A DNA stretch of 64,000 bases, taken from positions 2,232,001-2,296,000 of the forward strand of contig JAMYGW020000004.1 in assembly GCA_025617375.2 (NCBI GenBank). The letters are read 5' to 3'. This document shows, one piece after another, positions 1-64,000 of this stretch. Made by a program: the position numbers and the translations under genes. Within the stretch, counting starts at the first letter, position 1, and every line of letters starts with the position of its first letter. Origin of the DNA: Acarospora socialis (Eukaryota > Ascomycota > Lecanoromycetes > Acarosporales > Acarosporaceae). The notes beneath the pieces were generated by a model. It was not told where the DNA came from. It worked only from the letters and a program-made list of their open reading frames with translations, and did no database searches.

Positions 1-2020
1 TGTAGCCCACTAGTAGTGCCGCACCCACTGAATTCTGACTAAGCAGTCTGAGATCTTCATCAGCTGTAATAAATCTGGTGTGAGCAATACAACTTTTGCA
101 ATTCTACATTTACTTTTATGAAATATATCTATTCTTTAATGTTTCAAATAAGATAAAGTAATGAGAAAGAATTTCTTTAACTGAAAGTCAAGTGAGATGC
201 TTGAGCATGAAGAACGGAAAGTAGGGAGATCTTAGTCAGCATTTTAGCGCTACGGCATAACTAATGGGCCACACCTCCGTAATACCTCAGACTCTCCAGA
301 GTTCATCAAGGTCAGAGCGTCCTGTCTTGAGATCCATTGACGACTGGGCGTTACGTAAGCCGACCACTTCGTACGCCGTAGGTATACAACAATCTTCCTC
401 CGAACTTGGCAGACAAGAGTCTTCCAAACAGGATTGATCCCAAAAGATTGGGAGAATAGAAACCGCATTGCTAATGAATCCATCTCTCATACACTGCCAT
501 CATACCGGGTCAGCTGCAAAGCAAAGTCTAGAAATAGTGGAGGCTGAAGAACCATTCCTAAATGAGGATCGCACACCGTTCTATATCTGATTTACTGTGA
601 CGCTTGCCCTTGCCGGAATATGCTTATATTCCTTCCTTTCGTATCCCAATCGATTCTTTAAAGCGAGAATGGAATGTTAAATCACGTCATCGTGGGACTA
701 CTGCAAGCTCTTATCGAGGAGGCAGGCTCAAAGATAAAGGCAACCTCAACCTCAGGCTTCAGGTGTTGATGGAAGGCTTACTTGGTGCTCCTCGAGACCT
801 GAGACGTCCACTGTCATGATGCATCGGTTATCCAGCTCTTGAAGTTATATGGCCATGTTCATAGTACCCTTGATGCCTACCTTAGGGACGTCCTCGTCTA
901 GAGGCTACGTCCTTGGTGGCAATCTGTGGCCGCTTCCGCACCTCATCCTTTACATTCGGCGTTGGAGGCGGTTTGTTATAGGGGACTACGTTCATTTTCT
1001 TAAGATGGGAGGGTATATACTTACAGTTACTCCGGATTTGAAATGTGTTCGGGAGGTCTGTACGTGGGATGGAACGCAAGGGCGACATCGAATCGTAGGT
1101 GGTCGGTCAGTGCTGCCTGTTAGCAAAGTCAGGAAATATCAGTCATACTGGCTACTCCGCGTCTGGCTAGCCGTTGGAGGCATGTTTCGGCCAAGCATGG
1201 GACTACATTGATCTCGCTGTCGAGGTATCTAAACCTGATGGAGATGACTACGCGCACCTCTTGGCGAGTCGTCTCTGTCTTCGGTCTGGGAAGATGTTCA
1301 GGACTCCGTCTTGAGGCTTGACGTACATTAATCACGTGATATGGTGTCGCAGTACCATGGACGGGCTTCCGCGGATACTCGACGGAATGAGGACGGCCAG
1401 AACCACTCCTTACTGCAACCTAGATGGAGCGGTATGGAGACTGGGAGCCACTGGCTAAACCGGAAATGATTCCCAATACGTTTCCGCTCGTTCCAGGTTG
1501 CTGGTTTGAGGCCTCCCTCAAAGCTGTGCTTCTTCGTCGTTGATATATCTGTTACAGAACCGCAAAGAATGACAATGAAGCTCGTTACCACGCTCGAGAA
1601 GTCATGGAATCACTAGTTAGTTGTGGGCAATCTGCTAAATGCTTTACAGTATGGCCAGGCCTACTGAAAGGCTCATTTCGGTACGGGACATTCTTAAGGC
1701 ATATGAGGAATGCTCGGCACTCGTACACAAACAAACCCTTACGGCTTGGGTACGCGCCAGTCTGCGTACCTAGGATAAATAGACGGACTCACGCGCTCTG
1801 CTTTCTATTCCTTCAACGCTCGTACTGTACGTACTCGAATCGGTCGCATCCACCCGTTGGATTGCTCATCGCCACGGTCGTTGGAGGATCCCTCTCCATG
1901 TCATTCATTTTACACACTCATTTTACGGTATACAGGATCGTCACATTCGTTTGGCATCTATAATCGAACATCTATTGGGATATTCTTCTCTTCGTTTCAA
2001 GGTGCATCTAGTGCCGCTAC
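1..2020. other. Intergenic, no recognised gene
   Basis: Several short open frames occur on both strands, the longest about 120 codons, but none has a recognisable domain, low-complexity bias or splice-consistent continuation. A TATA-like run (ataaatag near 1774-1781) lies about 240 bp upstream of the chitin-binding gene start and may belong to its promoter. Nothing resembling a transposon end or RNA gene was seen. Confidence 0.5.
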
Positions 2021-5000
2021 ATGATGCTGTTCAGCAAACCCTTCGCTGGGCTTGCGCTCGCCAGCCTCGTGCTCGATGCTCTGGGCCAGACGACGGTGAC
2101 GGTTACATCAACAAAACAAGTCATCACCACGGCCTCGGTTTGTTCAAGTACTGCTGCTAGTCCAAGTGCTACACTACTAGGATCCAAAATCAGCACCGAT
2201 GGAACTTGTGGAGGGACAAATGGATACATCTGTACAGGATCCACCTTCGGGGTGAGTATTGATATTATCTGTTGAGGATTCGGTCTCTATTCTGACGTAC
2301 ACGATGCAGAATTGCTGTTCTCAATACGGGTATTGCGGTTCCGACGCCGCACACTGTGGGACTGGCTGTCAGCCAGCGTTTGGAATCTGCCCTGCGACTA
2401 CATCCTCATCGGCGTCATCAGCATCAGCCGTATTGCCACTGCCTATCGCGACATCATCAGCGCTGGTGCCAATTCCTATCCCAGCATCATCAACCTCGTT
2501 GCCAGTTCCTAGCGCAACACCCACGGGCTCAAGAATCAGCACAGATGGCACTTGTGGAGGCGCCAATGCCTACACGTGCCAAGGATCAAGCTTCGGGGTA
2601 AGTGTGGAGGCTGTCAGTTGAGAAGAAGATGTTAACGAAGAGTGCAGAACTGTTGCTCTCAATACGGATATTGTGGCAGTGACGCCGCACACTGTGGCAC
2701 AGGCTGCCAGACAGCATTTGGAACCTGCCCTGCGACCACATCTTCCTCAGCTCTTGTTGTCGCACCTACAGGTTCAAAAGTCAGCACAGATGGAACCTGT
2801 GGAGGTATCAATGCCTACACTTGTCAAGGGTCAACCTTTGGGGTATGCATGAACCACACCATTTGAGGAGTGTTTCTGACGGACGACGCAGAATTGTTGT
2901 TCCTTGTATGGATACTGTGGCAGTGATGCAGCACACTGCGGTACTGGTTGCCAGCCAGCATTTGGAACCTGCCCTGCGACTACATTATTGACCTCGTCAT
3001 CGTCATCTGCTGCTTCTTCCTCGCCGAGGCCTACGGCCACCACCTTAGGTTCGAAGGTCAGCACAGACGGAACCTGCGGAGGCATCAATGCATACACGTG
3101 TCAAGGATCGACCTTTGGGGTAAGTTCAGATAAGGCTTGATAAGAACTTTCTGACGAGGTTGCAGAACTGTTGTTCCCAATATGGATATTGTGGTTCGGA
3201 TGCTGCACACTGTGGGACAGGCTGTCAGATTGCCTTTGGCACATGTCCAGCAACATCAACATCATCCTCGAAGAGTACCCTCTCAACCCCTGCTACTCCT
3301 GCTCTGCCAGTCAGTAGCAATGCCCAGTGTGGAGGCCTACTCGGTACCACCTGTCTCAACTCGGCATTCGGGGTAAGTACATCTACCAAGGCAGCTTCAA
3401 GCAGTAAATAACAGAGCGAAGAATTGTTGTTCCTCCTCCGGATATTGCGGTTCCACCGACGCGTATTGCGGGCAAGGCTGTCAATCTAGCTACGGAAGTT
3501 GCAGCAGAGCGGCCCCGAGCTCGGATGGAACATGCGGCGGGGTGAACGGCTACATTTGCACGGGATCAAGTTACGGAAACTGTTGCTCACAGTACGGCTA
3601 TTGCGGTAGCGATGCCGCACACTGTGGTATTGGCTGTCAGTCTGCCTTCGGCACTTGCCCGGCTTCTTCCTCGAGTTCTATTCTTCCTTCGACCCCTACA
3701 CCAACAGGATCTACGGTCAGCAAAGACGGATCTTGTGGAGGTGCCACTGGCTACACATGTCAAGGATCGAGTTTCGGCAATTGTTGCTCCTTATACGGTT
3801 ACTGTGGATCTGACGCTGCTCACTGTGGAACAGGCTGTCAGCCAGCTTTTGGGACTTGTCCGGCAACATCTTCATCAGCTCCTGTTGTCGCACCTACTGG
3901 TCCAAAAGTCAGCACAGATGGAAACTGTGGAGGCACAAGTGGTCAAACCTGTCAAGGATCGAGTTTCGGCAATTGTTGCTCCTTATACGGTTACTGTGGA
4001 TCTGACGCTGCTCACTGTGGAACAGGCTGTCAGCCAGCTTTTGGGACTTGTCCGGCAACATCTTCATCAGCTCCTGTTGTCGCACCTACTGGTCCAAAAG
4101 TCAGCACAGATGGGAGTTGTGGAAGCACAAGTGGTCAAACCTGTCAAGGGTCAAGTTTCGGAAACTGTTGTTCCCAATATGGCTATTGTGGGTCCGACGC
4201 AGCACACTGTGGCGTTGGCTGTCAACCTGCCTTCGGCACATGTCCTGCGACGACATCCTCCTCTTCCTCAGCGGCTCCTATACTTCCTGTCCCTACTCTC
4301 ACGCCATCAGGTCTCAAAATCAGTATCGATGGGAACTGCGGAGGTCTCACTGGCGAGACATGTCAAGGGTCAACCTTCGGAAACTGTTGCTCACTCTATG
4401 GCTATTGTGGGTCTGACGCCGCACACTGTGGAACAGGCTGCCAACCTGCCTTTGGGACGTGTCCTGCGACAACATCCTTCTCTTCCTCAACAGCCCCTGT
4501 ACTTCCTATCCCTACTCCCACGCCATCAGGACTCAAGATCAGTACCGATGGGAACTGCGGAGGTCTCTCTGGCGAGACATGTCAGGGATCAACATTCGGA
4601 GTAAGTCAAGCTCTCCTCTCATCGGACTTTCCCTTTCTTGTCATCGCAACGAAACACGCCGTCATGCTAAGTCCACATAGAATTGTTGTTCCCTATACGG
4701 CTATTGTGGTTCGGATGCCGCACACTGTGGAACAGGCTGCCAACCGGCTTTCGGCACTTGCCCGGCGACGGTCTCATCAACCCCAGCACCCACGCCGACT
4801 CCCAACCATATCAGTCCGGACGGAAGTTGTGGAAGCCCAGCTGGGTACACATGTCAAGGGTCAGCCTACGGGGTAGGTTCAACTTTCCTCGTTTCCTCCC
4901 TGTCATCAGCGAAATGATGACTAACTCAGGTGTAGAATTGCTGTTCTCAATATGGCTACTGTGGTTCGGATGCCACATACTGTGGAACAGGCTGCCAAGC

Positions 5001-8000
5001 TGCCTTCGGCACATGTTCCGCGACGACATCCTCCTCAATCCCAGCACCCATAGTTCCTGTCCCTATACCCACACCGTCAGGTTCTAAGATCAGTACTGAT
5101 GGAAGCTGCGGAGGCCTGAACGGCTACACCTGTCAAGGATCAACGTTCGGGGTAAGTCAGATATGACCTTTATATACAATAATGGATACTTACATGACTG
5201 CAGAACTGCTGTTCCTTGTACGGGTACTGTGGCAGTGATGCCGCACACTGTGGGACAGGTTGTCAACCTGCCTTCGGCACATGTCCTGCAACAACATCCT
5301 CTTCCTCAGCGCCTATAATTCCTGTACCTATTCCAACACCGTCTGGACCCACAATTAGTACCGATGGAAACTGTGGAGGCCTCAGTGGCCAGACATGTCA
5401 AGGATCAACGTTCGGGGTAAGTGCATTTCGACTCAAGCTTGATGTTCGCATGTATGCTCATTTAGATGCAGAATTGCTGTTCCTTGTATGGCTACTGCGG
5501 TAGTGATGCTGCACACTGCGGTACTGGCTGTCAGCCAGCCTTTGGGACCTGTCCTGCGACCTCGTCCTCCGCAGCCCCTATACTCCCTGTACCTGTACCT
5601 ACATCATCAGGATCCACGGTCAGCACCGACGGAACATGCGGGGGTGTCAATCGCTATACATGTCAAGGCTCGACGTTTGGGGTAAGTAGCTTTGGTTTAA
5701 ATATGAACGTAAGATGGACGCTAATCTCAGTACAGAATTGTTGCTCGCTATATGGATACTGTGGCAGCGACGCCGCACACTGCGGCGTGGGTTGCCAACC
5801 TGCCTTCGGAACGTGTCCCGCAACAAGCTCCTCATCCACGCCAAGCGCCGCACCTACAGGACCCAGAGTAAGCACAGACGGGACCTGCGGCGGTGCAAAC
5901 GGCTACACGTGTCAAGGATCGAGCTTTGGTGTAAGTAGAATCACTATCAGCAATGAAGGTGACATGAGAGTTAACTTGGATCGCAGAACTGTTGCTCGCA
6001 ATATGGCTACTGTGGCAGCGACGCCGCACACTGCAGCGTGGGCTGCCAACCTGCTTTCGGAACGTGTCCAGCAACGAGCTCCTCATCTAACCTGATCCCC
6101 TTACCCATACCCACGCCGACACCCGTAGGGTCCCTCGTCAGCCCCGATGGATCTTGCGGAGGACCGCTAAGATACACGTGTCAAGGATCGGCATATGGCG
6201 TAAGTGAATCTGATAGCAGCCACGAAGGAAGATGACAACTAACTGGGGTCGCAGAACTGTTGTTCCCAATATGGTTATTGTGGTAGTGACGCCACCTACT
6301 GTGGTACTGGTTGCCAGGCAGCATTTGGCACATGTTCTGCTATATCGTCGACTTCATCCAACCCCATACCGATACCCACACCCACACCCACACCAACACC
6401 AGTGGGTGTTCTCGTCAGCCAAGATGGAACTTGTGGAGGTGCGCTAGGATACACGTGTCGAGGCTCAGCATATGGCGTAAGTGAAAGCACTAGTGCTCAA
6501 GGAAATAAGATGGCAAGAATCGAAACGCAAACTAACATGGACTTAGAATTGTTGCTCCCAATATGGTTATTGTGGTAGCGACGCCACCTACTGTGGTACT
6601 GGTTGCCAGGCAGCATTTGGCACATGTGCTGCCTCATCGTCGTCTTCATCCAATCCGCTCCCCATACCAATACCGATATCCACATCAAATCCGATCCCCG
6701 TACCGATACCGACATCCACATTGGTTCCCTTACCGATATCCACACCCACACCTAGTGGTATTCTGACCAGCCCTGATGGATCGTGCGGAGGGCCGCTCAA
6801 ATACACGTGTCAAGGTTCTGCGTACGGCGTAAGTGAAGCACAGTGGTCAAGGAGTAAGACTAAAAATAAACAAAACGAAGACTAACCTCTTGGATATAGA
6901 ACTGTTGCTCACAGTATGGCTACTGTGGGAGTGACGTCAACTATTGTGGTTCGGGTTGTCAACCAGCATTTGGAACCTGTTCTGCTACATCGTCATTCTC
7001 ATCCAACTTGATCCCCTTACCTATACCGACACCCACATCAAATCCCTTACCGATACCCACACCTACACCCAGTGGTATTCTGACCAGCCCTGATGGATCA
7101 TGCGGAGGACCGCTAGGATACACGTGTCAGGGTTCTGCATATGGCGTAAGTGAAGCACCAGTGGTCGATGAGTAAGATCAAGAATAATGAATAAAAACTA
7201 ATCTTGACTATAGAATTGTTGCTCGCAATATGGTTACTGTGGGAGTGACGTGAACTATTGTGGTACTGGTTGTCAGTCAGCATTTGGAACCTGTTCAGCT
7301 ACGTCTTCATCGTCGTCAACCCACCTGATTCCCTTACCTATACCGACATCCACATCGATCCCCTTACCGATATCCACACCCACACCCAGTGGTATTTTGG
7401 TCAGCCCCGATGGATCTTGCGGAGGTCCGCTCAGATACACATGTCAAGGCTCTGCATATGGCGTAGGTTCAATCCAAGGCTTGTCTGGACTGCTGCTAAA
7501 TCAGACCTAGAACTGTTGCTCTCAATACGGATATTGTGGCAGCGATTCCAATTATTGCGGGACTGGTTGTCAGGCAGCCTTCGGAACCTGCTCCGCATCA
7601 TCATCCCCCTCATCAAATCCTCTGCCGGTACCGATACCCACATCATCGAATCCTCTGCCGCTACCAATACCTACATCATCGAATCCTCTACCGTTACCCA
7701 TACCCACACCCACACCCAGTGGTACTCTAGTCAGCCCCGATGGATCTTGCGGAGGTCCGCTACGATACACGTGTCAAGGCTCTGCATATGGTGTAAGTGC
7801 AACATAACCCTTTACGTGGATCCCGGCTAAATCATGTGTAGAATTGCTGTTCTCAATACGGATATTGTGGCAGTGACACGAATTACTGCGGGACTGGATG
7901 TCAGCAAGCCTTTGGAACATGTTCCGCATCATCATCCCCCTCATCGAATCCCCTGCCGCTACCAATACCCACACCCACGCCCATAGGGGTCCTCGTCAGT

Positions 8001-8589
8001 CAGGACGGAACTTGCGGTGGTGCACTAGGATACACGTGTCAAGGCTCAGCATATGGTGTAAGTACGACCTAAGTCTCTGCATGGAATCGTTGCTAAACCA
8101 TGTCCAGAATTGCTGCTCCCAATACGGATACTGTGGGAGTGACTCTACATACTGCGGTACTGGTTGCCAGACAGCCTTTGGCACGTGTTCTGCATCATCC
8201 CCCTCATCAAATCCCTTACCACTACCAATACCCACGCCGGCGGGGCCTACAGTCAGCACTGACGGCAATTGCGGCGGCACCAGTGGCGTCACATGCCAAG
8301 GCTCCACCTTTGGAGTAAGTGCAACCCACCTCCCACTTTGAACTCAATGCTAACTCGTCCGCAGAACTGCTGCTCCCAATACGGCTACTGCGGCAGCGAC
8401 GCCGCACATTGCGGCACCGGCTGCCAGCCTCTCTTCGGCACCTGTTCTGCATCCTCGATCCCTCTGACTTCTAACCTCCCTCCTCTGACTCCTTCCCCAA
8501 CCACCACGCCCTGCACGACGAAGATGGTCACCGTCTACGTCACCGTCACGCCGACGCCGAGAGCGAGGCGCGCGCGTTTCGTCCGGTAA
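2021..8589 (+). CDS. Secreted protein with 24 tandem CBM18 (hevein-like) chitin-binding modules
   Basis: Twenty exons: 2021-2251, 2310-2597, 2648-2842, 2892-3119, 3166-3372, 3422-4600, 4681-4872, 4936-5151, 5204-5416, 5472-5681, 5736-5930, 5987-6199, 6255-6476, 6547-6828, 6900-7145, 7214-7462, 7511-7792, 7842-8057, 8108-8314, 8365-8589. All are in phase 0, giving about 1,831 residues. The start was chosen for its N-terminal signal peptide (MMLFSKPFAGLALASLVLDA) and Thr/Ser-rich lead-in. Each module has the hevein pattern: DGTCGG..YTCQGS.FG, then NCCSQYGYCGSDAAHCGTGC, then FGTC; I count 24 NCCS halves. Ser/Pro/Thr linkers separate modules. Every intron sits between FG and NCC, so each exon carries the second half of one module and the first half of the next. 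CBM18 binds chitin/GlcNAc oligomers; no catalytic domain is visible. A cell-wall shielding or chitin-sequestering lectin role is inferred. The C-terminus (TVYVTVTPTPRARRARFVR) has no GPI signal. Confidence 0.9.
3422..4600 (+). repeat. Intron-free block of six chitin-binding modules with a near-perfect 192-bp repeat
   Basis: This single exon carries six NCC half-modules (about 3422, 3576, 3779, 3971, 4160 and 4380) with none of the introns found in every other module. Modules starting at 3779 and 3971 belong to copies 192 bp apart. Positions 3758-3921 and 3950-4113 are identical by eye over 164 bp, indicating a very recent tandem duplication or gene conversion. Confidence 0.9.
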
Positions 8590-9656
8590 GGTATGGAGGG
8601 AGCGGACTGGCCGGCGTCGCACGATATACCAATCAACGCGGACGGCAAGGCCGAGTTATGGAGGAGGGAGCGGGTGAGCGGGTGGGTGCTGGATGGTGTT
8701 TTCTTCATGATGAGCGATTACATTTATCATTCCTTCTCAACGAACGGCAAACAGTCGCTCGAACATCCTTGTTTTCTTTTTTCTTCCGCTCGCTCTCTTA
8801 ACAAAGCAACTTTTACCTCTTCATCTTTTCTTGATGTTCGAAGCGTTCAGAGCACACCAGAGGGGGTGGGGATTTCGATGGCAGGGATGAGAATAGATGG
8901 GCATTAATTGGTTTTTGGTTTAGATTTCCTTCGTTGACGGATAGCGGCGAGCGTGTTCGATCTCTTGGATTCATCTTACCTTAGCTAAGCTTATTTCTGT
9001 CTTACTTTATCTTGCCTTGGCCATTTGGAGAATGAAATTGTCCGTTGGCCCTTTCACTGCGACGTTCTCCGGCTAGCTCGAGCACCAGTACCGACGTTGA
9101 AAGAATTCTTGAAGTAGGATAAGGAGGAGGAGGAGGTTGTGTGCGGTGGTCGTAGCGAACATATGTCAGGGTGTTGGAGTCCAAGGATCTATTGGAAGAA
9201 GGAACGTTGGCCTACCCTTACTCGAGTGCCTATGTTGGGAGCGTGAAAGGAACGGCGTACCGCAGATCGCTTATACTCCTCTTCCATACCCCAATCATCC
9301 AGGTACTATAAGCGGAGTAGGCTCAAGGACATTGGCATTGAACTATCTGCAGCGCTTTTCCTATTGCATTGTGATGGGGGTTCAAAACAACATCGCAGAA
9401 GTTCCGTACACGACAACCGAGTAGAAGGTAAAGTAAGTAAGTAAACTACATACATGCAAAGGGCCGGTGTAAAGACAACGCCACGAATCGAACTCGAAGG
9501 AAAGGAAAGGAAGGAAGGGATAACACACTACTGCTGGTGCTGATGCTGCCGCGGTTGTTGCTGTTACTGTTGCCATGGATCACAGCGACCAATCACGACA
9601 AGAGCACAAAGGAGAGAGTGTACAATCACCGGAAGCTATGAAAGCAACCCGCCACC
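8590..9656. other. Intergenic between chitin-binding gene and eIF3a 3' end
   Basis: Convergent 3' flanks. It holds only short open frames without recognisable content and a GGAAAG-rich run near 9500. No gene or RNA was recognised. Confidence 0.5.
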
Positions 9657-12600
9657 TTAGGTCCCCCTCTTGAAACGAGGTTGCCACTTGGCCGTCGAGC
9701 CCGCACCGCCATCGGCCGGAGACGCGGTCCTCGCCGGTGCCGGTGGCGGAGTCTCTCCTCGCGACGGCGGCGCGCCTTCTCTCAAGTGCGGAGGGACAAA
9801 CTTTGGAGGTGCGGCGCCATCAGCTGGAGAATCAGCGCGTGCCGGCTGAGCATCGGGTCGCCGGCTGGGAGGCATAGCTCGAGCTGGTGCCCCGTTCGCC
9901 GGGGATTCTTCGCGGCCGGCGGTTTCTCGTCCCGCGCTGGGTCGCCACCTCGCAACACCGTCTCCGGAACTTTCGTCGCGAGGCGGCTGCGACGTTAGGT
10001 TGTCGGTTTGACGGCCGCGTGGTGCGGTTTCGCCACGTTTGGCGGGCGGCAGGTATCCGGTGGTCTTTTTGGGCAATTGCGCTTCTGAAGTGGCGATGTC
10101 TGATGGCGGCGCAGAAGGAGGGGCTTGTCCGGATTCCGCCGCCGCTTTCTCTTTCTGAGCTTGTCGTTCCCTCCATGTTGGCTTGTTACCTGCGAGAGCG
10201 ATACGCGGTGGTCCTGCGGCGGTAGGGCGTTCGGAAGAGTCTGTACGCTCTGGCGCAGAACGTTCGGGTAAGCGTTCCATCTTCTTGTTGGCTGCCCGTC
10301 TGGCCAAGGCTTCCTCTTCCCGCTGTTGTTGTTTAGCAGCTTGCTCGGCAGCCTCCCTGGATGACTATTAGCAACCCGTACATAGTAAGAATCACAGAGC
10401 GATCCACATACTTGCGCTCCGCATCCCTCTTCGCCCGTTGCTCAGCGGCTAGACGTTTCTTCTCCTCTTCCGCTGCTGCCTTCTCCTCAGCTTCTCTAGC
10501 AGCTCTCTCCTCTTCTTCCCTCTCACGCCTCTCGCGCTCTTCTTCTTCCCTACGCTCTCGAGCTTTCCTCTCACGATACTCTTTTCTACGCTGATCCATC
10601 TTGTTCTGCAATTCCCGTGAGGCAGCCTTTCTCCGCTTCTCAAACTCCTCGTGTCGTCGCTCATGAACGTCATCACGGAACTGCTCATACACGACGACCA
10701 ACCGGCTGAGCCGATGTTTGAGGGCCACGTTCTCTTTGTGCTTCTGTTGTGAAGCCTCCAGGGTCTCCTTCTTCGAAGCCTCGTATGCTTGCAGATCACG
10801 CTCGCGTTGTGCCTCGTAATCCTTGGGCAGAAGTTTGATCTCTTCCTTCCGGAAAGCTCGTTCCAGGTGGTCGATGCGCTTACCCGTAACTCTGAGACGC
10901 TCGTGAAGCTCATTCTTCTCCTTCTCGAGCTGGGCGAGCTTCATCGCTCTGAGTCTGTTGCTGTCAAGCTCGTCAAGGTCCATGTCAGCGACATCGATAC
11001 CCTTGACATTCTTCAGATCCCCGAGCTGCTTTTTGATCTCCTCCTGGCGGATGCGATCTTGCTCGACCTTCAATCTCTTCCTTTCTCGCTCCTTTTGCTC
11101 TTCAGCGAGCCGTTCATTTTCGGCTGCCTGTAGCTGCTGAGCGCGAATTCGCTTCCGAGTCTCTTCTTCTTTCTGTTTCTTTTGCAAAGCGTCGGATGCA
11201 GCTTCCTTCTTCTTCTCGATGATGGCACGTCTCGCCAGCGTTTCCTGGTGCTCCTGTTCGGCGCCTGCTTGTGCCCTAGCAAAGGCGGCAGCTTTGGCTT
11301 GCTTACGAGCTTCGTTGTACAATGGATCGACATACTGACATGTGATGTATAGAGATTTGGCTAAGCGAGTGAGCTGCGAACGTACGATCTCTGCAGGTGT
11401 GCTCTGAAGCCGTTGCACGGAGCTTGTCTCGCTCTCGGCAGAGCCAGCTCCACTACCCGGATGAAGGGCTTTGGCCGAAGAGAAAATGTCCGAGTCAAAG
11501 GTAAGTACTCCTGTGGCGTGATCAACTCGGATGGCCAGATCACCTTTCTTGCACCCGTTCATGATGAACTTCTCAATAGTGCTGGAAGTGACCTGGTAAG
11601 GATTTGGAAACTGAGCCAAGTCTTGAACAAACTTAAGTTCGACCGACTCGTAGACTTGAGAAAGCTGCTGGAAAAGTCTCGTGAGAATGACCTGCTGCAA
11701 TGGCAAGACGTACTTCTCCATTTCGGGGTCTGCACCGATCTGCTCCAAGATAGGTGATATCTTCTTGCAAATCGACAATGGGTGAAAGTCAACCTCGAGT
11801 ATCTCGTACAGTTCACGTATCTCTGGTTTCGCGCGCTTGAGAAGTCCCTTGCTCATGGCGTCTTTGAAGAGTACAGCACGAGTGGGTGCTTGTGACATGC
11901 CAAGGAGGTTGGTCAAGCGGTTGTTCTTATTCTTGCGTACTTCATCGACATCCACAAGCGCACCACGAGAGCGAGAAGTGCTGATGACTGGGATAGAAAG
12001 GGCCGAGAGAAGGACGAAGGACGCAGCACGCGCCATATCTGCATCCGACACGGCAGGGTTGTCCTTCTTCAAGCTCTGACCAGAGGCGACCACAGATGCA
12101 GATTGCCGCAGGAGGTTGTAGTACCGACTCCAAGCCGCTGCATGGAACAGATAGTTTTCACTAACCAAGAAAATGCGTGTGAGCTTCTCGTAGTAATTGG
12201 CCATCATAATGTTCTTCGCGGGTCGCTTGCTAAGACTCAGGAGGGTATGGATATCTTCCACACTTCTGAAGGCTTCCTGCCACAATTCCAGCTCAACAGC
12301 GACATTGAGTTGCTGGAAGCGTGTGTCGAGATGACGTTGCAAGGTGTCAGGATCACTGAGATTGATGGCGTGCATCTGCGAAGAGTACTTGGCAGCATTC
12401 TGAACGTGGTTTCGCAGAAGCTCGCACAGCCTTCGGAATTCCGTCTTGCGCGCATACTTTTGGCAAAAATTGAAGGCCTGCAACGCAGTAGTCTGGTACA
12501 TGATTTCCAAGCGAGCGTTGTTCTTCAAGATTTCCAGAACCGTCCGGTATGTCTCCCATAAAAATTTAAGCCACGGTGTGACTATCGCTCTGTCCGTCCG

Positions 12601-13230
12601 GTCACGCGACTGTTCCCCGGATACTGTAGACAGAAGGATAGATTCAGGTGTTTCAATGGCCTCAAGATCCTCCACGTTCGCAGAAGGAGCGGAAGACTCA
12701 AGCGATGACTGGACTTCGTCCGCTTTGGCTTGGGCCTCAGAAACCTTTTGTTCTGCGAGCTCGATGAATCGTTTGAGAACCATCTAAGTAAAAGGAGGAT
12801 GTGGTTAGCAATATGATGCAGTAGCTTCAGTATCCCAGCAGAGCCATCATACCTCTATGGTTCCGACGTTGGTATTTTGCGCAATATTCTTATATTGGTA
12901 AAGCCCATCCTTCGCCGATTTTCCTTTCTTTAGATCGACACACAGTTGAACGAAGAGGATCATGACAGGCTCGAGGGAAGTAATCGGGCTGTTGCGGGAC
13001 CGCTTGGATGTAACATGTTCGTGGAGAAGAGACAGGGCGGCCGGCGACTGGCCGACTGCGATGAGCTCTTGCGCTCGCTGTAAATCAAACATCGAGTCAG
13101 CTTCCAAAGGTTCGTATACATTAATTGTCGCAGATATAAATGTTGCAGTGCGATAGAGAGCATGCAGTCAAGGGGCAAAGGGACATACTTTGAGCACATT
13201 CTCCGGCTTAGTATGCGGTGGAGGAGGCAT
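9657..13230 (-). CDS. TIF32: Eukaryotic translation initiation factor 3 subunit A
   Basis: Four exons (complement): 13189-13230, 12853-13077, 10412-12783, 9657-10356; 1,112 residues. The first exon encodes only [14 protein letters not shown], the conserved eIF3a N-terminus, which fixes the start. An N-terminal helical and PCI region (roughly residues 1-520) is followed by a long charged coiled coil (about 530-900) rich in Glu/Arg/Lys, and a Pro/Arg/Ala-rich tail. eIF3a is the scaffold of the eIF3 complex on the 40S ribosome and is cytosolic. The last intron (10357-10411) splits a lysine codon in phase 2; reading through it meets a stop after about 20 codons. It faces away from G-gamma across about 780 bp. 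Length matches fungal orthologues as I remember them. Confidence 0.95.
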
Positions 13231-14008
13231 GCTGGGCAACCTCCTCTGCAGAGTCAGCTCCTAGTAAGTACTCGACAATCGTTGCTGTCGCAATGATGAC
13301 TGATTACTGAGGATTACTTCGATACTGGTAGAGGCTGATGAAATGTCAGTTTCGATGCACGTTCACGTACGGAAAGGCTTTGTGCGTAGGTTTGCCGAGC
13401 CCCATGATATTGGGGTGTCTGCAGCGACCTACACCGCACTTGGCGGTTGACGACGTCGCAACACATTAGACAGGCAGGAATAAAGGCTATGGGTTTCTTT
13501 CTGCTCAGTATACTCCAAGTGATCACATCTTATGAAACATACCTCTGACAAACTCGAGCACAGGTTGAGGGCTGGATATCGACTCTTCAGATAATATCCC
13601 TAGATCGCAGAAACTAACGCAACAAGGCATAGAGCGGTTTCAATACGGTAAGGCAGAATCCCGCACGGTCGGGGCGGGCCCACCGTATCTAGACCAGGTA
13701 CTAGCACGGTCCTTCACCTTACTCTCACACCAATTGCGCTGAATTGAAATGAAACCCAAACCTGGGACCTCCACAGTCTAAGTTACAGCAGAAACAAACC
13801 GCGAAACACTACCCCCGTCTGAACACAGCCGAGTGTGAGAGAGGAGACGATAGTCAGAGTGCGTGAAGAGCTTCAATCATCAATCACACTGACTTATCCC
13901 TCCTCACGACTCCTCCTCGCTTCTCTGTTCGCCTCTCGGTTTGCTCCGGTCGGTCGGTCGGTGTGTGTGCAAGGCAAGGCAAGGCAAGGCGGTCGAGCTG
14001 TCTCGAAA
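13231..14008. promoter_or_regulatory. Divergent promoter region of eIF3a and G-gamma
   Basis: Both neighbours are transcribed away from this 778-bp stretch. It includes short tandem runs just before the G-gamma start: CGGT units near 13948-13962 and four AAGGC units at 13971-13990, probably in its 5' leader. No conserved coding content was seen. Confidence 0.45.
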
Positions 14009-14467
14009 ATGAGCCCATCGGCTTATGACATGCGCGCCGGCAGCGGCGAGATCAAGAACAAGAAGCAGAGCATGGCCGATCTCAAACTGCGCCGTCTGAA
14101 CGAGCTCAATCTACGTCTGAAGGAAGACCTCGACCGTCCGAGAATCCGGGTGTCTGAAGCTGCCATGTCGTGAGTTCACCCCCTCGTCGTGTCGCAAGTG
14201 CCTGTCGCTCAACCTGAAGCATCGTGCATCGCTAACCTCACCCTTTCGCCGCACACAGCCTCATTACCTATACAAATACGACAAGAGATTATATGGTGCC
14301 TTCGATCTGGGGTCAGGTGCGTGAATTGAATTGCTTCCGTCCCGCACTTACGTGATCGCTACTGTGCCTCAGTCGAAGCTCACCTCTCGTCTCCTTTACA
14401 GGTTGACAAACGTGAGAATCCGTACGAGCCTCAACAGCACTCCAACGGATGTTGCACGGTGATGTAG
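14009..14467 (+). CDS. Guanine nucleotide-binding protein subunit gamma
   Basis: Three exons: 14009-14169, 14259-14316, 14402-14467; 94 residues. The central helix ([20 protein letters not shown]) is the coiled-coil partner surface for G-beta. The C-terminus ends CCTVM, a CaaX box (CTVM) for isoprenylation with an adjacent cysteine available for palmitoylation, so the protein should sit on the inner face of the plasma membrane. It acts in the G-beta-gamma dimer of pheromone and nutrient signalling. Introns are in phases 2 and 0, and the total closes at 95 codons. The start at 14009 is the first ATG in frame and gives the normal family length of about 90 residues. Confidence 0.93.
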
Positions 14468-15170
14468 GACCGGCTTCGCGACGTCTTACTGTTGTCCCAA
14501 CGGCGTTCTACGGCTTTTGCACCACGCATCTTTGAGCGACTCCTCGATATCAATGCACCTTTTCCTCGATGCCTCTTTTTCAATTCTCGAGTTCGACTTG
14601 CACACACACACACGTTGCATGGAAGGGAGGAAATCGCGTTGATGAGAAGATTCTTACTGGAAATCTTTGACGGCTTAGGATAAGTCTTGTGGGCCCCTTC
14701 AGCTTTGCTGCTCGCTACCGCTGCTGTGATTCTTCAAGGTCTCAGGGGCGGTGGTTTCCACAATCTGTCTAATACTCTTTCTTTCTCCTGTCGGTATGGA
14801 GGCCTGTCGGTAGGCGGTGGTGGCGGCGGCTTACTGCACCCTTGAACTCCATAATCCGACGATCTTTCTATACGGTTCTCCTCGACTGTATTGTAGAAAA
14901 GCCTTGTTCGCCTTCGACTTACTACGTTCATTCTCTGTAGATAGGTTCTCGGGAATTGATGAAGGAGGCCAAGCTACACATCCCAACAGTAAAGGGGCTT
15001 CGTCTGATGTGATAGGGATGCTTCCACCTATATGTATAAAGTAAGGTATGACCTTGTCCTATGACGTCTAGGTTCCCGGTGCTCTGGTACTCTACCTCCC
15101 TCTCAACCCTTACCTTGAATAACAAGTGTACACCTATCTAAATCCACTTCTCTCTACGACATCAAACCCA
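14468..15170. other. Intergenic, G-gamma 3' flank and SelW-like 5' flank
   Basis: Contains a short CA run near 14602 and pyrimidine-rich tracts before the next start. No coding region was recognised. Confidence 0.45.
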
Positions 15171-16475
15171 ATGACGGAAGCACCCCAACACATGATGCCC
15201 GAATTAAACACAATCCCACCACTTCACCTTCCCCGTATCCGAATCGCCTTCTGTACTCAATGCAAGTGGATGTTAAGGGCAGCTTATGTATATACCCTTA
15301 CTTTCTTAGGAGTTTGTAGCTTTGTTATCTCAACATGATGGGCGTCTGTCTTTGGTTCTATCAATTTGAGTGTTTGAGATTCCCCGTTCTATGCATAGCC
15401 GTTCTGGCTCTGATACCTTGCTTTATCAATACAGCGCATTTCTTTTCCATCTCTGGGTCCGGACTCTTAAGATCTTTCTTTAAGTTCCCGTCACTCTTAT
15501 ATTCTAAACCACCTCTCCGCGCATGTACTCAACCCGCGTCTCTTTCACATATACACAGTACTACACGCCCAACCCTGATTCCACCTCAACCCACCCCCAC
15601 CCCCACCCCCATCCGCTACCCGCAACCGCACCTCATCCACCCCACACACCAACTAACAACACACAGTACGCACAAGAACTCCTCTCGACCTTCTCAACCA
15701 GCATCGGCGAAATCGCCCTCGTTCCCTCAACGAGCGGTGTCTTTGTCGTCGACATTCTCTACCATCCTCCCTCTACCATCTCCACCTCGCCATCCTCCAC
15801 CGCGTCTACGCTCGTCACCCCAACCACCACATCCTCCTCCACCACCCTCGTCCCCAGCACCCACGACAATACCCAAATCACTAGGCAAGAAGAACCCTCT
15901 CAGCCAAGGCGACAAGTCCTCTGGGACCGCAAAGTTGAGGGTGGATTCCCAGGTCCGTTGTTCTCTTCCTCCCTGCCCAACCGTACCTCACTCCCTTTCG
16001 ACCGCTGCTATCTTCAACCACAACATACCACAAGCTCCGCACCCTCCAGTCAAGAACCCTCCTCTACGCTTCTTCTCCCATACCAGACAAACACCTACGA
16101 CACTTCCCCATCGCTATCAACCTGTAACTAATCTAACCCTCCACTGGGATGCATACAACAGAGACGAAAGTCCTCAAGCGGCTCGTGCGAGACTGCATCG
16201 ACCCCGAGCGCGGACTGGGCCACGTCGACGGCGTGAAATCGACGTCGACATCTACATCCACGTCGACCACAAATACGGAAGCGCAGAGGGATGCGGACTC
16301 GAACGGATGTGAGTGTATGAACGAGCCGAAAGACGGCGGAGGGGACGCAAGGCATGGGAAGGATGGGAATCCGGGCAGAGATGGTACGAACGGGACGAAT
16401 GGGCGAGACGGGCGAGACATCATCCTCATGCCAGGCCCGCCCCCTAGAGCCACAAGAACGGAACGACTTCAATGA
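15171..16475 (+). CDS. SelW/Rdx-family thioredoxin-like protein with collagen-like C-terminal extension
   Basis: Exons 15171-15287, 15667-15952 and 16162-16475; 238 residues, introns in phase 0 (379 bp) and phase 1 (209 bp). Exon 1 carries the redox motif FCTQCKW (CxxC, cysteine form rather than selenocysteine), followed by AAY. Exon 2 begins YAQELLSTF, then IGEIALVPSTSGVFVVDI, and after a Ser/Thr-rich insert LWDRKVEGGFP. Exon 3 starts TKVLKRLVRDCIDPERGLGH, the conserved end of the fold. These blocks are the ordered signature of fungal Rdx proteins related to selenoprotein W/T/H, presumed redox proteins of uncertain substrate. Beyond the domain comes a Ser/Thr repeat and about nine Gly-X-Y-like triplets (GKDGNPGRDGTNGTNGRDGR). 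Large open frames across both introns are spurious read-throughs. Confidence 0.85.
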
Positions 16476-17495
16476 AGTCCCGATACAAGTGACTAGAAAG
16501 CCATTATTGAGAGTGACAGCGAGGTGCATCACTGGCATTGGAAACACAACATCGAATGTGAAAACGTGTACTAGATTTGGATATCACTACCTGTCTATGG
16601 CCGGGAGACGGGAGCGTCGACGACTACCAAATGGGGGGTCTCTGTCTATCGGTAGACCTGGCGTCTACAAGTACGAGTATCACTATGACAGGCCCTTGCT
16701 TGCTCCTCACTACCTACAACATAGTCTAGATCGTCGAGTCGGTCAATCATGCAGAACATCTCCTCAACCAACCTTCTCGGCCGCCCACTCAAGCATAGCC
16801 GAACATCCACTCCTTCAGATGACTTACATAGGTAGCTGTGCTCTGGATCCTTCACACGTCAACATTCTGCTTCTCTTCTAACAGCAACAGACTGCCTCAT
16901 CCGATCAAGATTCTCTGTTCAACACACCGCACCCACAATCCCACACACACCTAAGATACCCTATAACACCGCCACCCCCCTCCCCCCCTCTCAGCCCGCT
17001 CTGCACCTACCTCCCAACCGCAACCCACCTCACCCAGCAGATTGAGAATGTCTCATCTCATCTCCTTACTACACTACACCACACTCACTCCATTACACGA
17101 CATACAATATACAACAAGCAAAAAGCACTCTCCCTCCCCTTCCACGCACTCGTAAGAATCTGTCCTCTTACTCTTACCCGTAGGACTAAATTAGGTAGGT
17201 AGGTACTCAGAGACCAGACCGGACCAGACCGGACCGGACCGTAGGTAACGAGGAAGTTTACGTGCCCTTCATATCTAGCTAGCAAGCAACGGCGAGGAAG
17301 AGGAACGCCGGCTGTGGCTGCGGCGGTCGGAGGGAAGCGAAGGGAAGGGATGGACCTAGACATGCGTGTGTCGATTCAATGCCCTTGTTCTTGGCCTTGG
17401 AGTTGATCGGTCGCATGTAGATAAACTACTCGTACCTGACTTTACGTTTCGTTTTCAGCACTCACTCACTCACGGTCTGCCTGTCTGCCTGCCTA

Positions 17496-17528
<33 letters not shown>

Positions 17529-18377
17529 TGGCCGAGGCGCAATGGGAGATGCTACTCATACGGATGGATACTGATACGTATTGTTCATGTCCGTTAAACT
17601 ACCTAGGGTACCTACGTACTGAAACCCTTTGCGATCCTGCCCCGTCCTGTCCTGATCTGCACTTTACATATTGTATGGAGACAAGTGACGAGAGTAGCTA
17701 TCGTACACGGAGCGACGACTGACTGAACTCATCTGCTACTCGCTCCCATCTCTCTTAGCCCTAGCTGTGCCTCTTCTCTTCTCTTCTCCTCTGTTCTCTG
17801 AGTGCAATGCCCGGTTGTTACTACAGGTCCAGCACGAACGACGCAATGGCAGAAAGGTTTCTGTCCCTCTTCGTCGTACTTGTCCTCTTGCCATTTCCCA
17901 GGCAGGGAACCTCCATCATGCACCCCTCCACCCTCAGATACCCTTCTCCCCTCCTCATTCAGTCATTGTTTGAGTTTCAAGGCCCATACATGCCCCCGAG
18001 TACATGAGCCTGGCTCAATACAGACACCCGAACAGACTGACAGAAAGGAGTCTCGACGAGAGATCACCCAAGCCTAGGGAGAAAGGCAGGCGAGAAACGC
18101 AAAACGCAATGCCAACGCCGAAAAAAACAGCCACACGTAAAATTCCGACAAGGTTTGGTATCGTCATTCGCTAATTGAGCCCTCCCCTGGGTCTGGAAAC
18201 GACAAAAACGCCTAAACTCACACTACGCGCGATCCGAGTCATACTTACACTCCTTCCCCGACCCCTCACTTTTGGTACCCATATGTTGCGGTGAATCGAA
18301 AGGAGAAAGGAGAGGTTATTTATTTCAGTCGACAGAAATACGGACAATGATGGTGGAAATGAGGTCGTTATTTAAGG
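16476..18377. other. Intergenic with simple repeats
   Basis: A 1.9-kb gap between the SelW-like gene and the 3' end of the phosphodiesterase. It holds a pyrimidine/C-rich tract near 16915-17060, a GACCG/GACCA run near 17213-17241 and a CTGT microsatellite. Open frames here are short and featureless. Confidence 0.5.
17497..17528. repeat. CTGT microsatellite, 8 units
   Basis: Eight perfect CTGT units follow imperfect CTGCCTGTCTGCC sequence. Confidence 0.9.
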
Positions 18378-21300
18378 TCATGGACTCGCCTCTTGGGCTT
18401 TGCCCCTCTTCTTCCAGAAGTCGAGGCGAAATCGGCTGGGTCGCTTGGTGACGGTTCGGCCCCAATCACCGCTGAGGACGGTCGTCATGACGCCGCTGTT
18501 CTTGACGTCTTCGCCGTGTCGCCCTCCGCGCTCCATGTCGATGAGAGTCGGGATGCCGGATGAGAGCGGTCGGCCGTTCTCGTGGTCGCTATTGTAGCTC
18601 TTCTCGTCGCTATCGACGGTGAGGAAGGACGTAGCTTGGGTGGACGGCGAGCAGGGTGTGGTCATACTTAAGCTGGTGTTTGCGCCGGATGTCGCGAGCG
18701 AATACCGATCGTGGCTCGAGGGAACGGAGAAGCGGCCAGAGGAAGGGTAGTTGGAGTGGCGGGTTGATTGTCTCCGATGTGATTCCCGCTTCGTCGGGCT
18801 CGTATCTACCGAACTCGATCGCGCGCCACTACCTCGGCCACCGCCACCAGCTCGCGCACGTCCGTTGCCGTTAGACAGCCCGGCGGCGGCGGCGACGTCC
18901 AGGGTTCGTGTTGGCTGATGGTCGCCTGATTGTTCAGCCGGTGGAATATTTTCAGCTGAAGGGACAGTGAAAGACGGGTCGATGCCTAACTGCAGCTGAC
19001 TGGGCACGGTGTTACTTGACCGCCGCGTCTGCGAAGTCGGTATGATGTTAGCGCTCGGGAACGCACCTGATGATCGTCTTGATATCATGTCAGGAGACTG
19101 GCCAGTTGCAGCGTAGTTGAAGGGAGAGCCGAGAGAAGAACGGCGGGATTGATCAGGGGACCGAGGAGGGGTACCGAGAGCGGGCCGGATCGGCAAATCT
19201 TGAGAGGTACCTTGAGCTCCTTGCGGAATGCTCGTTGATTCCTGACTCGCCAGGACACCTGTGAGAGGGGTAGGCGATTGAATGATTGTTGGAGCGCTCT
19301 CTTGGGATTTTTCTCGTTCCTGTGACTGGCCAACAGGACTACGAGATCTCGGCGAATGAAAACCTTCAGCAGGAGCTCTTAGTGAGCTTCGGTAACCCTT
19401 CCTCGCCTTCTGCTTTTCTTGCTCAATCTTAGCCTCCCAAACTGTCTTGTTGGCTAATATCTCATCGACGGTAAACTGCATGGCCGGGAATATATCCGTC
19501 ACCGCCTCGAAAAGGGGCCGTGCGAAAATGTTCATAAACCCAATCTGCGAGTTGGCCAATTTGACGAGCGAACCTAGCTCAGGCGGTCCACCAAAAAGCG
19601 TCGTTGGTATGCCGACGTCCTTTTCCATTTCTCCCTGCTTCGCAAACTCAAGAGTGAGAATGTCTGCCCACTGCGCGGCTACGTCGTACTTGCGAGCCTA
19701 AAGAGTGTCAGCCTAACTTACCCGTTCGCACTCAATACTACTTACCACGTTGCTGATATCAGCACACTTGATGAGCAGCCCGCAAGCAAGTGTCCGATAC
19801 TCATCGAGTATTTGTGGACTCCAGCCATCTGTGGTGTTATTGTTGTCATGAAGCTTTTGCTGTAAGTTCCCGAGATCGGACATGTACTTGAAATGCACGC
19901 CCATGTCAGTAGCTAGAATCGAGTTGATCAAAAGTTTCCGCATTCCACTATCTTCGAAGGCTGCTTTCCAATACCGTCGAAGAATCTGCGAATATGCGGC
20001 ACAATGGAAAGCTTCGAGAACCGATTTGTCGTTGTACAGCTGCGCCAGAGGTGCATTCAGGGATACAAGAAAGGCGTTATTGACTCCCGGATGACCGACA
20101 TCATGACCGATAGCGGAGATCAACAGAGTCAGTGCATCGAAAGGTGTGAGTAGGGAAGCAATTGCGGATGGCGTAGTAGCGTGTTGAGTGGGTTTCTGAT
20201 CAGCCGGATAAGGGGGCAGTGTGCCGAGTCGGACAAGGAAGGTAAACACTGCCTGAAGAACGTCGACGACGTGGCGAAAGTTGTGGTAAACAACAAAAGC
20301 GTTATATGCAGCTCGGCTGGCCGTCAGGAAGCTTTTGAGATCATCTGCACGATGCGTGTGTAAGTTTTCGGGTCCTTGCATGGGCTGGGATGGGGTCACC
20401 TCACCTGTTGACAGGCGCCACTTCTCAAGTTCCGGCATCCTCAGTGCATGCTTTAATATCAGGAATGCAGCATGTTGAAGTTCGTCGTCCGAGAAATCAT
20501 GTGCAGAGAATCCCCACGAGCCAACTGCTTCCGCCACGATCACCTGCCGCCGCTCGGTGATGTAGATTTCCCTTCAAGGAACGAACAGTCAGTCAAGCTC
20601 CGTTGTCTCGGATTGATTTGCCGCCTACACACCTATTATCAAAGCTGTCCATCACACTCTCCGGTTTGCAGATTCCATTCATAAGCCCCGAGACCCTTTG
20701 CAGTAGTCAGCAACTATCCAACAAGGGCAGTGGTACTTTGTAGACATGAGGAGCGTTCAAATGCTTGCAGTGAGAGGAAAAAGAGAAAGAGACCTACATA
20801 GACTCCCTCAGATAAGCATATGGCTTCTCCTCGTCGACCCCAACCCAAGACCGCTTTCGCATCCGCCTCGTGGCTAGAAAGGTAGAACGCTCTCTTGTAG
20901 CCTCCTTCCGCGCACGATATGCATGGGTAGTCAGACCGAAGACACGGTCTTTTTGTAGAGGAGTTGTTAGAACGTCAGCAGCTCCGGCATCGAGGCAACG
21001 TAGCATCTGACTTGGCTCGACAACAAGCCGACGCGCAGTAGGAAGCTCGTGACCGCCGGACGCCGTTGACACCGAAGACGCAAACCAAGCTCCAGTTGTG
21101 GAGTCTCTCTGAACGCTGGAGACAGACGCTCGGTTCCCTCCTACTGATAGGTTGAGAACTGCGATCGGGACAATCAGTTTGGTGGAGGTATCATTCTGGA
21201 TGTCAACAGCAATGTTCTGGAGCAGGCGTATCCCATAAATATCCTCAGTCATGTAGGTCTCGATTGGGTCCGAGCGAGCGGTAGACGGAGATGGTGTACG

Positions 21301-21745
21301 GAAGTCTTGGGATATGCGGTCACGCCGAGCATCCAGTCGCTCATTACCAGACACGGTTACGAGCACAAGAATCGGTGTCAAGTCAGGGTTCGTCGACTCG
21401 CTAAGCTCAGCAAGCTTGATCGAACACGCAGAGCCGGTAGTGCAAATGAAAACTAGGTTATGTTAGCCGTCGAGTTCTTGACAGTGTCGACAATTCACTC
21501 GAGTTGAGCGGTCTATGCCGGATGATCTCAAGAGACCGATTCAAAGCCAGCTTACCTCCGTTGAAGACAGCAAGAATCGCTTGAAGATTGGCCTGGACTT
21601 CCTCCGTCTCCCCAACCGTGTCAAAGTAGCTCGAAGCATTGCTGTGCCTGCTGACTCCCGCCGAGGGTGTTGCGTCCTTCTTCACCAATCGATCCCCTCG
21701 CGCCGTTTTATCCACGTAGATAACATAGCAAGACGCATAATCCAT
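18378..21745 (-). CDS. 3',5'-cyclic-nucleotide phosphodiesterase, class I, with receiver-like N-terminus
   Basis: Six exons (complement): 21556-21745, 20798-21452, 20633-20695, 20405-20571, 19746-20344, 18378-19697; 997 residues. The catalytic HD domain shows YHNFRHVVDV (about residue 378) and HDVGHPGVNNAFLV (about 440), then ADISNVARKYDVAAQWA across an intron; these are the PDE metal-binding signatures. It hydrolyses cAMP and so opposes adenylate cyclase/PKA signalling. The N-terminal third ends LDAGAADVLTTPLQKDRVFG, which resembles the end of a response-regulator receiver fold without a clear phosphoacceptor. The Ser/Thr-rich tail of about 350 residues is probably disordered. The 60-bp intron 20345-20404 is in frame and stop-free; I removed it because splicing gives LSTDDLKSFL, which fits the family better. 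Confidence 0.88.
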
Positions 21746-23890
21746 GACGAGGGCGCTCGAAAGGTAGGTAACAGAAACCTTCAGCGCTTGTTACGGGACG
21801 GCTTAAGTAGTCTGGCTGGGTAAGGTAGAAGTAAGTGGAAGGTGGTACGCAAGGTATGCGCTGGCGAATTGACTGGTTTGCTGATCGAAAGCTTGCGCGC
21901 AACACCTCACCGGCCGGACGTGATTGTAGTAACAATTGCGAATAGGATCGCCTTTGCTCAGAGCAGACAGACACGTAGAGAGCGTTTGTCGCGAGGCACG
22001 GTATGGACTAGGTGAGGTGCACCTTGGGCGCTGGGTTGTTGGGTGAAGCTTGTTGTCGCGGCGATCCTCGAGGGGTCAACTGCAAGCTCCCAAACTGCGG
22101 ATTCAGGTGGACGATGTCATCGACGACTAAGCAATTGCGCCGCATGCAATGGAACCCACGACGGATCCCCAACCACTTTTGCACCCTCCTCCTGATTTAT
22201 GTAACCGCACCGGATCAGTGCGGGAAGCAAGCTGACGACGACAACCTCGAGGAGCTTGTGAATGAGGTGTGCACAGAGCGGCGCCCAGCGTCGCACATAC
22301 AATGGTGGAGGGTTGTATGGGCGCAAGAAGATGGTGTGGCAGTTATTACCTACTCCAGCGTCCTCGTCGCCATCAGCACCATCGTCAACAATCAGCATCC
22401 AGGCACAGCGGCTGAAAACGTTTAATATTGGAATTCGGATGAAGCGATGCCTGCTAAATTCGACGGTTGTGAGCGGAGGAGATTAGACTAGCGGAAAGTG
22501 CGACTTTCGTACCTAGGCTCCCCAGGCTGGTGAGGTACAAGGCTACTGTACGACACCAAAGGTACTTGTACTCGAACTCGAGCAAGGGGGTTTGGTGTAC
22601 ATGTGTGCGGCCAGAAAGATCTATGTGAGATTATGTACAGTACTCATACCTACAAGGAAGGTTCAATGACTCTGTGGAAAGCGGAAACAGGGTAAGTCAA
22701 GTCGAGGGAAGCTTCCATCTGTCGTGGAGCATTGGTGCGGGTGGGCGCGGACATTGGCTTTCGGGAACGTGTGGAGGGCAGCAGGAGAAGGGAGGAGGAA
22801 GGACGGTACAGTAGAGTACTCTGTACCTTAGAGGTACCTTAGGCAGGTGAGAAGAGGCAGATGCAAAGCAGAGCAAGGTAGGTTAGGTTAGTACTACCTT
22901 AGTACCTTAGGTATGAGTACAACTAATCGGAGATCTGCCTTTCTGCTGCTGTTTGGTGCTTGCTTTTGCGCCCTCTTTCAGCTTCTAGAAGGCCCCAGCG
23001 ATTGGGCCAAGATGTAACTTGACACAGAAGGCTGATTGTGAACCGTGATTGGGCATGGTTCACTCCAGCCACAGGAGGCATAGCTGCTATTACTACCTTG
23101 TACTAGTGGGTAGCTAGAAGAATGAGGCTTGCAGCGATGAGACAACGTACTATAAGTTAGGGTACGGAGTACGGATTACTTCGTACCAAGAGTACTTGAG
23201 TAATGATACCTATATTGTCGATGCCCATTCGTACAGCTTTCTATTTGATTAAGTAAGGTATGTATTACTATATCTGAGACCAGAGTACATGTACCTTACT
23301 CAACCATATGGATTTTTCGTTATTTCTTCTTACCAGGCTAACCCACTCCTACCACCCACCTACCTTATGTATGCATGTAAACAGTCCCTAAAGGTACCGA
23401 GGCATGAGTTCTTGCAGCCCCAAATCTCTCCATATTCCTCTATCTGCATATTCCTATCTGTCCGGCCCCATGCAGCTTCCAACTCGCCCTTGGGTACCTT
23501 CTCAACTGGTCTGCACCGTTTATCTGGGAGATTATCGCAAGCAACGCGACCGCGCGTATAAGGCAGATGCAAGGCATTTGCCGTCCGGCGCGACACTCAG
23601 GGAGCACACATGCGGAACGCCAAATTGGGGAAACTACCGATAGCACTTTGGGCTGATAGTACAGCACTTCGTATATACCCTTTTCTCTGAAGAACGTCTA
23701 ATCATTACTGTTGAACTCGCCGATTTACACAGTACTTTTGTACAAAGGCGGAAGGCATTATAGGTACAATCAGACGAAAGACTCCGAATCAAAAAGGCTG
23801 TGCGCAAAATGCACCATGTATCCAACGCTGCCCGCAACCCAGCGCCCTCCCGGTTGCGATGTGTGTATCGATCAAGTCAAACCATCTGTC
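21746..23890. other. Intergenic, GTAC/CCTTAG-rich
   Basis: No gene was recognised in 2.1 kb. The first part is the 5' flank of the phosphodiesterase. About 22500-23300 is unusually dense in GTAC, GGTACC and TACCTTAG words in both orientations. Short open frames lack domains. Confidence 0.5.
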
Positions 23891-26800
23891 CTATTCCAAA
23901 CTCATTGGCACCAGTTCCTGCGACCTTTGTTGTATCTCCGCTAGCGTATCATAGAAGATCTCAAGCGCCGTCGACATGACCTTCGTCCGGTTCCAGTCGC
24001 CTCGCGTCCGCCAGACGTAATCCATGAGGGTGCTGTTGATCTGCTCCAGCTGCTCCACCGAGCACCGGGTCGTGCGTTCGACCATGGTCGGCAGCATGCC
24101 GGTCAAGAAGCCTCCGTCCATGATCAAGGTCGGTGGCGTCTCGTCATTCAGCAGGGCGTGGATGCTTGCATTTTGAGGTCGCGAAGGGGCGTGGAACGGG
24201 GGCACGGGCGGCTGCGACCCCGGTTGCGATGGCGGTTGCGATTGGCTGCTGCTGAAACCGCTGCTCTGGGAATACGCGACTTCTGCCCGCCGGGTCAGAC
24301 CATTGCCGTTGGTAGCGGAGAGCTGGCTGATCATACCTTGAGTGTCGGGCAATTGGGAGTTGGCCGACGCTCGATCGCCAAGCAACTCGAGCTCCGGCCC
24401 CGCTGGACCGTGGCCCTGAGGGCCGTTGGTACTCTGCGTGTTGAAGTAGGCTGCAGAGGACCGATCGGAGGTTCTCTTGTCGGAGGTCGTTGTGGAGGCA
24501 TCGTTGGCGTAGTCTTGAGGCTGGGAGCCGCTGATCATCGGTGTGATCGCGCCCTTCTGTGACAAGGACCCAAATGCCGCCCGCTCCCGCTGCTGTAAGG
24601 AGGGTGGTCCCGTATAAGAATGGGCGGGCCTGTATTGAGCAGACTGGCCGAATGAACTGTGCTGGGTATCCCGCTCCGTAGATGGACCATCGTCACTGTT
24701 CATCACATGGGCATCTGCATCACCTCGTGATGGGTAAGATGATCCATTACTCTGTGGTGCGTGTCCACCAGTATCGGCAAGGTCGGAGATCTCTCCAGCA
24801 TATCCGTTGGTCAGGGTGCTATGTTCGGATGGGCGTGATGGTGTTAGCTGATGTACGAGTCCCTGACTAGGTTGCCCGTTTATAATCGGCTGGCCCAGAA
24901 TTATCGGACCAGTCGATACAGTAGTACCTGAATCCTGTGGAGGCACATTCGACATTATCTGAGGTACCACTCGCCCTTCGGCTTCCGCGGCTTGCCTTGC
25001 TTTCTCTATCTTCTCTTTCTCACGCTTTGCCTCCCTAACGTAAACCTGTTCGCACTCTGCCGCCAAACCCGGCTCTGTCGTTTCAATGAAGCCCATGTCT
25101 ACTTCGACATTGGCTTGCAACTCATTGGCCTTGAGCAGTCTCTCTTGATCATCCATCGTCTTCGCATCCTTAGTCAACTTCTTTATATCGGCCAAGAAGT
25201 CTTTCGGCCGCTTGTAGTAACCATTCGAGAGCCGCTTTTCGATTGTCACGATCTCCAAATTGTAGTAAAACTTGCCCGATGCCACCTCTACAAGACCAGG
25301 AGAACCGTGGTCGTCTTTGCCTTTCTCAAAGGGCCGGAAATGTGCTTGTTGCCGTAACTCATGTGGTAAGTCTGTACTCAATGTGGCAGGATCCTCTTCG
25401 TCATAGAGATATCTGATCTGGCTCTCGTCGATAACACCGGTGCGAAACTTCTTGAATTTTTGTTTGATTTGATCCATAATTGGCTGTATCCTGAGTTTCA
25501 AAAGGTTGAGCGTCTGTCTATCCTTCTTTTTCTGAGCTTTGAGTTCCTCCTTCGATGGTGGTTCAGGCTCCTTGGCTGGTTCTGGGGGAGCTTCTTTTAG
25601 GTGCTCTAGTTTTCGCTTCTTGCGATTGGCTGGATCAGGGAATTGCGGAGGTGTCAGCCCTAGATATTCAACGACAGGCGCAAAGAACTCTTGTCGCCAT
25701 TCCTACACAGATATCAGCTTCCCGTAGCACCTAAAACAGTGAGAACAACGTCAGAGGACTGACATCTCTAGGCAGCGTTAGTTCAAATTGGTTTCTCTTC
25801 GAATAACTAAACAGATCACGTAGCATGCTCTTATTGACATGTTCTGGCTCACTTTCCAGCACTCCCAGAACTAGTATGGGCTCAGTTGGCGGCAGGCTTC
25901 GAAGCAGGCCGATGAAGGTCGATATAACGGTGGTGCCGACAGTATTATACCAGCTATCTACATTAGGTATATAGATCACACTGGGCTTGTGTCTCCGAAC
26001 TTCCGAGAACAGCTGAACAACAGCCGCTTCGGGGGACTACCAGTAACTGTCATTAGCAGTAAACGGCAAAGTGATAAAATCAGAACGTTACGTACCCGCG
26101 TCGAGTCACTCAACAGAGTCGGTAAATCAAATGCCTGGACGTGGACGCCCTCGAAATGACTGAGAATAGCTCCGGCCAAATACTGCTGGCCCATTCCAGG
26201 GACGCCCCGAATGAGCAACCGGGGTCGGAAGATACGAGACTTTTCAAATTCTACACATGGTATTAGTCTGCTACTAGCAAAGAACAGCCCTTTGCGAAGA
26301 CGGACCCTGCTGCATTCGCTCTCGCGCGAAACCTTTGTCGTCTTCAGGGTCCTCAAACTGAGCTTCTTCAAGCGCTGTTAACTTCCTTTTCTGGGGCAAA
26401 ATTTCGGCAATCACATTCTTGATCTCTCCCAAAGGGTGACGCAATAGAGGTTCAAGGTGTGTTGGCAATGGCGTTGCACCAGAAGATGCTGATCGCTCTG
26501 ACGAGGGTACCATTTTCTTGATGGAGATCATAAAATCTTTCGCCGTAATGTTGATCTTACTTGGATCGATCTCAAGCTTTTTATTAGATCTGTAGATTTG
26601 CGGATACCGCCGTTGTACGGCGTTCAGAGCAGCTTCGGTGCATAATGCACGAAGATCAGCACCACCGTAGCCTTTTGTTAGTTCTGCGAGCTCGTCCTTG
26701 AATCCACTAGGTAATGGCGGTTCCCATCCCTTGGTATGGATGTCCAAGATACTTCTTCGGGCCTCTGTATTTGGTAATGGGAAGTAGAACTCTCGATCAA

Positions 26801-29291
26801 ACCGACCGGGCCGGCGAAGCGCAGGATCGATCGAGTCAGGGCGATTGGTAGCGCCAATTACGATGACCTGACCGCGTCCGTCCATGCCGTCCATCAAAGC
26901 AAGCAATGTGGATACGATGGATGCGTGAATCTGCTCTTGCTTGCTAGATCTGACCGGAGCGAGTCCTGGGGCACCACGTTATTTGATGTACTATTAGATA
27001 ACGATAATTGACTACTTACCATCGATCTCATCGAAGAAGATGATGCTTGGTTGATTCTTCCGTGCCTCCTCGAACAAAAGCCTGAGTTGACGCTCTGCTT
27101 CGCCAACCCACTTGCTGAGCGCGTCGGCTCCTTTGCGCATGTAGAACGTCACCTTACGACCCTGCGAGCTGACACTAGATGCTAGAGCTCGGGCCAGAAG
27201 CGTTTTTCCGGTACCAGGTGGACCATGAAACAGAACACCGCGTGGAGGTGTAACATGAAACCGCTGAAAGATTTCGGGGTATAGGAGCGGTAAAGCCACC
27301 ATCTCCTTGAGCTGATCGATGTGGCCTTGTAACCCACCCACGCTGTCAAAATTGACATTTTGATCTACTCCTAGGGGATCTGCGTCGGCCAATGCCTGCC
27401 TGTCCTTAATTCTCCCCAGGTTGGCAGGGGTGCCCGACGGCCCTTGCACAGCGTCGTTGCTGTGCGCCTGAGCCGGTGGAAAGAGGCCAAACCCGGCAGG
27501 CGCAGCCGAAGTTGGAGTCATCCCAACAGCTCCACCAACTCCTCGCGGACGCTGCATGATCTCATCTTCGCTGCTGTCAGAGTCCACACCTCCTGCGGCA
27601 CCAATGCCACCCGGCCCACCGAACACTGGAGGCGGACCACCTGCGCCACCAAATGGCCCATAAGTGGAGAAGAGACTTCGCTGCCAAGTACTACCACCGC
27701 CTCCGCGCCCTTTTCGAGATGGGGTGGTATTGGAAGGGGGTTCAGGATCTTCGATGGGTAAGGTGAGGTCGGGACGTAGGATCCTGTAATCAACGGACTT
27801 GCGGCTACGTCGTTTTGGCTTGTCATCATAGATGATTGCCGCCCTTTGGGCTCGTCGCGGTCGATCTCTCCTGAGGTCTTCTAATTCTTCTGCTAATTCT
27901 TCGGCAACCTCACTATCGTGCTCATCCGAGGTCGGACCCTGTCCAACCTTTGCCTTACCCTTCGCTATGCGACCACTCCTCCGACCATTGCTACTATTGT
28001 CTTCATCGGCCCTTAGGCTGCCTTTGCGCGGAGAACTTTCCGACGCTCCGGAGCTCGACATCTCATCTTCGCCGCCTTCTTCGACTCCAGGCTCAAAATC
28101 ACTGCTCTCTTCGTGGCCAGCTTTCTTGGATTGCTGCGAGCTTCGTGTTGGCCGCTGATCTCTACTTGACCGAGCTGTACGGCGCGAAGATCGACCACTC
28201 GCACGTCCCGCAGGTTCCTCAGCTCTGCTTCCATGGCGACTGCTCCCACCGTGCCTGGTGCTTCGTCTCTGGGAAATAAGGTCGTCATCCTCTTCATCCG
28301 GCGCAACTTCGCCGTCAGATTCTGGGACGATAATCTCATCTCCCATATCGACATTAGTTCTCAGCTGCGTGTCGCCTTGCGTAGCATTCTGAGTGTCGGA
28401 CTTTTGCTGCACTCTAATTCGATCAAATGAGACCTCCGCGTCGTCGCCTACATCGTCATGCACGGAAGCCGCAATCTCGCGAACATCAGTGACGCTTGGG
28501 TCAATCTGAGCGTTGTCATCATGCTCGTCTTTGGTCGGCACAGAGCTTCCCTCTTCCTCTTCGACGATAGCACTTTGCGGTAGAGTTTTCAGACCCTTGC
28601 CGCCTTTGATCGCCCTTGCCGGTATACCCTCTGGGCTACGTGTACCAGGCCGGACAATCTCCGCATGATGTCCGGAGTCAGTCAACGCCACCATGGTCTC
28701 TTGATCATCGTGAGCTATGCGACCGCTTCTGCGTGTTCCGACGACCTGCGTCTCGGGAGTTGGTCGACGTTTTGCGCCATGACTCGCGCTTCGAGTCCTT
28801 GTGTTTCTTGTAGTTGGCCCAGGCGTTGTGTTGGGTGTGGAGACGTGAAGCTTCAACACGAGTGATTTTGGTTTTCCTTTTTTCGTTGCCGGTCCCTTCC
28901 GCGGTGGTTCCTCTTCATCACCCTCTCGTTCTGCTGCAGAGTCTGGTGCTTCGAATAACTCCTCACTATCCTCGTCGCTCTCGCCATATTTCACAACCTT
29001 CTTAGTGCTCTTTCGCTTTGGGCGCCCGGTCCGTTCATCAACCTCGACCTCTTCCTCGATGACCTCTGGAGGCGACTCATCGCTGCTTTCGTCTTGCTCG
29101 CTCATCTCATCAGATTCATTACCATCGTATGATCGGCGTTGCTTCTTCCGTAACGGCTTTCTGGGATTGACTCTTGAAGGTTTTGATCTTCCAGGTCGAG
29201 CTGTTGACTGGTCGTAGGTAGAATCATCCGAATCGGACTTGTTCGGATCGAAGTCTTCAAAGGTGCGTTTACTACGATTCGGCATGTTCAT
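23891..29291 (-). CDS. AAA ATPase with bromodomain-like region, Yta7/ATAD2 family
   Basis: Five exons (complement): 27020-29291, 26306-26965, 26096-26250, 25764-26036, 23891-25702; 1,723 residues. The N-terminal 600 residues are acidic, Ser- and Arg-rich, with NLS-like runs. AAA1 has Walker A GPPGTGKT (about 690-697), Walker B IIFFDEID (about 750) and downstream VIVIGATNRPDSIDPALRRP. A second AAA module follows with a degenerate Walker A (RGVPGMGQQYL), as is usual for this family. The C-terminal part contains NGYYKRPKDFLADIKKLTKD, a bromodomain-like stretch, then a long Gln/Ser/Pro-rich linker. Orthologues remodel or evict histone H3-H4 and control nucleosome density. The start at 29291 gives MNMPNRSKRTFEDFD; the ATG at 29285 is an equally good alternative. 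Confidence 0.92.
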
Positions 29292-30328
29292 ATCGGGTTT
29301 CTACCGGGTTCGTCGTTCCTCTGGAGTTACTGTATGGTCAGAATACCACGATATAATACCGCTGGGAGAGAAGAAGAAAATCCATACTGATCTCTCGCTA
29401 CAAGTCTCCTCCTCATAGCCATCAAAACTTACACATGCTGAGGAGCACCGGTTTCTTTGGACTTTGTTGTGCTCTCGGACTGTTGTGCTTCGCTCAAACA
29501 ACAACGTGTCTGGCTGAGCGGGCAAATGATGGCCAGGAACAAGAAGGAAAGAGTAGAGAGGGATGCAACGACTGCGCTAGCAATTAGAGACAGTTATCTA
29601 GAAATTTTGGAGGTATTAGATGTCCGGTCGGTAGCAGAGAGGGGCAGGTTATGTTTCTCAAGGCGACAGAGAGGTGGATTTCAGAGAGTCACGCTTCGCT
29701 TGCCTTCCCCTTAGCGTCGCACTAAAAAAGGCAACAACACCCGTCATTGGGCCCGCTACCGCTGCAAAATCATCGAGCCGGAGTTACCGCATCATCGAAA
29801 GCTTTTGAAGCAGGATGATCAACTCCAACATCACTACCATCAATCAACATACGATGAGCCCAAAAAGCTCGCTTCCCCCTCGGGATCCCTCTATCTGGCC
29901 TTTTCCTTGCTTTTCGCTACTTTTTATGGGTCATAGCCCGAACACAGCCAACCATTCCTTGAATATATAACTGCGCTCATCTTGAATACTCGTCGGTGAT
30001 CTACGCCAGGTACCATCGGCGGCTTAAAAGCTTATCGTCTTTAGGGTCCTGTCAACGCCGTGTTGGGAAATCTGTTTTGTGGGGAATTCTATGGGCAACT
30101 TATCACGTGCATCGTCGCATCTGCTTACTAATCATGCAACTGGGCCGCCAGTCGATTGTAATCAGGATCAAGAACAGAGCATCAACATAACTCTAGTATC
30201 TGTACTATCTAGAGGGCTCTAGAATAATGCGGTTTGTGCTATTCAAGGTCAGGCTGGTCCTAGCCCAAGACCCTAACGCTTCAGTTATGCCTAATGACTG
30301 ACTCCCTCATGCTCGATATATCGGAAGT
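29292..30328. other. Intergenic, Yta7 promoter side and lipase 3' flank
   Basis: Upstream of the AAA ATPase and downstream of the lipase; about 1 kb. No coding region or RNA was recognised. Confidence 0.45.
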
Positions 30329-32506
30329 TTACTCCACCTTCGTAGGCTTCTTATCTACCATAAACCCATCCTCTTCACTAGCACCAGTGTCATCAACATC
30401 CAAGTCGTCGTAGAAGACCCGGCTTTGCCGACTAAGCTCCTCTAACATGCTATGCCTTCGGACTAGATCAGGTTGATTTTCTTGTTCGGAATCAGAGGAC
30501 TCGGCATATGCTTGGATTCCCAAACCATCACGGCGAGTGTTGACGGACGATGGGACATGCTCTCCATGTGCGCGAGCCGATCTGACTAGCTTTTGAAGGT
30601 CCCTTTCCGACAGTACGCTTGACGGCTTTGGTGACGCGGATAGCCCTGCCTCGATCAGGCGTTCGATTTTCATACGATTCGCGATAAACATGAGTCGCGG
30701 AAAGGTCGACTGCTGTCCAACTTGTATCATGTTCGCAAGCCGTTGTGGTGAGGGGTCGGAGAGAATATGGTAGAAGTCAACCAATCTCGACTTTGGCCAG
30801 ATAGTGATCGTCCCGCTGAACCGCTGGAGCCAGATCTCCGACCAATCTTGCCCGAGTGGGCGAGGTAGGAGTTCAAGGTGGCGTAATACCTTCAGCCACT
30901 TGTTCAGATCCAGTTTGAGATATTGCTCTGTTGCGGAGCCGAGGAAGCCACCTCGCCACCCACGTCCCCGCCGATGTGTGACCGGTCGTCCGACCGTGCC
31001 GCGAGAGCTGAAGAAGAACAAGTTGATGTGAGGATTTACCTGAGAGACGATGGAGAAGTTGACGTTGAAATGTAAGCTGAGGGCTTTCAGTGGCACATCC
31101 GTACGTATGCTCCCATCCTTCCACTTATGACCGAAGGAGTATGGTGCTAGTGTTCCCTCCTTCGTTTTCATCATTAGCACCACCGGATTGAGGATGCCTG
31201 GGACGGCGGCACTAGCTAGTACTGCGGTCCAGATTACGCAGTCCGGGGAGGTTAAGTAATTCGCCAGAATTGTCGGCGAATGTGGATCGGACGGGATGCA
31301 CGTTACGTTGAGTTTTCGCCCCGTCCGCTCGTATGCCTCCCGAAAGGTCAGACTCCCACGACAGAACCAACTACACTTCCGAGCCCATTCTAGGGAGTCA
31401 AAACGGGCTCCAGTACGGTACCAGCGCGGGAACCATGTCCAGATATTGTCATGGCAGGCTGTGATGCGTCCTGCAAGAGCTGGGACCAGAAGCGCCTTGA
31501 GCTCCGAGTCGGTTCGCGTTGCGACAAGTGCTGCAACCAGGGCACCTCCCGAGGTACCGGTGATCACCTCAGGGAGCAGATTAGCATCGAGCAAAGCTTT
31601 CACGACCCCAAAATGATAATAGGCAAATGAGGCGCCGCCGGATAAACACAGCGCGGTGCGCCCATAATTCGTATACAGGTGTGAGAAAAAATCGTGTTTG
31701 GCCTCCTGTGTTAGTTGTTGCGAATGGCGAAGTAGCTCAACTGAGGACCCAACCTCGCCGAGGAAGTCCTGCACCAAGGTCTTTGTCCCGTAATATGTTT
31801 CGCTGTACAGCCTTGGGTTCTCTATTCCAACAAAGTTATTCTTGACACATGCCTCGAGTAATCGCCTTAGCTCCTCAATCGCCTTCGAACCTCCCTCGTT
31901 GTTGGTGGCAAGTGTCTCTTCGTTCTCGGTCTCACGCCTCAGCCTTGTCAAATCTCCTAGAACCCGTTTCACGGTTCCTGAGTCATAGTAGGCGTAATCA
32001 TCCGTCTCCTTCCAGACGTCATTTCCAAGATAAGCATCCAACTCTTTCGCTGCCTCCACCCAGTCTTTGTAGTTCGCCTTCGATTGTAAGCTACGCCTCA
32101 GCTTTTGTCTCCGCCCCCTCCAGGTGACCCCGCGTTCGTATAGATATATGTATATTCTTGTGACAAGGTAAGAAACCCCTAGGACGATGAGCCATCCGAA
32201 CACCACCATTAACAACGGCCACTTGAGAATGGTGTACACGAAACCCTCCCGCGTCTCATCTCTGCTCCTCTTGGGCGGTTTATGTGCCCGTCGCCGACTG
32301 TATTTCCGCCGCACTCGCTGATGGATGGGTCGCCAGTCGTTAAGGGCGATAACTGGGGAAGAATCCGGGGCGCTGAGAGCCTTGGCAAACTCCTCTATGT
32401 CGGCTTCATCGACGAACTCATGGTCAAAATCAGGTAGTTTCGTAATATCATATCCGTCATCAGAAAAGGGAGAGGGACCGTTGGTTGACTTCAGTTTGTC
32501 TGCCAT
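30329..32506 (-). CDS. Patatin-like triacylglycerol lipase, Tgl3/4/5-like
   Basis: One uninterrupted 725-residue frame. A membrane segment lies at about residues 95-117 (ILKWPLLMVVFGWLIVLGVS). The patatin core follows: oxyanion loop LCLSGGASFAYYHFGVVKAL (about 287-305), nucleophile motif GTSGG with Ser319, and catalytic Asp464 in KWKDGSIRTDVP. These form the Ser-Asp dyad of patatin lipases. The layout (N-terminal membrane segment, central patatin, Ser-rich acidic tail) is that of the yeast Tgl3/4/5 group, lipid-droplet triacylglycerol lipases with acyltransferase side activity; which yeast member it matches cannot be told here. The 5' ATG follows an in-frame stop region. No intron is needed. 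Confidence 0.9.
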   Translation of the reverse strand: MADKLKSTNGPSPFSDDGYDITKLPDFDHEFVDEADIEEFAKALSAPDSSPVIALNDWRPIHQRVRRKYSRRRAHKPPKRSRDETREGFVYTILKWPLLMVVFGWLIVLGVSYLVTRIYIYLYERGVTWRGRRQKLRRSLQSKANYKDWVEAAKELDAYLGNDVWKETDDYAYYDSGTVKRVLGDLTRLRRETENEETLATNNEGGSKAIEELRRLLEACVKNNFVGIENPRLYSETYYGTKTLVQDFLGEVGSSVELLRHSQQLTQEAKHDFFSHLYTNYGRTALCLSGGASFAYYHFGVVKALLDANLLPEVITGTSGGALVAALVATRTDSELKALLVPALAGRITACHDNIWTWFPRWYRTGARFDSLEWARKCSWFCRGSLTFREAYERTGRKLNVTCIPSDPHSPTILANYLTSPDCVIWTAVLASAAVPGILNPVVLMMKTKEGTLAPYSFGHKWKDGSIRTDVPLKALSLHFNVNFSIVSQVNPHINLFFFSSRGTVGRPVTHRRGRGWRGGFLGSATEQYLKLDLNKWLKVLRHLELLPRPLGQDWSEIWLQRFSGTITIWPKSRLVDFYHILSDPSPQRLANMIQVGQQSTFPRLMFIANRMKIERLIEAGLSASPKPSSVLSERDLQKLVRSARAHGEHVPSSVNTRRDGLGIQAYAESSDSEQENQPDLVRRHSMLEELSRQSRVFYDDLDVDDTGASEEDGFMVDKKPTKVE

Positions 32507-35221
32507 GTCAGTTATTAAGGCACTGGCATGTGGTTTGTGACGGTCAGTGAACGCGTTGGCGTGCCTGCATTATGACGCAAGATCTCGGAACTCCTGCCCC
32601 ACCAGAAGACCTGTACCTACAAACTCATACCTTATTTATATTCATACGAAGTACACACCACCATATACTCTTGTTAAGGTAACTGCAGCGACCTTAACAA
32701 GCATGCACTCGAAACAGATCTGTAAAGGCAGTCACAGCAGGGTATTCAATGAGAGTCTGTGGAGGCTAGGCAGGATCTGAAATATTCTTGCGGGGTTTCC
32801 CTAAGCTGAGCTGCAATGGTGTTCTCCAAACAGTCTGATAGCTATGCAGCTCGCCGGGTGATCGTTAAACCAACCTCGCTGATGGTATCCACTTCCTGTC
32901 ATATAAGAACCCTGGGCTCATGTCTCTTTTCGAAGTATCTGGACACGACTGATCAAGTTGGCGGATCGGGATGCGTCTGGGCTCGAGCTTGAGATGTCCC
33001 AACTTCCAGGCCCCACCTTCTCATGCACTGGCATACACCCGGATACCACCTTCGGTATGGCGTTTTGTGGAGTACGGAGAACGCCTTGTCTTATCGATAA
33101 AATCAATCTGAGATGATATGTACACAACTGGCTCAGAGGGAACAGCCTCACGACATGAATGACCTGACCTGCTAGTAATGTGAAAGTAAAACTGAGTAAT
33201 ACGTATTACCCAAGTTCATCAGTTCATGTCTATCCGTACGCGGTGACCTCTTCGATCCGCGGCATGTACGAGGCCAAGAATGGGCGAGTCCGCTTCATAG
33301 GGTTTCGCAATGCGGGACATCAGTATCTAGCGAGTGGGGGTGGACCTTGATCTCAGACCGCGGCAGCCGCATGCCTCGTCTTTATGTTTCTACGTTGAAA
33401 GTATAACGATCTAGCATACCGATGTTGTCAACTCTATTGACCGGTAGTAGTAGTGGCATGGATAGACCACGGTCAATACCTTAGTATGATCTTTGAATGA
33501 ACACTGAACCATTGCCACCAACTTCTGGCTGGGCCATACGAGTAGGTCATATGTGTAGTAAAAATAAACCGATGTCTCTGCTCCAGCGTCAGCAGACACG
33601 GAGCCTCTTGACACCTCTTTCGGAGAGATGAATCATCACACCGCTGCCAGACGCCCATGAGGGATGGTTGATCCGGGCCTCACGGCAGAGGAAATAAGGT
33701 AAGGTAGGGTTCGAAGAAGGCGGTGTCGAAACGATGGAGTTCAATTCGTGGAGCTGGATTGCAAACTCGAAAGGTATCAGATCTAGTGGAGACGCCGTGT
33801 TGGAGGGGAAGGCGTCCGATAAGCTGATGTCGTATAATTCATCACATTATTTCGACTCCCAGCCAGATGATCGGAGTACATTACAAGTATCCTGACGTTA
33901 GGTGTTCTGGTACTGAAGTTGCCTGAGTTTCCCTTTCAGAGCTTCGTTACCAACTTTCAATCACTATGGCCCGAAGAGGGCAACATTCAGCGAAGCTGAG
34001 TGGCTCGTGACGAAGCCGGTGCACAACATCTGCCTGACAAACGCGCGCCAGTGTCTCACCTGTTAAGACCCGGGCGATTTGCCTTGGCCACTCTTCCAGT
34101 ACTCGAGCCGTTGGTAAATGAGGGAGCGGCAGATGACGAGGCTCTTAGGTGTCAGGGAAGGGCCTGTATGAGATGGACCTACCTTATACGCTTGCTGTAC
34201 TTGTAGACGGAGTATAAGAGGAGCAGAGATGTTACCGCTTCCTCTTCCTCTCGACACCCTGATGATTTATCTAGTGTGGTGCACGTACCTTTGCTCCCCC
34301 AGGTGTAACGTGCTTCGATTGGCGCTCGTTGATAACGAGGATTAAAGTGGATGGGCGGTCGGTGATGATCTGATGCACACGAAAACCTACCTTTGAAGCT
34401 TGGCATTCCTGGACCCTCTTTCATGCATCGTGATAAAGTACCCCTCCAATCTCCCCAATAATCTATACCTGCCATCACTGAGGTACGGTAGGTAGACTGG
34501 ATCACTACCGGGCGTTCTCGATCATCATACCTATTGCCTTTACTGCGTTGCATCGTCCTTGGTCCCATTGCTCAGAGCTTATCTTATAAGACTGCTCTGG
34601 TGTTGGCTGGCTACAAATCCAGAGCTTTGACCGACTTGCTGAGAAACTACCTGGTGTTGCTATTTGGGGAGAATCTCAGAGGGGTCCGGCAGCTGCATCA
34701 TCTCCGCATATCGGACTCTTGCTACTTTCAGGAAGAATGGTTCTGCGTACTGGACGCACCATTCAGATGACCCTTCTCGGCTTCACCTTGTAACTCCTAT
34801 CTCGATAACTACCTACTCTACGATAGTCTTTGCTCGCTCCATTCTCGGGTCTATGCTTACACCCTTCGGTTCCAAGCTTGCTATCAGCCAAAACGCACTG
34901 TTAAGACCTAGGTATGTCCTGTATGGGCACAAATGTTACACAAACTACCATGATCTGCTGCAGCACATCCCCCCTTGGTCACTGCCTGTAATGCTTTTCT
35001 CTTTCCCTTGAGCTTAAGCTTCCGTTCAACACCCGTGATCAGATTAAAGGCTGACTAGAGTTACTACACAGGCCATAGCCTAGGACTAAACCTCCTTGTC
35101 GTGCCGAACAACCTTCGCATAGTAGACCTTCGGTCCTCCGCTTAGAGGCGATCGTCACTCTTGCCTTCGCTGATACACTAAAGGACGTTGGCATTCTCGC
35201 CAGCTCTATGCATCGACCAGT
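32507..35221. other. Intergenic, 2.7 kb, nothing recognised
   Basis: This is the second longest gap between the genes listed here. Short open frames on both strands (up to about 129 codons) have no family features and poor start context. No repeat boundaries, tRNA-like folds or transposase motifs were seen by eye. Confidence 0.5.
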
Positions 35222-37765
35222 ATGGATACCGAGGACGGAGACATATTTATCAAGGTTCGTGACAGCCTGTCCCTACATAAGCGGGATATACAAGCCCTAT
35301 GGCATTCATGTTGGCTGATTGTGGAATATCTGCAGAGCCTTGCCTACTTTGTTCGGACTCATGAGAAGGCACTCGCGAATGCTATACAGATCAAGCGTCC
35401 GACTCCCAGACCTTCCCAATCTACCAACTCGGTAGCCGGAGCTACATCGGCAGCAAACTCGAGTACCAACAAGTATGTCCCCACCACCGCTTCGTCTACG
35501 TCTGGTGCTCTTGCGGCGGCGTTATCGTTGGGCACTCTTGGCTTTGCTTCTCAGAGCATCAAGCCTGCGAAGCTAACATTGTCCCCGAACCAACTCTACT
35601 ACCTATTGTCTCGCTTCGAAGAGCTCTCAATCCCTGTCGGGCCTATGACGGTTCGCTTGGAGAATATTCATACAAATACTTCACCGGCAAATTATGTGTC
35701 ATTCCTCGGCCAGGCCCAGAGGCCTAAGAGCAGAAGTGATAAGGACTCGATCCACTCGGTGTCAAGTATGGGCAGCATAGTGTCCAACATGTCCTCCATG
35801 TGGTCCAGTATCGGCTTGGGGTCATCAAGCTCTGCTGCAAAGATGGAAAAGGCCAAGGCTCAAATACAAGCAGACCTCAAATACCTATACTCTGCTTTCA
35901 CGAAAGTCCCTTGCCTAAAACTGTGCTGGGACCATAAGGCACGCTTGATCAAGAACTTTGAGGAGTTTCCCTTTGATACCGCCGTACCCCTGCTCGCGTT
36001 CAAAAACATCAGCACTCTCGAGATTGTTGATGTGGATTTTCGGCAGTTCTTCGGATGGGACCAGCTATCGGATCAGCTACGGACACTGGTGGTCAAACGT
36101 GCTAGCCTTGAAGATCCGGCCGATCTTCTGGTCAACGTCGTGCTCGACGATATGGACAAGCGGCGGCGGCGTTCGTCAAAAACCCAATCGACCCCTTTGC
36201 ACACCATGCAACCCCCTAGCCCGATAATCAAGCGGGACCAGGATTCGAAACCAAATTCCGCTCCAGGTTCGCCGAACGCAGAGGCAGTCATTGAACAGAG
36301 TTCAAGCCTACAAGCATTTGACTCGATGGGTGCAAGTCCAGAATCCCCTCGGATGCAGTGCCGCCCTCGACCCAAAAGCATGTCTCCGAGGCGGCCGGGA
36401 AGCTCCAGGCAGGGTTCCTACCAGCGCCAACCGAGACATGGAGGGCACCGGGTCAAGCGTTCGGGATCCGGTAGCTCGAATTCCAGCGGACAGTCGATTC
36501 CACCCTACCGATTCGGTAGCTCGTCAAATGTACTCTTGCCTGGAATACTCCCGGCGTCGAAGTGGAGGTTTTTGAGACATTTAAGCCTAGCGGACAATTC
36601 ACTGACGAACTTGTCTTCGTCCAGCCTTGCTCCTCTTGCTGATTCGCTGCATTCTTTGGACCTTTCTGCCAATCACTTCTCCGAGATCCCAGATTGCTTG
36701 GCAACCTTGACTTCCTTGAGAGCTTTGAACCTCTCGAACTGTATGATTGATTCATTACACTCTCTCTCGAGGAACCCTCTCCCTGCAATCACAGCCTTAA
36801 ATCTGCGCAATAATCGACTCATCTCCATAGCCGGCGTCGAGCGACTGCTCTCCCTTGAGCGGCTCGACCTTCGTGACAACAAGATGTCGGATCCTACCGA
36901 ACTTGCAAGATTAACAGGGATGCCGGAAATTCACGAGGTTTGGGTCGCCAACAATCCGTTCATCAGAACACATGGGAACTATAGGATTACAATCTTCAAC
37001 CTATTTCGGACCACACCTGGACATAGAGAGGATATCGTCATTGACTCGTTGGGTCCAAATTACAGTGAACGGAGGCAGCTCCTGGACCGAGTTCCTGAGC
37101 CACAAGGTGTCCCCGTAATCAAACCCAGCCACGATCTTGATATAGAGCCGACAGAAAAGCCCGACAGCCACGCAACTACAGCTGCTGTCAATGGCAGAGT
37201 GGCAGAAAATGTTGGCAAACCAAGGCCAAGTCTAGTAGCGACGCAAAGTGAATCCGTTGTGGGTTCCACTCGACGCCGCAAGGGTCCACGACGGAGGTTT
37301 GTGGAGCTATCAGGAGAGAGAAATCCTTCGATCGTTGATGTACTATCACCTGTTCCCAGCACTCCGGCGGCACCTTTAGCAGACGCCTACGAGGTTGATG
37401 CTAGTGATGCGTCACCCCGGCACGTCACAGCCCCCACTACCTCGTCGCCGATCGATTCGACATTACCAACTTCAGCTCTAAAATCGGCTCCAGATCTAGC
37501 ACGTGCCAAGACCGCTCCTCTGGCGGACGTTCACGGACTGGGCTTTGGTGGAAACGCTTACAGGCGCAAGATCGAAACTCTTAAGAGCGAAGTCGGCAAC
37601 GGTTGGCTGAGCGTGTTGAGCGAAGAGGGGTGGGACAGCCAGCGGGGCGCCCTTTTGAACCGTGAACATGTTGACCTCGGCCATAGCAGCACAATCAGAC
37701 CTGGGTTGACCGGGCCAAAGGCTGCAAGTCAGGGAATAGTCAGCGGAACTCGAACTCTGGGATAA
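35222..37765 (+). CDS. Leucine-rich repeat protein
   Basis: The frame runs 35222-37765, but I favour an 81-bp phase-0 intron at 35255-35335 (donor gttcgt, acceptor tgcag). Splicing joins MDTEDGDIFIK to SLAYFVRTHEKALANA, giving 820 residues rather than 847. A Ser/Pro-rich first half is followed by five or six leucine-rich repeats from about residue 415 to 560, for example LRHLSLADNSLTNL, LHSLDLSANHFSEIP, LRALNLSNCMIDSL, ITALNLRNNRLISI and LERLDLRDNKM. An LRR-cap-like NNPFIRTHGNYRITIFNLF then precedes a disordered tail with a basic cluster (RRRKGPRRRF). Filamentous ascomycetes have a conserved protein of this layout; its partner is not known to me. A role in protein docking is a generic inference from the repeats. 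Confidence 0.8.
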   Translation: MDTEDGDIFIKVRDSLSLHKRDIQALWHSCWLIVEYLQSLAYFVRTHEKALANAIQIKRPTPRPSQSTNSVAGATSAANSSTNKYVPTTASSTSGALAAALSLGTLGFASQSIKPAKLTLSPNQLYYLLSRFEELSIPVGPMTVRLENIHTNTSPANYVSFLGQAQRPKSRSDKDSIHSVSSMGSIVSNMSSMWSSIGLGSSSSAAKMEKAKAQIQADLKYLYSAFTKVPCLKLCWDHKARLIKNFEEFPFDTAVPLLAFKNISTLEIVDVDFRQFFGWDQLSDQLRTLVVKRASLEDPADLLVNVVLDDMDKRRRRSSKTQSTPLHTMQPPSPIIKRDQDSKPNSAPGSPNAEAVIEQSSSLQAFDSMGASPESPRMQCRPRPKSMSPRRPGSSRQGSYQRQPRHGGHRVKRSGSGSSNSSGQSIPPYRFGSSSNVLLPGILPASKWRFLRHLSLADNSLTNLSSSSLAPLADSLHSLDLSANHFSEIPDCLATLTSLRALNLSNCMIDSLHSLSRNPLPAITALNLRNNRLISIAGVERLLSLERLDLRDNKMSDPTELARLTGMPEIHEVWVANNPFIRTHGNYRITIFNLFRTTPGHREDIVIDSLGPNYSERRQLLDRVPEPQGVPVIKPSHDLDIEPTEKPDSHATTAAVNGRVAENVGKPRPSLVATQSESVVGSTRRRKGPRRRFVELSGERNPSIVDVLSPVPSTPAAPLADAYEVDASDASPRHVTAPTTSSPIDSTLPTSALKSAPDLARAKTAPLADVHGLGFGGNAYRRKIETLKSEVGNGWLSVLSEEGWDSQRGALLNREHVDLGHSSTIRPGLTGPKAASQGIVSGTRTLG

Positions 37766-39686
37766 TACGTCTTGGACGTGATGAGCACTGCTTCATTCTG
37801 AAAAAAGGGCAATGCGTGTGTGAGAGTAGCAGCGATCGACGACCGAAAAGTTCCTTTGACATTAAGGATCCGTACTCTCACCATCTATTTCATAATCCTC
37901 ATTCTCTGTTGGCGTTACGTATTTGTTTACCTTTTCGTCCGTTTGTTTCACCAACTCTTTCTCTCTCGTAATTGTTTCGCTCTTGTAATGGATTCGCTGG
38001 TACGGTGGTTTAAATGCTGCGATGTTCTTGGTGGGGCTATCTGAGCGTTAAATGCATATATGACATAGGCGGCATTGTGGGCGTTGCATGGTCAAGGATC
38101 TCTGGCAGTTATGGCGTATACGCATCAAGTGGTCAATCCGATCATGTTTCTTCTCTAGGTGGAGAATCCAAGACGCGTATGACGCTGTGAAAGGGTTCCC
38201 CGTCTCCAGCATTGTGACCGGGGCCGTGTTGTGATCCGCTCTGCACTCTCCAGGCAGTCTCCATTGACAGGACCTTGCTCTCACAATCCTGTATATATCG
38301 AATTTTCAATATCTCCCGAGTAATCGTCAGAGTACTTCTCCCAGCCTTCTAAGACGCGAAAACGAGCGGGCCCGTGGTGGAGGGATAACCTTCCATAAGC
38401 CACCGATATTCTAGAATCTTATCTTGCCTTTGAAATCGAAGCCGTTCCCTGGATGAACAGCCAATGATAATGCTTCCTGTGCTGTATTCTCGAAAGCAGC
38501 GATGCTTGTTGGGAGCGCTTGCGCGGCTGATGGTGGGGAGCACTTTTTATATCTGAACACGAAAGGCAGGTGGAGCAGAGTTAGCGTCAACGCCGCCCCT
38601 GATGGCGACAAATCGGGTATGGCCTCCGTTGTTTGGGGCTGATATTAATACGAGTAACTTCATAGATAACTTCAGTTAATATTGTGAAGTCTCTGCACGG
38701 TGACCGTTGATTTTCACATGTTTTCGGTATCTTGAATAAAATCTCTGAAAAGCTCTTTACTGTGGAGACTTGAGAGGAGACTTCCATTATTCCACATCGC
38801 CGTAGCCGTGACACCCGTTTTCAAGTACCTTACCTTACTCACCTAAACTGCGCGGCTGCATTCCAACCAGAAAAAAGGGATCCGCGCACGATTCCCTACC
38901 TTAGACGAGGCGCCCTAACCACTCCCAGTTATCCTTCTCTGCACATACACTCGAATCCACGAAACTGTGACAACATCACAGCCCCTCAACGAACAGCCTT
39001 TATTTCCACGATACAGCTACGAGAAACAGCTTGATCCATTGCAAGCCGTTGCGTAACCAGATCAACTATCACTTCGACTCCTGCCACTGGCCAGCTGAAG
39101 AGCAATCGAGGCCACGATAACCTTTGGCGGTGAATACTGAGCTGCTATCTACTCCTCTCGACAAGCCGCAACATCGGTTTCTGAAGTCTATACCCAGCAG
39201 CTATAATACTACGACAGAATTCAACGTACAATCTCAGCCGCATCTCGTGGTTGAGCCAGTGCTTTCTTGCTGAGCCGAACGGCAAAAGCGCAAGCCAAAC
39301 GGTCCCCTCGGGTGGCCCAACTCCGTCATTCATCATCATAAGGGCATTCACCACCCGTCCTCGTCACTTGTACGCATACCAGTGCTCGAACACAGCCTCC
39401 GGTGCCTGTTCGCCCCGTGGTCTCCTAGAGTCATTTTATTTACAGTGTATGTGGTTTAGCACGCAGTGGCAGAATACAAAATACCCGCTCGCGCCAACCA
39501 CCTCTCTTTCACGCCGCCTACTCTTTTCGTGTCAATGAATCTTGTCTGACCCCGCGCTTTAGATTGCAGGTATAAACGTTCCATAATACGTATCACGTCG
39601 TTGAGCGGACGCGAATTCGCCCCCCCACCCCCGACCCTCACCCTCACGGTCTTATTTACACCACCTTCTGTGAGCAGAAGTAAGCT
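37766..39686. other. Intergenic, LRR 3' flank and PP1 promoter side
   Basis: 1.9 kb without recognised genes. A locally AT-rich patch lies near 38630-38760 and a C-rich run at about 39618-39650, just upstream of the PP1 start. Confidence 0.5.
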
Positions 39687-40917
<1,231 letters not shown>

Positions 40918-43121
40918 AGTACCAATACGAACTTTCTATGTGCAGCAGGTTCGGGCGGAGATGATCTCTTTCAGTCGCCGGTGCAGCAACAGCAACAACC
41001 ACGACATCTTTCATCGAACCCTACACGACAGGCGAGGCGAGGCGATGCGAAGCGGAGCGAAGTCGAGTCAGCGTCTGTCCGTCAGACATTCCTATCATCT
41101 TTACCATACGTCGAACACGAAACTCTACTCTCAAGCCGGGGCAACGCTCGATACCGCGACTCAAGAATTCAATTGCGTTGCTTGCATGGGCTTGGGTCTG
41201 GTTCTGGTTCTTAGCCGTGGCATTTTTCTTTGATATGGAATGGTGGAATGTCAGTCAGTCAGTCAGTCAGTCAGTCAGTCGGCCATGGGTGGGTATGTGT
41301 AGCTGCGCGCGCTGGTTCTGTATTTCTCCTCTTTACTTTGTCGTGTCCGTGGTTGGGAAAGCGGGGTGAACACGGTGGTCGACGATATGATCGCTAGCCC
41401 GGTCGACCAAACCAGACATGAGAATCAGCATCTGCAGATGATGTGCGGTCTTTGTTGCGTGTGAGAGCGAAGCGGAGCTACTTGGCTTCTTCTGCGTGTG
41501 TATGGGTTGTCTGTCTGTCAGTCTGCGGTTTCCCCGTACCTTTCCACCTGTGCCCGTAGCTTCACTATAGGTACCCTGTACTTTTTCTGATGAACGAACC
41601 ATTTACGAGCGAGCATCACTTTTTTTCGATCAACTCACTCCACGCGTCAAAGCCTGTCTCTCGCCCCGTCATGTCCAGCCCTTTCCTCCTCCTGACCACC
41701 CACCTACCCAGACCCTGGGCCTTTATCCTCGTCTTCACGAAATGCAGCTAACTCAACTACTTCACCTCTCCCCGAACACCCTCTCCGCTGCGTCCCCTAT
41801 CCACAGCACCCATCCTATCCCACCGCTCTCCCATCCCCTTTTGCTTTATTTCCCATCCTCAACTGTCACCCAACCCCTGCCAAACACAACCTCCACTCCC
41901 GACATGACGTAGGTAACGAACCCCACATCCACCGACCCAGACCTGGACCCCTCAACTCTCATTTCCTCCCAACCCCAGTCCCAATCAACATGGACCAAAC
42001 CCACCACCTCTCGCAAAAGAAACACCTACTCCCTTCCCACTCTCTCCAACCCACCTCACCTCCCCGCCTCAAACCCGCACCCACACCTCCTCCTGATCTC
42101 TGACCCCACCTTCAACCTCCGACCTTGCGTCTTACCTGGAGCGAAGAAGTGCCAGTTGGAAATAGTAGGGTAGTGTAGTGTAGTGTAGGGTATGGTCGGC
42201 AACCCTCTACGTGGCTAGGGCAATGCATCCGATTAACTGGTAGTATCAGAATGTATCTTAGCTGTGGTGTGGGGTTCATGGTGTGAGCTGTAGCGTAGGG
42301 GATGGGTGGGTTGATGGTTGAGGGAGGAAGTTAAGGCAGGTGCTGATTGGCGGGGGTGGAGTGAATAGGGTGGATGGGAGAGGGTAGGGCAGAAAAATAA
42401 GATCGTGAGGGATTGGGGAGGGGCGATGGGATCTGCATCTGGGGGAGGGGTGAGGGGGGGGGGATTGACTTTTGTTGTGGAGGAAGTATGACAGTGAGAA
42501 CCATCTGAAGATGAAGTGTTCGACTCTGCTCTAGAAGGTTGATTGAGGAACGTTCGACTCGACAATCGGTCAGAATTTTGAGCCAAGACGTTAGCTCTAC
42601 AGACCCTCTTCAGAGATCTAGTTGTGGGTATGTACTCTGAATGACATTCTCAAGGGAAAAAGCAAGCTCTATGAGGAATCTGTTGCAGGATCAACGCCAG
42701 CTTGTGTTGTTGGTGAGGGCGTTGTTGATGAAGAGTAGTGTGGTGGTTATGGATGAGGCGACGGCGAGTGTGCATTCGGAGACTGCAAGTAGAGTATGAG
42801 AGGTGGTGAGGAGGGAGTTGCAGGCAAGGGGGACAACGCTGGTTAGTGTGGCGCATTGGGCTGAGGAAAGGGAGAATGTTGATGGTGTTTTGAAGTTGGC
42901 AGATGGTGACCTAATTCAGGTGCAAGAAAGTGAAAAGGGTCAAATTTGAGGCTGAGCTGATCTTGCTTCCAATAAAGTGTATCATGCACAGAAAGAGAGT
43001 CTGGTGTTCCTCACAGACACAAGGTAAAGTAAGCTAGGACGGGATTCTGTTCAACACTAGATGACAATGATAGATTTTCAGGTCTAGGTCTAACAGAGAT
43101 ATATGTATGAGATTCATCGTC
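40918..43121. other. Intergenic with strand-biased low-complexity tracts
   Basis: 2.2 kb between PP1 and the accessory stretch. 41630-42120 is strongly pyrimidine/C-rich on the + strand and 42240-42480 is G-rich. Open frames follow the base bias and look spurious. No gene was recognised. Confidence 0.5.
41251..41280. repeat. TCAG microsatellite, 7.5 units
   Basis: A perfect tandem run of TCAG, about 330 bp beyond the PP1 stop. Confidence 0.9.
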
Positions 43122-45609
43122 TCATACTATGTAGCAAGTACCTGACGGACTATGCAACAAAGCACCAAACGTCTCCGGGACCTTTTGACACTGGCACAAA
43201 TTCACCAGCATTTTCGCAGTCATTGACAATGCAACCCATCTCGCTTTGGTCTCTCCAAAATACCCCCACCAGTCCCTTATCACTTCAGATTCGCTGTTGT
43301 CATAGCAGGCCTGAAAGTCTTGTTCTACATAAGTGCTAGCCTTCAGTAATAAGCTGACAGCATCCTCAATCTCGATGAAGTCGTCGGGTCCCTCGAACAG
43401 TACTCCAGATGCGAAGTACTGGGACACAACGGCCTCGAGAGAGGTGATCTTGTAATCGGTACGATAAGGTAGGTTTGGTAAGACACATGTGCTTGTCTCC
43501 ATAACCGCGGTCTCCAGCTCTCGCAGCCTCACTTTAATCGGAACTTGTTCTGAGTCAAGGTCGATGGCGTCCGGATGATTCCACAGATTGCGTGCGACGG
43601 CAAGCATTCTGGCAGTCTTCTCGCTTAGCCATTTGTGCTGCTCTGGAAAGTAGCAGCGATTCTGACTCGGGAGCAAAGTGAAGGCGAACGCCATCGGCTG
43701 TCGAACAGTCTCCCAATGCTCTGCAGCACTGGCGAACACGGTTCGGTTGTAAGTTCGGTCTGGGGAAAAGCCACCGATGCCGCAGATCGCGCTGGCGTAC
43801 TGCTCGCTGGGAATTAACGGGCAGAGATTGGTGAATATTGTACCGGCGCGGAAAGCAACATGGACTAGAGGCTTGTTGTTCAGTGAGCCAGGTACACTGA
43901 TCCAGAGGTCCTGAATATGGACTGAGGTCTCGGTGTTGGGTTCACGGGTACTAATCTCAGAGTAGGGGTTGTCGCTACCGATGATTCTCCAAATATCGGC
44001 TATAGGCATTTCCACAGCGTAGCAGCCACCGAAATCTTCGCACCAGGTAGCTTCATGGATGGGAACATCGTATAAGATATCCGTCATTTCATTGGAGTCA
44101 CAGAATCGTCTCAATATGGTCAGCCATGGAGGTTCAGTGCTATCGACATATCTCTGGATGTCACGCCTATGCGGCTCTGGAATAGAGAAGAACTTCTTGG
44201 GAAAGCTCACGACACCGTAACTGGAGTCAGGTCTACCGGAAGGCAAAACTACACTCGGTCCCCGGAAATCCAGGGCTTTGCAGTAGCGTTCGACATACCG
44301 AGTCTGAGCAGGAGTTAACGGTACGCTTGTTAATTTGTATCGGGGAACGGTTACTGCCAGGTCTTAGCGTGACTGAATCACTCTTTCGGTTTCTTAGCTC
44401 TCACGGGCTCCGTTCAAAAGAGTCTTGAACTTGTGCAGCTGCTTACAGCCTTCTTCATCCGAGTTCTGCATGTAGATTTGAGTCGCAGTTGCAATGGATT
44501 TGATCTTGTCATGTTCGGCCAATCCAACATCAGCCAGGCCACGTTGCACTTGGAAGCGGAAGTAGCGTGTCTGGGTGCCGTCTCCGGCCAGCTCAGGATG
44601 GTCCTCAGCGAACTTGGCTGCGATGGCATCTGCATCGGTTGCCATATCGAGTAGTGTCTGGCCTACCTCTATCAAGTTTTTCCCAAATGGCCTGAGCGAG
44701 CCCTTTCCGGTGCCGATCGATACAATGCATTGGAAGTCGCGTGGAGGGTTGTTCCAACATGCTTTGGCCTCTTTGTAGGCGATATCAACGGGACAGTTAT
44801 ATCCTGCACCTCCATCAACAAATTCCTGGCTGTATCTGCCGATCGCGATAGGGTCGAAGAAGGAGGTGGCAGCTGAAGTCGCTCGAGCCGCCTCCCATAT
44901 CTCGGGCAGCACGTCTGATTGACCTTCGCGATCATAGTTGCGAAAACAGACCAAGCTTCTAGCCTCTCGTCTCAGGGAACACACGAACCTGTTGAAAAAG
45001 ACATTAGAAGAGTCGTTAAGCAGGACACGTCATGACCTAAAGGGCAGACTCACATCTTGCAGGGGGGGTTATCCTCCATCAATGCAGCTCGTTCCTGATC
45101 ATTTCTCAAGCGGTTCTTTATGATCGCTTTGGTTTCCTTCTCTAGGGCTTTTGTATCGCATCGTCCTCTGGCTCGAGTAACATTGGCGACGGTGGCGATG
45201 AAGTTCAACGAATGTTTGGGTGCAAACACTACTCTTGAAAGCTTCAGGTATTCGTCAATCGCGTCTCCCACTGTCATTCGCAACCGACCGAGCAAAATGG
45301 CAATGAGCCTGTGTAGAAGAAATCAGTCCGTTGTCTGATTGACATTGGGCAGCATTCACCCACCCTCCTGTGCTTGTTCCGCCAATGAGATCGAATACAT
45401 CGCACGGTTTCGGTGGGTTACGATTGTCGATGCTTTTCATCAGGTATTCGAGGACCATGAGTGTCGAGAGACCTCGAACTCCGCCGCCGTCTCCCTATAT
45501 ATCAGCTTGCTGAATTTGACCTGCTGAGGTGCTCTGAACACTTACCGAGAGCAAGGACTCTCAGTCCTCTCTGAGGCAGCGCAGCACTTGCCGGGCCAGT
45601 TTGCGCCAT
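43122..45609 (-). CDS. Patatin-like phospholipase fused to a large C-terminal domain of unknown function
   Basis: Preferred model (complement): 45546-45609, 45364-45490, 45054-45308, 44405-44988, 43122-44353; 753 residues. The patatin domain has LALDGGGVRGLSTL (oxyanion DGGGxRG), GGTSTGGLIA (nucleophile Ser) and FVDGGAGYNCP (catalytic Asp, DGG), so the dyad is intact. It is the single-domain phospholipase A2/lysophospholipase type, distinct from the lipase at 30329-32506. The fourth intron (44354-44404, 51 bp) is the uncertain one: donor gtgaga, a CTAAG branch-like word and acceptor ggcag. If it is retained, translation stops at 44394 with a 346-residue patatin-only protein. If spliced, it leads in frame into 1,232 bp more coding sequence that has no suitable ATG of its own. 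I recognise nothing in the roughly 410-residue C-terminal part. Confidence 0.78.
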
Positions 45610-45887
45610 TAGTATTGTCTGCGTCACGGGGAGGTGAAGGTTGTGATGGAAACTGTGCTTTGGATGGGTGCGCAGCCTCAATCGGTAGCTAAGCGTGTAA
45701 AAGCCTTCGTACATCTTGCTTCGGGTGCCACGTGCCACTAAACCTAGATCCGGAGCCCCTCTGTTGTACATACCTGAGATAGACAACAATCATCACCTAT
45801 AGGCAGACAATCCTGCATACACGAGGTTACTTCTATTCTGCCCCTGCTCCTAACATCGGGTAGCCTTTCCTTATGAGATAGCCACAG

Positions 45888-46909
45888 GTTCCAGACCGCC
45901 ATGTTCCAAGACCTGAAGACGGAGCCCTCAGACTGCGCCGCCTTTTCAGAACATTGAAAAGGTCTAAAGAGATATCGGCATCATTTTACGAGTATATTGC
46001 GAAATGCACCAACACCTTGCCTTACGTGCAAGGTCTCCACATCGAGATCTGGTTACAGACGACCACAGCCCGGGAGAACAAGAGCCAGATTGCCTGCAGT
46101 GTCGGTGATATGCGCCGGGTATTAGCTGCGAGCGATGCACTGACTTGCTTCTCGACAGACTCCCAAAGCAAGCGAGAGCAAACTGATCACGGCGAGCTTC
46201 GCTCAATATACAGTCAGGACTACCTTGTGAGTTCGATAGGATGCCCACCGATCCTCTCAGCTCTTCGCTAATCTCAACATTCTCGCCAGTCATACATACC
46301 ACTCACAATCACCGTACGTAGTGTACTAGAAGCAGAAACGATTGATCGCTGACTTACTCATTCCAGCTCGAAGAAAACGGTTGCCCCTTCCTCTTCTTCT
46401 GCAACGTACGCGCAGATAAGCTGGTCTACGACATCAAGAAAAAAATCGAACTAGGAACTTTCATCCGCTACAGACACCAAGAGCTCCAGTTCAACAAGGC
46501 CTCGCTCCATAATGGTCGAGAAATCGGATACTACTGTTCCAATGATACATCCCATGCCGATGGCCGATACCACCTTCAACTCATCAACACTGGGCCACCG
46601 CGTGATCGTCACAAGACGTTCGTGCAGATCCTTGTGCGAACGATTACCGGGTAAGTACTTAAGCTTTAACTTGTGGGTACTATTCATGATTTTAATTTGC
46701 CTAGTAAGACGGTAACGCTCAACGACGTTGACCTTATGGACACGATTGACATCCTCAAAGACAAAATCCAAGAGAAGGAGGGTATTCCTCAGGAGCAACA
46801 ACGGCTTTTATTCGCCGGAAAGCAGCTGGAAGGTGGTCGGACGCTTGTAGACTATGGCATCAGGCAAGGGTCTACACTACATTTGGTGCTAAGATTACTT
46901 GGTGGCTGA
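45888..46909 (+). CDS. Protein with tandem ubiquitin-like domains and a free C-terminal diglycine (5' end unresolved)
   Basis: Exons 45888-46226, 46290-46313 (24-bp microexon), 46367-46650, 46705-46909; 283 residues from 45888. There is no in-frame ATG between an upstream stop at 45879 and the middle of exon 1, so a 5' exon is missing. A CTAAC branch-like word at about 45850 and a cag acceptor ending at 45887 suggest an intron there. The last about 78 residues are a clear diverged ubiquitin: [57 protein letters not shown], then stop. Before it, about residues 127-195, lies a much more diverged ubiquitin-like stretch ([20 protein letters not shown]). Relative to ubiquitin, K11, K27, K29, K33, K48 and R72 are kept; K6 is R, K63 is Q and R74 is L. 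Conjugation to targets is possible but unproven. Confidence 0.75.
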
Positions 46910-47048
46910 GAGACACTATTGAGCTGGGTCTGCCAGAAGTCTTAGGCATGGGCATGGTTTTCAGGCTGTTTTTTTAGCAGTCACAGCGCTCTGGCTCAGG
47001 GGGTGTGCCAGAATTTGAGCCAACCCGCATTCCGTATGCGCAGGTCTG

Positions 47049-47525
47049 ATGAGGGGCAGATTCGTACACGCTCTGAGGGCACACTATGAGAAGTATGGTC
47101 CGATCATACATATACCAACCAAGGAGCTGTCGTTCACCGACACCCAAGCATGGCAAAATGTCTGCGGCCATCACAACCGGGAGAAGAAGATCCCCTGAAA
47201 CCCATTATGGTATCAACCTGCCATCAACAATGTGCACAGCATCTTCTCGGCGGATAACGCGAACCACACTCGGATTCATCGCTTGTTGGCTCGTGCTTTC
47301 TCGGAGAAGGCGCTCAAGGAACAGGAACATCCAATCCAGACCTACTTTGACTTGCTCATGACCCGGCTGCACGCATAGGCGGATAACCGTCCCATCAACT
47401 TGCCATGCTGGAGGTGCGCGTCATCTTGTCGAAGATGATCTGGAACTTCGACATCGTCAACAAGGACCCGCTGTACGATTGGAAGGAACAGGAGACGTAT
47501 GTGGTGTGGATCAAGAATTCCGCTG
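47049..47525 (+). pseudogene. Cytochrome P450 pseudogene with central deletion
   Basis: The N-terminal part reads RGRFVHALRAHYEKYGPIIH, then ELSFTDTQAWQNVCGH and RLLARAFSEKALKEQE, the typical region from the N-terminal beta sheet to helix C of fungal monooxygenases. It is broken by in-frame stops at 47196 and 47376. From 47405, in another frame, comes EVRVILSKMIWNFDI and a following QETYVVW stretch, the family's extreme C-terminus. About 330 central residues, including the I helix, ExxR and the heme-binding cysteine loop, are absent. The copy is therefore dead. The similarity is to CYPs of the fungal secondary-metabolism type. A GGGCC-repeat run (47580-47605) follows directly. Confidence 0.82.
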
Positions 47526-48601
47526 ATGTTTGGCTTGACGCCTGTGAAGAGCTGAGGAATTGGTTCAGCTTCGGGAGGGGTGGCGCCGGGCCGGGCCGGG
47601 CCGGGGGGAGGGTGCAGCGTTTGGCCGGAGCAACGGACGGGTCACATCGGTGGGATTGGTTTACGATGGAAAATACAACCTTGATAGCTAGACTGTCGCT
47701 TGAGGGCTACTGGGTGTGTCTACGGGTAGTCACAAGAGTCCCTGTCGAAATTCATCTCCCTACTAGAAACATAGTACTTAAATTTAAGCCACTGGCCCTC
47801 AACTCGACGATTTGATACCGTGCAATTTTCCATACAGAGGCCGTAGTCGTCTTAAGCTCTTATGCCATATTGCGCTAATGCATAAAAATCCCCGTTCCCC
47901 GACCTAGGTAGGTAGCTTTAGCTATATAACTATGGTAAAAACTATCACGCAAAAGGTCCCTACCGTAGCTCCCACCCCAGGGCCCCCTAACTTCAGGCGC
48001 TGTATAATAGTCCGACAGCTTTATGCATGATTCGTTCAGACTACTGAATACAAGATGCATATGAAACAGTGAGGCTCGCTCCAAATTGCTCAACGGCTCC
48101 CTCCGAGTTGCATTCTACAGTGTACTTCCTCTCCCATCGCGTCCGACGATCAGTGCAGAATGCATAGCAGGATCGCTTCGGAGACTTTTGCCCGAGTGGT
48201 CGGCCTCAAGGCCCGAGTCGGAATTTTGATTTCCCCGGCTACAATCCGGTGCATCAGGTATTGTACCTCACAGTATACAACACCAAGGGCAAAACACAAG
48301 TGACAAGACAGAGCAGTGATGGTGCAACCGGCGTTAGTGGAGGAATACCTCCCAAACTCCATCCACAGACGACCACCGAATTGCCTAATTGGGTAATGGG
48401 GATGGCATGAACCTGTGTGAATGCGGATGGAATGATGGGGCACCTGAAGCGTCGCCGATTCGGAGCCCAGCTTCTGTGCAATGCTTATCTCCTTGCGTGA
48501 CTTCTTACCCACACGTCTGCTCGGCTTTTGGTCACTAGATAAAATCACCTTCTGCTGTCAATCGTGTCTTCGAGCGCTGCTTTCTTCTGTTGGAATATAG
48601 C
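47526..48601. other. Intergenic beyond the P450 relic
   Basis: About 1.1 kb with no recognisable coding sequence. Several short open frames occur on the minus strand near 48150-48548 with no domain. It may be further decayed sequence, but no family could be assigned. Confidence 0.4.
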
Positions 48602-48967
48602 ATGAACTCAACGGATCAAGGACAGCCTTCGTATGCTGCATTCCATCAAGCAAACGGACACACGGTGCCAGTGAATTCGGAAATCACAATGTCGTCGAAC
48701 TCGGTAGAGCATGATCGGGAGCGAGGATCAACGTGTGTGACCGCTTCCGAAGCTCTCGACAGGGAAAAGGTGGAGGCAGATGCTGCGGCACGCAAGACAG
48801 ATGGGGGATCAGAGGTGCCGGCCATGTCCAAGGACAAGATATCCATCATCATGACCGCTCTGCTCTCAGCGTGCGTTGCTACTCTGGTCATTCTGGGGGC
48901 CGCTCGATTAGGGATTGGATATGAAACCGGATGGAGAAGGTCGAAGGAGTGGCGTAGAATAGACTGA
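48602..48967 (+). CDS. Small single-pass membrane protein, hypothetical
   Basis: A 121-residue frame with an ATG at 48602. The first about 80 residues are polar and rich in Ser, Glu and Asp. A hydrophobic segment follows (ISIIMTALLSACVATLVILG, about residues 82-101), then a short basic tail (GWRRSKEWRR). The segment loosely resembles the first helix of drug:H+ antiporters after their polar N-terminus, so it could be the stump of a transporter. It could equally be a genuine small protein or a chance frame. I do not recognise the gene. Confidence 0.35.
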   Translation: MNSTDQGQPSYAAFHQANGHTVPVNSEITMSSNSVEHDRERGSTCVTASEALDREKVEADAAARKTDGGSEVPAMSKDKISIIMTALLSACVATLVILGAARLGIGYETGWRRSKEWRRID

Positions 48968-49434
48968 ATGCGGTCATGGATGAGGAGCAGAGCAGCGCAG
49001 GATGAGAACAGAGAGCTGCATCAAGATTATACCTAGGTGTCTTTCATTTCGGTAGCATAGCATCTTCGGAATCGTCGAAGGTGATGATATACAATGCCAT
49101 CAATGCCATCCAACACCAACCAACCGCTTCCTGCACCATGGCCGGGTGCAATACTCAGACTCGCAGCTGAGGATGGGATGAAAGAGTATTGACAACTTGC
49201 TCCCTATGTCGGACGCTCATATATTGGGGAGATACAGCGCCAGACGGCACCAGTCACCGCAGACATATCCAGGAAAGAGTGTAACAGTGCTATCTGGTCG
49301 CTTTGAGAAAAATCATAGGCTTCTCCGGCCCACAGCCAATCTTACACCGAAAAAACAGCGAGAGACTGTAGTCCAGACGTTCATTGCAATGCAAAGGCTA
49401 TCTCCAGCTTCTATCAGGTCCCACCCCAAGGTCT
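48968..49434. other. Intergenic
   Basis: No gene was recognised. It lies between the 3' end of the small membrane protein frame and the 3' end of the F-box-like gene. Confidence 0.4.
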
Positions 49435-51117
49435 TTACCACGACCCATTTTCGCGACTCCATGTGGAGACTTTTCCTCTCGAGGCGCTGTCGTAGTGCTC
49501 GCCCATGACTCGTCGCTCAAGGATCCGCTCCTGATGATCGCGAAGATCATGCTTAAGATGGTCCAATGGCCAAGCCAGATGAACGAACAGGTCTTGTAGA
49601 CCCTTTAACGCAATCATTGGCTCTATGAGTCGCTGATACACGCGCCACATCTCCGCTTCGGAAATGTAATTTAGTACTCCATGCGCATATGCAAAGAGAA
49701 CGCTATGAATATTACTAGCCATGTCGATGGTAAGTCTCAACCTCGAGACATTAGTAGTGTGAGCTATGAAGTCGATAGTGTCCAGCCAATCTTGGGATGA
49801 TTTCTTGCCAGGACATAAAAGGTTGGTGTTACAAGCCGGGAACAGCCACCCAATAGAGCGTAGATATCTGAACGCATGCTGTGGGAAACGTGGGAGAAAT
49901 TCTGAGAGCCCTGCGTCCGAATGGGTTATGGGGGAGTACGCATGATAACTGCTGTTTGGTATGATGGCAAAGTGATTCCTTGAGTAAAATATACGCATAG
50001 CATCCTCTCGCATCTTGTGACTAACTTGAAACTTCTCAATAGGCATCGTCCAGCAGCCACATTCAGCAGTGAAGGCCGCATGTACGAAAGGACAACAACA
50101 GGCCTCAGAGAATTCGGAGCAAGTCTCGCAATAGATCAAAGGAGCCAGGCCAGAAACGGAATTCCATTGCAGGTCATAAGGTGCGACAAGGTCGGTATAA
50201 CCTAGAATGTGCTGTTGAATCTCTTCTGGTAGATCTGTAAACCGAAAGACGGATTCCAGATAGTCCATCGGCCGGCCAGTCACGCGAGCGATGGTCAACT
50301 CCGCCAAGCGTCGAAGCTTATGACAGGGTCTCTGACCGAGACGAAGCGAACAATCTTTCAATGTTGGCAGCCCCAGTAAAGGCTTGACAACCTCTTTTGC
50401 AGTCTCGTAATCCACAGTATCGCACAGGACGGTCAGTCTCATCTGCGATTGTATGATGTGTGTACCAATGTAGCCGCATAGGCGACTCCACTCTGATATA
50501 ACTGATCTGTCATAACGAGATATCCTGCTTAATGGCTTATCGTGGCCGGAGGCCGGATGATCGATGCAGTTGTTACGTACGTGACGCGGTACTAGAAAGG
50601 CCTCAGAATCTCTGAAGCATCGGCAGGCGGTTAGGCCGACACAGAGAGAGCCCATTGATGCCAGGGCTTTTGGATCCAGTCTTTGAAGCGAGAGGAGGCC
50701 CTTAGGTTTAGTTCGACAGATCCTGAACTTGTTCTTCGAGTAAAGAATTGACATAACCTCGGCAGATATGACACGAGAGACATAGAGAAGCCGGTACGGC
50801 AGTGGCTCACACGAACAGTCCCCTGCGGCCATTATTTGTCTCTCTTCTCCTCTGGATATTTTGTTGCGGTTAAAGCATTTGAAAGCACCCACATCGCTGT
50901 AATCTACTCGCTTAGGACGGTAAAAGCAGCCGAGTCGATCTTCGTCCTTGACTGCTGGATCGGAGTTGAGGTCGATCGAACAATCGCGAACAAGACCTGC
51001 GAGGACGTAGACACGATACCGGACATCATAGGGAAGATCAAGGAAGGAGAGCCTCGAGGTAGGAGGTTTGGGCTTGTGCGTTGTCTCGAAGTATTGGTGC
51101 AGCGTCACTTGCTTCAT
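49435..51117 (-). CDS. F-box-like protein with two F-box-type motifs
   Basis: A single 560-residue frame without introns. The N-terminus has FLDLPYDVRYRVYVLAGLV, and a second similar motif, FTDLPEEIQQHILGYTDLV, appears near residue 290. Each is followed by a region with Cys-rich patches (CETCSEFSEACCCPF) and the YSRNHF/YSKNKFRI strand typical of fungal F-box-like proteins of unknown target. The duplicated layout suggests an internal duplication of one F-box plus leucine-rich-like module. F-box proteins normally recruit substrates to SCF ubiquitin ligases; fungal genomes carry many fast-evolving members. It faces away from the small gene upstream and follows the HNH gene in the same direction. 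Confidence 0.65.
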   Translation of the reverse strand: MKQVTLHQYFETTHKPKPPTSRLSFLDLPYDVRYRVYVLAGLVRDCSIDLNSDPAVKDEDRLGCFYRPKRVDYSDVGAFKCFNRNKISRGEERQIMAAGDCSCEPLPYRLLYVSRVISAEVMSILYSKNKFRICRTKPKGLLSLQRLDPKALASMGSLCVGLTACRCFRDSEAFLVPRHVRNNCIDHPASGHDKPLSRISRYDRSVISEWSRLCGYIGTHIIQSQMRLTVLCDTVDYETAKEVVKPLLGLPTLKDCSLRLGQRPCHKLRRLAELTIARVTGRPMDYLESVFRFTDLPEEIQQHILGYTDLVAPYDLQWNSVSGLAPLIYCETCSEFSEACCCPFVHAAFTAECGCWTMPIEKFQVSHKMREDAMRIFYSRNHFAIIPNSSYHAYSPITHSDAGLSEFLPRFPQHAFRYLRSIGWLFPACNTNLLCPGKKSSQDWLDTIDFIAHTTNVSRLRLTIDMASNIHSVLFAYAHGVLNYISEAEMWRVYQRLIEPMIALKGLQDLFVHLAWPLDHLKHDLRDHQERILERRVMGEHYDSASRGKVSTWSRENGSW

Positions 51118-51535
51118 TTTGTCAAGAACGTGCAGTGGAACGAATCCTCTATAGCTGACTATATAAGGAGTTGTTGGGTAAACGGGTAAGTGAAAGGATG
51201 AGGCAAGTCAGTCCTGTCAGGGATGCATTTTGCACGTGGAATGCCTACCGTAACAACCATGCCGGTTGTATGCAAGGCAGCCAGAACTACATGACTTCAT
51301 GGCAACTTAACGGAAACACAATCGTAGTAGAATAGCTGCTATGGAGAAAATATTTGAATTCGGATATATTTTGGATGTCTGCCAACACCACAACAGGCTT
51401 ACTAATCATACTGAGAGGTTGTAGTATTACGACCTATCCCGTATAAGTACACAACCTACCCTGCCTTGCAAGGCCTGCTGGCTGATATGGTCAGATGACT
51501 GCCCGGTCCGCGTTGCTGCCTTGTCTTGAAAATTC
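51118..51535. other. Intergenic
   Basis: 418 bp between the start of the F-box-like gene and the 3' end of the HNH gene, both on the minus strand; presumably the F-box-like promoter. Nothing specific was seen. Confidence 0.45.
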
Positions 51536-52507
51536 CTAGAAGCCGGCAAGACGACTGAACAATTCGATTTCCATCCGTTTTGCAGCTATTGGACCGTTCA
51601 ATATCTCACCCATGATATCTGAACCAGGCGGGAAATCATTCTCAAAGGCTGCTTCACCAGCACCTCTCATGTTTCCCAACACCGCCTGTCTGAAGTGCCA
51701 ACGTAAAAGTGACTCCGAAGGTCCATCAGGACGATCCACAAATCTGCGATCGATGTATCTGCCAGCAATACGCTTCACATCACGTTGGAAGGATACTACC
51801 TTGAAGTTATCCTAGAATATTATTAGCCACTGAGCTTTTGTATTGAAAATAGCCTGAGGGATTATAGATACATCAGGATTGATCGAAATAAAGTAGTCAT
51901 CAAATAGTTTGTGAACACCAGTTTCGAGCAAGAGACCGTTCTGGACAGAGTTCATCGATTCTTCATCAGCTGAGGGATTGGTGATCCTGCGTTGGAGGTT
52001 GTCTCGAAGCCAGATATCTTTATTTGCAAGTGGGAATATATGCGCGGTTTCTAGGTTACTCCACAGGTCCGCCTTAGCGCTGATTGGTTCCTCTTCGGTG
52101 ATAATGCAACAACCGTCTCTGAGCCGAACTGCATCGCGAAAGGCATTGGTATGCGTTCCACTGGCAGGTGAGATTGTGCGGGGGAGCCATTCCTCATTAT
52201 TGACCGAGATTCCACCTTTTTGATAATTTAGCCAGAGAACTAAAAATGAGTTTCCCATGTCCCACTCACCTGATGTCACAATGAAATACTTTCCAGGTTG
52301 AAGCGAGGTACTATCTCTCTCGATGACAGTATTGCTCTCATGGCGCAAGCGAATGTGGGCAGTGCAGATGAACAATATGTCGACCATCTGATAGAAATTC
52401 GCGTTCGTGAGCCCCTGGGTTGATATGAGACCTCCTAGTACCTTGTCTGGACTGTTGGCATCATAAATAAACACGTTGCGTCCTATTGACCGGCTGGGGT
52501 GAGGCAT
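51536..52507 (-). CDS. Fungal HNH-endonuclease-domain protein
   Basis: Three exons (complement): 52270-52507, 51872-52215, 51536-51811; 285 residues. The N-terminal part (SIGRNVFIYDANSPDKVLGG) is followed by WLPRTISPASGTHTNAFRDA, a CCIITEEE strand, then ETAHIFPLA and NGLLLETGVHKLFDDYFISI. The H...N...H spacing is that of the fungal HNH family common in ascomycete genomes. These are predicted metal-dependent nucleases, but their biological role is poorly known. The first intron (52216-52269, 54 bp) is in frame and stop-free; I spliced it because a consensus gtgagt donor and CTAAA branch are present and the join gives VTSGGISVNNEEW. The second intron is phase 0 and 60 bp. Confidence 0.78.
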
Positions 52508-53811
52508 GCTGTGCTATGCGAGATGTGGATAAAGGCGCAGCAAAGGCGGAGGTCTTGAACGGGCTCGGCAAGTCAGGGGCGGGGCGGGATTTCCCGTCAA
52601 CAGAGTACCTCACTTCCTGTCCTCGTCCATACACGAACCTAGGCTGCAAATTGTAGGCCCAAATATTCGGCTCATACATATACTTCAAACCATCTCCCAC
52701 TGCACGAGGCATACATCATAATGACTTCTTGGCCTTGTGAGCACGTTTCATGCCTAACTAGGTGGTGGTAATCGAAGGGTGAAGAGGAAGCTATTCGGAT
52801 GACGACCTACAGGCTTGTTTTATTCGGCATTCAGCTCGGTCGAAAAATGGCGGGGCCCGATTACACACATGTTGTCAACGAGACTGAGAATATCATCGGA
52901 CAGTTTAGCTCTGATGTTGAGAGAAGGCTGCCTGGGCCAGTGACCTGCTTGTTATTACGAGCACAAGAAAGTATAGGGCGCAGCCGCACCCTTCGTACCA
53001 ACGTCATTATACTTGAACCCACAGACATTGAGTTGGATCAATTTCGAAGGCTCAGCTTTGGGTTACTGCGCGGGAAGCTCGACCCAGTTGTAGAGGAAAC
53101 AATTGTGATTGTTTGATATGGGGTTTCTATAAGATACCAATGATCATTTGATCTAAGGCCCAGGTGAGACTACAATTGTTATTACAAGACAAGCCTGACT
53201 CGAGATTCTTGAGTGCAGTATGCTTAGAGGAAAATGATGCAGTTGCTGCCTGAAATGGTACAGATGTTATATGAACAATCTCTGTTTTTCTGACCCAATT
53301 CAGTGTCCCAAGCTCTCTTGCTTGAATTTTCAATTGTACGGAGTATATCACGTGCAGACATCAGGGATTCAATGTCATCAGAACGGGCTTCTTGAATCGG
53401 AACCTTGTACATACAAAGACAAAACCTGAACAACATTAAGAAAGTTACTAATAAGCTATACGAGTGGTATCTTGTAATGGTATGAAGGCGAATAAACAAA
53501 TCCTCCGCCACCCCAAGGTAAATTTAGGGATGAATCCAACATTAACAAAAGTCGTGGGGTGTTTGTTATTCGCCTTCGTACAAGTACAAGTCCGAGGGGG
53601 ATATGGTATGCTTACCTGTTCGCGTACCTATACCCGCCCGGACTTGTGCTATTGCATACCCAGCCGTGCATGGCCTGACTGGCCGATGGGGCCAGATGCA
53701 GGCTTGCATTGTTCTTGTTGGCACGTCTTCTTCTGTGTCCTCATCAGCAGCTGAACACCAGACTCACTCATATGCTAAAGTCAAGGTACTGTTTACTCAA
53801 ACTTTCCCAGC
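52508..53811. other. Intergenic with one small open frame
   Basis: 1.3 kb between the divergent HNH and HET genes. It contains the 105-codon frame at 52799-53116 listed separately and otherwise nothing recognised. Confidence 0.45.
52799..53116 (+). CDS. Hypothetical 105-residue protein
   Basis: Open frame from an ATG at 52799. It has an amphipathic middle and a hydrophobic C-terminal end (LDPVVEETIVIV). No domain, signal peptide or intron is evident. It sits between the divergent HNH and HET genes. It may be a relic of a longer gene or a chance frame; I do not recognise it. Confidence 0.25.
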   Translation: MTTYRLVLFGIQLGRKMAGPDYTHVVNETENIIGQFSSDVERRLPGPVTCLLLRAQESIGRSRTLRTNVIILEPTDIELDQFRRLSFGLLRGKLDPVVEETIVIV

Positions 53812-54915
53812 ATGCGTCTACTTCGTACCAAATCCTTAAAATTCGAAGAGTTCTTCGACAGCAACATCCCAGAGTATGCGATCTTGTCGCATCGATGGGA
53901 GGGGAAAGAAATATCTTTCCAAGAGTTTCAGAAAAGCAAGAAGAAAAGCGGAGCCGGCTTCTCGAAAATCAAGAAGTTCTGCTCCCTGGCGAAAAGTAAA
54001 GGCTTCGAATGGGTCTGGATCGACACGTGCTGCATCGACAAAAAGAGCAGTGCTGAGCTCTCCGAGGCGATCAATTCGATGTATCGTTGGTACGAAAACG
54101 CTGTGGCGTGCTACGCTTATCTATCCGATGTGGTATGGGAGGCTGGGGATACCCTGAGGTCCCTTGCAAGCTTCAGGCAGAGCGTATGGTTCACGCGTGG
54201 ATGGACGCTTCAAGAGCTTCTGGCGCCTTCGACTGTTATCTTTCTCGACAGTAGATGGGAGCTCATCGGGGATAAGGACGATTTGTTGAATGATATCTCG
54301 GCCATGACAGGGATTACAGCCTATAACCTGAATCATCCGCACCCGGCGAGTGTGGCAACAAAGATGAGCTGGGCCTCAAAAAGGAAGACCAGCAGAATAG
54401 AGGATGTGGCTTACTGCTTGATGGGTGTATTCGACATCAATATGCCGCTGCTCTACGGCGAAGGCAGAAATGCTTTTCGCAGACTCCAGCTGGAGATGAT
54501 CAAAAAGTCATCTGACGAGTCAATCTTCGCCTGGAAAAACCCATTTCCATTCTGTCAGCTGCTCGCCCCCCAGCCCAGCTCATTTGCAGAGTCTGGGAAT
54601 ATCCTCCGTCGAGAATTTTCGGTCAGACCTCCGTATTCGATGACCAACAAAGGTCTGCAATTCCACGTACCATGTTCAGCAATCAAACAAGGCACCATCA
54701 CACTCCCCCTTAACTGTTGGAAATCGCACTCTGGAACCATTCATCGTATCGTGATTACCTTGAAACGGGACGACTCTCGTTCTCGCTCTCGTTGGTTCAG
54801 AGTGAATGCTGACGAATTGTGTCACGTGGATTATCGAGAAATCGATGATGAATGGAAGGAAGGAAACACAGAAATTATCTATATACAAACGAAAATGTTG
54901 TACGGTATCGAGTAG
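53812..54915 (+). CDS. HET-domain (heterokaryon incompatibility) protein
   Basis: A single 367-residue exon. The HET domain occupies roughly residues 1-170: AILSHRWEGKEISFQEF, then WVWIDTCCIDKKSSAELSEA, INSMYRWYENAVACYAYLSD and WFTRGWTLQELLAPSTVIFL. After it comes the usual companion region, with ASKRKTSRIEDVAYCLMGVF and MPLLYGEGRNAFRRLQLEMI. No NACHT, ankyrin or WD40 repeats follow, so this is a stand-alone HET protein. HET domains trigger programmed cell death after non-self recognition between hyphae; the domain is TIR-related. The frame starts at the domain's normal first residues (MRLLRTKSL), which supports the ATG at 53812. Confidence 0.92.
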   Translation: MRLLRTKSLKFEEFFDSNIPEYAILSHRWEGKEISFQEFQKSKKKSGAGFSKIKKFCSLAKSKGFEWVWIDTCCIDKKSSAELSEAINSMYRWYENAVACYAYLSDVVWEAGDTLRSLASFRQSVWFTRGWTLQELLAPSTVIFLDSRWELIGDKDDLLNDISAMTGITAYNLNHPHPASVATKMSWASKRKTSRIEDVAYCLMGVFDINMPLLYGEGRNAFRRLQLEMIKKSSDESIFAWKNPFPFCQLLAPQPSSFAESGNILRREFSVRPPYSMTNKGLQFHVPCSAIKQGTITLPLNCWKSHSGTIHRIVITLKRDDSRSRSRWFRVNADELCHVDYREIDDEWKEGNTEIIYIQTKMLYGIE

Positions 54916-56060
54916 TAATGAGGCACGTCAGAAACCAAGACAACTGGAGAGGTGAGTACTCAGCCTCAAATTACTGCAGCGATTGTACACCATGAAGCTG
55001 ATAGTTCATGCTTCATCTCAGTTGTGGTCCTCTCTGGTCTTGATCCCAATGACCCAAAAGCACTGAGACTAGGCAGTGAGACTACCTATAGATACACGCT
55101 GAGACGGTCGTTGTTAGCCTGGGGGTTGGTCGCGTGAAATCCTTTCTCTGCTTCCTCGAATCCGGCTTTCAAGGCTCTAGCTTCCCAGCCTACGTTCTTA
55201 TCACCATAGGCGGCTCAGAACTCCTCCCGTGCCCGACAAACAATGTTACAGCGTCCTGAGAGTCCCCCGCAAGGCCCGTCCTTCCTTCAAGATATCACTA
55301 GCAAATACGCACGCAACAGCGGAGTGAGCCAAGTCAGTGCTGCAATCCTCCGACCACAATCCGCTACATAACTAACCCTTGCCAGCAGAGCAGCAGCGTT
55401 ACCATCAAGCATAGCAAGTCTCAACTGGCGGCATCCATCATCGTAAAGAGGAGGCAAATGAGCAGGCAAGAGAGCAGGCAAGAGAGCAGGCAAGAGAGCA
55501 GGCAGGAGAGCAGGCAAGAGAGCAGGCAGGAGAGCAGGCAAGAGAGCAGGCAAGAGAGCAGGCAGGAGAGCAGGCAAGAGAGCAGGCAAGAGAGCAGGCA
55601 GGAGAGCAGGCAGGAGAGCAGGCAAGAGAGCAGGCAAGAGAGCAGGCAAGAGAGCAGGCAAGAGAGCAGGCAAGAGAGCAGGCAAGAGAGCAGGCAAGAG
55701 AGCAGGCAAGAGAGCAGGCAAGAGAGCAGGCAAGAGAGCAGGCAGGAGAGCAGGCACAGCACTGACCATACCCCCATCTCACCGCCATTCCATCTTCGCG
55801 CAACTAGACAATCATTCATATTCTCCCCTTCTATCATTGAACTGAGAGAATTAGATAGACACAATAGACGCCAGCACCCGATCTCGCAACAGCCTGGAAT
55901 GTCTGGATTGTGAAAAGCACGCACGACCGAGCCGCAACCACGTATTTCGTACATGGAAATCCCCCCACACACGCAACACCCCAATGCCTTCCACACGCAT
56001 GCGTGCCGATCCTCCTTCCACAATCCCAAGCCCGCTCCAACACACACGCACAGACACCCC
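54916..56060. other. Intergenic, HET 3' flank to SAR1 3' end, with minisatellite
   Basis: No gene was recognised. Apart from the minisatellite, the sequence has C-rich tracts near 55950-56060. Confidence 0.5.
55461..55756. repeat. 12-bp minisatellite, about 24-25 units
   Basis: Unit agcaggcaagag, with a variant agcaggcaggag mixed through the array. Because the unit is a multiple of three without stops, several frames on both strands stay open (Arg-Gln-Glu-Ser on the + strand; Leu-Leu-Pro-Ala, Cys-Leu-Leu-Ser or Ala-Cys-Ser-Leu on the - strand). It lies between the HET and SAR1 genes. Confidence 0.95.
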
Positions 56061-57208
<1,148 letters not shown>

Positions 57209-57980
57209 GGCTTGGCTTGGCTGCTTCGTTTGGAGTATTGCGTTTGATATGGAATATGTGTCTGGGGCGGAGAGGTCGTTGATTGTAGTGATGGAATCGG
57301 TTTCTAGTTTCTGGAGGTTGGCTTGTTTGGGTGGGAAAGATTTGGTGAATGTGAATGTGAATGCAGAAAGTTGGCGTGGGAACTTGCGGCTCTGGTTGGC
57401 GTGTGTGGATGAAGCCTGCACGGTTGCGATTCGTCGGGATGGCTATGGGACAGATCTACGTTGTACGGATGCGATCTTGGCACGCGATGGCTTTGGCAGG
57501 GTATTTCCAATCTACATGAATTGGGTTTTAAATTTTGAGAGGTGTTTGAGGGCTCGGTCTCAAGGGTTGGTGGCTGTTGTATTAACGGCAGCACTTGTTG
57601 ATACTGAAGGTGCAGGAGCGAGCGGAGAAGGATAAGGATCAGTGTGAGGACATGACGATACCGTCAAATATGAAATGTGTCAAACTATCAATGTCATATA
57701 TCTATTTACAAGAAATATAAAGCTCTCTGTCTTTAACATGATCCATCAAAAAGTGCCACCGGTCGTAAGTCATTAGCCCCCTGCTATGCATTGACCAACA
57801 AAAGAAGAAAGAAATAACGAATATGCCCAGTGCATGCTGGGCAGATGTAAGTAATTACGAGAAAGATAAAGACATCGTCCGTCACGGGTTACCATGTAAT
57901 AGCCAGCCAATTCAAGAGTGCAATGGATGTGACGCTAATGCGATGTTACTGATGGAAAAATCATGTGTGGCAAGCACCTT
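57209..57980. other. Intergenic, SAR1 promoter side
   Basis: 772 bp upstream of SAR1 and downstream of the DUF2457-type gene. A 167-codon open frame crossing SAR1 exon 1 on the opposite strand looks spurious. Nothing else was recognised. Confidence 0.45.
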
Positions 57981-60344
57981 CTAGATGCTGAGAACAAGGT
58001 CGGACTGCTTCATGAGTCCTTGGCCCCTTCCTTTGCCAGCCATCTCCAACCCGAGCTCCCTCATCCTCTCGGCACCCTTACCAGGCTGTGGTTTGCGCTC
58101 TCTTTCTTTCCCCGGTTGACGGCAATGTTGCCTCCAAAACTTCTCCTTCCGCCGTTGCCTCTTCTTCTCCAGACCAGTGACAATGTCAATAGGTCCTCGG
58201 TGATGAGAATCCCTGCTGAGTGGGCTGCTCGTCGGGATGGAGTTCCCCGCAGAAGTCTGCGCACTTCGGCCAGCGTTGCCGCCACCGTGCCATTTTGGGT
58301 TCGGACTTCGTGGTAGAGATTTCGTATGAGTGAGATGAGGACGCTGAGCGAGATGGATGCTCATGCCAGGGTCTCTACTTTTGGGCGATGTCGCGAAGGA
58401 CGTACGCCGAGTCGAAGGGGGAGAGTGCATGTTACGAGCCGGCTGAGGTGACCGCATGCGCTTGGGCGAGTGACCGAAAAGACGACGAGGTGGAGGGGAG
58501 CGGTGAACGAGACCGCGCTTCGGCGGCGGCGGCGAGTGCATACGTTTGGGAGAATGTTTGGGAGTCGCGCGACGCCCACGCAGGGCAGCATCGTCATAGT
58601 CGTCGAGCTGTCCTTCTATCCAGATCTGCTCATCACTAACCTCAGCAACCGCCTCAAGCTCATTCTCGTCTTCGTCTTCGTCGTCCGGGTCGGAGACAGG
58701 AAAGCTAGGGTCAATGTCTTGAGGAATGATGGTATGTTTGGAGCGCTTTCGCTCCTCTAGACATGACATGTACGCCGCTTCAAGAGGACGATCCTCATCG
58801 AGCGTACCGCAAACGAAATCCGTACTGTCAGGGAGATCGGGTGTTCCCGGACGAGCTTTCAGTGCTGACTTCGGAGGACGGAAGGACTTCCTAGGCCTGT
58901 TCGGAGAGTCGCCTTTGCCGTGAGGAAACTGAGACTCGGCGACCATAGAGTCAATGGATGATACAGATGCATCTCTTCCAAGATTGGGCCGAATGTGCTC
59001 TAGATGATCGGCAGAGGTGGCCGCTGTCGTCAAGCCAGGAGTCCAGAAATGATAATCGGATCCAGCGTCGCTCTCATCATCGGATTGAGCGAAGCCCTCT
59101 TCATCATCCGTTTCGTTGCCTCCGTCAGTGTAATCCTCCTCATCGTCGTCTTGGTTTTCCTTGTCGTCGCCGATATCATTTTCCATCAATTCTTCTTCAT
59201 CTTCCTCCTGCAGCGCTTCCTCCTCGGCCTCTTCAGCAAGGTGTCTGATGGCATGTTCCTTCTTAAGGGTGTCATGGACGGTAATCCTATGCCTATGCAC
59301 CGTTTGTTCATTGATCCATTCGTCTTCCTCACCTACCGAACTAGCAAACTCATGGAATCTGGTCGCCTCCGACCGCTCCAGGTCCGAGCTATCCAGTAGT
59401 GCAGGTTTCCGTGAACGAACAGCGACCGGACTGTTTGGGACGCTTCTTGGTGTGGCAGTGATGGTACTCTCGGAATCACGATGAGCTCGGACCTTTGGTG
59501 TAGCCGGGGAGTGCCTCACCTCCGGCGGTGGAGGGCTCTGAAATCGAGTGGATGGCTTGTTCCCTGCCTTAGATGGATCTGGTTGGGTGGGTCTTGACGG
59601 ACATACAAATCGAAGCATACAAGGTCGCTTTGCTGTTGGCAGAGGCTTGTCGTTGATTGTGGGCTGTGGATCCAATGCCAGTTTATTGCTGGCAATTCCC
59701 TGTTCCGACTTCCGCCCACAAGCAAACGTAATGCACCGTTTTCGACCCAGGCCGGCCTCGACTGTGCTCTCCACACGATCGGCACCAACTGGAACCGGGT
59801 CATGTGCCATTTGATCTTTGCTCTCTAGCCCAACAACAAGGCTCGTTTGCACGCCTGTCTTGAGATGAATACCGTGTAAACCAGCGTAAGTAGCCGGAGG
59901 TAACGGCGGGCTTGGAGTGGTCGTCCTCGCCGGACTGGTGAGTCCGCCATCGCTGGTGAGGTCGGCTGTGGACGCAGCACTAGCGTTACTGTAGGTTGAA
60001 GCATTTGACATGCCTCGATACAAATTCGAAGCAGGAGGTAGGTTGGCTTCCTCCAGAGGCTGCATCTCCGGACCGGTCAGAAGAGCTTGCGTTAGGAGAG
60101 AGGCTCTTCGATCGAATGGAGGAGGGATGGTTTTTTGATATTGACTTTCTGACGTGTGACGTTGGGTATGAGGTGTGGGCATCTTCCTGAACTGTGTCCC
60201 CTCGTCTGGTGGCTCGTCCACGTCTGCAGCGAGCTCCTCGTCTCCTGTTGAAGGGGTGTCGGCGGTAGTGGGTTGGTTCTGCATCGTGAGGAGAGATTGC
60301 GCGCCGTGTACTGCATCGTAATTGCGCTCCTGGTGGCGTGCCAT
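57981..60344 (-). CDS. Fungal DUF2457-type protein, acidic and Ser/Pro-rich
   Basis: A single 787-residue frame. The N-terminal half is Pro/Ser/Thr-rich with a CITFACGRKS motif near residue 200. The recognisable block is FHEFASSVGEEDEWINEQTV, followed by a long run of Glu/Asp (about residues 370-430). Then comes DYHFWTPGL, a second acidic stretch and a repeated HSPKRM/RSPPP basic region. The end has EKKRQRRKEKFWRQHC, a basic cluster that could act as a nuclear signal. This arrangement fits the ascomycete DUF2457 family as I remember it. Function is unknown; the composition suggests a disordered nuclear protein. The ATG at 60344 is followed directly by a plausible N-terminus (MARHQERNYDAVH). 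Confidence 0.75.
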   Translation of the reverse strand: MARHQERNYDAVHGAQSLLTMQNQPTTADTPSTGDEELAADVDEPPDEGTQFRKMPTPHTQRHTSESQYQKTIPPPFDRRASLLTQALLTGPEMQPLEEANLPPASNLYRGMSNASTYSNASAASTADLTSDGGLTSPARTTTPSPPLPPATYAGLHGIHLKTGVQTSLVVGLESKDQMAHDPVPVGADRVESTVEAGLGRKRCITFACGRKSEQGIASNKLALDPQPTINDKPLPTAKRPCMLRFVCPSRPTQPDPSKAGNKPSTRFQSPPPPEVRHSPATPKVRAHRDSESTITATPRSVPNSPVAVRSRKPALLDSSDLERSEATRFHEFASSVGEEDEWINEQTVHRHRITVHDTLKKEHAIRHLAEEAEEEALQEEDEEELMENDIGDDKENQDDDEEDYTDGGNETDDEEGFAQSDDESDAGSDYHFWTPGLTTAATSADHLEHIRPNLGRDASVSSIDSMVAESQFPHGKGDSPNRPRKSFRPPKSALKARPGTPDLPDSTDFVCGTLDEDRPLEAAYMSCLEERKRSKHTIIPQDIDPSFPVSDPDDEDEDENELEAVAEVSDEQIWIEGQLDDYDDAALRGRRATPKHSPKRMHSPPPPKRGLVHRSPPPRRLFGHSPKRMRSPQPARNMHSPPSTRRTSFATSPKSRDPGMSIHLAQRPHLTHTKSLPRSPNPKWHGGGNAGRSAQTSAGNSIPTSSPLSRDSHHRGPIDIVTGLEKKRQRRKEKFWRQHCRQPGKERERKPQPGKGAERMRELGLEMAGKGRGQGLMKQSDLVLSI

Positions 60345-60924
60345 GGGCGCTAAATGAGGACGATATCGAAGTCTAGTAACTCAATCCCAGATTCAAACAG
60401 GAAGTTGTGGTCGGATTGAAGGTGATTTACTCGACGCGTGGAAACCGCTGCTTTACTCTGGAGTCAAGAGGAGAGAGGAGGGTCTGCTAATAGCCCAGGG
60501 CCAAGAAACTCGAGGACAATGGCGAAACGAGGTGGAAGACGAGTCTATGTTCACGCAATTGCGCGCGATTGGAAGACGTCGCCTCCGGATAAGAAGCGAG
60601 GATTCGGGGTGTTTGGTTGTCCCTAAGGGACCGTAATGCTATAATAACGAGTTCGCCATGATGAGGATTTGGGGTCAAGAACCCTGCGAACAAGTTGCTT
60701 GGTGTATAGGAGGAGGGAGGTAATAGTATAGCCGATGAGACAAGCGTGCGTAGCGATCTGACGGAGAACTGATCAGATGCTCGTGTAAGTGGCTGTGTCA
60801 CGGGAGGACTGTGTCACTGATTATATCAGCAGAAAATTCTGATGAATACCGTGTCGGTTGCTGATTGTCTAAGAGGATGTCGGGATATCATAAGCAGTGA
60901 AGGAACCAGCACGGTCAGATATTG

Positions 60925-61290
60925 ATGAATACGAGTAATGGGGGGCAATGGAGGAGTAAAAGCTATTTAGTGGGCATTGTGTGCATTCTTGTGACCGGGG
61001 CGGTCCTCGCGCTTATTGTTACTCGAATTCCTCGCTCCGTTTTCTCTCCGTCCTTGATTCAGGGCGCGGCAATTCCGGCTGACAAAGAACAACAAAGAAG
61101 CATTCCTTTCTATCGCAGTTGTTCAGTTAATGAACAAAGCTTTACTGCTTGGGATCTTCATCTGGGACTTCAGATAAATGGTACTGTGGTCATTAAGTCA
61201 ACGGAATCTATTCGAAACTCGGATGTTGAGTATCTTTCGAGATACCTATCGTTACAGAAGCATAGAACAAGGGGTCCCTTCATCAGGTAG
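60925..61290 (+). CDS. Hypothetical single-pass membrane protein
   Basis: A 121-residue frame. An N-terminal membrane segment (YLVGIVCILVTGAVLALIV, about residues 14-32) is preceded by a short polar tail, which suggests type II topology with an extracytoplasmic domain of about 80 residues containing one N-glycosylation sequon (NGT). The stop lies in a gtaggt donor-like context (61285-61291), so the gene may continue after an intron; I could not find a convincing next exon. Unrecognised. Confidence 0.35.
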   Translation: MNTSNGGQWRSKSYLVGIVCILVTGAVLALIVTRIPRSVFSPSLIQGAAIPADKEQQRSIPFYRSCSVNEQSFTAWDLHLGLQINGTVVIKSTESIRNSDVEYLSRYLSLQKHRTRGPFIR

Positions 61291-61571
61291 GTATGATATC
61301 CGATATCCACTGGCTGCTCTGCATCATATTCTAGCGCCAGTAACAACAAGGGGTTAGCACCTACTCCGTATCAGCTCCGTACATGCGTTTGCGACATCTC
61401 ACATCCGTCAATTACGGAGTAATGGAAGCCATCCTGTCAGCGGTGCATTATCCTCCACGAGTACGTGGGTCGAAACCGACTTACAGGGAGCGGCAGGGCA
61501 ATTCGAAAGGCAAAATAGACAGTCACGTTTGTGAGATAGCGGTTTCGCTGCTCCTGTAAGGTAGCTAAGGT

Positions 61572-61967
61572 ATGTTCATGGCCTCGTATTATACCTTAGC
61601 TTCCGATTGCGGTAGCTCCATCCTGACCGCTTTTAGATTATTTGTAGACACGAGCAAGATCGCGGACTCTCAGATCACCCTCGGCTTGCCAGCTCACCGC
61701 CAGCTCGTCCCAATCCACTTGCTTGCACTAGATACGAAGAGAACTCGCTCACTAGCATATGCGCCAGTCGGCTTATGCGCATCATACACGACACCTGGGA
61801 AGTCACCACGCGATGCGGGGAAGCTGCAAGAGAAGCTCTATGTAGAAGCAGGACCTATTTCAAGGTGGGGGAATGCAGCAACGACTACGGATCGTATTCC
61901 AAGTTTGTTAGCTGACGGTGTGGTTTGGACCGAAGCCTTTGACTTGTTGTATCGAGCCACTCGGTGA
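61572..61967 (+). CDS. Hypothetical 131-residue frame
   Basis: Open frame with an ATG at 61572 and no domain, membrane segment or low-complexity bias. It could be a downstream exon of the frame ending at 61290 or a chance frame. Included only because of its length. Confidence 0.2.
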   Translation: MFMASYYTLASDCGSSILTAFRLFVDTSKIADSQITLGLPAHRQLVPIHLLALDTKRTRSLAYAPVGLCASYTTPGKSPRDAGKLQEKLYVEAGPISRWGNAATTTDRIPSLLADGVVWTEAFDLLYRATR

Positions 61968-62473
61968 TAGACCCTTTTTTCTCATGAGAATGGTCCACGA
62001 GACCCTTTGATACCAGCCTTATCAGCTTTGGTGATATGGAGGAGAGTGCTTCAAGTCGTCGTACGAAGTACTATAAAGTCTGGGGTAAAGGAATAGACTG
62101 ATGCCGCGATGCGAGGTTAGGGTAACTTACTTGTTCGTTTGAGGGATTTATGTGCAACTAACCCAATCGGTGGTGTCTGTACTTGAGGGCATCGATGTAT
62201 TGATATTGAAACGCATGTGATACTGTCTAAAACATATCACGAGTCTTATACTTACAAACACAGGGATGCTGAACTTGACCAAGTCACTACTAAGGCAGGA
62301 CTCTGATCGAAAGCTTACTATGAGTACAACATCCGGCCTTTACTCACGTGATCTAGTTCCACGTGATATGGCTTAGCTTAGCATTCAACCGACATCACCC
62401 ATTTGCGACCCGCTAGTACCTGAGGTGGTGATCGAGGCTCTTTAATTGAACCATCGCTGCTCTGTAAATCATC

Positions 62474-63428
62474 ATGAACTCCTTACGTGTAGCTCGAACT
62501 GCTCTTCGAGCCCGTCCGGCAGCAATACGGACACCATTGCAGCGGCGAGGTTACGCTGAAGCCGTATCGGACAAGATCAAGCTCTCGTTGGCCCTCCCGC
62601 ATCAGGTATGCCTTCGTACTACAAACCTATCGCCTCTGCGTTCGAGCCGAATTGGCGCAGAGAATAACAGATGAGGTTCTGTTGAGCGCGCAAAGTGTGA
62701 GGTCTTGCTGATCTCGAGCGCTTGCTTTAGTCAATCTACAAATCTACAGACGTGTACGTCAAAGCCCGGCTCTTTGCTTGACTCACAGAAACGAGGAACA
62801 AGTCTAAGTTGTACGGGTGCTGATGGGATTAAACATCAGTGTGCAAGTCAACATTCCTGCAGAGTCCGGAGACATGGGTATTCTTGCGAATCACGTCCCT
62901 TCAATCGAACAGTTGAAACCTGGGCTGGTGGAGATCATTGAAGAAAGTGGAGGCAGCAAACAATTCTTCTGTATGTGGCGGTTCTCACTACTGTCACTGG
63001 AAATTGCTGCGATTGCCCGACAACTCAATGTGCAATAACAGATGGCAAACTGGGCGTGAGGGGATGTAGGATTATGAGCTGACGCAGTCGTCGCTTACAG
63101 TGTCGGGAGGCTTTGCCATTGTTCAACCCAACTCGGTATTGAGCATCAACGCGGTGGAAGGGTTTCCACTTGAAGACTTTAGTGCAGAGGTATGACACAA
63201 ACATTAGTTTAGTGAAGAAGCTGAGGTAACCACGGTCGTCATCATAGGCTGTTCGATCGCAGATGACGGAGGCTCAGAAGATAGCAAGTGGCGGTGGAAG
63301 TGAGCAAGATATTGCCGAGGCCAAGATTGAGCTCGAGGTAGCCATTTCCATATATAGTCTTTTGCCAAGGTCAGAATGCTAACATGGCCCTACAGGTATT
63401 GGAGAGTCTGCAAGCGTCACTGAAGTAG
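62474..63428 (+). CDS. ATP16: Mitochondrial F1-ATPase delta subunit
   Basis: Six exons: 62474-62605, 62731-62753 (23-bp microexon), 62840-62970, 63101-63189, 63248-63337, 63396-63428; 165 residues. The N-terminus (MNSLRVARTALRARPAAIRT) is a mitochondrial targeting peptide. Then come DKIKLSLALPHQ, the microexon SIYKSTDV, VNIPAESGDMGILANHVPSI, LSGGFAIVQPNSVLSINAVE and the helical end IAEAKIELEVLESLQASLK. This is the central-stalk subunit homologous to bacterial epsilon, which sits with gamma in the F1 rotor. Phases close only if the 23-bp exon is included, which supports it. ATP16 is the yeast name. Confidence 0.93.
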
Positions 63429-63881
63429 GGCTCATTATGGAGCACTTTCCATGCGTGTAATGTAGTCCTATCCGAGTCTGTACAGAAGCATCCTCAATTT
63501 AGAAAGTGTTTGCGAGGTTCGAGTTCAACAGCAAGGGCAAGACTTGTCTCTTGTCCAGCGCACTTGCTTGTTCAGATACCGATTGCTCTTTCCACCATCC
63601 ACGTCAGAAAGTGCGTTTGACCACTGTTTGTTCACAAGCCTGGTAATTGCATTGGAGTCTAGTGCCAGTCCCTCGCCCATAAAGCATCCCGTCTCCCTCT
63701 GTTTTCTTTTCTTCTCTCTCATCATCCCATCGCGTACCTCTAACAATATCTATTGCTCGAATTCCCTTCATATCATATTCCGGGGGTCCTTCAATCACAC
63801 AACCCTACCCTCAACATTTATAGACATCCTCTCCCTTTCCTTCACCCCACACAATCACCCAACCCATCAAACACCACAACA
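63429..63881. promoter_or_regulatory. Intergenic, probable promoter of the gene starting at 63882
   Basis: 453 bp. The last about 100 bp before 63882 are C/T- and CA-rich, a composition common just upstream of fungal starts. No defined element was identified. Confidence 0.4.
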
Positions 63882-64000
63882 ATGGCAGACCGCTGGCCCC
63901 CAGCGCAACCCGCAGCGCCTCCTCGTCCCAGAGACGCGCAATGGCGCACGCCCCAACCAGGCACGGTATCAGCGCGCATCGACGCCGTCGAGGCCTCTGC
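63882..64000 (+). CDS. 5' end of an unidentified gene, truncated by window edge
   Basis: ATG in a good context (caacaatggc) after a pyrimidine-rich leader. The visible 39 codons begin MADRWPPAQPAAPPRPRDAQ and continue without a stop to the window edge. Too little is present to name a family. Confidence 0.6.
   Translation, partial: MADRWPPAQPAAPPRPRDAQWRTPQPGTVSARIDAVEAS

Follow-up and report, generated by a model that had tools for sequence, protein, structure and literature searches.

Proteins that consist of tandem CBM18 modules only are known from Batrachochytrium dendrobatidis, where the number of modules in the lectin-like proteins (BDEG_01757 and kin; PMC3569864, PMC12204190, PMC5364385) varies between strains and, in the text available, the lectin-like group is sister to deacetylase-like CBM18 genes (PMC3569864). 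The accessible text of this 2012 study gives 11 CBM18 modules as by far the largest expansion known to its authors (PMC3569864). A published figure of 16 CBM18 is, in the part of the source at hand, a sum over six genes and not a per-gene count. A Colletotrichum table contains CBM18-class proteins of 1778 and 1731 aa, the module numbers not being given alongside in the available part of the paper (PMC11817085); long members therefore exist already. Among the ascomycetes, the open text on Leptosphaeria maculans describes CBM18 homopolymers, i.e. five genes with CBM18 only (PMC4113356).

The window analysed here is a 64-kb stretch (C4:2232001-2296000) of a genome of 31.1 Mb in 38 contigs. It possesses a gene of the same CBM18-only tandem architecture at positions 2021..8589 (positions are those of the window; all features described are on the forward strand), with 24 modules in one protein. 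This is more than twice the highest published per-gene CBM18 count encountered (11, in the accessible text of PMC3569864), and the description of the array as unusually long in a first-pass annotation of the sequence holds within the literature searched. A per-gene count above 11 was not found in the accessible open literature; longer arrays may well be known in fungal protein databases, supplements or subscription papers. The array is an extreme, very long member of a known CBM18-only kind.

Gene structure and CBM18 modules

Splicing of 19 GT-AG introns, with splice sites inferred from the sequence, yields a single open frame of 5496 nt in 20 exons, which begins with the ATG at 2021, ends with the stop codon at 8587-8589 and codes for 1831 aa. 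A series of several genes instead of one is disfavoured by this single open frame across 20 exons. The first 23 residues (2021..2089), recognised by eye and by hydropathy, form a putative signal peptide and contain the 15-residue segment of highest hydropathy in the protein, which is probably secreted. A GPI-anchor-like signal was not found in the last 60 residues, whose maximum 15-residue hydropathy is 0.77 and which lack a hydrophobic tail. Without the first 23 residues the protein has about 176 kDa, a pI of 4.9, no tryptophan and no N-glycosylation sequon. Of its 194 cysteines, 192 are located within the modules (2207..8445; eight Cys each), which are connected by Ser/Thr/Pro/Ala-rich, presumably O-glycosylated linkers of 10-54 aa; the C-terminal tail (8446..8586) contains a single additional Cys and ends in an Arg-rich stretch. 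Hmmscan detected 24 Pfam Chitin_bind_1 (CBM18) stretches (whole-protein E 7.1e-119, 388.2 bits vs a cut-off of 27.8) and no other Pfam domain, catalytic or not, at E 0.001. The first-pass claim of one CBM18-only protein with 24 modules and a signal-peptide-like start is thereby borne out.

The eight-cysteine pattern with its CC pair is invariant in all 24 modules, and mean protein identity among modules is 80%. The annotation had counted 24 halves of the form NCC...FGTC; the number 24 stands, but the final motif reads FGTC in 22 modules only, module 1 ending in FGIC and module 5 in YGSC. Three aromatic sites, which we equate with the hevein sugar-binding positions 21, 23 and 30, are occupied by Tyr (23/24), Tyr (24/24) and His (15/24) or Tyr (9/24), respectively. 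Module 5 (3328-3502), adjoining the intronless block described below, is the most diverged: it has Ser and not an aromatic residue at the first site, and its lowest identity to another module is 60%, against at least 71% for every other module. In the module phylogeny, which the annotation had proposed as a check, modules 17-23 (6155..8188) form a subfamily (support 98/99) with YG and with Tyr instead of His at the third aromatic site, and modules 10 and 11 group together (85/88).

The array modules match two solved lectins, wheat germ agglutinin and lectin-C (1ulk), the latter presumably from pokeweed. The third-site His is also present in two of the three matched lectin-C beads. Two AlphaFold models, one spanning two modules and the other a single module, are both of low confidence (mean pLDDT 51.6 and 55.3), so that the assignment to the hevein fold rests on sequence. 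Judging from family knowledge and the conserved aromatic residues, the modules very likely bind chitin, and high avidity would be likely from 24 linked sites.

At least 31 CBM18 match rows occur in the genome, 24 of them in the array and at least seven elsewhere (C8, C10, C11 and C12). The Pfam scan of the window took ten of the 39 open frames of at least 150 aa, and identified eIF3a, a cyclic-nucleotide phosphodiesterase, an AAA+ ATPase, a patatin-like lipase, a leucine-rich-repeat protein, a calcineurin-like phosphoesterase and a HET-domain protein; one of the ten had no Pfam match. Upstream lie 13 open frames, of which one was scanned and is a DUF3431 protein. The HET-domain protein is located at 53779-54915; such domains indicate a filamentous ascomycete. 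A 12-bp minisatellite (55447-55756, 25.8 copies, 95% matches) lies inside a putative open frame that would read RQES repeats. In the whole genome at least two LysM matches exceed the cut-off, with exons searched singly, compared with the large CBM18 array. The tRNA and Rfam scans of the 64-kb window returned no hits. Among 365 pattern stretches in the genome contig collection no relative was detected; 29 pattern stretches in viral contigs included one locus (L014), whose match is taken as chance, since the 2.9 kb translated from it show no CBM18 pattern.

Introns of the array and their origin

The introns are 46-80 nt long, and all 19 are in phase 0 directly 5' of NCC, as the annotation had noted; its placement of all of them after FG applies to 11 only, the other eight following YG. 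Introns 1-5 (2252-2309, 2598-2647, 2843-2891, 3120-3165 and 3373-3421, within the stretch 2252..3421) are each inserted at FG|NCC, and introns 6-19 (4601-4680 to 8315-8364, within 4601..8364) at FG|NCC or YG|NCC. The length is not a multiple of three in 16 of the 19, and 14 contain an in-frame stop; retention would thus result in a frame shift or a stop for 18 of them, the intron at 5682-5735 being the only one that would permit read-through. Each of the 18 internal exons has phase 0 at both ends and is therefore symmetric. Skipping of a single exon removes one module in 17 cases, with a full eight-cysteine module restored at the junction, and six modules in the case of the long exon. It is a speculative and improbable reading of this anatomy that exon skipping could yield proteins of graded valency, in addition to germ-line changes in module number, and so form a tunable chitin 'velcro'.

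Comparison of the 171 intron pairs resulted in 11 pairs above z 3 (single-base shuffles, 60 each; a common branch-site motif may inflate z), six of which are neighbours. The highest scores belong to introns 19/20 (z 9.6), 16/17 (z 6.2), 18/19 (z 5.8) and 22/23 (z 5.5). Introns 17 and 18 do not exceed z 3, though modules 17/18 are among the most similar, and introns 16/17 are similar despite straddling the border of the subfamily 17-23; intron and module histories agree incompletely.

The same intron site is present in a CE4 deacetylase gene on C10 of this genome (L009, G000:C10:1226000-1235000; deacetylase domain E 6.4e-32), which differs from the array by its catalytic domain and by only two such modules, both C-terminal and over the Pfam cut-off. 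Intron B of this gene is located exactly at FG|NCC in phase 0, whereas intron A is in phase 2 and precedes that point by 1 nt, so the exact match is limited to one of the two modules. Over 34-35 residues, the second halves of these modules share 59 and 63% identity with a composite unit of the array. The gene also has an N-terminal CBM18-like module with its intron apparently elsewhere, the FG/WG-NCC intron being carried by the C-terminal modules. An intron at the FG|NCC site is absent from the CBM18 modules read on C11 (two of three; the third, at 1398204, was left out), C12, C8 and C10:594 kb. As the site recurs in the CE4 gene, once exactly and once 1 nt off, it is probably older than the array, and in the simplest reading array and deacetylase modules probably descend from one intron-bearing module. 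Separate gain of every intron is disfavoured by this shared site and by the similarity of neighbouring introns.

The annotation had described every module as split by an intron, which fails for five of the 24. These intronless modules 6-10 are contiguous (NCC at 3578, 3779, 3971, 4163 and 4382) and lie in a single long exon of 1179 nt (3422..4600), flanked by the second half of module 5 and the first half of module 11. The chance that five missing introns adjoin is 4.7e-4, or 2.3e-3 with the duplicate 7/8 taken as one. Runs of adjacent precise intron losses are regarded as a sign of recombination with a reverse transcript, and internal cases are reported from Cryptococcus in the available text of PMC2395259. 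We consider it fairly probable that the five introns were lost as one block in such a cDNA-mediated event. That a single intronless module was amplified instead is a possible, tentative alternative: the 7/8 duplication lies entirely within intronless sequence, and modules 6-10 as one clade are not rejected (p-AU 0.161), which leaves room for the spread of one such module, but intron state takes four changes on the best module tree, the intronless module 10 clusters with the intron-bearing module 11, and silent divergence inside the block is large except for 7/8 (dS 0.15), with no finite dS for 6/7, 3.0 for 8/9 and 1.3 for 9/10. A single gene here contains one intron site in 24 paralogous copies, five consecutive ones being empty, which makes the locus a compact natural experiment in how introns are lost and repeats evolve.

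Growth, age and selection of the array

Module identity declines with distance along the array (r -0.36 in modules, -0.39 in exon units; none of 5000 permutations as low). This neighbour-biased similarity of modules, together with that of the introns, fits tandem duplication with the introns carried along. The least diverged modules, 7/8 (3758..4113), form a 192-bp tandem duplication in which 3758-3921 and 3950-4113 are identical over 164 nt (TRF row 3758-4212). The repeat unit given in the annotation, 'second half, linker, first half, intron', is one possible register, but co-variation is stronger between the two halves of a module, across the intron (r 0.49), than between the two halves of an exon (r 0.38); eight further registers range from r 0.025 to 0.224. 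Introns accordingly do not stand out as exchange points, and exchange in the Ser/Thr/Pro linkers may be just as plausible. For the proposed gain and loss of modules the phase-0 argument is unneeded, since in-register homologous exchange preserves the frame at any point, with or without an intron.

In all 276 module pairs pN is lower than pS (medians 0.130 and 0.815), and pS reaches at least 0.75 in 205 of them. Mean pS is 0.804, compared with 0.865 for randomly dealt synonymous codons, and 0.649 of the fourfold sites differ vs a random expectation of 0.720; silent sites are close to, but short of, full saturation. Adjacent modules are less diverged (mean pS 0.632), with the lowest values for 7/8 (0.14) and 17/18 (0.24). 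NG86, which drops the 210 pairs without finite dS or with dS of at least 3, leaves 66 pairs with a median dN/dS of 0.07 and none above 1. With modules of 42 codons and such saturation the rate estimates are rough, and the selection figures are module-wide, not per site.

Given silent sites this near to saturation, the array is mostly old and is kept by purifying selection, and the uniformity of its protein comes mainly from selection, not from youth or conversion. A recent explosive expansion or concerted evolution is rejected for most of the array on the same grounds, as gene conversion would level silent sites too. Rapid turnover is not apparent over most of the array, the pairs 7/8 and 17/18 being much less diverged. 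The apparent age of most modules and their maintenance by selection suggest that the beads that bind chitin are important to the fungus.

Possible functions and comparison with known systems

Our preferred interpretation, which we hold to be probable on the basis of the predicted protein, is that of a multivalent CBM18-only chitin binder, probably secreted, which coats, cross-links or grips chitin. Its 24 hevein-type beads on Ser/Thr/Pro linkers would bind chitin with high avidity, and the protein would coat or cross-link walls that contain chitin, limiting the access of chitinases or receptors, or alternatively grip chitin outside the cell. Its ancestor would be the intron-bearing module common to the array and the C-terminal CBM18 modules of the CE4 deacetylase, whose copies would have arisen by mostly ancient tandem duplications and stayed almost uniform through purifying selection at the protein level, with five adjacent introns lost probably through a single recombination with a reverse transcript. 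Shielding of chitin by this protein is conjectural; chytrid CBM18 genes gave no significant response to chitinase, which the authors, in the accessible text, hold against a chitinase-fencing role (PMC5364385).

The protein might instead be an effector that sequesters or shields chitin oligomers and is directed at a plant or another host. A precedent is the powdery mildew chitin deacetylase splice form that lacks most of the enzyme but retains its binding module, and which binds chitin and blocks signalling by it (available text of PMC9605236). With few LysM matches in the genome (at least two over the cut-off) another chitin binder could take such a role, but the scanned neighbours are ordinary genes (eIF3a, phosphodiesterase, AAA+ ATPase), and the modules are under purifying selection, in contrast to the positive selection described for Batrachochytrium lectin-like modules in the open text of PMC3569864, so that we regard an effector as unlikely. 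Also unlikely, in our estimate, is a trap with which chitin of foreign origin (insect, fungal prey) would be retained or fed on, beside secreted chitinases. Identical binding modules would serve this purpose, adhesion or binding to chitinous structures has been proposed for chytrid CBM18 proteins (accessible parts of PMC3569864 and PMC5364385), and GH18 chitinase-family matches are present in the genome (18 rows, 16 over the cut-off); the array protein, however, has no enzyme domain, and the window contains no GH18 match, with about 370 kb to the nearest one on this contig. CE4 matches are absent from the window as well, the nearest on the contig lying 0.9 Mb away. Kex2-processed repeat precursors likewise combine a repeat architecture with a signal-peptide start. 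A precursor of many small peptides of this class, which the repeats and the start of the array protein resemble, is nevertheless extremely improbable, as dibasic sites between the repeats are missing and the only one among the 1831 residues, at 1825, lies in the tail. The array is a clear test object for the effect of multivalency on chitin binding and wall protection.

Hevein, wheat germ agglutinin and lectin-C (1ulk) share with the array the eight-cysteine chitin-binding bead with conserved aromatic residues, and the latter two also several beads per chain. Plant hevein-type lectins, unlike the array, have few beads and lack long Ser/Thr/Pro linkers. QID74 of Trichoderma resembles the array in its tandem repeats (13) with Cys, and is wall-associated and a proposed shield, but according to the available text its repeat is unrelated to CBM18 and is reported to act via chitinase binding (PMC13170347). 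The Batrachochytrium lectin-like proteins belong to a different phylum and have, in the accessible text of the 2012 paper, up to 11 modules vs 24 in the array, with positive selection in several module groups in contrast to pN<pS in all pairs here (PMC3569864). In Leptosphaeria maculans, 28 CBM18 domains are distributed over 11 genes genome-wide, as given in the open text of PMC4113356, whereas the array combines 24 in one gene.
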